Source of the DNA: a virus
Virus record (IMG/VR): IMGVR_UViG_3300047409_000386
Span: 1 to 41,934 of that record
DNA length: 41,934 nt
Direction: 5' to 3' (one strand)
A program made the position numbers and the translations under genes. Positions 1 through 41,934 of the stretch are shown here, piece after piece (positions within the stretch are counted from its first letter, which is position 1; each line of letters opens with the position of its first letter). The notes under the pieces were generated by a model. The model had not been told where the DNA came from and did no database searches. It saw nothing but the letters and a program-made list of their open reading frames with translations.

Positions 1-683
1 AGCTCGTCAAAGCCCGCCCCGCGCCAACCCCGCCGCATCTGATCCTCCCACCCACCCCGCCGATCCCACCCGTCCCCGCCTGGGCCGCCTGGTGGCAACG
101 CTGCCTCTACGCCGGCATGAACCCCCTCCTCGGCTCCAGTTGGGCCGGCTGCAAAGTCCTCTTCACCGCCGACCCCTCATACGACTCCGCCGCCACCCGC
201 CAAACCGCCGACCAGCTGCGAGCGTCCGGCCACGACATCGGCGTCTGGTACGTCCCCACCCAAGTCAGCAAAGACCGCGCCGTCCAAGTCGCCACCCGCC
301 TCGGCGTCCCCTTCGAACACATCTCAGGCCAAGCCGAAACGCTCCCCGAATTCTGGCAATCCTGGGAAAACGGCCACCGCCACGTCTGCGGAAACCTCAG
401 CGACACCATCAACGACGGCAAAGCCGTCGAGCTCGTCGCCACCGGCCAGATGGCTTACAGCAATGAGCACTACTGGAACCAGGACAAGTCGCGACAGGTC
501 GACAACCACGGCCTGCCTGTCGTCTCGATCCTCATCGCCGTCTACGACGGTCATTCGGACTCAAGCAGCCCCAACGCCTGGGATCCAACCTGCCAGGACT
601 ACAAAGACGCCGGCCGCTGGTGGCAGGGCATGAGCCTCTACGAGCCGGGCGCCACTGTTGCCGATGCGCGGCTGATGCCGTAA
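1..683 (+). CDS. TIM-barrel / glycoside-hydrolase-like protein, 5'-truncated copy
   Basis: The reading frame is open from base 3 and begins before the window. Its complete homologue lies at 39981-40910. The remaining part has a Pro-rich linker (PPTPPIPPVP) and then a globular domain with alternating beta and alpha segments (KVLFTADPSY, DIGVWYVPT, VPVVSILIAVYD-like core) that resembles a glycoside-hydrolase-like TIM barrel. The substrate is unknown. Its last ~75 codons differ strongly from the right-hand copy, while the codons before them are identical, which fits co-conversion with the adjacent HNH insert. The stop TAA overlaps the HNH start (TAATG). The enzymatic role is inferred from the look of the fold only. 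Confidence 0.75.
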   Translation, partial: LVKARPAPTPPHLILPPTPPIPPVPAWAAWWQRCLYAGMNPLLGSSWAGCKVLFTADPSYDSAATRQTADQLRASGHDIGVWYVPTQVSKDRAVQVATRLGVPFEHISGQAETLPEFWQSWENGHRHVCGNLSDTINDGKAVELVATGQMAYSNEHYWNQDKSRQVDNHGLPVVSILIAVYDGHSDSSSPNAWDPTCQDYKDAGRWWQGMSLYEPGATVADARLMP

Positions 684-1124
684 TGGCCCGGCCTCCCGTT
701 CCAAAGATCGAGCGGTTCCTCGACAGGGTCACCGTCATGCCCGATGGCTGTTGGCACTGGTCGTACCCGCGTGCCACCACGGGCTACGGAGTGCTCTACG
801 ACAACGACAGGAAGCTGTACGGATTGGCGCATCGCTACTCCTACGAGCTCTTCATCGGACCTATCCCCGAAGAGACGCTCGACCATCTCTGCCGTGTCCG
901 TCATTGCGTCAACCCTGCGCATCTTGAGCCGGTCAGCAAAGGGGACAACACGCTGCGCGGTGAGACAATCACAGGTCGGAACAAACGCAAGACGCACTGC
1001 AAACGCGGCCATCCGCTGAGCGGCGCAAACGTAATCCCCGTTCCTGGCGGTGGGCGTAGTTGTCGCGAGTGCTCACGGCGTCGTTCTCGCGAGTATCAGC
1101 AGCGCCGGCGAAAGCTGATGCCGT
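682..1124 (+). mobile_element. 443-bp free-standing HNH insert with 11-bp flanking direct repeat
   Basis: Comparison with the right-hand copy, where the upstream gene runs directly into the next gene at 40907, defines a 443-bp extra segment. The 11-mer GCTGATGCCGT occurs at 671-681 and again at 1114-1124, exactly 443 bases apart. Both copies encode the C-terminal Leu-Met-Pro of the protein they end. The empty site has the related GCTCATGCCAT. The insert is essentially just the HNH reading frame, with no room for an intron. Confidence 0.85.
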
Positions 1125-1126
1125 GA
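683..1126 (+). CDS. HNH homing endonuclease (free-standing)
   Basis: This is a 147-residue HNH_3/I-HmuI-type nuclease. The centre of the protein carries the typical pattern LDHLCRVRHCVNPAHLEPVS, with the catalytic His pair and Asn and metal-binding cysteines, followed by a basic C-terminal zinc-finger-like segment (CKRGHPL ... SCRECSRRR). The ATG at 683 overlaps the upstream stop. Its codons are less G/C-biased at third positions than its neighbours', suggesting recent acquisition. It is absent from the otherwise equivalent right-hand locus. It is expected to cut HNH-free copies of the same locus and spread by repair. Confidence 0.9.
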   Translation: MARPPVPKIERFLDRVTVMPDGCWHWSYPRATTGYGVLYDNDRKLYGLAHRYSYELFIGPIPEETLDHLCRVRHCVNPAHLEPVSKGDNTLRGETITGRNKRKTHCKRGHPLSGANVIPVPGGGRSCRECSRRRSREYQQRRRKLMP

Positions 1127-1362
1127 GCGACGGGGTCGTCGAAACCACGCTGGCCGCCCTCACCCAATGCCGCGCCGCCTACCGCGCCGCCATCAACGAA
1201 CTCCACGAACGAAACAACGACCTCGCCGACTGGAAACCCAAAGTCCAAGCGCTCCTCGACGCGCTCACCGAGATCAGCGGCAACGGCTACGGACTCAACG
1301 CCGAACCACGAGCAGCGAACATCGCACTCGAGGCGCTCGGCCACTGGCACGGAGACCAGTGA
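1123..1362 (+). CDS. Small helical protein, unknown function
   Basis: This 79-residue protein starts at GTG 1123, overlapping the HNH stop. In the empty-site copy the same gene starts with ATG (40907), so the insertion event appears to have changed the start codon. It is mostly helical (TLAALTQCRAAYRAAINELH) and has an Asp/Trp-containing C-terminus ending GHWHGDQ. No family is recognised. The two copies differ at only a few residues, mostly conservative, so the frame is under protein-level constraint. Confidence 0.75.
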   Translation: MSDGVVETTLAALTQCRAAYRAAINELHERNNDLADWKPKVQALLDALTEISGNGYGLNAEPRAANIALEALGHWHGDQ

Positions 1363-1442
1363 GCGGCCCCGTCTTCGCCGGCGCCATGATCATCCTCACC
1401 CTCATCACCCTCCTCCTCATCGAATCGTGGCTCACCCGATGA
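1359..1442 (+). CDS. Micro-membrane protein, 27 aa
   Basis: GTG at 1359 overlaps the preceding TGA. The product is a single hydrophobic helix (AMIILTLITLLLIESW) with a short Ser/Gly N-terminus and a C-terminal Thr-Arg, so it is a single-pass membrane peptide. Its stop overlaps the ATG of the next gene, and the right-hand copy is identical. Function is unknown; tight coupling on both sides supports translation. Confidence 0.65.
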   Translation: MSGPVFAGAMIILTLITLLLIESWLTR

Positions 1443-1714
1443 AGCTCGACCCCGCTCAGATCGCCCAGGCGTACATCAACGACGAACGCCGAAACCTCGC
1501 CACCCTCGCCCGCGCCTACCTCCAAACCACCAACGAACTCGACGCAATCAACCACTGCCTCGACGGACTCGACCCCGCAGAAGTACGCACAATCCGGGCC
1601 GAGCTCGCAGAAGAACGCGACCGCAAACGCCGAATCCAAGCCATCCTCACCGAAGCACAAGCCATCCTCACCCCCCCAAAAACACCAGACGTCCGCGGCC
1701 TCCCCAACCCTTGA
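1439..1714 (+). CDS. Coiled-coil small protein, unknown function
   Basis: This 91-residue protein begins MKLDPAQIAQAYI. I chose the ATG at 1439, which overlaps the upstream TGA, rather than the in-frame codon at 1427. The middle is charged and helical (RTIRAELAEERDRKRRIQAI), suggesting a short coiled coil, and the end is Pro-rich. It is identical in the right-hand repeat. No family is recognised. Confidence 0.7.
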   Translation: MKLDPAQIAQAYINDERRNLATLARAYLQTTNELDAINHCLDGLDPAEVRTIRAELAEERDRKRRIQAILTEAQAILTPPKTPDVRGLPNP

Positions 1715-1744
1715 CACCCGCTACCAACCAGACAACACTCACAA

Positions 1745-1837
1745 GTGGCGCACGTCCGAAGGCACCTCGACACGTCGAGCATCGCGGAAGCTCCCTACGC
1801 ACAGACGACCGCGTCGGAGCCACACCCCCTGCGATAG
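1745..1837 (+). CDS. Possible 30-aa ORF
   Basis: A short frame from GTG 1745 to TAG 1837 has the strong G/C third-position pattern of real genes here, which the overlapping long TTG frame lacks. The product contains HLDTSSIAEAPYAQTTASEP. No ribosome-binding site is evident. The DNA is identical in the two terminal copies. Confidence 0.3.
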   Translation: MAHVRRHLDTSSIAEAPYAQTTASEPHPLR

Positions 1838-1853
1838 CTATCACCGCAACCAG

Positions 1854-2063
1854 ATGGCCCACCGCGCAGACCTCGACCAGGCCAGGCTCCGGCCGCACCT
1901 CCGCGACGACCAGCCGGCCCGCCAACCCATCATCGTCCACACCCACCCCACCTCGGTCGCGACCGCAGCTGGGGATCCGATCAAGCTCCGCGGCATCCCC
2001 GCCATCGGCCGCTCCGTCTCAGGCGCAATCCACGGAACCCAACCCGAAAGGATCCAACCATGA
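1854..2063 (+). CDS. Small protein, unknown function
   Basis: This 69-residue frame starts at ATG 1854 and ends in TGA overlapping the next ATG (ATGA at 2060). Third positions are almost all G or C. The protein is rich in His, Arg and Pro in the first half (RPHLRDDQPARQPIIVHTHP). A Gly/Ile-rich segment follows (KLRGIPAIGRSVSGAIHG). No family is recognised. Confidence 0.55.
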   Translation: MAHRADLDQARLRPHLRDDQPARQPIIVHTHPTSVATAAGDPIKLRGIPAIGRSVSGAIHGTQPERIQP

Positions 2064-2358
2064 ACCCCATCCACGAAATCGAAACGCCCGAGCCCGACGC
2101 CCCGCCCGCACCCGAACCCCAAACCCCCCCCCAACCCCAAAGCTAGAGACGCCAGAGCCACACCTCCCCTCGGTGGCCGAACTCATCCGCGACCACGGCA
2201 TCCGCGTCAACAGCCGCCCCTGCTCCAACTGCGACCGCTGGTCGCTCTACCGAATACCCGACCCCGACGCCGAGATCGCACTCGGCTTCTTCGCCTGCGT
2301 CGTCTGCGACACCAACAGCGAATCAAGACGGCAGGCCAATCTCGAAGCGAGGAGGTGA
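2060..2358 (+). CDS. Pro-rich/zinc-ribbon protein, probable -1 frameshift product
   Basis: The ATG at 2060 has a good ribosome-binding site (AAAGGATC). In the zero frame it stops at TAG 2144-2146 after 28 residues. A run of nine C at 2124-2132 contains C CCC CCC in the correct phase. Slipping back one base there joins the acidic Pro-rich N-terminus to a 75-residue frame ending at 2358, with PSVAELIRDHGIRVNS and a zinc ribbon (CSNC ... CVVC). The fused product is about 99 residues and reads continuously, including a repeated ETPEP motif on either side of the junction. The alternatives are a sequencing error in the C run, or independent initiation of the ribbon at GTG 2173, which has no visible ribosome-binding site. 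Confidence 0.55.
2125..2131 (+). promoter_or_regulatory. Candidate -1 frameshift heptamer CCCCCCC
   Basis: It lies in the C9 run with zero-frame codons ACC CCC CCC CAA. The heptamer has X XXY YYZ phasing, and the shifted frame stays open to 2358. The same C9 run is present in the right-hand copy (41908-41916). Confidence 0.45.
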
Positions 2359-2362
2359 CAGC

Positions 2363-2440
2363 GTGACCGACACACAGTCGTGGCTACTCGTCGTCGAGGT
2401 CGGGATCATCGCGATCGTCGCGCTGATCAAACTGCGTTGA
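2363..2440 (+). CDS. Micro-membrane protein, 25 aa
   Basis: GTG at 2363 is preceded by an excellent AGGAGG seven bases upstream. The product is a single hydrophobic helix ([19 protein letters not shown]) with a positive C-terminus. The stop overlaps the TTG start of the next gene. It is one of three such single-span micro-proteins in the window. Function is unknown. Confidence 0.7.
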   Translation: MTDTQSWLLVVEVGIIAIVALIKLR

Positions 2441-3072
2441 CCGAATACCTCCAGCTCTTCAAAACGCCAGACGGATTGCCCAGCATCGGGCGACGCGGCA
2501 GACCCAGGATCTACCTCAACGCCGAAGAGCGAGCACGGGTCTGGGCTGAACGGAGACGCCAGGCCTACGTTCCTCGCAGAAGACCCAGCCTCGTCACCCG
2601 ACTACCTCAAGGCTGGATCGTTCAGGATCCCGAGACCGGCAAGTGGTACGAACGCGATGGCAAGACGAAGGTACGTACTGCACAGCCGTGGCCATGTGCA
2701 GCTAACTGCGGCAAGACCATCCATCGAAGCCGTCGCTATGTTCGGAAGCATGGTCAGCCCTACTGCAAGGACTGCCGGCCCGCACGTGGTGGCCAGCCTC
2801 TACCCGTAGGTAGTCGTCGCCCGGGTGGTGATGGCTACGTCGCAGTCAAGACCGGGATGCCGAGCCAATGGCAACTCGAGCATCGCGTCGTCATGGCCAC
2901 CCATCTCGGCAGACCTCTACTCGAGACAGAGACAGTGCACCACATTGATGGCAACCGAGGCAACAACACCATCACCAACCTTCAACTACGTCGAGGACAA
3001 CACGGAGCCGGCGTCGTTCACGAATGTCTCGACTGCGGATCGATGAACGTCGTCGCGGTCCCGATCGGGTGA
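2437..3072 (+). CDS. HNH endonuclease (HNH_3 type)
   Basis: This 211-residue protein starts at TTG 2437, overlapping the previous TGA. The N-terminus is basic, followed by a zinc finger (CAANCG ... YCKDC). It also has a classical HNH_3 core: [15 protein letters not shown] and then [12 protein letters not shown] with the HH...N triad. Third codon positions are less G/C-biased than in neighbours. It could be homing or packaging-associated; because a second HNH protein lies directly at the terminase, homing or selfish behaviour is more likely here. Confidence 0.88.
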
Positions 3073-3080
3073 CGGGGGGG

Positions 3081-3389
3081 ATGGTTAAGCCAAAAGGACG
3101 GCGAGATTACCCCGCGGTTTTGAAAATACCCCCCCGTCGAAAACGAAAATTGAGTCCGGCGCTGCGCGGCTACGGCGCAGCCCACTACCGGGTTCGCAGG
3201 ATGCTCCGCCCCTCCGTCGATGCTGGTTTGACAACATGCGCCCGCTGCGGGAAGCCGATCCTGGCTGGTACGCCGTGGGATCTCGGCCACGTCGACGGCG
3301 ACCGCTCCCGCTGGTCGGGTCCGGAGCACGCGGCGTGTAACCGGGCGACCGCCGGCCGGAAGGTGAAGAGGTTTTCGCGGCCGTGGTGA
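3081..3389 (+). CDS. HNH endonuclease adjacent to terminase
   Basis: This 102-residue protein has CARCGKP (Cys53, Cys56), WDLGHVDGD (His70) and PEHAACNR (His83, Asn87). This is the compact HNH fold found beside small terminases, where it supports DNA cleavage during packaging in HK97-like phages. Its stop overlaps the small terminase start. The first ~24 codons are unusually A/T-rich and basic, so translation could instead start at TTG 3150; the A/T-rich stretch may belong to a packaging site. Confidence 0.85.
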
Positions 3390-3646
3390 GTGTGGTCGAG
3401 GCGCTCGAGCAGGACGTTGCCAGGTTGGGTGTGTTGCCGGCTGGGTGTGAGGCGTTGGTGGCGTCGGCGTTCGCGTTGGCGCGGGAACTCGACGGTGACA
3501 ACCGGGCGTCGGCGAAGGCGAACTGTTCGAAGGCGCTGTTGGAGACGATCGGCCAGCTGCGGGAGTTGGCGCCGCTCCAGGCGCAGGGGTCTCCGCTGGA
3601 TCAGATTCGTGACCGGCGGGATAAGCGGCTGCGGCGGGCGTCGTGA
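3386..3646 (+). CDS. Terminase small subunit (candidate)
   Basis: This 86-residue, mostly helical protein ([36 protein letters not shown]) has a basic C-terminal tail ([12 protein letters not shown]). It is assigned mainly from position, since it overlaps both the HNH gene and terL. The GTG at 3386 overlaps the upstream TGA; GTG 3383 is also possible. Small terminases bind the packaging site and recruit the large subunit. Confidence 0.7.
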
Positions 3647-5091
3647 TCGGCGCTCAGCGGCCGCGGGTGGTATCAGTGCCGGAGGGCGTGAAGCATCCGG
3701 ATGGGCAGGCGGCGCTCGAGGTGGTGGAGGCGGCGGGGCTGATCCTGGATCGGTGGCAGCGGTACGTGTTCGAGCGGTCGCTGCTGCAGGCGGATGGCCG
3801 CTGGGCGGCGTTCGAGGTCGGGGTGGTGTGTCCGCGGCAGAACGGCAAGAACGCGCTGATCGAGGCGCGGGAGCTCGCCGGCCTGTTCGTGCTCGGCGAG
3901 CGGTTGATCATCCATTCGGCGCATCTGGCGGACACCTCGAGGGAGGCGTTCCGTCGGTTGGAGGAGCTGATCGAGGGGTCGGAGTGGCTGTCGCGTGAGG
4001 TGAAGCACATCTGGCGGACGAACGGCCACGAGTCGATCGAGCTTAAGTCGGGGCAGCGGGTCAGGTTCCGGACGAGGACGAAGGGCGGCGGCCGCGGCTT
4101 CTCCGGTGACTGTGTGATCTTCGACGAGGCGATGATCCTGGGGCAGCCGGCGTTGTCGGCGATCCTGCCGATCGTTTCCGCTCGGCCGAACCCGCAGGTG
4201 TGGTACACGGGGTCGGCGGTCGACCAGGACATCCACGCGGACGGGTTCGTGCTCGCCCGTGTTCGCGAGCGGGGGCTGCGAGGCGACGACCCGTCGCTGG
4301 CGTTTTTCGAGTGGTCGCTGGAGGCGGACAACCCGGCCGTTGTCGGCGACCAGGATCTCGGTGACCCGCGGGTGTGGGCGAAGGCGAACCCCGCTTTGGG
4401 GATCCGGATCTCGGAGGAGCATGTCGCGAACGAGTTGCGGTCGATGGACCGGCGGACGTTTGCCGTTGAACGCCTGGGGGTCGGGGACTGGCCGGCGCTC
4501 GACGGGCTCGACGAGCATGTGATCGACCTGGAGGTGTGGAAGCGGCTCGCCGATGCCCGCTCGGAGATCAGCGAGGGGCTCTGCCTGGCGTTCGACGTGT
4601 CGCCGGATCGGGCGTGGGCGTCGATCAGCGCCGCCGGGTTCCGGACGGACGGGTTGCGGCACGTCGAGGTGGCGGATGAGCGGCGCGGCACCGGCTGGCT
4701 TCCCGCCCGGCTCGCCGAGCTCGTCGAACGGCATGACCCGGCCGCGGTCGTCTACGACGGGATCGGGCCGGCGGGGTCGCTGGCATCGGACATCGACCAG
4801 GCGGGGGTGGACGCTCGAGCGTTGACGACCCGAGAGCATTCGCAGGCGTGTGGGATCCTGTTCGACCTCGTCGACCAGCGGGAGTTGCGCCACCTGGGGA
4901 CGTCCGAGCTCTCGTCGGCGTTGCGGGGGGCGACGACTAGGCCGCTGGGGGATGCGTGGGCGTGGTCGCGGAGGAACTCCGGGGTGAACATCACGCCGCT
5001 GGTGTCGTGCACGTTGGCGCTGTGGGCGGCGACGACCACCCGCTACACGGGCTGGGTCGGGTTTGGAGACCGGGAGACGGTGGCGGCGTGA
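3643..5091 (+). CDS. terL: Terminase large subunit
   Basis: This is the 482-residue packaging ATPase/nuclease. Near residue 63 it has an adenine/Walker A-type motif CPRQNGKN. Walker B is VIFDEA at about 158-163, and the coupling motif YTGSA is at about 188-192. The C-terminal half has the RNase H-like nuclease signatures LAFDVSPDR, VVYDGIGPAG and DAWAWSRR, each with an acidic residue. Start is GTG 3643, overlapping the small subunit stop. It pumps DNA into the prohead at the portal. Confidence 0.95.
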   Translation: MIGAQRPRVVSVPEGVKHPDGQAALEVVEAAGLILDRWQRYVFERSLLQADGRWAAFEVGVVCPRQNGKNALIEARELAGLFVLGERLIIHSAHLADTSREAFRRLEELIEGSEWLSREVKHIWRTNGHESIELKSGQRVRFRTRTKGGGRGFSGDCVIFDEAMILGQPALSAILPIVSARPNPQVWYTGSAVDQDIHADGFVLARVRERGLRGDDPSLAFFEWSLEADNPAVVGDQDLGDPRVWAKANPALGIRISEEHVANELRSMDRRTFAVERLGVGDWPALDGLDEHVIDLEVWKRLADARSEISEGLCLAFDVSPDRAWASISAAGFRTDGLRHVEVADERRGTGWLPARLAELVERHDPAAVVYDGIGPAGSLASDIDQAGVDARALTTREHSQACGILFDLVDQRELRHLGTSELSSALRGATTRPLGDAWAWSRRNSGVNITPLVSCTLALWAATTTRYTGWVGFGDRETVAA

Positions 5092-5357
5092 CCTGGGTGT
5101 TCACGTTCAGCCCGAAGCCGCGCCGTGGCGAGCTCGAGTCGGCGATGAACCAGGCTGACCATGACGGCGCCGGCGTGTTCGAGGTCTGGTGCCACCCTGA
5201 CGACACCGCCGGGCTGTTGGATGGCGGGATCAAGACGCTGAACGGGTTCCCGGTGTCGGTGACGCTGGTTGACGAGTTGCCGTTCGCGGATCAGTTGCGG
5301 ATTGTGCAGCGGCGGGGCGCGTCGACGCCGGTCGGACACCGGAAGCGCGACCAGTGA
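5088..5357 (+). CDS. Unknown small protein heading the enzyme cassette
   Basis: An 89-residue protein starts at GTG 5088, overlapping the terL stop. It looks like a compact alpha/beta protein (TWVFTFSPKPRRGELESAM; GVFEVWCHPDD; FPVSVTLVDELPF) with a basic tail. Its stop overlaps the acyltransferase start, so it is translationally coupled to the cassette. No family is recognised. Confidence 0.75.
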   Translation: MTWVFTFSPKPRRGELESAMNQADHDGAGVFEVWCHPDDTAGLLDGGIKTLNGFPVSVTLVDELPFADQLRIVQRRGASTPVGHRKRDQ

Positions 5358-5968
5358 GCAACTACAGGGGCTTCCCGTTGTTTGTTCATCCGTCGGCGTC
5401 GGTGGGTGGGCCGCCGGAGCATCGGGAGTTCATCCGCCGGTTTTACGAGGGGTTCTGGGCGACGTATTCGCAGCCGTTTTTCGAGCCGGTGCTCGAGGAC
5501 GGTGTGATCGTCCACGAGGGTTGCACGATCAACGCGGGGACGTTCCGGCACACCCGGGTCGCCGCCCGGTCGTTCCTGATGGCCCGCGTCCACATCGCGC
5601 ATGACGTGCTGGTCGGTGAGGATTGCGAGCTCGGCGCCGGCGTCGTCGTCTGCGGCGAAGTCACTATCGGAGACCGGGTGCAGATCGGCGGGAACTCGTG
5701 GATCAAGCCGATGCTGTCCGTCGGTGACGGTGCCCGGATCGGCGGCGGGTCGGTCGTCGTCCGCGACGTTCCCGCCGGTGCCGTTGTTGCCGGGAACCCT
5801 GCGAAGCCGCTGACGACTGGGGCGGAAGCCGAGAAGCGGGGCCAGTTGCTGCCGAGGTTGCGCGGCACCGGCGACACCGGCCACGCCGAGCTCTCGGTCG
5901 CGAACGAACTCCACGACCACCACTTCCACGTCGACCAGGAGGAAGCCCGGAATGCACTGGCTGGATGA
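5354..5968 (+). CDS. LpxA/FdhC-like left-handed beta-helix acyltransferase
   Basis: This 204-residue protein consists of hexapeptide repeats from about residue 50 to 150 (IGDRVQ, IGGNSW, VGDGAR, IGGGSV) and ends with the typical DVPAGAVVAGNPAKPL. The motif HIAHDVLVG around His83 matches the catalytic-His region of LpxA-type enzymes, which N- or O-acylate nucleotide-linked sugars. It is unusual between terminase and portal. GTG 5354 overlaps the previous stop, and its 3' end overlaps the ThiG-like gene. The likely role is acylation of a sugar later transferred by the nearby glycosyltransferase; the substrate is inferred. Confidence 0.88.
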   Translation: MSNYRGFPLFVHPSASVGGPPEHREFIRRFYEGFWATYSQPFFEPVLEDGVIVHEGCTINAGTFRHTRVAARSFLMARVHIAHDVLVGEDCELGAGVVVCGEVTIGDRVQIGGNSWIKPMLSVGDGARIGGGSVVVRDVPAGAVVAGNPAKPLTTGAEAEKRGQLLPRLRGTGDTGHAELSVANELHDHHFHVDQEEARNALAG

Positions 5969-6797
5969 ACGCACGATCCCCGTCGGCCGCGACCAGCGGC
6001 TGAACGGGTTCTGGCACTGCTTCGGCGCCTACACCACCAAGATCAAATACGACCAGATCGTCCAGATGCTGATGGCCTCCGGGACGGCGCTGTTCCCGTT
6101 GAACACGCACCGGATGGAGACCGACGGGCTCGTCATCGGTGACGGGGCGGTCACGTGGGAGCAGATGCGCCGGCTCTACTTCGTCGACAACTTGGTGCCG
6201 TGTCTGAACGTGAACCTGCGGAAGACGGCGGCGGAGGCGGTGTCGGTGACCAAGCGGGCGTTCGCCTGGTCGGGGGTTGACCTGTTGAAGCTCGAGGTGC
6301 TCGACTCGGCCGACGAGACGGTCGCGGACGACGACGAGGTCAGCGCCGCCGCAGAGGAGTTGATCCGTGACGGGTTCCGGGTGATGCCGCTGATCACCGC
6401 CAGCTACGACACCGCAAAGCAGCTTTGTGACGCCGGCGTGACCGTGTTGCGGGTGCAGGGGTCTCCGATCGGGTCGGGCCGGGGGATCGACGACCCGGAC
6501 GAGGTGGCGGCGATCTGCACGCTCCCCGTACCCGTGGTGCTCGACTGTGGGATCGGGACGGCGGAGCATGTGCGGGAGGCGTTCCGGCTCGGCTGCCGCG
6601 GGTTCCTGGTCGACTGGATGCTGTTCAAGGACGGCGACCCGGTCGGCGCGATCCACGAGCTCAAGACGGCGCTGCAGCACATCCCGGCTTGCGACGGCCA
6701 GCCGTGCGTCTGCGACGACGTCGAGGGGCAGCGGGCGTGGCGGGAATGGGCGGACGTCGAACGGCGGCGCAGGGCTCCGCTCGAGGCGGCCCGGTGA
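5952..6797 (+). CDS. ThiG-like (thiazole synthase family) TIM-barrel enzyme
   Basis: This 281-residue protein lines up with bacterial ThiG over most of its length. Shared blocks are KYDQIVQMLMASGTALFPLN, LLKLEV, GFRVMPLITASYDTAKQLCD, GSPIGSGRG and VPVVLDCGIGTAEHVREAF. The Schiff-base lysine (Lys113), following glutamate (Glu115) and aspartate (Asp198) are present, with a Lys-to-Asp spacing of 85, close to that of B. subtilis and E. coli ThiG. ThiG builds the thiamin thiazole from deoxyxylulose phosphate, dehydroglycine and ThiS thiocarboxylate. No ThiS, ThiF or ThiH-like gene is visible here, so thiamin synthesis is unlikely. A ring-forming or sugar-modifying reaction on a ketose phosphate is my inference. 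The C-terminus has a Cys-rich segment (ACDGQPCVCDD) not typical of ThiG. Confidence 0.85.
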   Translation: MHWLDERTIPVGRDQRLNGFWHCFGAYTTKIKYDQIVQMLMASGTALFPLNTHRMETDGLVIGDGAVTWEQMRRLYFVDNLVPCLNVNLRKTAAEAVSVTKRAFAWSGVDLLKLEVLDSADETVADDDEVSAAAEELIRDGFRVMPLITASYDTAKQLCDAGVTVLRVQGSPIGSGRGIDDPDEVAAICTLPVPVVLDCGIGTAEHVREAFRLGCRGFLVDWMLFKDGDPVGAIHELKTALQHIPACDGQPCVCDDVEGQRAWREWADVERRRRAPLEAAR

Positions 6798-7540
6798 AGA
6801 TCGTCGGCGTCCTGAGCTGGTATGCGGAATCGGCTGCGTGGCTGTCGACCGCGGTGGCGGGGTTCGGCCGGATCTGCGACACGATCGTCTGCTGCGACGG
6901 CGCCTACGCGCTGTATCCGCAGGGCCGCGCCCACTCGATGCCCGACCAGCGGGAAGCGATCCTCGCCGCAGCGGAGGCCGCAGGCTGCGGTTGTGTGATC
7001 CACCAGCCGCAAACGGTCTGGGCCGACAACGAGGTCGGGAAGAGAAACCACACGCTCGACCTCGTCCGTGCCGTCGCCACCGAAGGCGACGACTGGGTGG
7101 TGATCTTCGACGGCGACTACCAGATGATGCAGGCCTACCCCGACGTGGTTCGCCGGCGGCTCGAGGAAACCCACCTGAACGTCGCCACCTACACCATGCT
7201 CGACGGGAAAGACCTGATGGCGGACGACCAGTCGGCGTCGCTCGCCCAGCAGATCGACATCTCCACCGAGTGGGGTGTCCGCACCCGCGGAATCTTCCGG
7301 CTGCTCCCGAACCTCCGCTATGTCGGGAAGCACTGGAACGTTGTCGGTGACGACCCGGACGGGTGGCCGCTCACCCTGTTCGGCGACTTCAACAAGGAAG
7401 AGCCCGCGTTGCACCTTGAGAACGTCCTGGTCGTCTACCACCGGCGGGACTCGAGGGCGAAGATCCGCAACCAGGCTGCTGAGGACTACTACAAGCTCCG
7501 CGACAAGTTGGGGGCGGAAGCGGGGCGGGTTGCAGCGTGA
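6794..7540 (+). CDS. GT-A family glycosyltransferase
   Basis: This 248-residue protein starts at GTG 6794, overlapping the ThiG-like stop. The N-terminus KIVGVLSWYAES is a typical GT2-like opening. There is a first acidic patch, CCDGAYALYP, and the metal-binding D-x-D motif at Asp106-Asp108 (VVIFDGDYQMM). The C-terminal part contains acceptor-side features such as GVRTRGIFRLLP. It is expected to move a nucleotide-activated sugar to an acceptor. Phage glycosyltransferases near capsid genes are known to decorate virion proteins, and position here fits that, but the acceptor is not shown by sequence. Confidence 0.85.
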   Translation: MKIVGVLSWYAESAAWLSTAVAGFGRICDTIVCCDGAYALYPQGRAHSMPDQREAILAAAEAAGCGCVIHQPQTVWADNEVGKRNHTLDLVRAVATEGDDWVVIFDGDYQMMQAYPDVVRRRLEETHLNVATYTMLDGKDLMADDQSASLAQQIDISTEWGVRTRGIFRLLPNLRYVGKHWNVVGDDPDGWPLTLFGDFNKEEPALHLENVLVVYHRRDSRAKIRNQAAEDYYKLRDKLGAEAGRVAA

Positions 7541-7740
7541 AACGCCGCAAAGTCCGGTTGCACTTGGAGGGGAACGCGCCCAGCCTGGACGGGGTGCTGG
7601 TCGGCTGGCCGCGTTGGCACGCCGGCCACTACGTCGTCAAAACGCCCGCCCTGGTCGAGTCGGAGGAGCGCACCGTCTCTCTGGACGGCCGCGCCGTCTG
7701 GGTGCCGAAAGAACGCGTCCTGTTCTGCCAGGAGCTCTGA
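7537..7740 (+). CDS. Small conserved head-region protein
   Basis: This 67-residue beta-rich protein (HLEGNAPSLDGVLVGWPRW; KTPALVESEERTVSLDG; WVPKERVLFCQEL) resembles the short proteins often found just upstream of portal genes in actinobacteriophages. The GTG start overlaps the glycosyltransferase stop, and the portal begins five bases downstream. Function is unknown. Confidence 0.7.
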   Translation: MKRRKVRLHLEGNAPSLDGVLVGWPRWHAGHYVVKTPALVESEERTVSLDGRAVWVPKERVLFCQEL

Positions 7741-7745
7741 ACTAG

Positions 7746-8984
7746 GTGATCATCAAAACCCGGTATGGCGGCGACCTCGAGGTCCGCGACCTCTACTCGG
7801 GGATCAACACGGCACCGCCGACCTGGGCGCAACTGACCGGCTCCTCCTCTGGCGGTCGGGTGACGCTACCGGCCGCGTTCGGGCTCCCTGCCCTGGGCGC
7901 GGCCATGCGTCTCGTCGCCGGCACCATCGCGTCGCTGCGGCTCGCCGTCTACCACGGCCGGAAAGGCGACAAGACCGAGCAGCCGAACGACTGGCGGGCG
8001 CAGCTGCTCGAGGCGCCGACGATGGAGATGTCCGACTTCGACTGGTTGTGGGATGTCGCCATCTCGCTGGAGGCAACCGAGAACGCGCTGCTCGAGAAGG
8101 TCAAGTTCGGCAGCCGCGTCGTCGAGTTGCGGCCGATCCCGATGGACATGGCCCGCATCTACCGCGACATGCGAACCGGGCAGAAGGTGATCGAGATCAT
8201 CCAGAACGGCAAAACCGAGAAGCTGACCTCCGACCGGGTGCTGCACATCCGCGGCCAAACGATGGGCGCCGGCGCCGCCGGTGTGTCACGGATCTGGCAG
8301 CACCGCGACCCGGTCGGCGCGATGCTCGCCGCCCAGCGGTTCGAGGGCAAGTTCTTCCAGAACGACGCCCGCCCCGGTGTCGCGTTCATCTTCCCCGAAG
8401 GCGTCCGCCGCGAACAGGCGAGAGACTGGAAAACCGAGATTGAGCTCGAGTACGGCGGCGTCGACAACTCGTGGAAGCCGTTCGTCGCCGGCGGCGGCGT
8501 CCAGATCACCCCGATCCCCGTCAGCCTGCAGGACGCCCAGTTCGTTGAGGGGCGCCGCCTCTCGATCGAAGAGTGCGGCCGGATCATGGACGTCAGCCCG
8601 CTGCTGCTCGGCGCCCACGGCAACCGGACGGCCGACTTCCAACAGGCAGTCGACCACTTCCTCTCCATGCAGCTCAACCCCCGGCTGCGCAGGATCGAGC
8701 GGGCGCTGAAAGCCGACACCGACCTGTTCGGCGGCAGCAACCTCTACCCCGCGTTCGACATCAACGACCTCTCGTTCCTGAACCCGCTCACCCGAGCCCA
8801 GGTCGTCCACGAGAAAATCCAGGACGGCACCCTGCTCGTCGACGAGGCCCGCGCCGCCGAAGGGATGCCACCGCTGCCGCCGATCCCAGACGACTGGACG
8901 CAGGCGCCCGGCCAGATGCCGCAGATCACCCCCGTCGGTGGCGCCCCCAACCCCCTAGCCGATACCACAACCGCTCCGGCGTAA
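7746..8984 (+). CDS. Portal protein (HK97 family)
   Basis: This 412-residue protein shows the phage portal pattern: an N-terminal region entering with LPALGAAMRLVAGTIASLRL, a central stretch IPMDMARIYRDMRTGQKVIE and VLHIRGQTMGAG, then PFVAGGGVQITPIPVSLQDA and the conserved ECGRIMDVSPLLLG. The C-terminus is flexible and Pro-rich. It forms the dodecameric DNA gateway of the head. Start is GTG 7746. Confidence 0.93.
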   Translation: MIIKTRYGGDLEVRDLYSGINTAPPTWAQLTGSSSGGRVTLPAAFGLPALGAAMRLVAGTIASLRLAVYHGRKGDKTEQPNDWRAQLLEAPTMEMSDFDWLWDVAISLEATENALLEKVKFGSRVVELRPIPMDMARIYRDMRTGQKVIEIIQNGKTEKLTSDRVLHIRGQTMGAGAAGVSRIWQHRDPVGAMLAAQRFEGKFFQNDARPGVAFIFPEGVRREQARDWKTEIELEYGGVDNSWKPFVAGGGVQITPIPVSLQDAQFVEGRRLSIEECGRIMDVSPLLLGAHGNRTADFQQAVDHFLSMQLNPRLRRIERALKADTDLFGGSNLYPAFDINDLSFLNPLTRAQVVHEKIQDGTLLVDEARAAEGMPPLPPIPDDWTQAPGQMPQITPVGGAPNPLADTTTAPA

Positions 8985-8994
8985 GGAGAAGCCT

Positions 8995-9741
8995 ATGAGC
9001 ACCATCGAGAAGCCGGCCGTCGCGCCGGAGCTCCACCGTTCCGTCATCTTTCCGCTCGACCAGGTCGAATGGCGGGACGCCGGCGACCCCACCAAAGCCT
9101 CCGAGACCACCGTCCGCGGCCACGCCGCCGTCTTCAACCGCCCCTCCGAAGACCTCGGCGGATTCCGCGAGATGCTCGAGCCGGGCGCGTTCCGCGCCGC
9201 CCTCCGCAAACAACCCGACGTCCGGCTGCTCCTCAACCACGACCCCAACTATGTGCTCGCCCGCACCGGCAGCGGCACCCTCGACCTCCGCGAAGACAAA
9301 ACCGGCCTCCACGTCTTCGCCGCCGTCGACCGGCGCATCAGCTGGGTCGAAGACCTCCGCGTGTCGATGCAACGCGGCGACGTCGACCAGATGTCGTTCG
9401 CGTTCATGGTCGGCGACAACGGGGACGACTGGGCGGTCACCGACGACGGCACCGTCATGCGCACCATCCGCGCCGACGGCGTCAGCGACCTTTTCGACAC
9501 CAGCATCGTCACCTACCCCGCCTATACTCACACCGACGTCAACATGCGTTCGCTGCTCACACAAGCTGTCGAGCAGGGGCGCCTTCCGCGTTCGCTAGCC
9601 GGAACCGTGGCTGGGGACGCCCTCGACATCGCTCAGCGGAACCGTGCTGAGGGTGACGAATCCGGTTCGCATACGGGGCTGGATGAGAGGCGTAAGCGCC
9701 TGACTGTGCTCCAGACGAAAGCGGCGCAGTCGAAACGCTGA
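8995..9741 (+). CDS. Prohead maturation protease (HK97 U35 type)
   Basis: This 248-residue serine protease has a catalytic His82 in LLLNHDPNYVLAR and Ser134 in VDQMSFAFMVG. It opens with a VRGHAAVFNRPSED element typical of the family. AAGGAG precedes ATG 8995. It cleaves the capsid N-terminal delta/scaffold domain after assembly. The C-terminal ~45 residues are low-complexity with less biased codons. Confidence 0.92.
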   Translation: MSTIEKPAVAPELHRSVIFPLDQVEWRDAGDPTKASETTVRGHAAVFNRPSEDLGGFREMLEPGAFRAALRKQPDVRLLLNHDPNYVLARTGSGTLDLREDKTGLHVFAAVDRRISWVEDLRVSMQRGDVDQMSFAFMVGDNGDDWAVTDDGTVMRTIRADGVSDLFDTSIVTYPAYTHTDVNMRSLLTQAVEQGRLPRSLAGTVAGDALDIAQRNRAEGDESGSHTGLDERRKRLTVLQTKAAQSKR

Positions 9742-9760
9742 ACCCCAGGAGTTACTAGAC

Positions 9761-11101
9761 ATGAGCAAACTTGAGTCTGCGGTCGCCGCGTACAACGAGG
9801 CGACCCTGCGGATGACCGAGGTTGCCGACGAGATCGAAGCCCTCGACGAGAACAGCACCGACGAGGATCTCGACGCCCTCGAGAAGGACTTCGACGAGGC
9901 AAGGTCGGAGGTCGAGCGCACAGGGGCGGTCAAGGACCGCTACCAGCGGATCACCGACGCCCGCGACGCCAACCCGGTCATCCAGATTACCGACACAGCC
10001 GGCAACGGCGCCCCCCCGAACACGAAACTACCGGTGGCGCTCGCGTTCGGCGACGACGAGCCCGTCTACCGCCAGCACGGCGGCCCCGGCTTCTTCCACG
10101 ACATCCTCAAGGCCACCCTCGAGGCGGACAGTCGGGCAGCCGAACGGCTCGCCCAGCACCAGACCCAGATCGAAGAGCGCGACCTGACCACCACCGCCAC
10201 GGCGGGCGGCGGGTTCGTCCCGCCGATCTACATGGGCGAGCTGTTCGCGGACATCGCCCGGCCGGCACGCCCGTTCGCGGACGTGTTCCCATCACGGCCG
10301 CTACCCCCGTCGGGAATGGTCATCTCGATTCCGCGGATCACCACCGGCCCCTCCGTCGCGATCATGTCGTCGGAGAACTCGGCCGTCAACGAAGTGGATC
10401 TGGTCGAGACCACCCTGTCGGTCAACGTCCGCACCATCGCCGGCCAGCAGGACGTCTCACAGCAGCTCCTCGACCGCAGCGACCCGAGCATCGACAGCAT
10501 CGTGTTCGGCGACCTCCGCTCGAGCTACGACCAGACCCTCGACATCCAGATGCTCTCCGGCACCGGCTCCGGCGCCCTGCCGGGCATCCGCGGCGTCTCC
10601 GGCGTCAACACCGTCAGCTACACGTCGGGCACACCGACCGCAGCGGCGCTGCTGCCGAAACTCTACGACGCCGTCCAGAAAATCCACAACACCAGGTACG
10701 CCCCGCCAGACACGATCGTCATGCATCCCAGGCGGTCCGCCTGGCTCGCCTCACAGCTCTCGTCGACGTTCCCGCTGTTCCAGCAGGGGACGCTGACGCA
10801 GGCTGTCGGCACCCAGGACGCCGCCCTCCTCACGTCGTTCGCCGGGATGCGGGTCGTCCACGACCCGAGCATCGGCACCACCTACGGGGCCGGCACAAAC
10901 GAGGACGAAATCTACGTCCTCCGCGCCGCCGACCTCATCCTCTGGGAAGGGCCGCTCCAGGCCCGCGTGCTCCCAGAGGTGCTCTCCGGAACCCTGACCG
11001 TCCGCGTCCAGCTGTTCGGGTACGCAGCGTTCGCGTCCGGCAGGTACCCGGCCTCAATCACGATCATCAGCGGAACGGGCCTGGTCGCCCCGACCTTCTA
11101 G
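9761..11101 (+). CDS. Major capsid protein (HK97 fold)
   Basis: This 446-residue protein has an acidic N-terminal coiled-coil (VADEIEALDENSTDEDLDAL) that acts as internal scaffold and is removed by the protease. The capsid domain begins near residue 140 (TATAGGGFVPPIYMGELFAD). It contains LPGIRGVSGVN, PDTIVMHPRRSAWLASQ and the closing FGYAAFASGRYPASITIISG, all characteristic. An AGGAG site precedes ATG 9761. Confidence 0.94.
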   Translation: MSKLESAVAAYNEATLRMTEVADEIEALDENSTDEDLDALEKDFDEARSEVERTGAVKDRYQRITDARDANPVIQITDTAGNGAPPNTKLPVALAFGDDEPVYRQHGGPGFFHDILKATLEADSRAAERLAQHQTQIEERDLTTTATAGGGFVPPIYMGELFADIARPARPFADVFPSRPLPPSGMVISIPRITTGPSVAIMSSENSAVNEVDLVETTLSVNVRTIAGQQDVSQQLLDRSDPSIDSIVFGDLRSSYDQTLDIQMLSGTGSGALPGIRGVSGVNTVSYTSGTPTAAALLPKLYDAVQKIHNTRYAPPDTIVMHPRRSAWLASQLSSTFPLFQQGTLTQAVGTQDAALLTSFAGMRVVHDPSIGTTYGAGTNEDEIYVLRAADLILWEGPLQARVLPEVLSGTLTVRVQLFGYAAFASGRYPASITIISGTGLVAPTF

Positions 11102-11117
11102 GGGTGGTGAGCTAACC

Positions 11118-11537
11118 ATGGGGAAATTCGTACTCACCAACGCAAGCGTCGTCGTGAACAGCGTCGACCTCTCAGATCACGTCCAGTCCGTCACCGTCGA
11201 GACCACCCGAGACGACGTCGAGGTGACGGCGATGGGCGCCACCTACAAGTCGTACCTCGGCGGGCTCGGGGACGCCACCATCTCGGTGACGTTCTTCTCC
11301 GACTTCGCCGCCTCGTCGGTACACGCGACGCTGTCGCCGCTCAGCACGTCGAGCACCCCGTTCCCGGTGGTCGTCAAACCGAACAACACGACCACGTCAA
11401 CCACCAACCCATCGTTTTGGATTTCGGCATTGCTCTTTGGGTATACGCCGATTGATGGGTCTGTTGGCGACGCATCCACCATGGACATAGAGTTTCGCAA
11501 TGCGAGCCAGTTGGGGATGGTCGTCTCCACTGCCTAG
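11118..11537 (+). CDS. Candidate major tail (tube) protein
   Basis: This 139-residue beta-rich protein has VDLSDHVQSVTVETTRDDVE, VTAMGATYKSYLGG and ATISVTFFSDFAASSVHATL, a pattern seen in tail tube proteins of actinobacterial siphophages. No other tube candidate lies in the usual place between the gp10-like and chaperone genes, which supports the call. From about base 11395 the codon use becomes much less G/C-biased than upstream, next to the LAGLIDADG gene; this looks like a converted 3' end. Confidence 0.65.
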   Translation: MGKFVLTNASVVVNSVDLSDHVQSVTVETTRDDVEVTAMGATYKSYLGGLGDATISVTFFSDFAASSVHATLSPLSTSSTPFPVVVKPNNTTTSTTNPSFWISALLFGYTPIDGSVGDASTMDIEFRNASQLGMVVSTA

Positions 11538-11538
11538 C

Positions 11539-12081
11539 ATGAATCAAGCGGAACAACTTGCCCTGTGGGAGTCTCAGCAACGAGACTCCCACAGGACGTT
11601 TAACTTGCTCGATATCGTTCGCGCCGCTTGCACCATCGACTGCGAGGGCTATATCGGGATCACGATGCAGCGTCCCAACCCTCGCACTGAACCATCTCGT
11701 AGGGCTTTCCAGGTTATCCCGCTGGTCAAGGTGACCATGACCGATGTAACGATTCCTGTATGGCTAGCCGAGACCTTCGGTGGCTACTTGAGGGCTGATC
11801 CTCCTCGCAAACCTGGGCAAAGTGGGTATGCGTCGTGGATGGTTCAGCGAGAGAAGGCCGCGGCGTTTTGCAAGGTCATCGTGGATCAGTTGATGATCAA
11901 GCGGTCACAAGCTGAACTAGTGATGGCGTATTACGAAGATCCACGGGTAGCAGTACACGAGAGACGATGGAAGGGGCGCTTTATCGATCCGTGTGTGCTT
12001 GAGGCACGTCGTGAATATGTCACGGAGATAAAGCGCCTGAATCATCGAGGTGGGTTGGTCACAGAGAAAGGAAGATACTGA
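11539..12081 (+). CDS. LAGLIDADG-type homing endonuclease (single motif)
   Basis: This 180-residue protein has one LAGLIDADG-like helix plus first strand near residues 27-41 (IVRAACTIDCEGYIGI). It continues with strand segments (PLVKVTMTDVTIPVWLAETF, GYASWMVQREKAAAFCKVI) as in phage enzymes that act as dimers. Codon use is clearly less G/C-biased than its neighbours, a sign of transfer. The ATG at 11539 is two bases after the previous stop. A perfect hairpin covers codons 8-19, so initiation at TTG 11605, preceded by AGGA, is possible. It is free-standing, with no intron visible. Confidence 0.8.
   Translation: MNQAEQLALWESQQRDSHRTFNLLDIVRAACTIDCEGYIGITMQRPNPRTEPSRRAFQVIPLVKVTMTDVTIPVWLAETFGGYLRADPPRKPGQSGYASWMVQREKAAAFCKVIVDQLMIKRSQAELVMAYYEDPRVAVHERRWKGRFIDPCVLEARREYVTEIKRLNHRGGLVTEKGRY
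11562..11595 (+). terminator. Perfect 14-bp inverted repeat (hairpin) at start of LAGLIDADG gene
   Basis: CCTGTGGGAGTCTC at 11562-11575 is exactly complementary to 11582-11595, with a six-base loop AGCAAC. There is no run of T after it. It may terminate or process late mRNA after the tail-tube gene or limit endonuclease expression. If the endonuclease starts at TTG 11605, the hairpin is entirely intergenic. Confidence 0.55.
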
Positions 12082-12449
12082 TGGCAGATACAGACACGAA
12101 GACCGAACCGAAGGCGCCAGCCAAGAAGGGCGACGACGAGCTCGTCGCCCAGGGTGCTGTCGCCCCCGACGGGGATGCAGTAACGATCTCCCCGTCGGCG
12201 GACATGCCGCCGGACGAGCCGGGCCATAAGGGCGCGGAGATCAACGCCGGCGACACGCCGTTCGACCCGAACGCCGCCCGCCGCTACGAAGAGGGGCGCC
12301 GGCCGGGGATGCAGGACTCGGAGCGGCTGCAGCCCGCACACTGGGTGCAGCCCGCCGACCCGACCGTGGAGTTGGAGCAGAAGGTCGAAGACGCCAAGGC
12401 GGCGCTCGAAGCTGCCGAGGACGAGCTCGCCGAGGCGAAGAAAGCCTAG
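12081..12449 (+). CDS. Acidic structural or assembly protein, unknown
   Basis: This 122-residue protein starts at ATG 12081, overlapping the previous stop. It has a Lys/Asp-rich N-terminus, a Pro-containing middle (PSADMPPDEPGHKGAEI) and a C-terminal coiled coil (VEDAKAALEAAEDELAEAKK). It is likely a virion-associated or assembly protein by position. No family is recognised. Confidence 0.65.
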   Translation: MADTDTKTEPKAPAKKGDDELVAQGAVAPDGDAVTISPSADMPPDEPGHKGAEINAGDTPFDPNAARRYEEGRRPGMQDSERLQPAHWVQPADPTVELEQKVEDAKAALEAAEDELAEAKKA

Positions 12450-12464
12450 TGGGCGAGTTGGGCG

Positions 12465-12499
12465 GGGGGGACTCTCTGGGCACCCAGAGGATTCCCCCC
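12465..12499 (+). terminator. Hairpin between acidic protein and next gene
   Basis: G-rich 12465-12480 pairs with 12485-12499. The inner stem CTCTGG/CCAGAG is perfect, and an outer GGGGGG/CCCCCC clamp is separated by a small bulge. It lies directly after the TAG at 12449 and just upstream of the ATG at 12509. It could act as an attenuator or mRNA-processing element; there is no T run. Confidence 0.4.
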
Positions 12500-12508
12500 A
12501 CCCAACGC

Positions 12509-12688
12509 ATGATGAGCGACGAGGAGCGGGCGGGAAAGATCCGCGCCCTGCTCGAGGAGCGCCACGGGTACGAGCAGCGCGGCGACACCGTCGGCGTATC
12601 CGACGTGGACACGCAGCTACGCCTGCTCGGCGCTGAGGGCACCCCTAAGGCGCAGCGGGCGGCGAAACGGACAGATGACCCAACCTAA
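12509..12688 (+). CDS. Small charged protein, unknown
   Basis: This 59-residue protein begins MMSDEERAGKIRALLEERHG. I prefer ATG 12509 (or 12512) to the in-frame GTG at 12449, because the intervening stretch is occupied by a hairpin and has atypical composition. The product is helical and charged, with a basic C-terminus (AQRAAKRTDDPT). It overlaps the glycosyltransferase start. Function is unknown. Confidence 0.55.
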   Translation: MMSDEERAGKIRALLEERHGYEQRGDTVGVSDVDTQLRLLGAEGTPKAQRAAKRTDDPT

Positions 12689-13433
12689 ACTCGCCCAGTC
12701 GCCGGGGACGATCGCGCTCCCCACCAGCGAAATGGGGCGGTTCCTGCTGTTCACGATCTCCCTGTCGGGAACCAACCAGCCGGCCGGCTGCTACTTGAAT
12801 GCGACCGCGTCCGCGAGCGTGACCGAGAACGTCAACAACATTTTTCGCCAGCTCCGCGACGTCGACCAGTGGGTGTGGCTGATGGGCGACGACCACTGCT
12901 GGCCCAACGACACGCTGATGACGATGTTGCGGACGATGGACGACCACCCGGAGATCGACGTGCTCGTTCCGCTGGTCACGAAACGCAACCCGCCCTGGCA
13001 TCTGGTGTTGTTCGACGAGCTCGACGAGGTCGACGAGAACGACACGCCGATGTTCCGGCCGATCCAGTGGGAGACCGTTCCCTCCTCGGGTGTGTTCAAA
13101 GTGGACGCCGCGGGGTCGGCGGGGATGCTGTTGCGCCGCGAGGTGATCGAGACGGTGGAGGATCCGTGGTTTTACTCGACGATGGACGGCCACGGCCGCC
13201 AGGTCGTGTTGAACGAGGACGTCACCTTCTGCACCCGCATCCGCCACGACCACGGCTTCCGGCTGTACGCAACAGCCGACTGTGTCCTCGGCCACCTCGG
13301 CATCTTCAACGTGCGGCCGATGCACAACGGGGAACGGTGGGGGGCGCTGACGGAGTTCTCGACGATGGACGACAAGTTTCGGCATGTGTTCATGCCGGTC
13401 GAAGAGCCGGCGGGGTCGAGTAATGGCTGTTGA
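12675..13433 (+). CDS. Glycosyltransferase-like protein (GT-A fold)
   Basis: This 252-residue protein has the acidic metal site WLMGDDHCWP (Asp72, Asp73, His74) after a helical segment. It also has a donor-pocket-like IDVLVPLVTKRNPPW, and later DEDVTFCTRIR-like (NEDVTFCTRIRHDHGF) and CVLGHLGIF with the His expected of GT2-type enzymes. It sits among virion structural genes, so virion glycosylation is the natural guess. It may share a pathway with the enzymes at 5354-7540; the acceptor is unknown. Confidence 0.75.
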   Translation: MTQPKLAQSPGTIALPTSEMGRFLLFTISLSGTNQPAGCYLNATASASVTENVNNIFRQLRDVDQWVWLMGDDHCWPNDTLMTMLRTMDDHPEIDVLVPLVTKRNPPWHLVLFDELDEVDENDTPMFRPIQWETVPSSGVFKVDAAGSAGMLLRREVIETVEDPWFYSTMDGHGRQVVLNEDVTFCTRIRHDHGFRLYATADCVLGHLGIFNVRPMHNGERWGALTEFSTMDDKFRHVFMPVEEPAGSSNGC

Positions 13434-13611
13434 GATCGGCGGGCATCCGGCGCTCGAGCTCTGGCGTGACAGCGGCCCGCCCACTTTGATCACCGTTTGC
13501 GCTCACTGCGGCGAGATGCGGACGATCCTGTTCTTCCGCAAGGACCGCTGGTATTGCACGAAGTGTCGCGCCGAGGGTGCGGCACCCCCGAACCTGTACC
13601 CCGTCGCCTAG
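13423..13611 (+). CDS. Small zinc-ribbon protein
   Basis: This 62-residue protein has paired CxxC motifs, VCAHCGEM and YCTKCRAEG, about 22 residues apart, which form a zinc ribbon. ATG 13423 overlaps the glycosyltransferase 3' end. It may be an accessory factor for transcription or assembly; the sequence gives no specific role. Confidence 0.7.
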   Translation: MAVEIGGHPALELWRDSGPPTLITVCAHCGEMRTILFFRKDRWYCTKCRAEGAAPPNLYPVA

Positions 13612-13622
13612 GAGGCACAACG

Positions 13623-14057
13623 ATGGCCGAGCTCTTTCCGAATGAAGGGTTGGATCTGATCTACGCCGGCTACCCCAAGGGAGCCACGGGCCCGGCGAAC
13701 ACCTGGCTCGGACTGTTCAGCTCCTGGAGTGCTTCGACGGTGGCGGGGTCGGCGGCGGTGATCGCATCCTGGAACGAGTTCGCCGCCTCGGGCGCCTACG
13801 TCCGTCAGACGATCTCGTCCGCGTCCTGGGGCACCGTTGGCACCACCCAGTCGGGCCGGGGCTCGGGTGCGGCCCAGGTGACGTTCGCGACCGCGACCGC
13901 GGTGTGGGGGACGGCGAACGGGTTCATCGTCTGCTCGGGTGCAACCGCGGGGGCGGGGACCGTCTGGTACGGCGCCAACTTCGACGACACGACCGCCGTG
14001 GCGATCAACACGAACGATGTTATTCGCGTCACGCCCTCCTGGATTTACACCGGGTAG
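13623..14057 (+). CDS. Beta-rich virion protein (decoration/fibre type)
   Basis: This 144-residue protein follows a strong AGGAGG. It is a small beta-structured protein with WLGLFSSWS, SGAYVRQTISSASWG and NTNDVIRVTPSWIYTG. This overall plan (strand, loop, YVRQ-like strand, closing strands) resembles the product of 23833, which precedes a similar second gene. It is probably exposed on the virion. Confidence 0.6.
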   Translation: MAELFPNEGLDLIYAGYPKGATGPANTWLGLFSSWSASTVAGSAAVIASWNEFAASGAYVRQTISSASWGTVGTTQSGRGSGAAQVTFATATAVWGTANGFIVCSGATAGAGTVWYGANFDDTTAVAINTNDVIRVTPSWIYTG

Positions 14058-14759
14058 ATGCCGATAGCTGTCGATCAGGTGAACGTGGGCGAGTTCGCCC
14101 TGGACTCATCCGCTAGCACGATCGCGGTAACCACTAGTGCGACGGTGGCCTCCGGTGGTTTCATCGTTCTGTACTTCACCTGGGTTGGGCCGTCGGTAAC
14201 GCTCTCGTCGGTTTCCGGTGGCGGCCTCACCTGGACGATCGACAAGCAGGGCGAATCGACGGGTCTTGACCCGGACTGCGACGGGGCAATTGTGTCAGCG
14301 CCCGCCCCGGCCGGGTTGGCGAGCGGCACGACGATCACCGGGACGCTGTCTGCGGCCACGGTGGGGGGCTGCTCGGTGGCGGCAACGTCGTTCACGGGTG
14401 TCCTGACTCCTGGTTCGGTCGATACGACAGCAGGCCCGTCCGACTACACCACTACGGCGTGGACGGTCTCGATGACGACCAGCGGATCGGCTGTGTTGGT
14501 CGCCGGGGCGATGGACTTCCACACCTCGGACACGTCCACGATCACGTCTCCGTCTGTGGAGGCGCACGACTTTGGGGCCGCGGGCGGATTCGAGCAGACT
14601 GTCGGCTACCGGATCGAACCGGCGGCGGGCACGTACACAGTTGCGGGCACGTGGGCGGCATCGGCGACAGGTACCGCGCTCGGTGTCGCGTACAAAGCCG
14701 CGGTGAGCGCGGCCGCGAGTGCTCCCTTTACCCCTCACCGAATGCCACTAGGAGTCTAG
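14058..14759 (+). CDS. Beta-sandwich virion protein
   Basis: This 233-residue protein starts directly after the previous TAG. It is rich in Ser, Thr, Gly and Val with many alternating strands (IAVTTSATVASGGFIVLYFT; GTTITGTLSAATVGG). It resembles the N-terminal ~210 residues of the minor tail protein at 24205, with the same order of strand motifs and an aromatic, Gly-rich centre. It is likely a surface or adhesion domain. No catalytic motif is seen. Confidence 0.6.
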   Translation: MPIAVDQVNVGEFALDSSASTIAVTTSATVASGGFIVLYFTWVGPSVTLSSVSGGGLTWTIDKQGESTGLDPDCDGAIVSAPAPAGLASGTTITGTLSAATVGGCSVAATSFTGVLTPGSVDTTAGPSDYTTTAWTVSMTTSGSAVLVAGAMDFHTSDTSTITSPSVEAHDFGAAGGFEQTVGYRIEPAAGTYTVAGTWAASATGTALGVAYKAAVSAAASAPFTPHRMPLGV

Positions 14760-14769
14760 GAGGACACCA

Positions 14770-15531
14770 ATGGCGCTACCGATCGAAAGATGGGCACGAC
14801 AGGCGGTGCTCCTCGAGCCAAAAGGCGGGTACGAGCCGGTCGCCGACAAGCGGGTTCTTCAGGACGTCAACGATCTCGCCGAGCTCCACAAGCAAACGTG
14901 GCGGCAGCGGGAACGGGCGATCCGCCGCGGCGGCGAGTTCATGGCGATGGCCGAAGGCACCTACGGCGCGTTGCTTGCCTACCCGCCCGCCGTCGTGGTT
15001 ACTACGACGAGCATCAGCGGGAACGTCAACCTCTACCCGCAACTGATCTACGCGCCGATCCCGGCGAACTCCGTCCTCTGCCCGCAGGCGTACCGCGTCA
15101 TCATCGCGGCCAAGATCACGACCAGCACCAGCCCGGCCAACCTCACGCTCACGCCGCAGATCAACTCGGCCGGCACCTGGACAACCGGCGGCACCGCCGT
15201 CTCCGGCGGCCAGACGATGGGCGCAACCGGCGCGGTCGCCCTCACCGCGTCAATCACCGCCGCGTTCTACTACATCATCGGCGACATCACCGTCCGCACC
15301 CCCGGCACCTCCGCCACCGCCGTCGGGATGTTCCACTTCATGTCCACCCAGGGCACCTCGGGCGGCCTCGCAGGCCCAGCGGCGATCGGCACCGGCTTCA
15401 ACCTGATCTTCGGCGGCACCACCGCCACCTTCGACGCGACCGTGGCGCAAGGGCTCCAGTTCGGCGCCACCCATACCGTCACGACGATCACACACAACAT
15501 CGACCAGCTCCACTTCTGCGACTGGAACTAG
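14770..15531 (+). CDS. Structural protein with helical N-terminus, unknown
   Basis: This 253-residue protein follows AGGAGG. The first ~65 residues are helical and charged (DVNDLAELHKQTWRQRERAI), and the rest is Thr/Gly/Ala-rich beta structure (PANLTLTPQINSAGTWTTGG). It is similar in style to phage baseplate or fibre proteins with an N-terminal attachment helix. It is followed without gap by the repeat protein. Confidence 0.6.
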   Translation: MALPIERWARQAVLLEPKGGYEPVADKRVLQDVNDLAELHKQTWRQRERAIRRGGEFMAMAEGTYGALLAYPPAVVVTTTSISGNVNLYPQLIYAPIPANSVLCPQAYRVIIAAKITTSTSPANLTLTPQINSAGTWTTGGTAVSGGQTMGATGAVALTASITAAFYYIIGDITVRTPGTSATAVGMFHFMSTQGTSGGLAGPAAIGTGFNLIFGGTTATFDATVAQGLQFGATHTVTTITHNIDQLHFCDWN

Positions 15532-16743
15532 ATGCCCGCACGCTCTAGCCCTTCGGCCGGGATGCTCAACCCGAACCCGAAGTGGCCGTTCTGGGACACG
15601 ACGCGATTTCCGGCCGCGGCTGCGCCAATCGGGCCGTTTGTCTACGACAAGACCGGTTTTGCGACCGCCGGCGGGGTCGCCAGCGGCGCCAAGCAGGTCG
15701 ACCACAACCGCGCCGGCTACGCGACTGTTGGCGGTGTCGGGTCGGGCGCGTCCGCGTTCATCTCCGGCGGCGGCCTGGTCTACACCAAAGCCGGGTACGC
15801 CTCCGCTGGGCTCGTCGGCAGCGGCGCTCGAGCAGTCGACCACACCCGCTCCGGCTACGCCGCCCTCGGCGGTGTCGGCTCCGGTGCTCGAGCCCGTGAC
15901 CGCACACGCTCCGGATACGCGACCGTCAGCGGCACCGTCAGCGTCGCCACCCGCGCCGCCGACCACATCCGTAGCGGATACGCGGTTATCGGAACCGTCG
16001 GTAGCGGCCCCAGCGCCAGCCTCGTCCAAAAGACCGGGGCCGGAATCGTCGGCCTGGTCGGGTCTGGCCCCTCGGCCAGCGAGTTCGGCAAAACCGGCTC
16101 CGGTGTCCTCGGCACAGTCGGCGCAGGCGCCTCGAGTCGTGCCGGTGTCATCACCAAGACGGGGTTCGCCGCCAGCGGCGGTGTCGGCAGCGGGCCGAGT
16201 GCGAGCATCTACCAGGAGGCCGCCGCTGGGCTCGTCGGCGGCGTCGGTTCCGGGGCGACGTTCCGCGCCGGGATCATCACCAAGACCGGGTCTGCCTCAG
16301 CCGGGCTCTCCGCCAGCGGCAGCCGTCAGCGGGAACGGACACGTTCCGGGTACGCCACCGCCGGCGACAACGGCTACGGGCAGCGGCAACGCGACCGTCT
16401 CCGCCAGGGGTACTCCGTCGCGACCCTCAACGGGTTTGGCTCGAGCCAAAGCATCTTCCAAGACACCGGACGCGGCGTCGTCGGAGCCACCGCGTCCGGC
16501 ACCTCAACCTACCTCCCCTTCGCCGTCTTCTACGCCAAAGCCGGCCACGGCGTTGTCGGCCTCGTCGGGTTCGGCAGCCGCGCCCTCCACATCACCACGA
16601 CGCCGAGGACGTTCACCGACGGCCCCACCGGCTACACGACCAGCACCGGCCGCACCGGCCGCACCCACGCCCGCGGCGGCACCGGCCGCACCCCCAGGGT
16701 GAGAGACAGACTCCCACCGGTCCTGGTCGGAACACCCGAATGA
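15532..16743 (+). CDS. Fibre-like protein made of ~15 twenty-residue repeats
   Basis: After a 35-residue N-terminus, this 403-residue protein consists of about 15 tandem units of 20-26 residues. The consensus is (K/R)(T/S)G(Y/F)A-x-x-GGVGSGA followed by a variable 5-7 residue segment. Units repeat the Gly-Val-Gly-Ser-Gly turn with great regularity, suggesting a beta-solenoid or fibrous shaft. The tail is Arg/Thr/Gly-rich. It is probably a virion fibre or spike. No known family is recognised. Confidence 0.7.
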   Translation: MPARSSPSAGMLNPNPKWPFWDTTRFPAAAAPIGPFVYDKTGFATAGGVASGAKQVDHNRAGYATVGGVGSGASAFISGGGLVYTKAGYASAGLVGSGARAVDHTRSGYAALGGVGSGARARDRTRSGYATVSGTVSVATRAADHIRSGYAVIGTVGSGPSASLVQKTGAGIVGLVGSGPSASEFGKTGSGVLGTVGAGASSRAGVITKTGFAASGGVGSGPSASIYQEAAAGLVGGVGSGATFRAGIITKTGSASAGLSASGSRQRERTRSGYATAGDNGYGQRQRDRLRQGYSVATLNGFGSSQSIFQDTGRGVVGATASGTSTYLPFAVFYAKAGHGVVGLVGFGSRALHITTTPRTFTDGPTGYTTSTGRTGRTHARGGTGRTPRVRDRLPPVLVGTPE

Positions 16744-17261
16744 CAGACACGTTCTACACGGTCGTCTACGAACTGGACCACACGCTCGAGCCGGTCACCT
16801 TGCACACGATGGTCGAGTGGCCCGGAGACGCGCCGCTCGGCGACGTGTTCTTCGGCCAAAACTTCTGGATCACGGAATCGTTCAACGGAACAACGCCGCG
16901 CATCACGAGCTACATCGGCCTGGACGGGGTCGACCCCGGCGTCTGGAATCACGAGGACGCCACGCGCCCGCCCGCTGGTGGCCTGGACGGGTACACCAAC
17001 ACCGGCACACAGACGGTCACCGATACGACGTTCGCCGGATCCGGAGCGAACAACTACGCGCTCCTGACCGGCCCCGGCGCGTGGAAGGTAAACCTCGACG
17101 ACGGGGCGGGCGGCGACCCCGGCTGCACCCAGGGCAGCGCCGAATACTGGTTCCACTTCGTGGCGCGGCCGGCAGGGGCGCCGGTCGTCACCGGGCTCGC
17201 CCTCACCGGCCAAACCCGCACCCGCGGCAACCGCAGCAGAACCCTCACAGGAGACCCCTGA
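16740..17261 (+). CDS. Beta-rich structural protein, unknown
   Basis: This 173-residue protein starts at ATG 16740, overlapping the repeat protein. It contains many aromatic and Gly residues in a beta pattern (FYTVVYELDHTLEP; GDVFFGQNFWITESF; YWFHFVARPAGAPV) and a short Arg/Thr-rich end. It is likely a virion protein by location. Confidence 0.6.
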   Translation: MTDTFYTVVYELDHTLEPVTLHTMVEWPGDAPLGDVFFGQNFWITESFNGTTPRITSYIGLDGVDPGVWNHEDATRPPAGGLDGYTNTGTQTVTDTTFAGSGANNYALLTGPGAWKVNLDDGAGGDPGCTQGSAEYWFHFVARPAGAPVVTGLALTGQTRTRGNRSRTLTGDP

Positions 17262-17590
17262 TGCCAGAGCCCGACTTCTTCATAAAGCAGGGCGACACCC
17301 GGTCGCCTTACGTTCGCACCCTCGAGGACGCCAACCTCGACCCGGTCAACCTCGCCGGAGCCGCCGTCGTCTACCACATGGTTTCCCTCGGCGGCGCCGA
17401 GACGGTCACCGGCCCCGCCACGATCACGGACGCCGCCAACGGCCAGGTCACCTACTCGTGGCAGCCGAACGACACCGAGGTCGCCGGCATCTACTTCGCC
17501 GAATGGCAAGTCACCTTCTCGGGTGGCGCCGTCGAGACGTTCCCGAACGGCGGCCACGACCTGGTTCTCGTTTCTCCGGAGCTCGGATGA
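17261..17590 (+). CDS. Ig-like/BppU-type baseplate or tail domain protein
   Basis: This 109-residue protein begins PDFFIKQGDTRSPYVRTLED. It continues with NLAGAAVVYHMV, GQVTYSWQPNDTEVAGIYFA and EWQVTFSGGAVETFPNGG. This matches the small beta domain often annotated as the N-terminal domain of phage baseplate upper protein. ATG 17261 overlaps the previous TGA. Confidence 0.65.
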   Translation: MPEPDFFIKQGDTRSPYVRTLEDANLDPVNLAGAAVVYHMVSLGGAETVTGPATITDAANGQVTYSWQPNDTEVAGIYFAEWQVTFSGGAVETFPNGGHDLVLVSPELG

Positions 17591-18249
17591 GCGTCTACAT
17601 CAGCACCGAGGAACTCAAGTACACGCTCGAGCTGACCGGCGAGAGCTTCGCCGACGCCGACATCGACAAGGCCGTCGCGTCCGCCAGCCGGACGATCGAC
17701 AAGCTGTGCGGCCAACGGTTCTACACCACCAGCGTCGACGAGACCCGCTACTTCGAGATCGAATACAGCGGCGTCGGCGCCAACGCCGCCCACCCGTTCA
17801 CCTCGACCGGGTACACGTCAGGGACGGGCAGCGACCGGATCCGGGTCGGCGCCCTCCAATCAGTCACGTCGCTGACCAGCGACCCGAACGGGGACGGGTC
17901 GTTCGCCGACCACTGGACGGCCACCGACTACGTCCTCGACCCCCGCAACGCCACCCTTGACGGCATCCCGTACCGGTGGGTGATCCGCCACCCCCGCGGC
18001 CAGTTCTACTTCCCGGTCGGCTACCCCGGCGCCGTCAAGATCGTCGGCAAGTTCGGGTGGACGACCCCGCCCGCTGAGATCGTGGCCGCGACCAGCATGG
18101 TTGCCTCCAGGCTGCTCCGCCGGATGCGCGAAGCGCCATTCGGCGTCGTCTCGGTCGGCGTCGACGTCGGGGCGGTCGCCAGGATCTCGAACGTCGACCC
18201 CGACGTCCGCACCCTGCTGCAGCCGTACATGGACGCCCCGTTCGCCTAG
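17587..18249 (+). CDS. Head-tail connector (adaptor) protein
   Basis: This 220-residue protein begins SVYISTEELKYTLELTGESF and has a helical N-terminus (DIDKAVASASRTIDKLCGQR) typical of gp6/gp15-like adaptors. A beta insertion contains the LDPRNATLDGIPYRW segment, and the C-terminal helices include EIVAATSMVASRLLRRM. It docks under the portal. ATG overlaps the previous stop. Confidence 0.8.
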   Translation: MSVYISTEELKYTLELTGESFADADIDKAVASASRTIDKLCGQRFYTTSVDETRYFEIEYSGVGANAAHPFTSTGYTSGTGSDRIRVGALQSVTSLTSDPNGDGSFADHWTATDYVLDPRNATLDGIPYRWVIRHPRGQFYFPVGYPGAVKIVGKFGWTTPPAEIVAATSMVASRLLRRMREAPFGVVSVGVDVGAVARISNVDPDVRTLLQPYMDAPFA

Positions 18250-18657
18250 ATGCCAGCCATGTCCGCTATCCGCGCCGGGTTGAAGGCGAACCTGGACGCG
18301 ATCGACGGCTACCAATGGTCCCCGTACAAGCTCGCGAATGCGACGCCGCCGTGCGGGTTCGTCTGGGTGGGGCCGATGGCGTACGACCTCGCGATGGGCG
18401 TCGACGGTGACGACCTGACGATGATGCTGACCGTCTACGTCGCCCTCGTTTCGGACATCGGCGCGGCGAAGAAACTCGAGCCGCTCCTGGATACGTCGGG
18501 GGCGGGCTCGGTCAAGCAGGCGGTCGAAGCCGACCGGCAGCTCGGCGGCGTGATCAGCGACCTCCGCGTCGTCGAGCACGCCGGCGAACAGACCTACGTG
18601 ATTGAGGGGCGCGGGTTGGCGCTCGGCACTGATTTCACCATTCGGGTGCTCACATGA
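18250..18657 (+). CDS. Head-tail joining / tail terminator-like protein
   Basis: This 135-residue alpha/beta protein (MSAIRAGLKANLDAIDGYQW; DLTMMLTVYVALVSDIGAAK) has the size and pattern of tail-completion proteins that cap the tail tube. Position between adaptor and gp10-like protein agrees. The C-terminus overlaps the next ATG. Confidence 0.65.
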   Translation: MPAMSAIRAGLKANLDAIDGYQWSPYKLANATPPCGFVWVGPMAYDLAMGVDGDDLTMMLTVYVALVSDIGAAKKLEPLLDTSGAGSVKQAVEADRQLGGVISDLRVVEHAGEQTYVIEGRGLALGTDFTIRVLT

Positions 18658-19028
18658 GCGCCACCGCCTCGAGTGCCACCGTCCGCGTCGAAGGCGCCGC
18701 CAAAGTCCAGAAGGCGTTCCGCGGCATCGAGAAACGCCTCGCCACCGAGTTCGGGAAGGACTTGCAGAAGGCCGCCGACCCCGTCGTCGAAGCGACGAAG
18801 GCGAAGGAGAAATGGCAGGGGGCGTCGATCGGCACGATCCGCTCCCGTCGCCGCGGCGTCAACGTCTACGTCGAACAGTCCGCCCGGAAAGTCACCGGCA
18901 AGCGGGCCGACTACGGGGCGCTCCAGATGAAGCAGGCGCTCGTGCCGGCGCTCGACGAGAACGCAGACAAAGTGTTCACCGAGGTCGGCCACGTCCTCGA
19001 CCGATACGCACACAGAGAAGGGTTCTAA
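18654..19028 (+). CDS. HK97 gp10-like tail completion protein
   Basis: This 124-residue protein opens with VEGAAKVQKAFRGIEKRLAT and has the long first helix and RRRGVNVYVEQ strand common to HK97 gp10-like proteins. It acts at head-tail joining. ATG overlaps the previous stop. Confidence 0.72.
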   Translation: MSATASSATVRVEGAAKVQKAFRGIEKRLATEFGKDLQKAADPVVEATKAKEKWQGASIGTIRSRRRGVNVYVEQSARKVTGKRADYGALQMKQALVPALDENADKVFTEVGHVLDRYAHREGF

Positions 19029-19031
19029 GCC

Positions 19032-19529
19032 ATGCCCAAAGTAACCATCCTGGACGTCCCCGGCCTCGAAGGTGAATATCTCATCCACTTCGAGGACGGC
19101 TTCACGAACCGTGAGCTGCATCTCATCAAGCAACTCTCGGGAATCCGAGCCGGCGAGATCGGCGAGGCGTTTGCGGCAAACGACAACGACCTCATCGTTG
19201 CGCTCAGCATGATCGCTATGCAAAGGAACGGCAAGGACGTTCCCGTGGACGCACTCTGGGATGCCAAGGTTGGAAGCATCAAATGGGAACAGACCCCGGA
19301 GGAAATCCAAGAAGCAGAGGGAGATGATGCTCTCCCCCCGGCCTCACCGCTAGCGAGCGACGACGCGAGCGTTCTCGTCGAGAGCGAAACGCCAAACGAG
19401 CCGACAGGATCTTCTGGGCCGAGTACGAACGGCGCTTCGGACGTCTCCCCGGAGATCCTCCCGCTAGCTACTGGTTCCCCGCCCTCGGCCACTTCTGCCA
19501 CCTCCGACCCGGAGACCTCGCAGATATGA
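19032..19529 (+). CDS. Tail assembly chaperone, short form (gpG-like)
   Basis: The 165-residue zero-frame product has an ordered N-terminal domain (PKVTILDVPGLEGEYLIHFE; LHLIKQLSGIRAGEIGEAF) and then a low-complexity Ser/Pro/Thr tail after about residue 103. The tail is probably the unconstrained shadow of the overlapping -1 frame. It precedes the tape measure, whose tail-length scaffold it would help assemble. Confidence 0.8.
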   Translation: MPKVTILDVPGLEGEYLIHFEDGFTNRELHLIKQLSGIRAGEIGEAFAANDNDLIVALSMIAMQRNGKDVPVDALWDAKVGSIKWEQTPEEIQEAEGDDALPPASPLASDDASVLVESETPNEPTGSSGPSTNGASDVSPEILPLATGSPPSATSATSDPETSQI

Positions 19530-19588
19530 CCCCGCAGCAGCTGTCGGCCTGCTGGGACTTCATTGACGCCTCAACCCACAAACGCTAA
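19032..19588 (+). CDS. Tail assembly chaperone, -1 frameshifted long form (gpGT-like)
   Basis: The zero frame ends at 19529. A slip of -1 at CCCCCCG (19334-19340) joins the first 103 codons to a frame running to TAA 19588, giving about 185 residues. The downstream part contains DRIFWAEYERRFGRLPGD, YWFPALGHF and DLADMTPQQLSACWDFIDAS, coherent protein and adjacent to the tape measure start. The G/GT arrangement upstream of tape-measure genes is a standard feature of long-tailed phages. Confidence 0.82.
19334..19340 (+). promoter_or_regulatory. -1 ribosomal frameshift site CCCCCCG
   Basis: Zero-frame codons are CTC CCC CCG, so the heptamer C CCC CCG has exact X XXY YYZ phasing. The -1 frame is open from 19328 to 19588 and codes for chaperone-like sequence. 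Confidence 0.8.
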
Positions 19589-22500
19589 ATGGCACAGACG
19601 CTCAGAGTCCAGATTATTGGTGACACCAAGAGCTACGAAGCTGCGCTCGGCAAAGCCACGAGCGCCACCACCCACTTCGGCCGCTCGGTTGCCAAGGGCT
19701 TCGGGATCGCAGCGGCAGGAGTGGCCGCGGTCGGCGTGGCAAGCGTCAAGATGGCCGACAATTTCGAGACGACGATGGCAAAGATCGTCGGGCTCGCCGG
19801 CGTCTCCAAGAAACAGACCGACGCCTGGGGGCAGTCACTGCTCAAACTGGGGCCGGCGGTCGGGAAGGGGCCCCAGGAGCTTGCGGACGCCCTGTACGAA
19901 ATCGCCTCGTCCGGCGTGTCGACGTCGAAAGCGATGGACGTCCTTACGGTGTCGGCGAAGGCGTCCTCCGCTGGTCTAGGCGAAACCAAAACCGTTGCCG
20001 ACGCGGTCACCTCGGTGATGAACGCCTACGGGGAAAAGAACATCAGTGCCGCCCAGGCGACCGATGTTCTGATTGCGGCCGTCCGCGAGGGTAAGGGCGA
20101 GGCGGATGCGTTCGCCCCCGTGATCGGCAACGTTGCCGGGTTCGCCGCCCAGCTCGGCGTCAAGTTCAGCGATGTCGGTGCGGCGCTAGCCGGCATGACC
20201 CGACTCGGCACCGACGCCAGAACGTCGTCCGTGCAGTTGACCGCGGTGTTTTCTACGCTCGCGAAGGGGTCGAAACAGACCGAGAAGGGATTACAAGATG
20301 TCGGGCTGTCGACCGCCGGACTCCGGCAGGAACTCAAGGAGAAGGGGCTGCTTGCCACACTGGACACGCTCAAGCAGGCGTTTCACGGAAACGTGGCCGA
20401 GATGGCGAAGGCGTTCCCGAACGTCCGGGCGTTGCGTGGCGTTCTCGCGTTGACCGGCGCTAGCGCTGATTCCGTCGCCGGGATCTTCAATCGGATGAAG
20501 GACAGCACCGGGTCGCTCAGCAAGGCGTTCGATGCGGTGTCGAAGACGGGTGCGTTCAAGTTCCACCAGACGATGGGGGCGTTGCAGTCGGTCGGGATCA
20601 CGTTCGGGGCGATGCTCCAGCCGCTCGCCTACAAGCTCTCCCAGTTGGCGCTAACCGGGCTAACGGACGTACAGAACGCGCTCGACAAAATCAGCAAGGC
20701 GAAGGGGTTCACCGCCAAGATCGGTGTTGCGTTCGACATCGCCAAGGATGCTCTCGATGCGGTGCGAGCGAAGATCGAGCATTTGCTATTCGGCGGTGTG
20801 GCGTTCGGCGCCGGCGGTGTCGGCCCGCAGGGGATCAAGATCGACCAGGGGATTGTGTCGAAGATCGGCGACGCCTTCGCGAAGCTCGATTGGACGGCGA
20901 CCGGCAAGTCGATCATCGACGGGATCGTGAACGCGCTGAAGACGGCGGGCGAGCTCGCGAAGACTTTGGCGGACACGGTGATGAAGGCTGTCCACAAGAT
21001 CAACTGGGAGGGCGTCGGCCGGGTGATGGGACCGGGGTTGGCGGCGGCGATCGCGTCCGCGTTCACCACCTTGATGGATCCGTCGTTCTGGGTGAGGAAC
21101 TGGGATTTGGCGTTGTCGATCGCGCTGGTCGCGTTCAGCGGCCCGATCGGGAAGATCGCTGGGAAGCTTGCCCCGCTGCTAGGAAAAGTCGGCGGAGACT
21201 TGGTTCTTGGGATCGCCGGGGGCATCGAGAAGTTCGCGCCGAAACTCGCCGAAGTGTTCCTGGCCGGAATGGACGTGCTCGGCCGGGTTGCCGTCGCGGG
21301 GGCGCGGAAAGTCGCCGAACTGGTCGGCGCCGGCCTCGGAGTGCTCGAGGGGATCGTCCGCGGAATCTTTGGGAGGCTCGGCGGCCTCGCGGTGCTCGCG
21401 ATCAAGGTGCTCGGCATCAACGCCGCGATCGACGCCATAGCCCAGTTCGCAGTCAAGGTCGGCGGGTTCTTCGCCGATCTCGGCAGATCGATCGCCGGCT
21501 TCTTCGAAGACGCGTGGGCTGGCATCAAACGTGGCGCCCTAGTTGCCGCACTCGCCGTTGTCGAGCCGTTCTCGCACTTGCCATCGAAGCTTGGCGGGTG
21601 GGCCAGAAGCGCGAAGGATTCGATGCAGGCCGAGCTCAGCAAGATCGACGCGGCGGCGGCCGCCCAGAAACTCGTCAACCAAATGGACGACAAGGCAGGC
21701 GCGATGCGGACAGCGGGCGCGAAACTGGCCGCATCGCTGGCTAAGGGCGTCACCGACGGCCTCGCGGGGCAGCTGCTGACTGTCGGCAAAAGCATCGCCT
21801 CGTTCATCGCCAGCGCCGGCGCCTACGCCCGCAAGAACACCGGCTCGACCACCGAGGAGTACGCCGCCAAGATACTCGGCAAGCCGATCGGCCAGGGGAC
21901 GATAGCCGGGGTCGAGTCGACGGAGAAGCTTCTCGGCGCGAGTCTGGTGAAGCTGATCCGTGCGTCGCTCTCGAAAGGGGCGGCAGCCGCGAATGACGGG
22001 GCGGACATCGGCGGCGCGATCTCGTCCTCGGTCGTCAAGGGGATGGGGGACGCCGCCCCGGCGATCATCGCCGCCGCCAAAAAGGTCGGCGTGGACGCTC
22101 GAGCAGCTCTCGCTGTCGCCATGAGTGAGGGCGGCACCAAGTTCGGCGCGGTCGGCGACCAGGGCACCTCGTTCGGGCCGTTCCAGCTCCACATCGGCGG
22201 CGCCAACCCCTACGGAGACCCAAAGAAAGCAGCGGAGTTCGCGAACTCGATCAACGGGATCACCTATGCGCTCAAACAGATGGCTTCCGCTGGCGCGTCC
22301 GGCAAGACCGGCTACGACGCTATCACCGCGATCGTCCGTAACTTCGAACGGCCCGCCGACCCCTCCGGCGAGATCCGCCGAGCGATCGAGTATTACAAGC
22401 AGTTGCCGGCCGAGGTCGGGAGCGCAGCCATCGCGGTTGCGGCGAAGACGGGCGCGACCATCAAGGCGACGATCGCCGGTCTCACGGCGCTCGTCAAGCA

Positions 22501-23833
22501 GTACGCGCCGCAGATCGGCCTCGAGCAGGCCCGGAGCCTCGTCCAGGGCGTCGTCGACGGCCTCAACGAGAAGCAGCCCACGCTTGTCCAGCAGGTGCGG
22601 GCGAAGTTCACAGAGGCGGTCAACCTGAAGGCGCTCGTCCAGCAGTACTCGAAGCAGCTTGGCGCCGATCACGTCCAGGCGATCATCGACGGGCTAACTG
22701 AGAAGCAGCCGACGCTGGTGCAGCAGGCGCAGGCGGCGATCCGCGAGGTGATCGCTAAACAGAAACAGGCGGTCGTCGACGCCAAGGCGGCGTTCTCGTC
22801 CGCGTTCGGCGAGCTCGCCAACGCGGCGCTCGCAGCGTTCGATAAGAAGATGGCGGACTGGAAGCCGCCGTCGGGGGTGCTTCTCGACGCGTTCAAGCTC
22901 CAGGATCAGATCGGGCAGATGACCGAGGGGTTGGGCCCGGCGGTCAACGCGGCAGAACAGCGCCTAGCGGCGGCGTTCTCGAGCGGGAACAAGCAGGCGA
23001 TCGACCAGGCCCAGAACGATTTGAACGCGGCGCTGACGAACTCGTTCAACGCGGTCGACGCGAACACCATGAACATGCTGAACGCCGCCCAGGCAACACT
23101 GGCGCAGGCGCAGGCGGAAGGCGACCCGGACAAGATCGCCACGGCGCAGGCCGCCTACGACCAGGCGCTCACCGACCGGACGGCGGCGCTCAACCAGAAC
23201 CAGATCGACCAGCGGGCGCTCATCGAGCAAAACCTCCAATGGCGGGCGGACGCGGAGCAGCGCACCCACGACGCGATCGCAGCCAAACAGCGTGAGGGGC
23301 TCGCCAAGCAGCTTTACGAGCTCCAGCAGTGGCTGCTGAAACACCCCGCCCAGTGGGCCCAGATGGGCGCGAAGGTGCAGGCCGTCCTGACCAAATACAA
23401 CGTGCAACTCAAGGACGCCGGCACCGCCTGGGCGGACAAGTTCGGCCAGGGAATCACCGCCGGCATCCCCGCCGCCGTCAAAGCCGCCCACGCGCTCGCA
23501 GCCGCTGTCGCCGCGGTGCTCCCGTCGAAGAACTCGCCGCTCCAACCCGCACAACGCGGGCCGCTCGCCTTCCACCCTTACGACATGGGCAAAGACTGGG
23601 CGACCGCTCTCGGCTCCGGGCTAACCGCCGGAAGGCTCCCCACCACGATGGCCGGGATGGCGGCAGCGCCTGGCGGGCTCGCGTTCGCCGGCGGTAGCGG
23701 CGGCGGTGGCGCGGCTGTTGTGAACGTGTACGTGTCCGGCACCGTCGTCAGCGAGAACCAGCTCGTCGACGCCGTCTACCGCGGCCTTGTGCGCAAGTCC
23801 GGGCGGAACTCGGGGAACCTGGGGCTCAGCTGA
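19589..23833 (+). CDS. Tape measure protein with embedded lysozyme-like domain
   Basis: This 1414-residue protein is the longest in the window. Its N-terminal ~330 residues carry the TP901-type pattern (VKMADNFETTMAKIVGLAG; DALYEIASSGVSTSKAMDVL; DVGAALAGMTRLGTDARTSS). Hydrophobic segments lie near residues 500-640. A lysozyme/transglycosylase-like domain occurs near 835-945, with Glu847 in AMSEGGTKFGAVGDQGTSFG and FQLHIGGANP. The C-terminal third is Ala/Gln-rich coiled coil. It sets tail length and may help open peptidoglycan during entry. Confidence 0.93.
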   Translation: MAQTLRVQIIGDTKSYEAALGKATSATTHFGRSVAKGFGIAAAGVAAVGVASVKMADNFETTMAKIVGLAGVSKKQTDAWGQSLLKLGPAVGKGPQELADALYEIASSGVSTSKAMDVLTVSAKASSAGLGETKTVADAVTSVMNAYGEKNISAAQATDVLIAAVREGKGEADAFAPVIGNVAGFAAQLGVKFSDVGAALAGMTRLGTDARTSSVQLTAVFSTLAKGSKQTEKGLQDVGLSTAGLRQELKEKGLLATLDTLKQAFHGNVAEMAKAFPNVRALRGVLALTGASADSVAGIFNRMKDSTGSLSKAFDAVSKTGAFKFHQTMGALQSVGITFGAMLQPLAYKLSQLALTGLTDVQNALDKISKAKGFTAKIGVAFDIAKDALDAVRAKIEHLLFGGVAFGAGGVGPQGIKIDQGIVSKIGDAFAKLDWTATGKSIIDGIVNALKTAGELAKTLADTVMKAVHKINWEGVGRVMGPGLAAAIASAFTTLMDPSFWVRNWDLALSIALVAFSGPIGKIAGKLAPLLGKVGGDLVLGIAGGIEKFAPKLAEVFLAGMDVLGRVAVAGARKVAELVGAGLGVLEGIVRGIFGRLGGLAVLAIKVLGINAAIDAIAQFAVKVGGFFADLGRSIAGFFEDAWAGIKRGALVAALAVVEPFSHLPSKLGGWARSAKDSMQAELSKIDAAAAAQKLVNQMDDKAGAMRTAGAKLAASLAKGVTDGLAGQLLTVGKSIASFIASAGAYARKNTGSTTEEYAAKILGKPIGQGTIAGVESTEKLLGASLVKLIRASLSKGAAAANDGADIGGAISSSVVKGMGDAAPAIIAAAKKVGVDARAALAVAMSEGGTKFGAVGDQGTSFGPFQLHIGGANPYGDPKKAAEFANSINGITYALKQMASAGASGKTGYDAITAIVRNFERPADPSGEIRRAIEYYKQLPAEVGSAAIAVAAKTGATIKATIAGLTALVKQYAPQIGLEQARSLVQGVVDGLNEKQPTLVQQVRAKFTEAVNLKALVQQYSKQLGADHVQAIIDGLTEKQPTLVQQAQAAIREVIAKQKQAVVDAKAAFSSAFGELANAALAAFDKKMADWKPPSGVLLDAFKLQDQIGQMTEGLGPAVNAAEQRLAAAFSSGNKQAIDQAQNDLNAALTNSFNAVDANTMNMLNAAQATLAQAQAEGDPDKIATAQAAYDQALTDRTAALNQNQIDQRALIEQNLQWRADAEQRTHDAIAAKQREGLAKQLYELQQWLLKHPAQWAQMGAKVQAVLTKYNVQLKDAGTAWADKFGQGITAGIPAAVKAAHALAAAVAAVLPSKNSPLQPAQRGPLAFHPYDMGKDWATALGSGLTAGRLPTTMAGMAAAPGGLAFAGGSGGGGAAVVNVYVSGTVVSENQLVDAVYRGLVRKSGRNSGNLGLS

Positions 23834-24204
23834 TGTCGATCGGAGATTACGCCGAGAACAAGATTTTGGATGCTGTGTTTCGGAACGTCAGCCTCGCGGT
23901 CGCCGCGAACTATGTGAAGCTCCACGTCGGAGCTCCCGGCGACGCAGGCACCTCGAACGCCGCTGGTGAGACGACCCGGAAGGTGGCGTCGTGGGCGGCG
24001 GCGTCCGCTGGGACGATCGCGACGAACACGACGTTGACGTGGTCTGGAGTCGCGGCTACCGAGGTGCTTACCCACATTTCTGTCTGGGACGCCAGTACCG
24101 CCGGCAACCACCTCTGGAACGGGCCGCTCGCCGCCCCCTACTCCGTCAACGCCGGAGATACGTTCGTCCTGACCAGCGGCACCATCGTCGTCACGCTCGA
24201 GTAG
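23833..24204 (+). CDS. Small beta-rich tail/fibre protein
   Basis: This 123-residue protein contains LDAVFRNVSLAVAANYVKLH, VGAPGDAGTSNAAGETTRK and NAGDTFVLTSGTIVVTL. This is a common small phage virion protein plan: an N-terminal helix, a YVxLH strand and a closing beta pair. It precedes a beta-sandwich gene, as 13623 precedes 14058, so the pair may be a duplicated display module. Confidence 0.65.
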   Translation: MSIGDYAENKILDAVFRNVSLAVAANYVKLHVGAPGDAGTSNAAGETTRKVASWAAASAGTIATNTTLTWSGVAATEVLTHISVWDASTAGNHLWNGPLAAPYSVNAGDTFVLTSGTIVVTLE

Positions 24205-25575
24205 ATGGCGATCACCGAAATCCAATCGGTTTCCGGCACCGCTCTTGACACACACCCGACGGTAACGCTGTCCTCGGCACCCGCTACCGGCAACCTCCTG
24301 GTCGCCATCGTGAACGTCGAGATCAACGGCAGCGCCGCCACTATCACCATGCCCGCCGGCTGGACGTTCGTACAGACACAGACCCGTGGGAACGCCGTCG
24401 TGCAGGGCGTGTACTACAAGACCGCCGCCGCGGGCGAGTCGCAAACCGTCACGGCGACGATAAGCAACGCCCGGCTATGGGTGATGTTCGTGGTCGAGGC
24501 GCACTCGACGATCACCAGCGGCTGGCAGCTCGACAAGTCCGCCGGCAACCTCGGCAACAGCAACAACCCGACGACGGGGACGACCGCTACAACGGGCACA
24601 GCCGAGGAGTATTTGGTTGCTGGGATCTGCGTCTGGCCGATCGTGCTTCTCACCTCGCCCACCAACTCGTTCGCGATCAAAGAACAGTTGAGCACCGGCG
24701 CGGCCAACCTCACCGCAGTCATGCTGACCCGGATCGCCTCTGCGACAGGCGCTTATACGACCGGCGGCACCTACACGGGTCTTCCCGCCTTCGCCGCGAC
24801 GATCCAGACGTTCAGGCCGGCGACGGCGACGGTTACCGCCGCCGGGGCGGCGCTCTCCGGTGCCGGCAGCCTCGAGGCCCGAGGCACCTACGCCACGCCG
24901 ACCCTGTTCGTTGGGGCGGCGTTCGGCTACTTCGCCCGCGACCAGTACCCCGTCTGGACGAACATCTCGACCTACGTCCGCAGCATCACCTGGACACGGG
25001 GGAAACAGAACGAACTCAACCAGCTCCAGGCCGGCACCGCCTCGGTTGTCCTCAACGACCCCCGCTCCTACTTCGATCCGAACAACACGGCGTCGCCGTT
25101 CTACCCGAACGTCACACCGGGGATGCCGGTACGGGCGCTTCTTTTCGTCGGCACCACCATGTACACGCTCTTCCATGGATTTGCGGAACGGCTACCGCGC
25201 ACCCAGCGTGTCACGAGCGTCTACACAGAGCGGCAGTTCGACCTGATCGACGGGTTCGCGCTCCTCGCCTACGCCGGCCTTGGCGGAACCAGTTACCCGC
25301 AGCAAACCTCAGACCAGCGCGTCGCGGCCGTCCTCGACAACATCGGCTGGCCTGGGAACAAGCGGGTGATCGGAACCGGCTCCGAAACGTTGGCGGCGCT
25401 CGCGTTCCCCATCGAGGACACCACCACCGCCCAGGCGCACATCCAACAGGTCGTCGACTCCGAAGACGGCCTCCTATACGTCGACGGCGCAAACAACGTC
25501 GTGTTCGTCGGCCGCGCCGCCCTCGCCTCCCCGCCGTACACCGTGTCGTCCGCAACCTTCAAGGACACCGCCTAA
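24205..25575 (+). CDS. Minor tail protein, N-terminal half, with extra beta-sandwich domain
   Basis: This is a 456-residue protein. Residues 1 to about 210 form a Ser/Thr-rich beta-sandwich like that of 14058. From about 235 it becomes a minor tail protein (FARDQYPVWTNISTYVRSIT; GTASVVLNDPRSYFDPNN; AERLPRTQRVTSVYTERQFD). It ends abruptly in VSSATFKDTA followed by TAA and immediately ATG. In related phages this region continues straight into the domain found at the end of the next gene. Confidence 0.75.
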   Translation: MAITEIQSVSGTALDTHPTVTLSSAPATGNLLVAIVNVEINGSAATITMPAGWTFVQTQTRGNAVVQGVYYKTAAAGESQTVTATISNARLWVMFVVEAHSTITSGWQLDKSAGNLGNSNNPTTGTTATTGTAEEYLVAGICVWPIVLLTSPTNSFAIKEQLSTGAANLTAVMLTRIASATGAYTTGGTYTGLPAFAATIQTFRPATATVTAAGAALSGAGSLEARGTYATPTLFVGAAFGYFARDQYPVWTNISTYVRSITWTRGKQNELNQLQAGTASVVLNDPRSYFDPNNTASPFYPNVTPGMPVRALLFVGTTMYTLFHGFAERLPRTQRVTSVYTERQFDLIDGFALLAYAGLGGTSYPQQTSDQRVAAVLDNIGWPGNKRVIGTGSETLAALAFPIEDTTTAQAHIQQVVDSEDGLLYVDGANNVVFVGRAALASPPYTVSSATFKDTA

Positions 25576-26970
25576 ATGCCGGGCATCGACAGCTTCACCG
25601 TCCTGATGCTCCACTGCGACGGGACGAACGGCTCCACCACGTTCACCGACTCGGCGCTGACGCCGCACACGATGACGGCGAACGGGAACGCACAAGTGAC
25701 CACCGCCCAGTCGGTGTTCGGCGGCGCATCAGCATCGTTCGACGGCACTGGGGACTGGCTTCAGACGGCGGACTCCGCGGACTGGGATTTCGGCTCCGGC
25801 GACTTCACCATCGACTTCCGGATCCGGTTCGCCGTCTCGACCGACGCGGACCTTATCGCCCAGTACGGCACCAACCAGTCGTTCCGGGTGGTCCGGCTGA
25901 ACTTCAACAACACACTGGACTTCCAGTACAGCACCACCGGCAGCAACCAAGTCGACATCCTCCCCTCGTGGACGCCGACCGCAAACACCTGGTACCACGT
26001 TGCGATCGTCCGTTCCGGAAACAACCTGTACCACTTCGTAGACGGAACGGCTCTCGCTGCCCCGACGTCGGTCAGCGGCGTAACGATCTTCAACTCGGTT
26101 AGTCCTCTCACCATCGGCGCGGGCCCCGCCGGTGTCAACCCGTTCAACGGGTGGCTGGACGAGATCCGCATCTCCAAGGGCGTCGCCCGGTGGACGACCA
26201 CCTTCACCCCACCCTCGAGCGCGTACACCGTCGACGCACCAACCAACAGCGTCGCCCCCGTCGCGTCAGGCACCCCGGCGCTCGCCCAAACCCTCACGAC
26301 CACCAACGGCACCTGGACAGGCGGCCCGAGCTTCACCTACCAGTGGCAGCGGGACAACTCGGGCGGCGGCGTCTACTCCGACATCGGATCCGCAACCGCC
26401 TCCACTTACCTCCTCACCGTTTCGGAGGTGGGCTGCAACGTCCGCTGTGTCGTCACCGGAACCAACGCCGGCGGGTCCGCCAGCGCCAACTCGAACGCGC
26501 TCGGATTGGTCACAGGCCCGGCCGCCTACCCGTACACCGACCTCGTTCCCTCCTACGACCTCGACAACGTCTTCAACCGCTGGACAGTCACCCGCGACAA
26601 CGGCAGCCCCCAAACCAGCGAAGACACCACCTCCCAATCGAAGTACTTCCTCCGGGCGAAACAGACCCAGACGCTCGTCTCCGACGACACCGCCGCCCTC
26701 GCCCAAGCCGCCAGGAAGATCGCCAAGTACAAAGACCCGCTGAACCGGGTCGAGTCGATGACGATCATGCCGCTCCAGTCGTTGACGAACACCGCCCAGA
26801 TCGACGCCGGACTCGGACGGCAGCTCGGCGACCGCATCACCATCCAGGAGACCCCACCGGGGTTCGCCGGCGTCCAGTCGAAGGAATATGTAATCCAGAA
26901 CATCAGCGGCCAGATCCACGCCGGGCCGATGCTCTCGATGACCCTCACGTTCGGAGTCTGGCCCGCCTGA
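25576..26970 (+). CDS. LamG and Ig-like protein carrying minor tail C-terminal half
   Basis: Residues 1 to about 210 of this 464-residue protein look like a LamG/concanavalin-type jelly roll (SASFDGTGDWLQTADSADWD; NTWYHVAIVRSGNNLYHFVD; GWLDEIRISKGVARW). Residues 215-310 form an Ig-like module (GTWTGGPSFTYQWQRDNSGG). From about 318, YPYTDLVPSYDLDNVFN through DRITIQETPPG is the usual second half of the minor tail domain begun in the preceding gene. LamG and Ig modules usually bind carbohydrate at the host surface. Confidence 0.75.
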   Translation: MPGIDSFTVLMLHCDGTNGSTTFTDSALTPHTMTANGNAQVTTAQSVFGGASASFDGTGDWLQTADSADWDFGSGDFTIDFRIRFAVSTDADLIAQYGTNQSFRVVRLNFNNTLDFQYSTTGSNQVDILPSWTPTANTWYHVAIVRSGNNLYHFVDGTALAAPTSVSGVTIFNSVSPLTIGAGPAGVNPFNGWLDEIRISKGVARWTTTFTPPSSAYTVDAPTNSVAPVASGTPALAQTLTTTNGTWTGGPSFTYQWQRDNSGGGVYSDIGSATASTYLLTVSEVGCNVRCVVTGTNAGGSASANSNALGLVTGPAAYPYTDLVPSYDLDNVFNRWTVTRDNGSPQTSEDTTSQSKYFLRAKQTQTLVSDDTAALAQAARKIAKYKDPLNRVESMTIMPLQSLTNTAQIDAGLGRQLGDRITIQETPPGFAGVQSKEYVIQNISGQIHAGPMLSMTLTFGVWPA

Positions 26971-27746
26971 TGGCAGAAAAGGAATACGCCACCCCGCTCG
27001 GCCTCACCACGCCGAACATGCGCGGCACCAAAGTCCGCGACGCCCAATGGCTCCTCGCAGGCCACAACCGGTTCAAGGGGCTCGCCCCCTACAAAGACGG
27101 GGCGATCGACTCGGTCTACGGCCACCTCACCGCCCAGGCCACGCGGAGGGCGAAGTACTGGCTGGGCTACCCGGAGAAGGCGCTCGACGGCATGTTCGGG
27201 CAGACGCTCTACGAGTACCTGCGGGAGAAGAAGTGGCGGCCGCTTCCCGACGCCTACAAGAAGCGCCGCGAGACCCGGCTCAAGCTACTGGCCGACGCGC
27301 AGAACCCCGGCGCCCTGGCGTTCGCCCTCGCCGAGAAGGAGATCGGCTACCGCGAAGAGCCCCAGCACGGCGTCAACGACAACAAGTACGGCCGCGAATA
27401 CGGCTTCAACCACGTCCCCTGGTGCGCCATCTTCGAATCGATCATGTTCAAGCACGCCGGCTACCCGAAGTACAAATACGCGGCGGTGGCCGCCATCTAC
27501 TGGGACGCGATGGCGAACCGGAACGGCCTCTACATCGTCCGCACACCCCGCCAGGGCGACATCGTCGGGTACCGGTTGCACGGCGACGAGTACGCGCACA
27601 CCGCGTTCTTCTCGAAGTGGGCGGGTGAGGGCACCCTCGAGGACCTGGGCGGCAACACCGGGCCCTCGGACATCTCCAACGGAGGCATGGTGATGAAGCA
27701 GAACCGCAACGTGTCGATCGTCCACTACTACGCCCGGATGCTCTGA
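26970..27746 (+). CDS. Endolysin with CHAP domain
   Basis: This 258-residue protein has an N-terminal region with a peptidoglycan-binding-like helical pattern (GTKVRDAQWLLAGHNRF; GAIDSVYGHLTAQATRRAK). The C-terminal CHAP amidase/endopeptidase has Cys152 in VPWCAIFESIMF, His210 in EYAHTAFFSKW and Asn229 in LGGNTGPS. It cuts peptidoglycan at the end of infection. ATG 26970 overlaps the upstream TGA, and the stop overlaps the next gene. No signal peptide is visible, so it depends on the holin. Confidence 0.88.
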   Translation: MAEKEYATPLGLTTPNMRGTKVRDAQWLLAGHNRFKGLAPYKDGAIDSVYGHLTAQATRRAKYWLGYPEKALDGMFGQTLYEYLREKKWRPLPDAYKKRRETRLKLLADAQNPGALAFALAEKEIGYREEPQHGVNDNKYGREYGFNHVPWCAIFESIMFKHAGYPKYKYAAVAAIYWDAMANRNGLYIVRTPRQGDIVGYRLHGDEYAHTAFFSKWAGEGTLEDLGGNTGPSDISNGGMVMKQNRNVSIVHYYARML

Positions 27747-28372
27747 TGGCAGAAGACCCGAAACCCGGCACCGGCGCCCTGCTCGGAAAACAGTGGCAGC
27801 CCCGCGACCTCGCCCGCGTCTTCTACAACGCCGGCTTCCAAGACGCGGTCACGTTGAACGTCGCCCTCCAGGTGTGCCTCGCAGAATCACAAGGGTACGA
27901 CCACGCCATCCACGTCAACCTCGACGGCTCCAGGGACCGCGGCGTCTGGCAGCTCAACAGCATCCACAAGCAGATCACCGACGAGATCGCCTACGACCCC
28001 GTCCAAGCCACCGTCGAAGCATTCAAACTCTGGGTCGCCCGCGGCTCCGACTTCTCCGACTGGGCCGCCTACACCACCGGCGTCTACCTCCACGACTCAT
28101 ATCTCGGACGGGCAACCCGCGGCGTCGCCAACTACATCGCGGACGAGCTCCTCACCTGGCCCGTCCCAAAACGGGCAGACGGAAGCACCTACGAGCACCG
28201 GTTCACCAGCCCGGTGCTGTCGTTCCAGCATCAGACCGCCGGGGCGATCCACTGGATCGAGGTCGCGAAGAAGGATCTCGGGTTCGGCGTCAAGGTGAAG
28301 GACGTCGTCCAGCACGTCCAGCAAGACCTCTCGCACGGGCTGATCGCCGCCAAACAGGCGCTCCCGAACTGA
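27746..28372 (+). CDS. Lysozyme/transglycosylase-like muralytic protein
   Basis: This 208-residue protein contains VCLAESQGYDHAIHVNLDGS with Glu in the expected catalytic position, then RDRGVWQLNSIHKQIT, the pattern of lysozyme-like soluble transglycosylases. It sits between the CHAP endolysin and the holin. It could be a second lysin or a virion-associated enzyme. Confidence 0.75.
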   Translation: MAEDPKPGTGALLGKQWQPRDLARVFYNAGFQDAVTLNVALQVCLAESQGYDHAIHVNLDGSRDRGVWQLNSIHKQITDEIAYDPVQATVEAFKLWVARGSDFSDWAAYTTGVYLHDSYLGRATRGVANYIADELLTWPVPKRADGSTYEHRFTSPVLSFQHQTAGAIHWIEVAKKDLGFGVKVKDVVQHVQQDLSHGLIAAKQALPN

Positions 28373-28632
28373 TGACCGCCTCGAAGAAACGAGTGGTGAT
28401 CGGCAACACCGCCCTCGGCGCCGCCGGCACCGCTGTCGCCACCCTCGTCGTCTGGGGTCTCGGGCAGCTCGGCGCCGACATCGAAACGGCCGGTGGGGCC
28501 GCGGCGATCGGCGGCGCCGTGGCTGGCGCCACCATCTTCGTCGTCAGGTACGGGGTCACCGGCCTGGCGCATGTGGTCTGGGTCGGCAGCGACGAGAACG
28601 GCCAATCCCCCCGGAACGGAGACAAACCATGA
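28372..28632 (+). CDS. Holin candidate
   Basis: This 86-residue protein has two hydrophobic spans, NTALGAAGTAVATLVVWGLG and AAAIGGAVAGATIFVVRYGV, a basic N-terminus (TASKKR) and a charged hydrophilic tail. This is a typical class II holin plan. ATG 28372 overlaps the muralytic gene stop. It would form the membrane lesion that releases the endolysin. Confidence 0.8.
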   Translation: MTASKKRVVIGNTALGAAGTAVATLVVWGLGQLGADIETAGGAAAIGGAVAGATIFVVRYGVTGLAHVVWVGSDENGQSPRNGDKP

Positions 28633-29786
28633 CCAACCGTGAGCTCGCCGACGCCGCCTGGCTCGAGTTGACCAAAACCACCGACCCCTTCCCGAAATGG
28701 GTGAGCAAAGGCAAGCCGGCCTCGTCGCACTGGGCGAAAGCCAAAGGGCTCCTCGACCAGGTCACAGACCCCGCCGCACCCCCACCGCCGACGCCGACGC
28801 CGCCCCCGACAACGAACACCCGGATCCTGTTCGCCCCCACAGCCCAAAGCGAACTCGACCCAGTCATGAACACCACCGACCCCGCCTCGAAGCAGTACGT
28901 CAACGACCACTACCACCGGATCATCAAACTCTGGGGGTCCAAGTGGGCGACGTTCTACAAGAACGGCCACGTCTACATCGACCTCCTCGCGATCTACCGC
29001 AACTCCAACGCCGACTTCTCCCAGATCCTCCACAACGCCGCCGGCAAACCCCTCTACATCCCCTACGGCTGCTCCGGCGGTGTCTGCCCCCAATGGTCAG
29101 CCGACCCCGGCAACGCCGCCTTCCGCGCCAACCAGATCAAACGATGCAAAGACGCGCTCGCAATGGGGTACGTCGGCGTCCACCTCGACGACGTCAACCT
29201 CGGCTTCAACTTCTCCGACGGGTACAACGGCGCCCAACAACCGGTCGGGTACACGGTCGCCTCCTACAACGACGCGGTCGTGTCGCTGCTCGAGGAGATC
29301 CGCAAGGCGATCCCGACCGCCGAAATCTCGCACAACGCCCGCTGGTTCGACTCACCTAACCACGACGGCAAAGACCCGTTCGTCGAAAGGCAGATCAAAG
29401 CCGCCGACTTCACCACCATCGAACGCGGGATCGTCGACGGCGGCCTGACGGGCGGGACAGGCTCATGGTCGGTTGACCGGCTGTTCAGTTACGTCGACCA
29501 CATCCACGAGCTTGGCCGGTCCGCGGTCTGGATGAGTTACGCCGACTCGGCGCAGGACACGACGGCGAACATCGCCGCCTACCTGCTCTGCCGCGAGAAC
29601 GAAGACATGGTCTCGTCGCATCTGGGCGCCTACCCGGCCAACCCGTTCGCCCCGTACAACCTCGACCCCGGGAAGGCTCTGGGGGTGCGGACGAAACCCT
29701 CAACGGATGTGTGGCAGCGGGAGTTCGAGCACGCCACCGCCCGGTACACGCTCGCGACCCGGTCGGGGACGGTGACGGCGAAGTAA
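28629..29786 (+). CDS. Glycoside-hydrolase-like protein (GHL15-like TIM barrel)
   Basis: This 385-residue protein has a short helical N-terminal region (LADAAWLELTKTTDPFPKWV), a Pro/Thr linker (PPPPTPTPPPTT) and a TIM-barrel-like domain. Key segments are YVGVHLDDVNLGFNFS (Asp187-Asp188, candidate acid/nucleophile), SHNARWFDSP and AVWMSYADSAQDTTANIAAY. It resembles hypothetical glycosyl hydrolase family 15-type proteins seen in phages. It could attack cell-surface or capsular glycans. It is the last gene before a strong terminator. Confidence 0.75.
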   Translation: MTNRELADAAWLELTKTTDPFPKWVSKGKPASSHWAKAKGLLDQVTDPAAPPPPTPTPPPTTNTRILFAPTAQSELDPVMNTTDPASKQYVNDHYHRIIKLWGSKWATFYKNGHVYIDLLAIYRNSNADFSQILHNAAGKPLYIPYGCSGGVCPQWSADPGNAAFRANQIKRCKDALAMGYVGVHLDDVNLGFNFSDGYNGAQQPVGYTVASYNDAVVSLLEEIRKAIPTAEISHNARWFDSPNHDGKDPFVERQIKAADFTTIERGIVDGGLTGGTGSWSVDRLFSYVDHIHELGRSAVWMSYADSAQDTTANIAAYLLCRENEDMVSSHLGAYPANPFAPYNLDPGKALGVRTKPSTDVWQREFEHATARYTLATRSGTVTAK

Positions 29787-29830
29787 AGCCGCCACGCGAC
29801 CCTGCGAAACGCAGAGGTGCGTAAAAGACT

Positions 29831-29852
29831 GAGCGCCCCTTTCGGGGCGCTC
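29831..29852. terminator. Strong (bidirectional) terminator hairpin
   Basis: A perfect nine-base-pair stem GAGCGCCCC/GGGGCGCTC with a TTTC loop lies between the convergent late operon and the minus-strand secreted-protein gene. The rest of 29787-29924 holds no gene I can support. Confidence 0.88.
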
Positions 29853-29924
29853 GTCTGTCTCAGCCGTGGAGGGAGCTTTGTCACGGTTCCCGAACGGCCG
29901 AGAACCCTTGCCCCTGATTCTGAA

Positions 29925-30275
29925 TCATCGGATCCGCGTCCATTCCGAACCAAGCCGCGGCATCAGTTTGCAGAACAGCGGGGCCGCCCTGCCATACCGT
30001 TCGCCGACAACCCCGAGGAACACGTTGATGCCCTTGTACTGGAACAGGCAGGCGACAGTCGGGTGGGCGAACGCCGCCCGGCCGCTGTGGAAGCCGCTGC
30101 CGAGGCTGTGGCGGAAAATCTGGCAGAAGCCGCCGCCGACGTCAGCGCCGGACAGGCCGAGCCCGACAGCCATCGAGTTAGCCCTGAACGTGCAGGTGCC
30201 GTTGGTATGCGCCGAAGCGGTACCGGGGATTACGAGGGCCGCGAGAACCGCAGCCGTTGCGAGTGCTGCCTTCAT
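29925..30275 (-). CDS. Secreted Cys-containing protein (candidate lysogenic conversion gene)
   Basis: This 116-residue protein starts at ATG 30275 with an excellent GGAGG ribosome-binding site on the minus strand. It has a clear signal peptide, MKAALATAAVLAALVIPGTA, with likely cleavage after Ala-Ser-Ala. The mature part has four cysteines (GTCTF, GFCQIF, VACLF, LFCKL) that could form two disulfides. It contains Gly-rich strands. It lies beside the repressor candidate and opposite the late genes, where prophage-expressed genes are found. No family is recognised. Confidence 0.72.
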   Translation of the reverse strand: MKAALATAAVLAALVIPGTASAHTNGTCTFRANSMAVGLGLSGADVGGGFCQIFRHSLGSGFHSGRAAFAHPTVACLFQYKGINVFLGVVGERYGRAAPLFCKLMPRLGSEWTRIR

Positions 30276-30354
30276 GTTGCTCACCTCCGTGTAGTGGAAC
30301 CGTGACGCCAAGGAGGCTAGCCACAGCGGCAGCCGGCCGCATGGTCCGATCTGG

Positions 30355-30612
30355 CTATCCGCGGGCGACGACCTGGCGGCCCCGGTCAACCCAACCCTGC
30401 ACCGTCGACCGAGACACCCCCAACGCCCTGGCGAGCTGCGACCGGGACGCGCCCTCGTCCTCGCACGCCCGCAACACCGCCACCCCGAGCTCGTCCACGG
30501 CCTGCTCCCAGTCATCCTTCCGCTGCCGGCGCCGCTCGAGCAGCGCCCGCAGGTTCTGCACAGTCTCCGCGGAGGGCTCCTTGCCTGGAGGACGACCCAT
30601 GCCGATCACCAC
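30355..30612 (-). CDS. Small HTH DNA-binding protein, repressor candidate
   Basis: This 85-residue protein starts at GTG 30612, eight bases after GAGGAG. It has a long basic/acidic helix (NLRALLERRRQRKDDWEQAV) and a helix-turn-helix (ASRSQLARALGVSRSTVQGW) ending in a basic tail. It is transcribed divergently from the excisionase/integrase operon, so immunity or a lysis-lysogeny switch is the likely role. It is small for a CI-type repressor and has no protease-like domain. Confidence 0.75.
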   Translation of the reverse strand: MVIGMGRPPGKEPSAETVQNLRALLERRRQRKDDWEQAVDELGVAVLRACEDEGASRSQLARALGVSRSTVQGWVDRGRQVVARG

Positions 30613-30798
30613 GGTAAGTCTCCTCGCGAATCTATTTCGTGCGGTCCGTCCGTACAGTCTGTTACATTCCTGCACCCCCGTGCTGCGGCGACGGGGGCCA
30701 CAGCAGGCGGCAGGCATCAGGGGCCAGGTGGGGGAAGCGCAACGCAGGCGGTAGGTGACACGTTTTGTTCGCTATTTGCGGACGATTCGCCCGGAGGG

Positions 30799-30820
30799 AA
30801 AACCCCTGCAAAACCCCTGT
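30799..30820 (+). repeat. Tandem 11-bp repeat (AAAACCCCTGY x2)
   Basis: Two adjacent copies differ only in the last base. They lie upstream of the rightward operon and next to the 10-bp repeats, suggesting protein-binding sites. Confidence 0.7.
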
Positions 30821-30837
30821 GCGGGCGACACCAGCTA

Positions 30838-30865
30838 ACACGGCGCGACACGGCGCGACACGGCG
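30838..30865 (+). repeat. Tandem 10-bp repeat (ACACGGCGCG x2.8)
   Basis: Two full copies and eight bases of a third lie directly upstream of the putative -10 at 30882. The 10-bp period would put each site on the same face of the helix, as expected for cooperative operators. Confidence 0.75.
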
Positions 30866-30911
30866 GGGCGGGCCCGTTCGTTACAACCGTGACCATGAAC
30901 AAAGGCCGCCG

Positions 30912-31214
30912 ATGACCGCCACATCGAACCACGGCAAACGCGACGAGATCGCCTTCCGCGGCAACGCCCTCGGAGAAGCAAAGTCAAGAGCAGAAGCGGT
31001 CGGCAAAGAACAACGAGCCGTCTTCGGCGACATCATGCGGATGCTCGAAGCACTCGTCGACGACGGCATCCAGATCGACCCCGCCCAAGTCACCTTCAAA
31101 GACGACGTCGACCAGGCCGCCTGGCGCCGCTACATCCTCCCCAGCGCCCTCCGCAGCCCCCTCGAGCCACCGATGATGGAAACCGAAGCGGAGATATTGC
31201 GGGCGGTTCAGTGA
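30912..31214 (+). CDS. First rightward gene, unknown function
   Basis: This 100-residue protein starts at ATG 30912, with AAAGG six bases upstream. It is helical and charged (GNALGEAKSRAEAVGKEQRA; VFGDIMRMLEALVDDGIQID). A Pro/Glu-rich end follows. No motif is recognised. As first gene of the integration operon it could be a regulator. Confidence 0.65.
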   Translation: MTATSNHGKRDEIAFRGNALGEAKSRAEAVGKEQRAVFGDIMRMLEALVDDGIQIDPAQVTFKDDVDQAAWRRYILPSALRSPLEPPMMETEAEILRAVQ

Positions 31215-31369
31215 CCGGCCAGCTCTGCGAAACCGTCGACGCCGAAGTGTTCTACGCCGTCGTCCGCGAACGCGACCTACTGCTCGAGCTCGTCCACACC
31301 TTGCGGCAGCGGGAAGACGACGCCTACGCCCGGATCGCCGAACTCGAAACCGAACGGTTCCCCCGGTGA
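31211..31369 (+). CDS. 52-aa coiled-coil protein
   Basis: GTG 31211 overlaps the previous stop, and its own stop overlaps the excisionase-like start. The product is helical (VFYAVVRERDLLLELVHTLR) with a continuing charged heptad pattern. Function is unknown; overlaps on both sides support translation. Confidence 0.65.
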   Translation: MTGQLCETVDAEVFYAVVRERDLLLELVHTLRQREDDAYARIAELETERFPR

Positions 31370-31551
31370 CCTCGCCCTACCTGACCAAGGCCGAGGCCGC
31401 CGACTACGCCCGCGTCAGCGTCAGAACGATCGAGCGGGCGATCAAGGCCGGCGACCTCGACGCCGGCGGCATTCCCGGTCGCCGCCTGATCCGGCAAGAG
31501 TGGGTTGACGCATGGTTGATGCGGGCCCAGCGCGACCGGAACGGCTACTAG
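31366..31551 (+). CDS. Excisionase-like HTH protein
   Basis: This 61-residue protein is an HTH_17/MerR-like excisionase: YLTKAEAADYARVSVRTIER is the DNA-binding helix pair, followed by the wing GIPGRRLIRQEWVDAWL. Such proteins bind attP arms and direct the integrase toward excision. GTG 31366. It lies two genes upstream of the integrase. Confidence 0.8.
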   Translation: MTSPYLTKAEAADYARVSVRTIERAIKAGDLDAGGIPGRRLIRQEWVDAWLMRAQRDRNGY

Positions 31552-31752
31552 ATGGAACGCTGGCTGAAAGCCTACGAGGTCGCCGAACGGATCGGCGTAA
31601 CACCACAGTGGGTGATGAACCAGGCACGACTCCACGTCCACACCAACGGCCAAGAGGGCATCCCCGGCATCAAGGTCGGCAAGGCGTGGGTGTTCGACTG
31701 GGACGACGTCGAGCGGACACTGCGGCGGCAGTCGCTGACTGTCGCCGAATGA
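31552..31752 (+). CDS. Second excisionase-like winged HTH protein
   Basis: This 66-residue protein starts directly after the preceding TAG. WLKAYEVAERIGVTPQWVMN is an HTH, and GIPGIKVGKAWVFDWDDVER is a wing/hairpin with the common aspartate pair, like small excisionases. It may be a paralogue of the previous gene or a regulator. Confidence 0.75.
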   Translation: MERWLKAYEVAERIGVTPQWVMNQARLHVHTNGQEGIPGIKVGKAWVFDWDDVERTLRRQSLTVAE

Positions 31753-31799
31753 GTTCCTGGTTCGCCCGCACCTATGACGCCGCCACACAACCATCAGCC

Positions 31800-31819
31800 C
31801 CGTTCAGTACGCTGAACGG
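31800..31819. promoter_or_regulatory. Palindromic operator overlapping a -10 element
   Basis: CCGTTCAG-TACG-CTGAACGG is a perfect 8+8 inverted repeat directly before ATG 31821. Within it, TACGCT (31808-31813) matches the actinobacterial -10 pattern TAnnnT seven bases before the ATG, suggesting a leaderless transcript whose promoter is blocked by a dimeric regulator. Confidence 0.6.
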
Positions 31820-31820
31820 A

Positions 31821-31991
31821 ATGAGTGAAGGGCTAGACCGAGTCAAACAAGCCGCCGCCAACAGACAGGCGGCCGAACAAGAGCTCCGCCAGGCGATCAT
31901 CGAAGCGGTGAAACACCACTCGATCCGCCAGGTCGCCGCCGCAGCCGGTCTCGGCCCCACTCGCATCCACCAGATCAAAGAGGAGGGCTGA
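31821..31991 (+). CDS. Small HTH regulator upstream of integrase
   Basis: This 56-residue protein has a helical N-terminus (GLDRVKQAAANRQAAEQELR) and a C-terminal helix-turn-helix (SIRQVAAAAGLGPTRIHQIK). I chose ATG 31821, directly after the palindrome. An in-frame ATG at 31749, overlapping the upstream stop, would add 24 residues including the peptide WFARTYDAATQ that recurs upstream of 37387. It may be autoregulated through the palindrome. Confidence 0.7.
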   Translation: MSEGLDRVKQAAANRQAAEQELRQAIIEAVKHHSIRQVAAAAGLGPTRIHQIKEEG

Positions 31992-33091
31992 TGCCGAAAC
32001 AACAGACCGGCAGCGTCGACCACTTCCGCGGGTCGTGGCGGGCACGCTGGGCCGACGAAACCGGCCGCCGCCGCGAAAAGCGCGGGTTCCCCACCAAAAC
32101 CAAAGCCGAACAGTGGCTCCGCGCCGAGATCGACCGGGTGCAGAAACGACGTGGGGGAGAGGCGGCACCCGGCGAGCTCCCCACCCTGGACGTGCTGATC
32201 GACGAGTACCTCGCCCAGCACACCGCCGAGAAGAACACGCTCGTCACCCTCGACTACCGGCTTCGGCACGCTCGAGCCACGTTCGGCGCGTTGCGGGTCG
32301 ATCGGCTGACCGTCCCCGAGATCGCCGCCTGGCGGAAGCAACTCACGCCGGCGTCGGCGTGGCACATCCACAAGGCGCTCCGGCAGATCCTCAACTACGC
32401 GGTCGCCGCCGGCTACCTCACCCGCAACCCCGCCAGGGATGTTCCCAACCCCGAGCCCAAGAGGGTGGAGGTGCCGCACTTCGACACCCCCGCCGAACTC
32501 GACCAGGTTCTCGACCAGCTTCCGCCGCGGCTGCGCTCCCGGGTGGTCTTCGCCGCGAACACCGGCCTCCGGCCCGAAGAGTGGATCGCATTGGAGCGGC
32601 GCGACCTCGAAACCGACGAGACCGGCATGGTCGTCCGCGTCCGGCGTGTGTTCACCAGCGGCGAACTCAAACCGTACGGGAAGCAGGACGGGTCGCTACG
32701 CACCGTCCCCGTCCCCGTCCCCGCCGTCGCCGCCCTCAAGGCGGACCCGCCGAGGATCGATACGCCGCTCCTGTTCCCCGGCGACCGCGGCAGCTACATG
32801 AACGACCGCTGGTTCCGCGAAGGCTACTGGCGGCCAGCCGTCGAAGCCGCCGGGCTCGACACCGACGACGCAGGCAGACCGCGGAAGCTGACCCCGTACT
32901 CGCTCCGCCACACATATGCGACGTGGCACATCGACGCGGGCACCGAACTGTTCGAGCTGTCGCGGATGATGGGCACCAGCGTCAGCCAGATCGACGGCAC
33001 CTACGGCCACCTCCGCAAAGGCGCAGGGGCTGCTTCCCGCGCCCGCCTCGAGGCGTGGCAGGAGCGGGTCGCTGTGGAGGCGGGTCCATGA
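31991..33091 (+). CDS. int: Tyrosine integrase
   Basis: This 366-residue protein has an N-terminal arm-binding region (GSVDHFRGSWRARWADETGR), a core-binding SAM-like domain (about residues 65-155) and a catalytic domain. Arg194 lies in NTGLRPEEWIAL, Arg306-His307 in PYSLRHTYATWH and the nucleophile Tyr338 in GTYGHL. The usual HxxR histidine is Tyr303 and the GHS box is GTS, variants common in actinobacterial integrases. It integrates the genome at the attP located about 550 bases downstream. Confidence 0.93.
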   Translation: MPKQQTGSVDHFRGSWRARWADETGRRREKRGFPTKTKAEQWLRAEIDRVQKRRGGEAAPGELPTLDVLIDEYLAQHTAEKNTLVTLDYRLRHARATFGALRVDRLTVPEIAAWRKQLTPASAWHIHKALRQILNYAVAAGYLTRNPARDVPNPEPKRVEVPHFDTPAELDQVLDQLPPRLRSRVVFAANTGLRPEEWIALERRDLETDETGMVVRVRRVFTSGELKPYGKQDGSLRTVPVPVPAVAALKADPPRIDTPLLFPGDRGSYMNDRWFREGYWRPAVEAAGLDTDDAGRPRKLTPYSLRHTYATWHIDAGTELFELSRMMGTSVSQIDGTYGHLRKGAGAASRARLEAWQERVAVEAGP

Positions 33092-33480
33092 GCCCCGGGC
33101 AACCGATCACTGACGCCGAACGCGCCATTGTGCTCGCAGGACTCGATGAGGGGTTCAGCCTTTCGGAGATCGCCAAGCAAATGGGCATCGCCTACGGTCG
33201 TGCCTACCGGATCGCCAACCTGGCCGGCGCACTCGACGCAAAGCGCGAAGCAACTCGAATCCGACGCGAGCAGGCTGAACAAAAGAAGCGGGAGGACGAG
33301 GCACGTCTCCCCGTCCTGCTCGCTGCCTATTACCGCGGCGAACTCGTCGACGACAACGACCCCGCAGCGAAGTTCTACGAGACGCTACTCGTCCACCGCG
33401 CTCTCGACTCGGGCGACCCCAAGCGGATCCTCGAGAAGCTCGACGGTCTTGTCGCAATCAAAGATTCCGCGAGTGTCTAG
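33088..33480 (+). CDS. HTH protein downstream of integrase
   Basis: This 130-residue protein has a sigma-like HTH (FSLSEIAKQMGIAYGRAYRI) followed by a long charged helix (KREATRIRREQAEQKKREDE) and a C-terminal helical region. ATG overlaps the integrase stop. It is likely a DNA-binding regulator or integration accessory factor. Confidence 0.7.
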   Translation: MSPGQPITDAERAIVLAGLDEGFSLSEIAKQMGIAYGRAYRIANLAGALDAKREATRIRREQAEQKKREDEARLPVLLAAYYRGELVDDNDPAAKFYETLLVHRALDSGDPKRILEKLDGLVAIKDSASV

Positions 33481-33502
33481 CGCGTTGTCAAACCTGACGC
33501 TA

Positions 33503-33529
33503 GGGCACCAAGTACGGCACCAAGAACGA
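33503..33529 (+). repeat. Integrase arm-type repeat, left (two tandem 12-mers)
   Basis: This 27-bp segment contains GCACCAAGTACG followed directly by GCACCAAGAACG. It occurs again, identical, at 33748-33774, on the other side of the tRNA-like core. Position and symmetry fit arm-type integrase binding sites. Confidence 0.75.
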
Positions 33530-33637
33530 CCGCGAACACGCCCGTATGGCTACGTCAGACGGCTAGTCACCACCCTCCTGAAACGGCTCAAACAAGCCCG
33601 AAACACACCCAAACGCACCAACCAGTATTTCCCTCGT

Positions 33638-33684
33638 TTAGTCTGGGGGACTAGAGGTCGCGGGTTCGACTCCCGCCGCCCCGA
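33638..33684 (+). other. attP: attP core: 3' half of a tRNA-Pro(GGG) gene
   Basis: The segment folds as an anticodon arm (TTAGT/ACTAG) with loop CTGGGGG, giving anticodon GGG. The AGGTC variable region follows. Next comes a perfect T arm (GCGGG-TTCGACT-CCCGC), the acceptor strand CGCCCCG and discriminator A. G at position 72 with A73 is the bacterial tRNA-Pro signature (C1-G72). No D arm or 5' acceptor strand is present upstream, so it is not a full tRNA gene. It would restore the host gene on integration. Confidence 0.85.
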
Positions 33685-33747
33685 TCACACAAAACACCTG
33701 CACAGCGGCCGTTTCCGCCGCAAGCCGAGAAGGACAGGGACTCGGCC

Positions 33748-33774
33748 GGGCACCAAGTACGGCACCAAGAACGA
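33748..33774 (+). repeat. Integrase arm-type repeat, right (two tandem 12-mers)
   Basis: This is an exact copy of 33503-33529 in the same orientation, about 64 bases after the tRNA-like core. The remainder of 33481-33801 has no gene I can support. Confidence 0.75.
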
Positions 33775-33801
33775 TTCCGAACGACCCCGTGCGAGGGTCG
33801 C

Positions 33802-33987
33802 GTGACCAACGCCACCCAGCTCACCGTCTACCAAGACGACCAAGGCGAATGGCGCTGGCACGCCCAAGCCCGCAACGGCGAAATCGTCGCCCAAGGCGAA
33901 GCACACACCCGCAAAGAAGACGCCGAACGCGCAGCCACCCACGTCTTCCCCGGCGTCCCGATCGTCCTCGAGAAGCGGGCCGAGTGA
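33802..33987 (+). CDS. DUF1508/YegP-like small protein
   Basis: This 61-residue protein has YQDDQGEWRWHAQARNGEIV and later HTRKEDAERAATHVFPGVPI, the strand-strand-helix plan of the YegP/DUF1508 family. GTG 33802. It is the first gene to the right of attP and overlaps the methyltransferase. Function of the family is poorly known. Confidence 0.7.
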   Translation: MTNATQLTVYQDDQGEWRWHAQARNGEIVAQGEAHTRKEDAERAATHVFPGVPIVLEKRAE

Positions 33988-34964
33988 ATGTCGGATCGCT
34001 CTTCAGCGGAATTGGCGGACTCGACCTCGGACTCCACCGAGCCGGATGGAACCACGCCTTCTTCTGCGAATCCGACCCCTACCGAAGGGACGTCCTCCGG
34101 GCCCGGTTCCCCGGAGTCCCCGTCTACGACGACGTGCGAGATGTGGCACGAGAACATCGACGGCCGGATGTACCGGACGACGGACGCGGCATGGGCGCTG
34201 ATGGCCGAGCCGCAGAAGGCCGAGCCGTTCTTGGTCTTCTCTGCGGGGGTTTCCCCTGTCAAGACCTCTCCGTCGCCGGAAAACGCAAAGGACTCGCCGG
34301 CGAACGCTCCGGCCTCTTCCACGAGTTCGCACGAATCATCGAGGCTCTTCGACCCCGAGCCCTACTCCTGGAGAACGTTCCCGGGCTCCTCTCCTCGAAC
34401 GGCGGTCGGGACTTCGGAATCGTGCTTGGAACGCTGGCCGACCTCGGGTACGGCGTGGCCTGGCGGATTGTCGACAGCCGCTACTTCGGAGTGCCGCAGC
34501 GACGACGAAGGGTGTTCATCGTCGGAGTGCTCGCTGACGGAGATCCTCGAGCCGCCGCAGAACGTGCCGGCGAAATACTCGCTGTCGGCACGCGCTGCGA
34601 CCGGCATCCTGCGACGCGCCCAGAAGAGGGGCCGGACGTTGCCGTCGCATCTCTCAGCGGCCTTGGAAGCGGTGGCCCGGACGACAACGACGGACAGGCC
34701 GGACGAGTGATCGCCGTCCCGCTCTCCCACGGCAGCAACCCGAACTCGAACATGGCCGGACGCCGCCGCGAAGACGACGAGAACCTCACGCTCAACGGCG
34801 CAGGCGTCCGCCGTCTCACCCCGACCGAATGCGAACGCCTCCAAGCACTCCCCGACGGATGGACACAACTCGGCGGCACCCCCGACAGCCGACGGTACGC
34901 CGCACTCGGAGATGCCGTCACAGCCTCGGTCGCCGAATGGATCGGCCGGAGGCTCCTCGCATGA
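33984..34964 (+). CDS. C5 cytosine DNA methyltransferase
   Basis: This 326-residue protein has motif I (GSLFSGIGGLDLGLHRAGW), catalytic motif IV with Pro-Cys at 91-92 (GGFPCQDLS), motif VI (LLLENVPGLL) and motif VIII (PQRRRRVFIVG). Motif X is near the end (LGDAVTASVAEWIGRR). It transfers methyl groups from S-adenosylmethionine to cytosine in a specific site. No restriction enzyme is encoded beside it, so it is an orphan, probably protecting phage DNA from host restriction. GTG 33984 overlaps the previous stop. Confidence 0.92.
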   Translation: MNVGSLFSGIGGLDLGLHRAGWNHAFFCESDPYRRDVLRARFPGVPVYDDVRDVAREHRRPDVPDDGRGMGADGRAAEGRAVLGLLCGGFPCQDLSVAGKRKGLAGERSGLFHEFARIIEALRPRALLLENVPGLLSSNGGRDFGIVLGTLADLGYGVAWRIVDSRYFGVPQRRRRVFIVGVLADGDPRAAAERAGEILAVGTRCDRHPATRPEEGPDVAVASLSGLGSGGPDDNDGQAGRVIAVPLSHGSNPNSNMAGRRREDDENLTLNGAGVRRLTPTECERLQALPDGWTQLGGTPDSRRYAALGDAVTASVAEWIGRRLLA

Positions 34965-35128
34965 TCGACCTCGACCAGGAGCTCGGTGACGCCGTCACCC
35001 TCCAACGCGAACTCGCCAACCAACTCCTCGCCCTCACCGCCCTCGTCATCCGCGTCGGCGACAAGCTCGAACACCTCCAAGGCGAGCTGTACGCCGACGG
35101 ACAAGACCGGCTCGAGGTTGCGGCGTGA
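34961..35128 (+). CDS. 55-aa helical protein
   Basis: ATG 34961 overlaps the methyltransferase stop. The product (DLDQELGDAVTLQRELANQL; ALVIRVGDKLEHLQGELY) is a likely short coiled coil. Its stop overlaps the next micro-gene. Function is unknown. Confidence 0.6.
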   Translation: MIDLDQELGDAVTLQRELANQLLALTALVIRVGDKLEHLQGELYADGQDRLEVAA

Positions 35129-35208
35129 CCGAACGGATCGTCGTCTCGGTAGTCGCCGTCGCCATCGCCGTCTGGATGGTCGTCGTCCTGATCGGAACGT
35201 TCCGATGA
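35125..35208 (+). CDS. Micro-membrane protein, 27 aa
   Basis: GTG 35125 overlaps the previous stop and its stop overlaps ATG 35205. The peptide is one hydrophobic span (IVVSVVAVAIAVWMVVVLIG) with Glu-Arg before it and Phe-Arg after it. It is the third such single-span micro-protein in the window. Confidence 0.65.
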   Translation: MTERIVVSVVAVAIAVWMVVVLIGTFR

Positions 35209-35561
35209 GCGACCTTTCCTCCCTCACCGTGCCCGACCTCGCGGAACAAGCGAAGTGGGCGCACGATCTAGGTCGCCAAGACGAGGCGGTTTCCGAGCTT
35301 GTCCGCCGCGCCGAGAAGTCCGCCCAGCACAAGTGGAACTGGCAGGAGGCCGAACGCGACGCGGAAGCACTCGCGGAGGAACTGCGCGTAATCAAGGGTG
35401 TCCAGATCGGCTACAAAAAGCGAGCCTGGGACGCTGAGAACAAGGCGAAAGCACTCGCGGAGGCGCTGGGGAAGATCGCTGCCGGGAACCTAGAGAACGC
35501 TAGGTGGATGCGACGAACCGCCCGTGACGCCCTGGCCCGCTACCGGGGAGAGAAGCCCTGA
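35205..35561 (+). CDS. Coiled-coil protein, unknown
   Basis: This 118-residue protein is almost entirely helical (VPDLAEQAKWAHDLGRQDEA; AERDAEALAEELRVIKGVQI; AENKAKALAEALGKIAAGN) with a basic end. It has no enzymatic motif. Its TGA overlaps the CTG start proposed for the next gene. Confidence 0.65.
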   Translation: MSDLSSLTVPDLAEQAKWAHDLGRQDEAVSELVRRAEKSAQHKWNWQEAERDAEALAEELRVIKGVQIGYKKRAWDAENKAKALAEALGKIAAGNLENARWMRRTARDALARYRGEKP

Positions 35562-35974
35562 CCCCCGGCCGCAACCGAGGCACCCAGCCCGCCAGCCTCT
35601 GCGCCGTCCTCACCCTCGTCGGCGCACTGCTCGCCGTCCTGATCATCGCCGTCGCCACCGCCAAAGCCGGCGCCCGCGAACGCAAGATCGCCGTGATGTC
35701 AGAACTCGTCATGCAATGGCCACGCCGGTTCCGAGCGGAGGCGCTCCAGGTGATCGCCTGCGAAACAGGCGGGACGTTCACACCGTTCGCCGTCGGCGGC
35801 GGCGGATTGTACTACGGCCTGTTTCAGATGGGCAGCTGGGCGCGACACACTTTCGGCTTCGACTGGACGATCCGCGGCCAAGTCAAATCAGGGTGGCGAG
35901 CGTTCCGCGGCAACGGTTACTGCTGGACGTGCGCGTCCCAGTGGCCCGTCTGCGGACGAGGGCTCGACGGATGA
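35558..35974 (+). CDS. Membrane-anchored lysozyme-like protein, apparent CTG start
   Basis: The frame from 35558 encodes 138 residues. It has a short basic N-terminus, a clear membrane span (LCAVLTLVGALLAVLIIAVA) and a lysozyme/transglycosylase-like domain (IACETGGTFTPFAVGGGGLY then YGLFQMGSWARHTFGF). There is no ATG, GTG or TTG in frame before 35693, yet third positions are strongly G/C throughout, and GGGGAGAG lies before CTG 35558, which overlaps the previous TGA. Starting at GTG 35693 would remove the membrane span. An early-expressed, membrane-bound enzyme could remodel the wall or block superinfection. Confidence 0.6.
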   Translation: MTPGRNRGTQPASLCAVLTLVGALLAVLIIAVATAKAGARERKIAVMSELVMQWPRRFRAEALQVIACETGGTFTPFAVGGGGLYYGLFQMGSWARHTFGFDWTIRGQVKSGWRAFRGNGYCWTCASQWPVCGRGLDG

Positions 35975-36288
35975 GCGTCCGGCCCAGACGCGCTCGGTCT
36001 GCCCGACGCGAGTTTGCCCACGACGCTCAGCGCGTCGTTGAGTCAGCGCGACAGACTCGCGCCTCCCTCTGCTCCGTGGTCAAGCTCGCCGACCGCCGCC
36101 GGCGCGAGGTCGTCGCGATCGACGACGCCGGGATGGAACAGATCGGCTGGGAGCCGCTGACGGACGAGGACAAGGCGCAGTCGCTGCGGATGGCGCTGTC
36201 GTGGCTTCAGAAGGCCGAGAACGAGATGCGCCAGACCCGCGTGCTGTTGGAACGCGCAATCGAACACGTCGAGAGGAGAACGCTATGA
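35971..36288 (+). CDS. Basic helical protein, unknown
   Basis: This 105-residue protein begins SVRPRRARSARREFAHDAQR and has a C-terminal coiled coil (LSWLQKAENEMRQTRVLLER). Basic start and helices suggest nucleic-acid binding, but no family is recognised. ATG overlaps the preceding stop. Confidence 0.6.
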   Translation: MSVRPRRARSARREFAHDAQRVVESARQTRASLCSVVKLADRRRREVVAIDDAGMEQIGWEPLTDEDKAQSLRMALSWLQKAENEMRQTRVLLERAIEHVERRTL

Positions 36289-36917
36289 CCACGATCACCG
36301 AGGAACCGCCCGCTAGCCCGGCGCCCGCTATGCCACAACTCCGGTCGGTCGAGGTTGCGAAACGACAGGAAACGCGGGACGCCTGGGAACTGGCCGATGC
36401 CATCTACGAAGACGTGCTCTCGTTGGTACCAGATCCGGCCCTCGTGGCCACGGGGGCCGATGGTGTCAACACCAAGGTGTATGAGGCGGCCGAGCAGGTC
36501 TTTGAAGGGCATCGCAAGGCTGGCACTGACGTTGGCCGCACCTACGTCCGGGCGATGTTCGCGACAGTCCGTGTCTGGCCGCGTGAGGATCGCCTGCCGG
36601 AACTTGCCTCGTTCGTCGTCCACGCAGAACTTCGGGGCAAGGATTGGTCGAACCGCCGAGAGATTATTCAACGTCTAGCCCGCGAGAGCAAGAACGGACG
36701 GGCCACCTGGGTGAACGTGCGCCTGTGGAAGTCCGAACGGAAACCGGCAGCGTTCAAAACCTTCCTCCAACTCACGGACGAACGCATCCGGCGTTGCGTC
36801 AAGAACGCCGGAAAGCCGTGGCATCTACTCGAAGACGGTGATCGCGAGGAGATCGCCAAGATGCTCCACACAATCGCCGGCGAGGTCGAGGCGGGCACCT
36901 TCGGAGTCCAGACATAA
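36285..36917 (+). CDS. Early protein, unknown, possible DNA-binding
   Basis: This 210-residue protein follows GAGAGGAG. It has a Pro-rich start, then helices (RDAWELADAIYEDVLSLVPD; VGRTYVRAMFATVRVWPRE) and a basic patch (DWSNRREIIQRLARESKNGR). Codon third positions are less G/C-biased than nearby genes. It could be a regulator; no family is assigned. Confidence 0.6.
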   Translation: MTTITEEPPASPAPAMPQLRSVEVAKRQETRDAWELADAIYEDVLSLVPDPALVATGADGVNTKVYEAAEQVFEGHRKAGTDVGRTYVRAMFATVRVWPREDRLPELASFVVHAELRGKDWSNRREIIQRLARESKNGRATWVNVRLWKSERKPAAFKTFLQLTDERIRRCVKNAGKPWHLLEDGDREEIAKMLHTIAGEVEAGTFGVQT

Positions 36918-36919
36918 CC

Positions 36920-37291
36920 GTGGGTTACGCACTCTCACCCGAACAGTTCATCGACTACCTCATCGAACGTCGCGGGCTAGTCGACTTCGTAGAACTCCAG
37001 CTGCAAGGCAAATCTCCAAAGACCTGGGCGGTTGAGGATTGGAAAGAAATAGCGAGCCAGATCCGCTTCCTGTCGGAGCAAATGTGGACACCCTCCGCCG
37101 AGTACGTAATCAACCTCTACCAGATGCAAAAAGAGAGGCACGAATTCTGGGAAAACAGCCAAGCCGCGCAACGAGAGAAGTGGGAAGCGCGAGCAGAAAC
37201 CTGGAAGGTCCGGGCGTTAAGCGCGGAGAGTCGTGTGGCAGCTCTCGAGAAAGCTGTGACCAAGAAAAACCCAACAAGAAAGGTGGCATGA
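36920..37291 (+). CDS. Coiled-coil early protein, unknown
   Basis: This 123-residue protein (GTG 36920) has an ordered first half (SPEQFIDYLIERRGLVDFVE; VEDWKEIASQIRFLSEQM) and a long charged helix (WEARAETWKVRALSAESRVA) with a lysine-rich end. Its composition, like the previous gene, is less G/C-biased. Function is unknown. Confidence 0.6.
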   Translation: MGYALSPEQFIDYLIERRGLVDFVELQLQGKSPKTWAVEDWKEIASQIRFLSEQMWTPSAEYVINLYQMQKERHEFWENSQAAQREKWEARAETWKVRALSAESRVAALEKAVTKKNPTRKVA

Positions 37292-38235
37292 CCACGAGAA
37301 GGATCAAGCGGGTCACCCTCAGCCACCACAACCAGTGGTTCGCCCGTACCTACGACGCCGGCACACAACAACCCAGAGGAGGAGACATGACCGACAGCAC
37401 CGACCTCGCGATCCGCGAACCACCACCCACAGCCCCCGCCAGCGTCGGCCTCTTCAACACCGACGACCCCGACCTCGTCCTCGCCCGCAGCGTCAAAGTC
37501 GCCGACCTCCTCAAAGACGTCATCGCCAAAAAGAAGCTCGTCCTCAAAATCGGCCAGTCCGAATACATCCGGTTCGAGGGGTGGACCACGCTCGGCGCCC
37601 TCGTCGGCCTGTTCGCCCAAACCGAATGGACACGCCCCCTCGCCGAAGAGGCCGGCTGGGAAGCCGCAGTGGTGGTGAAGAACGCTCAGGGGGCGGTGTT
37701 CGGCCGCGCCGAGGCCCAGTGCCTACGCGCCGAGAAGAACTGGAAGAACCGCGACGACTTCGCCCTGCGGTCGATGAGCCAGACACGAGCTGCCGCGAAA
37801 GCGTTCCGGATGCCGCTCGGCTTCATCGCCACGATCGCCGGCTACGAAGCAACCCCCGCCGAGGAGATGCCAGCCCAGCAGGAGGCCGACATCCCTTTTG
37901 AAGATGCCCCTGCCCAAGGCCCGACCACTCCCAGCCCCCCGGCTGGCGGCACCTCGGGTACAGGCAGGGGCGAACCCCCCTACCCCGGCCCCTGGGCCAA
38001 CGAACGAGACGTCACCAGCCTCCTCGAGCTCGCCGCCCAGGTCTCCCCCGACGCACACGACAAAGCGGTAGCCGCGATCGCCAAGCATCGGGCGGCGAAA
38101 AGCGGGGTGGTCGACATCGGCTGGCTCGACCGGCAGCGGAAGGCGCTCGAGAAGAAGCTGCCCGCCGAGGAGCCTGTTGCGGAGTCGCTGTTCGTGCCGC
38201 CGGCGGGCGCCGTCAAGGGGCCGCCGGACGAATGA
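37288..38235 (+). CDS. Candidate single-strand annealing recombinase
   Basis: This 315-residue protein contains KKKLVLKIGQSEYIRFEGW, TTLGALVGLFAQTEWTRPLA, AVVVKNAQGAVFGRAEAQCL and MSQTRAAAKAFRMPLGFIA. This pattern resembles phage ERF/Sak-type annealing proteins that load on single-stranded DNA; it is a family-level guess. The C-terminal third has a Pro/Gly-rich linker and a small helical domain. ATG 37288 overlaps the previous stop; an alternative ATG 37387 has a much stronger AGGAGG site. The region between the two encodes WFARTYDAGTQ, shared with the 31749 locus. Confidence 0.55.
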   Translation: MTTRRIKRVTLSHHNQWFARTYDAGTQQPRGGDMTDSTDLAIREPPPTAPASVGLFNTDDPDLVLARSVKVADLLKDVIAKKKLVLKIGQSEYIRFEGWTTLGALVGLFAQTEWTRPLAEEAGWEAAVVVKNAQGAVFGRAEAQCLRAEKNWKNRDDFALRSMSQTRAAAKAFRMPLGFIATIAGYEATPAEEMPAQQEADIPFEDAPAQGPTTPSPPAGGTSGTGRGEPPYPGPWANERDVTSLLELAAQVSPDAHDKAVAAIAKHRAAKSGVVDIGWLDRQRKALEKKLPAEEPVAESLFVPPAGAVKGPPDE

Positions 38236-38564
38236 GACGGCGCGATCGGTACCCACTCGGAATCACACAGACCTATCCGCCGACAGTCGAGAAAGGCCGC
38301 GGAATAGGCCGCCACCACCTCGTCACCGGCTACGTCTACTTCGCTCGCCACCACCCCGACGGTCACCACATCAAGATCGGTTGGGCCGTCGACCCGACGA
38401 CGCGACTGCGGACATGGCTGCTGGAAATCCTCGCGGCGGTGCCCGGAAGCCGCGAGGACGAGGACGCCATCCAAGACGCGTTCATGTACCTCCACTACGA
38501 AGGCGAATGGTTCGAGCCCGGGCAGGAGCTGCTCGACTACATCGACCATCTGACCGATGCGTAG
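38232..38564 (+). CDS. GIY-YIG superfamily protein (T5orf172/MUG113-like)
   Basis: In this 110-residue protein, GYVYFARHHPDGHHIKIGWA and VDPTTRLRTWLLEILAAVPG form the modified GIY-YIG core of T5orf172-type proteins. It ends with the usual HYEGEWFEPGQELLDYI. It may be a nuclease or DNA-binding module in replication or defence. ATG overlaps the previous gene. Confidence 0.8.
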   Translation: MRRRDRYPLGITQTYPPTVEKGRGIGRHHLVTGYVYFARHHPDGHHIKIGWAVDPTTRLRTWLLEILAAVPGSREDEDAIQDAFMYLHYEGEWFEPGQELLDYIDHLTDA

Positions 38565-39201
38565 GCCGGCCGCGTTCGCACCGCTCAGCGTCACCTTCGC
38601 CACCGGCCGAACCGGCACCGCGATCCAGAACAAGCACGGCCTCGAGGGGCTCGCAGCCTGGGCCGCCATGATCGCCGCCGCCAAACGAGGACGCGGACAG
38701 ATCGTCTTCGCGCACGACTCCGACTGGCAGGCGATCGGCCTTCTCCAGCCCCCGAAGTTCGAGCTCCGCGACCTCCTGAAGACGACCGGGCAACTCAAGC
38801 AGACACGAACAACACGACACGGACACGTCACCTACGTGCAATTAACACGCTACGAAGACTGGAATGACGACGCGTACAGACAGCGCGAACGTGAACGAAA
38901 GTCCCGCACAGACGAGGAATCCGGGCGGAATAAAACCGGAAGGGTGGCGGAATACAAGCGGAAGCCAAACGCGGCAGAAGTAGAACTAGAACTAGAACCC
39001 CCCCTTACCCCCCCACAGGGGGGAAACGGGGAACACATACCCCGAAAAGAGCTACGTCGCTACACCGGCTGCCGGCGTACCCGCGGCACCCATGGGATCG
39101 GCTACAAGCGTGACCCGCTCGGCACCGACCGACCGCCGCTCGACTGGCCCTACGACCGACCGACGCTCGACGAAGTCCTCGCTGCGAAGGCCCGCGTGTG
39201 A
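38557..39201 (+). CDS. Replication-organiser-like protein
   Basis: This 214-residue protein has an N-terminal region with a winged-helix look (KHGLEGLAAWAAMIAAAKRG; DSDWQAIGLLQPPKFELRDL). A HGHVTYVQLTRYEDWNDDAY segment common in phage replisome-organiser proteins follows. A charged and Pro-rich middle and a basic C-terminal part complete it. Early-region position supports a replication role; the family assignment is tentative. Confidence 0.55.
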   Translation: MRRPAAFAPLSVTFATGRTGTAIQNKHGLEGLAAWAAMIAAAKRGRGQIVFAHDSDWQAIGLLQPPKFELRDLLKTTGQLKQTRTTRHGHVTYVQLTRYEDWNDDAYRQRERERKSRTDEESGRNKTGRVAEYKRKPNAAEVELELEPPLTPPQGGNGEHIPRKELRRYTGCRRTRGTHGIGYKRDPLGTDRPPLDWPYDRPTLDEVLAAKARV

Positions 39202-39365
39202 ACAGCGACGACCGCGAGCTCCGCCTCCGCCAACGCATCGACGAACTCACCGACCAACGCGACCACGCCCGCGCCCGGGCCGCACTCGTCCCCCGACTCC
39301 GCAACAAAATCTACGCGCTCACCAAAAGCCGCGACACCTGGCGCCACCGGTGGAGGACCAAGTGA
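39198..39365 (+). CDS. 55-aa basic coiled-coil protein
   Basis: GTG 39198 overlaps the previous stop and its TGA overlaps the next GTG. The product (LRLRQRIDELTDQRDHARAR, then LTKSRDTWRHRWRTK) is a highly basic helix. It may bind DNA. No family is recognised. Confidence 0.6.
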   Translation: MNSDDRELRLRQRIDELTDQRDHARARAALVPRLRNKIYALTKSRDTWRHRWRTK

Positions 39366-39553
39366 CCACCGCCACCCGCCGGCCACCTCGGCCACCAGAC
39401 GAACTCTCCGCCGAAGCCCGCCGCTGGCTCACCCAACACCACGGACCGGCCACACCCGCCACCCGCCGCGTCCGACTGGCGCTCGCGATCCACTACGGCG
39501 ACCTCACCGTCATCGACGGAATCCTCCGCTGGAAGGCAGCCAACCGTGGCTAG
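39362..39553 (+). CDS. 63-aa small protein, unknown
   Basis: GTG 39362 overlaps the preceding TGA. It has a basic Pro-rich start and helices DELSAEARRWLTQHHG and RRVRLALAIHYGDLTVIDGI. It overlaps the resolvase-like gene by eight bases. Function is unknown. Confidence 0.55.
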   Translation: MTTATRRPPRPPDELSAEARRWLTQHHGPATPATRRVRLALAIHYGDLTVIDGILRWKAANRG

Positions 39554-39842
39554 AGGCCACAACCGGGAACGCGCCGTCAAACGCCAACTCCAAGACGACG
39601 ACTGGTTCGTCATCCGCACCGCCGGCAGCTTCGGCGCCTGCGACCTCGTCGCACTCAAGGCCGGCCGCACACCACGAATGCTCGAAATCAAGTCCACAGC
39701 CGGCGGCCCCTACGAACGCTTCGGCCCCGCCGAACGCGAACTCCTCCGCACCGCCGCCGCCCTCGCCGGCGCCTCAGCGGAGCTCGCTTGGTGGCCGCCC
39801 CGAGGCCAACTCCGGTTCATCCCGTCAGCGGAGTGGCCGTGA
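39546..39842 (+). CDS. Holliday-junction-resolvase-like PD-(D/E)XK nuclease
   Basis: This 98-residue protein begins ARGHNRERAVKRQLQDDDWF (Glu for metal binding), then GSFGACDLVALKAG (Asp) and MLEIKSTAGGPYERFG (Glu-x-Lys). These are the ordered active-site residues of archaeal Hjc-type resolvases and VRR-like nucleases. It would resolve branched DNA in replication or packaging. GTG 39546. Confidence 0.8.
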   Translation: MARGHNRERAVKRQLQDDDWFVIRTAGSFGACDLVALKAGRTPRMLEIKSTAGGPYERFGPAERELLRTAAALAGASAELAWWPPRGQLRFIPSAEWP

Positions 39843-40015
39843 CTGCCGCCCAATACGCCGCCCTCCTCGACCTCCTCGAGCGCCAACTCGTCGACGGCAA
39901 CGCCACCCTCGAACAGATCGCCGACGCCCTCACCCGGATCGCCGACCAAGGCGACAACCACCTCAACCCAAAGGAACCCAATGGCGAAACGCCTCCTCCC
40001 CGACCAGTTCCGTAA
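39839..40015 (+). CDS. 58-aa small protein, unknown
   Basis: GTG 39839 overlaps the nuclease stop. It has one helical region (AQYAALLDLLERQLVDGNAT; LEQIADALTRIADQ) and a Pro-rich end that overlaps the start of the next gene by 35 bases, an unusually long overlap here. Confidence 0.5.
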   Translation: MTAAQYAALLDLLERQLVDGNATLEQIADALTRIADQGDNHLNPKEPNGETPPPRPVP

Positions 40016-40910
40016 CGTCACCCGCTACCGGTACGGCCTCCTCAAACGCCGCCCCAAAGACATCCCCCACATCACCAGCTCGAGCTACGGGTACGTCCTC
40101 AAACGCTGGCAGTCCTTCGACGCCTGGAACCACTGGCAAGACGCCGGCAAGCCTGCCCCCAGACCCGCCGGCGTCTGGCGAACAGTGCCCCCCTGGGACG
40201 GATGGACACCCTGGGACTTGCGCAAAGAGCTCGTCAAAGCCCGCCCCGCGCCAACCCCGCCGCATCTGATCCTCCCACCCACCCCGCCGATCCCACCCGT
40301 CCCAGCCTGGGCCGCCTGGTGGCAACGCTGCCTCTACGCCGGCATGAACCCCCTCCTCGGCTCCAGCTGGCCCGGCTGCAAAATCCTGTTCACCGCCGAC
40401 CCCTCATACGACTCCGCCGCCACCCGCCAAACAGCCGACCAGCTCCGCAACAGCGGCCACGACATCGGCGTCTGGTACGTCCCTACCCAAGTCTCGAAAG
40501 ACCGCGCCGTCCAAGTCGCCACCCGCCTCGGCGTCCCCTTCGAACACATCTCAGGCCAAGCCGAAACGCTCCCCGAATTCTGGCAATCCTGGGAAAACGG
40601 CCACCGCCACGTCTGCGGAAACCTCAGCGACACCATCAACGACGGCAAAGCCGTCGAGCTCGTCGCCACCGGCCAGATGGCTTACACCAACGAGTTCTAC
40701 TGGAACCAGGACAAAAGCCGATCCCCCGACAACCACGGACTCCCCGTCGTCGCGATGCTCGTCGCCTGCTACGACGGCCACTCCGACAGCTCGAGCGGCA
40801 ACGCTTGGGAACCATCCGCCCAGGACTACAAAACCGCCGGCCACTGGTGGCAAGGTATGAGCCTCTACGAGCCCGGCGCCGACACCAACGACGCCAAGCT
40901 CATGCCATGA
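39981..40910 (+). CDS. TIM-barrel / glycoside-hydrolase-like protein, complete copy
   Basis: This 309-residue protein has an N-terminal region of about 90 residues with many Trp and Arg (WQSFDAWNHWQDAGKPAPRP), a Pro-rich linker (PPTPPIPPVPAW) and a globular domain from about residue 118. That domain has strands CKILFTADPSY, HDIGVWYVPT and LPVVAMLVACYDGH and helices LPEFWQSWENGHRHVCG. It has the same linker-plus-barrel plan as 28629. It is preceded by AAAGG. This is the uninterrupted version of the gene cut at base 1; the stop overlaps the next ATG. Confidence 0.75.
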   Translation: MAKRLLPDQFRNVTRYRYGLLKRRPKDIPHITSSSYGYVLKRWQSFDAWNHWQDAGKPAPRPAGVWRTVPPWDGWTPWDLRKELVKARPAPTPPHLILPPTPPIPPVPAWAAWWQRCLYAGMNPLLGSSWPGCKILFTADPSYDSAATRQTADQLRNSGHDIGVWYVPTQVSKDRAVQVATRLGVPFEHISGQAETLPEFWQSWENGHRHVCGNLSDTINDGKAVELVATGQMAYTNEFYWNQDKSRSPDNHGLPVVAMLVACYDGHSDSSSGNAWEPSAQDYKTAGHWWQGMSLYEPGADTNDAKLMP

Positions 40911-41146
40911 GCGACGGGGTCGTCGAAACCACGCTGGCCGCCCTCACACAGTGCCGCGCCGCCTACCGCGCCGCCATCAACGAACTCCACGAACGCAACA
41001 ACGACCTCACCGACTGGAAACCCAAAGTCCAAGCACTCGTCGACGCCCTCACCGAGATCAGCGGCAACGGCTACGGCATCGACGCCGAACCACGAGCAGC
41101 GAACATCGCGCTCGAGGCGCTCGGCCACTGGCACGGAGACCAGTGA
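40907..41146 (+). CDS. Small helical protein, right-hand copy of 1123-1362
   Basis: This is the same 79-residue protein with a few substitutions (for example Ala to Thr in NDLTDW, and GIDAEP for GLNAEP). Here it starts with ATG in an ATGA overlap with the preceding gene, the arrangement before HNH insertion. Confidence 0.75.
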   Translation: MSDGVVETTLAALTQCRAAYRAAINELHERNNDLTDWKPKVQALVDALTEISGNGYGIDAEPRAANIALEALGHWHGDQ

Positions 41147-41226
41147 GCGGCCCCGTCTTCGCCGGCGCCATGATCATCCTCACCCTCATCACCCTCCTCC
41201 TCATCGAATCGTGGCTCACCCGATGA
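41143..41226 (+). CDS. Micro-membrane protein, right-hand copy
   Basis: Identical to 1359-1442: GTG start overlapping the previous stop, one hydrophobic span, and a stop overlapping the next ATG. Confidence 0.65.
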   Translation: MSGPVFAGAMIILTLITLLLIESWLTR

Positions 41227-41498
41227 AGCTCGACCCCGCTCAGATCGCCCAGGCGTACATCAACGACGAACGCCGAAACCTCGCCACCCTCGCCCGCGCC
41301 TACCTCCAAACCACCAACGAACTCGACGCAATCAACCACTGCCTCGACGGACTCGACCCCGCAGAAGTACGCACAATCCGGGCCGAGCTCGCAGAAGAAC
41401 GCGACCGCAAACGCCGAATCCAAGCCATCCTCACCGAAGCACAAGCCATCCTCACCCCCCCAAAAACACCAGACGTCCGCGGCCTCCCCAACCCTTGA
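41223..41498 (+). CDS. Coiled-coil small protein, right-hand copy
   Basis: Identical in protein to 1439-1714 (91 residues), with the same ATGA-type coupling to the micro-membrane gene. Confidence 0.7.
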   Translation: MKLDPAQIAQAYINDERRNLATLARAYLQTTNELDAINHCLDGLDPAEVRTIRAELAEERDRKRRIQAILTEAQAILTPPKTPDVRGLPNP

Positions 41499-41528
41499 CA
41501 CCCGCTACCAACCAGACAACACTCACAA

Positions 41529-41621
41529 GTGGCGCACGTCCGAAGGCACCTCGACACGTCGAGCATCGCGGAAGCTCCCTACGCACAGACGACCGCGTCG
41601 GAGCCACACCCCCTGCGATAG
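41529..41621 (+). CDS. Possible 30-aa ORF, right-hand copy
   Basis: Identical to 1745-1837; the same weak support applies. Confidence 0.28.
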   Translation: MAHVRRHLDTSSIAEAPYAQTTASEPHPLR

Positions 41622-41637
41622 CTATCACCGCAACCAG

Positions 41638-41847
41638 ATGGCCCACCGCGCAGACCTCGACCAGGCCAGGCTCCGGCCGCACCTCCGCGACGACCAGCCG
41701 GCCCGCCAACCCATCATCGTCCACACCCACCCCACCTCGGTCGCGACCGCAGCTGGGGATCCGATCAAGCTCCGCGGCATCCCCGCCATCGGCCGCTCCG
41801 TCTCAGGCGCAATCCACGGAACCCAACCCGAAAGGATCCAACCATGA
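41638..41847 (+). CDS. Small protein, right-hand copy of 1854-2063
   Basis: Identical 69-residue frame, with its TGA overlapping ATG 41844. Confidence 0.55.
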   Translation: MAHRADLDQARLRPHLRDDQPARQPIIVHTHPTSVATAAGDPIKLRGIPAIGRSVSGAIHGTQPERIQP

Positions 41848-41934
41848 ACCCCATCCACGAAATCGAAACGCCCGAGCCCGACGCCCCGCCCGCACCCGAA
41901 CCCCAAACCCCCCCCCAACCCCAAAGCTATAGAA
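41844..41934 (+). CDS. Pro-rich protein, 3'-truncated right-hand copy
   Basis: Same start and C9 run as 2060. The window ends 13 bases after the CAA CCC that follows the run. The last bases differ from the left copy, removing its TAG from the zero frame; this is at the very contig end and should not be relied on. Confidence 0.5.
   Translation, partial: MNPIHEIETPEPDAPPAPEPQTPPQPQSYR

Follow-up and report, generated by a model that had tools for sequence, protein, structure and literature searches.

A phage HNH endonuclease gene whose tail is most likely the displaced end of the neighbouring gene

Introduction

How can a free-standing homing endonuclease gene enter a compact phage genome without breaking the genes on either side of it? 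This question is raised by one IMG/VR virus record (41,934 bases, further referred to as the window), which has an HNH gene tightly packed between two genes at its left end and a version of the same region lacking this gene at its right end. In a first-pass annotation the locus was read as a precise entry of the endonuclease at a gene junction, with an 11-bp direct repeat flanking the insert and with mimicry of the upstream gene's C-terminus. We compared the two versions, related HNH loci and published systems.

Results

Two versions of one locus at the contig ends

Profile searches of the window identify terminase, portal, capsid and tape-measure genes; an integrase is also present. Given the integrase and cytosine-C5 methylase genes (31991–33091 and 33789–34964, respectively), the phage is probably temperate. 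The contig ends are homologous: positions 1–2149 correspond to 40228–41934, with 98.7% and 91% identity outside the insert. The alleles are homologous over 1.7 kb and perfectly identical in parts, and only the left one contains an HNH gene, at 683–1126. This comparison confirms that an occupied and an empty HNH site are present in one contig. The genes of the two alleles are as follows.

3–683, plus strand: upstream gene of the occupied allele, cut off by the contig start, ends in DARLMP and a stop
683–1126, plus strand: free-standing HNH endonuclease gene, 147 aa, HNH_3 / phrog_826, ends in RRRKLMP and a stop
1123–1362, plus strand: 79-aa downstream gene of the occupied allele, whose GTG start (1123) overlaps the HNH stop
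39981–40910, plus strand: intact 309-aa upstream gene of the empty allele, ends in DAKLMP and a stop
40907–41146, plus strand: 79-aa downstream gene of the empty allele, ATG start (40907), ATGA overlap

Small genes follow in the left copy, then a second HNH gene and the terminase gene; the right copy breaks off within these small genes. Most simply, the assembly wrapped round a circularly permuted map, and its ends represent the same locus in two strain versions. A tandem duplication within one genome was set aside, since the gene order suggests that both ends lie on one circular map; IMG/VR classes the record as linear. The refutation test proposed earlier, which presupposed a true tandem duplication, does not fit the locus, because the ends are best taken as strain versions of it.

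The upstream gene has no family match in the profile libraries tried, and its low-confidence structural model gives a weak TIM-barrel-like match; for these reasons we do not call it a lysin. No relatives of the 79-aa gene were found in viral contigs.

The HNH gene

The 147-aa protein matches PF13392 (HNH_3) with an E-value of 1.8e-08 and 34.4 bits, above the curated cut-off of 24.8, and phrog_826 with an E-value of 5.5e-51. The HNH core (D67, H68, N77, H80) and the Cys/His residues are intact, and all invariant alignment columns are present. The fold is predicted confidently (pLDDT 89), whereas its similarity to I-PpoI and I-HmuI, the best matches of the model, is only weak (E 0.05–0.2).

As annotated earlier, the gene stands free at a gene junction: it lies outside any intron or intein and has its own start and stop between two intact genes. 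The annotated overlaps on both sides are likewise present, TAATG (681–685, plus strand) joining the upstream gene's stop to the HNH start and GTGA (1123–1126) joining the HNH gene to the 79-aa gene. An intron or riboswitch reading was dropped, as a search of positions 1–3200 gave no Rfam match at E ≤ 1. A transposon with target-site duplication was also rejected: the insert holds the HNH ORF alone, lacks a transposase and is not bordered by inverted repeats. Occupied and empty alleles occur in close relatives, which is one mark of free-standing homing endonucleases. The gene is probably selfish, with a predicted DNA-cutting product.

The repeat and the copies of the gene end

The repeat GCTGATGCCGT is exact at 671–681 and 1114–1124, 443 bp apart, and flanks the 443-bp insert as the first-pass annotation had stated. 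The GC-rich window contains 193 exact 11-mer direct repeats at spacings of 200–1500 bp; hence GCTGATGCCGT matters by its position and homology, not by its length. The relevant gene ends are the following.

669–683, plus strand: left copy of the gene end, CGGCTGATGCCGTAA, contains the repeat at 671–681
1112–1126, plus strand: right copy of the gene end, AAGCTGATGCCGTGA, in frame with the HNH gene as its tail KLMP and stop
40896–40910, plus strand: gene end of the empty allele, AAGCTCATGCCATGA, end of the 309-aa gene

Continuity with the upstream gene identifies the left copy as its last codons, and continuity with the downstream gene identifies the right copy as the same gene end. Over a comparison of 15 bp only, 13 positions of the right copy agree with the empty allele, as do 10 of the left copy. 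The copies diverge just beyond the 11 bp (CGG/AAG and TAA/TGA, left and right), where the right copy alone resembles the empty allele.

We scanned all 1361 stop codons of the window for the 12 non-stop bases of the empty gene end. At least 10 of the 12 are matched before just two stops, that of the empty gene itself and that of the HNH gene; the chance of such a match is 3.5e-5 per site. The 55 HNH relatives that were inspected have other, variable tails, and none of those checked ends in KLMP. Given the uniqueness in the stop-codon scan and the different tails of the relatives, the KLMP of the HNH protein is best taken to be the neighbouring gene's end, and most likely the resident gene's own old end. 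Of the proposed C-terminal mimicry, the tail shared by the HNH protein and the empty-allele upstream gene stands, and a displaced resident end accounts for it most simply. At two positions both copies have G, in place of C and A in the empty allele. A resident remnant alone does not explain this; a slightly different recipient allele or later copy-to-copy conversion would be needed in addition.

Divergence beside the insert and the outgroup

Alignment of the alleles delimits the following tracts.

270–459, plus strand: 190-bp stretch without a mismatch to the empty allele, bordering the divergent tract on its left
460–683, plus strand: 3' end of the upstream gene, divergent and probably foreign, 224 bp with 58 mismatches to the empty allele
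1327–2145, plus strand: stretch of 819 bp right of the insert, identical to 41111–41929

The left flank is thus 26% divergent over 224 bp, and about 16 mismatches separate the occupied from the empty allele in 1109–1326. Divergence is highest at the insert, with identity restored on either side. Mosaicism extends further than the insert. Upstream of the 190-bp identical stretch, positions 1–269 differ from 40228–40496 at 17 sites, so recombination in the upstream gene is not confined to the insert.

A homologous locus from another metagenome (L005), which has neither the HNH gene nor the 79-aa gene, was used as an outgroup. In the last 36 codons it agrees with the empty allele at 19 of the 25 differing sites and with the occupied allele at five. 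Since the outgroup sides with the empty allele, the upstream gene end of the occupied allele was probably imported, and the 15-bp end behind the HNH gene is probably native. The last codons of the outgroup gene, CGA CTG ATG CCC, are more like the left copy, which counts against the route of entry proposed below. No donor was found. Positions 100–130 of L005 represent a third allele, in which the upstream gene ends in DARLMP and a stop, and the next small gene follows directly.

These data modify two points of the first-pass annotation. Entry at the gene junction holds, whereas a clean entry with an 11-bp duplication is not the best reading, the 224 bp before the insert being foreign-looking. 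The next gene does start with GTG (1123) in place of ATG (40907), but this may be an allelic difference and not an effect of the insertion.

Terminal copies at other HNH loci

Direct repeats between both junctions with scores of at least 11 were found at 10 of 134 loci of HNH relatives, where mismatched pairs give an expectation of 1.2. Three of 141 loci had N-terminal copies with scores of 40 or more (0.11 expected), namely those in Gordonia phage Malisha and two IMG/VR phages. The Malisha HNH protein begins, after Met, with RVVKLRGAGESLGGRNMLSSI, and the lysin B encoded behind it begins, after Met-Thr, with RVYKLRGAGEPLDGRNMLSSI. The lysB start of the empty relative Kuwabara matches the copy in the Malisha HNH gene at 61 of 72 positions and Malisha's own lysB start at 48 of 72. 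Because the Kuwabara start is closer to the HNH copy, the HNH gene appears to hold the native start and lysB a foreign one. With an HNH start that copies the start of the next gene, Malisha looks like a mirror image of the window.

In the two IMG/VR phages, sister HNH genes lie at the 5' end of downstream genes which we take to be RusA-like, as judged by recognition of their start motif; they provide a good natural system for studying gene-end swapping.

L036, 2978–3480: HNH gene at the 5' end of a RusA-like gene
L042, 2956–3450: HNH gene at the 5' end of a RusA-like gene

The bodies of these HNH proteins are 70% identical and their leaders are different, each matching its own downstream gene (13 of 14 residues in L042 and nine of 10 in L036). 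Synonymous codon differences between leader and gene outnumber changed codons eight to one and six to one, respectively. By inspection, the HNH start of Gordonia phage Affeca is also similar to a small ORF in phage Stultus, which is empty.

At the C-terminus, in-register copies were observed at three of 90 loci (L013, L126 and the window), as compared with three of 263 other adjacent gene pairs. C-terminal mimicry as a family-wide rule was rejected, the former frequency not being clearly above the latter; on the same grounds L013, L126, L034 and L031 remain suggestive only. Among 17 further HNH loci of named phages there was no clear terminal copy, the comparison of Piper2020 with Ibhubesi shows a plain insertion without a copy, and a search of the accessible IMG/VR records for the junction pattern found no further copies. 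The gene-end copy is a minority pattern, and most HNH loci have no such copy.

Junction duplication was ruled out for Daubenski (L168, 1001–1441, overlaps of 17 and 17 bp) and Chocolat (L171, 1004–1498, overlaps of 11 and 11 bp), as these overlaps of the HNH genes with their two neighbours, though equal in length, show no sequence similarity. In L041 the HNH end (3395–3450) contains a near-perfect inverted repeat (CGCGCAATTACCGGACGGTAATTGCGCG); its right half is found again ahead of the HNH start, where it is not in the frame of the upstream gene. Immediately before the terminase gene, the window (2380–3072, phrog_20891-like) and L005 (1235–1468, phrog_144-like) have unrelated HNH genes, which makes this a second junction subject to turnover or exchange of HNH genes.

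Discussion

A possible route of entry

We lean towards the view that the HNH gene was gained by recombination-coupled repair that also swapped the end of the preceding gene. In the occupied strain the body of the 309-aa gene would be resident, and its last ~224 bp would be foreign and carry their own stop (RLMP, TAA). The HNH gene would come next, joined to the foreign gene end at the TAATG overlap. The original last 15 bp of the resident gene (KLMP, TGA) would stay behind the HNH gene and be read in frame as its tail, supplying its stop codon and the GTGA overlap with the next gene. With a foreign end before the HNH gene and a native end behind it, both neighbours would therefore be intact and translationally coupled.

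The process may have been driven by the nuclease. The HNH enzyme or its ancestor would have made a break or nick close to the gene end of the empty allele; the endonuclease gene and its flanks would then have been copied in as the lesion was repaired on the donor template, a route described for free-standing homing endonucleases (PMC2988022). With the break in the gene end, the recipient would take the donor's diverged end, and the native end may remain behind the insert. A diverged, mostly synonymous replacement would keep the neighbour's protein and remove the cut site, so that the occupied allele may be shielded from cleavage. The transfer presumably went from donor to recipient, and the KLMP tail may have been captured either in this event or earlier in the donor lineage.

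The flank divergence would look the same if ordinary homologous recombination had brought in a segment from a related phage already in possession of the HNH gene, the nuclease being uninvolved and the tail copy having long been present in the donor. Free recombination is usual among such phages, and the mismatches in 1–269 show that the locus is mosaic on a larger scale. Conversion centred on the insert, however, predicts what is seen, a peak of divergence there with identity regained on both sides; moreover, the HNH motifs are intact and sister HNH proteins repeatedly have locally derived leaders. We therefore consider a passive exchange rather unlikely, though worth keeping in mind. An insertion with an 11-bp target-site duplication followed by point changes would agree with the exactness of the repeat at both ends and with the tight junctions, and an empty sister allele with CGGCTGATGCCGT would speak for it. 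It does not agree with the strongly divergent left flank, with the difference between the copies right outside the 11 bp, where only the right one is like the empty allele, or with the lack of transposase and terminal inverted repeats; in homologous cases the copies span 30–72 bp with mostly synonymous differences, and not a fixed short duplication. This explanation is clearly less probable.

Still smaller is the probability that the assembly attached the left end of a different phage through the 819-bp identical stretch, in which case the alleles never coexisted in close strains. That stretch exceeds usual short reads, the record is linear in IMG/VR and the contig stops soon after the stretch, but the gene order agrees with a circular map. 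The comparison of occupied and empty alleles would hold even then, because they are homologous over 1.7 kb and perfectly identical in parts. Coincidence of the KLMP tail and the 11-bp match is hardly credible. Exact 11-mer repeats at similar spacing are numerous in the window, and Ala-rich and similar gene ends often match by chance; yet this match coincides precisely with the homologous gene end and runs on into the 79-aa gene, and its low chance per site goes together with the lack of any other such stop among those scanned.

Comparison with known systems

Gain of the HNH gene together with a swapped gene end may be compared with the mORF gene hybrids of fungal mitochondria, known for atp6, atp9, cox2 and nad3, including atp6 of Allomyces macrogynus (PMC3630166). 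These consist of a foreign gene end, an endonuclease and the displaced native end, which still resembles that of relatives (PMC3630166). The window appears to show the same architecture: the endonuclease ORF is at the 3' end of a gene and is preceded by a divergent in-frame foreign end, and the putative native end behind it is somewhat closer to the empty allele, with 13 versus 10 matches in a comparison of 15 bp only. The mORF endonucleases are LAGLIDADG or GIY-YIG enzymes of mitochondria, whereas the window has an HNH enzyme in a phage; for this reason the locus is not filed as an mORF hybrid, although it would work like one. The native ends also differ in length (roughly 50–280 bp in mORF hybrids, 15 bp in the window), and only in the window is the native end read in frame as the tail of the endonuclease.

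Among phages, the free-standing seg and mob genes of T4-like phages are similar in being intergenic and present or absent between relatives, and they are accompanied by co-converted flanks (PMC2988022). The divergent tract of the window, bounded by identical DNA, would fit such co-conversion, but ordinary mosaicism might also account for it. Cleavage, biased inheritance and distant cut sites have been shown for several T4 enzymes (PMC2988022), whereas cleavage by the HNH protein of the window is a prediction. Duplicated gene ends are not discussed in that review, whose text contains neither "direct repeat" nor "duplicat" (PMC2988022). Precise HNH insertion between genes, established by comparing occupied and empty forms, is reported for Courthouse 46 and Omega 51 of the Cluster J mycobacteriophages, the latter insertion having given lysin A a new 3' end; in contrast to the window, the accessible part of that report describes no displaced native gene end or gene-end copy (PMC3706429).

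In the ShiLan methylase insert the first 11 translated residues of the HNH resemble the host gene just past the insertion site, and invaded alleles are more diverged there (69.5 vs 75.9%). That insert lies inside a gene whose frame is uninterrupted, and splicing-type explanations are considered in the available sections, which do not describe gene-end replacement (PMC11855218). Lactococcal Skunavirus genomes, like the window, have free-standing HNH genes at gene junctions, in large numbers, and marker exclusion has been shown for some of them; these enzymes belong to an I-HmuI-like family, and terminal copies are not reported in the portion of the paper at hand (PMC12724721). In the open-access literature we found no account of a phage gene end being replaced while its displaced native version is fused to a free-standing HNH; such an absence is weak evidence. 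Precise HNH insertions with occupied and empty phage alleles are already known (PMC3706429), and the gene-end replacement variant with a phage HNH would be what is new.

Implications

The locus bears on the question of how a free-standing homing endonuclease gene can settle in a compact phage genome and leave the genes there unbroken. What is seen in the window and in a few relatives suggests that the neighbour receives a diverged end in exchange for its own, and that the nuclease reuses the old one. If this is true, it provides a sequence signature for recent invasions, with the native gene end as the predicted place of the cut, and connects phage elements with the fungal mitochondrial mORF hybrids. 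Annotation is affected too: in such cases the N- or C-terminal residues of an HNH protein belong to the neighbouring gene and not to the nuclease family.

More generally, and only tentatively, some free-standing phage HNH genes might be regarded as "gene-end swapping" elements. These would target the start or stop region of a conserved gene, leave the neighbour a diverged, cleavage-immune and functional end, and be expressed through fusion to the displaced native start or stop. Were this so, gene-end swapping would be a natural rescue-carrying homing strategy, with a logic common to fungal mitochondria and bacteriophages.
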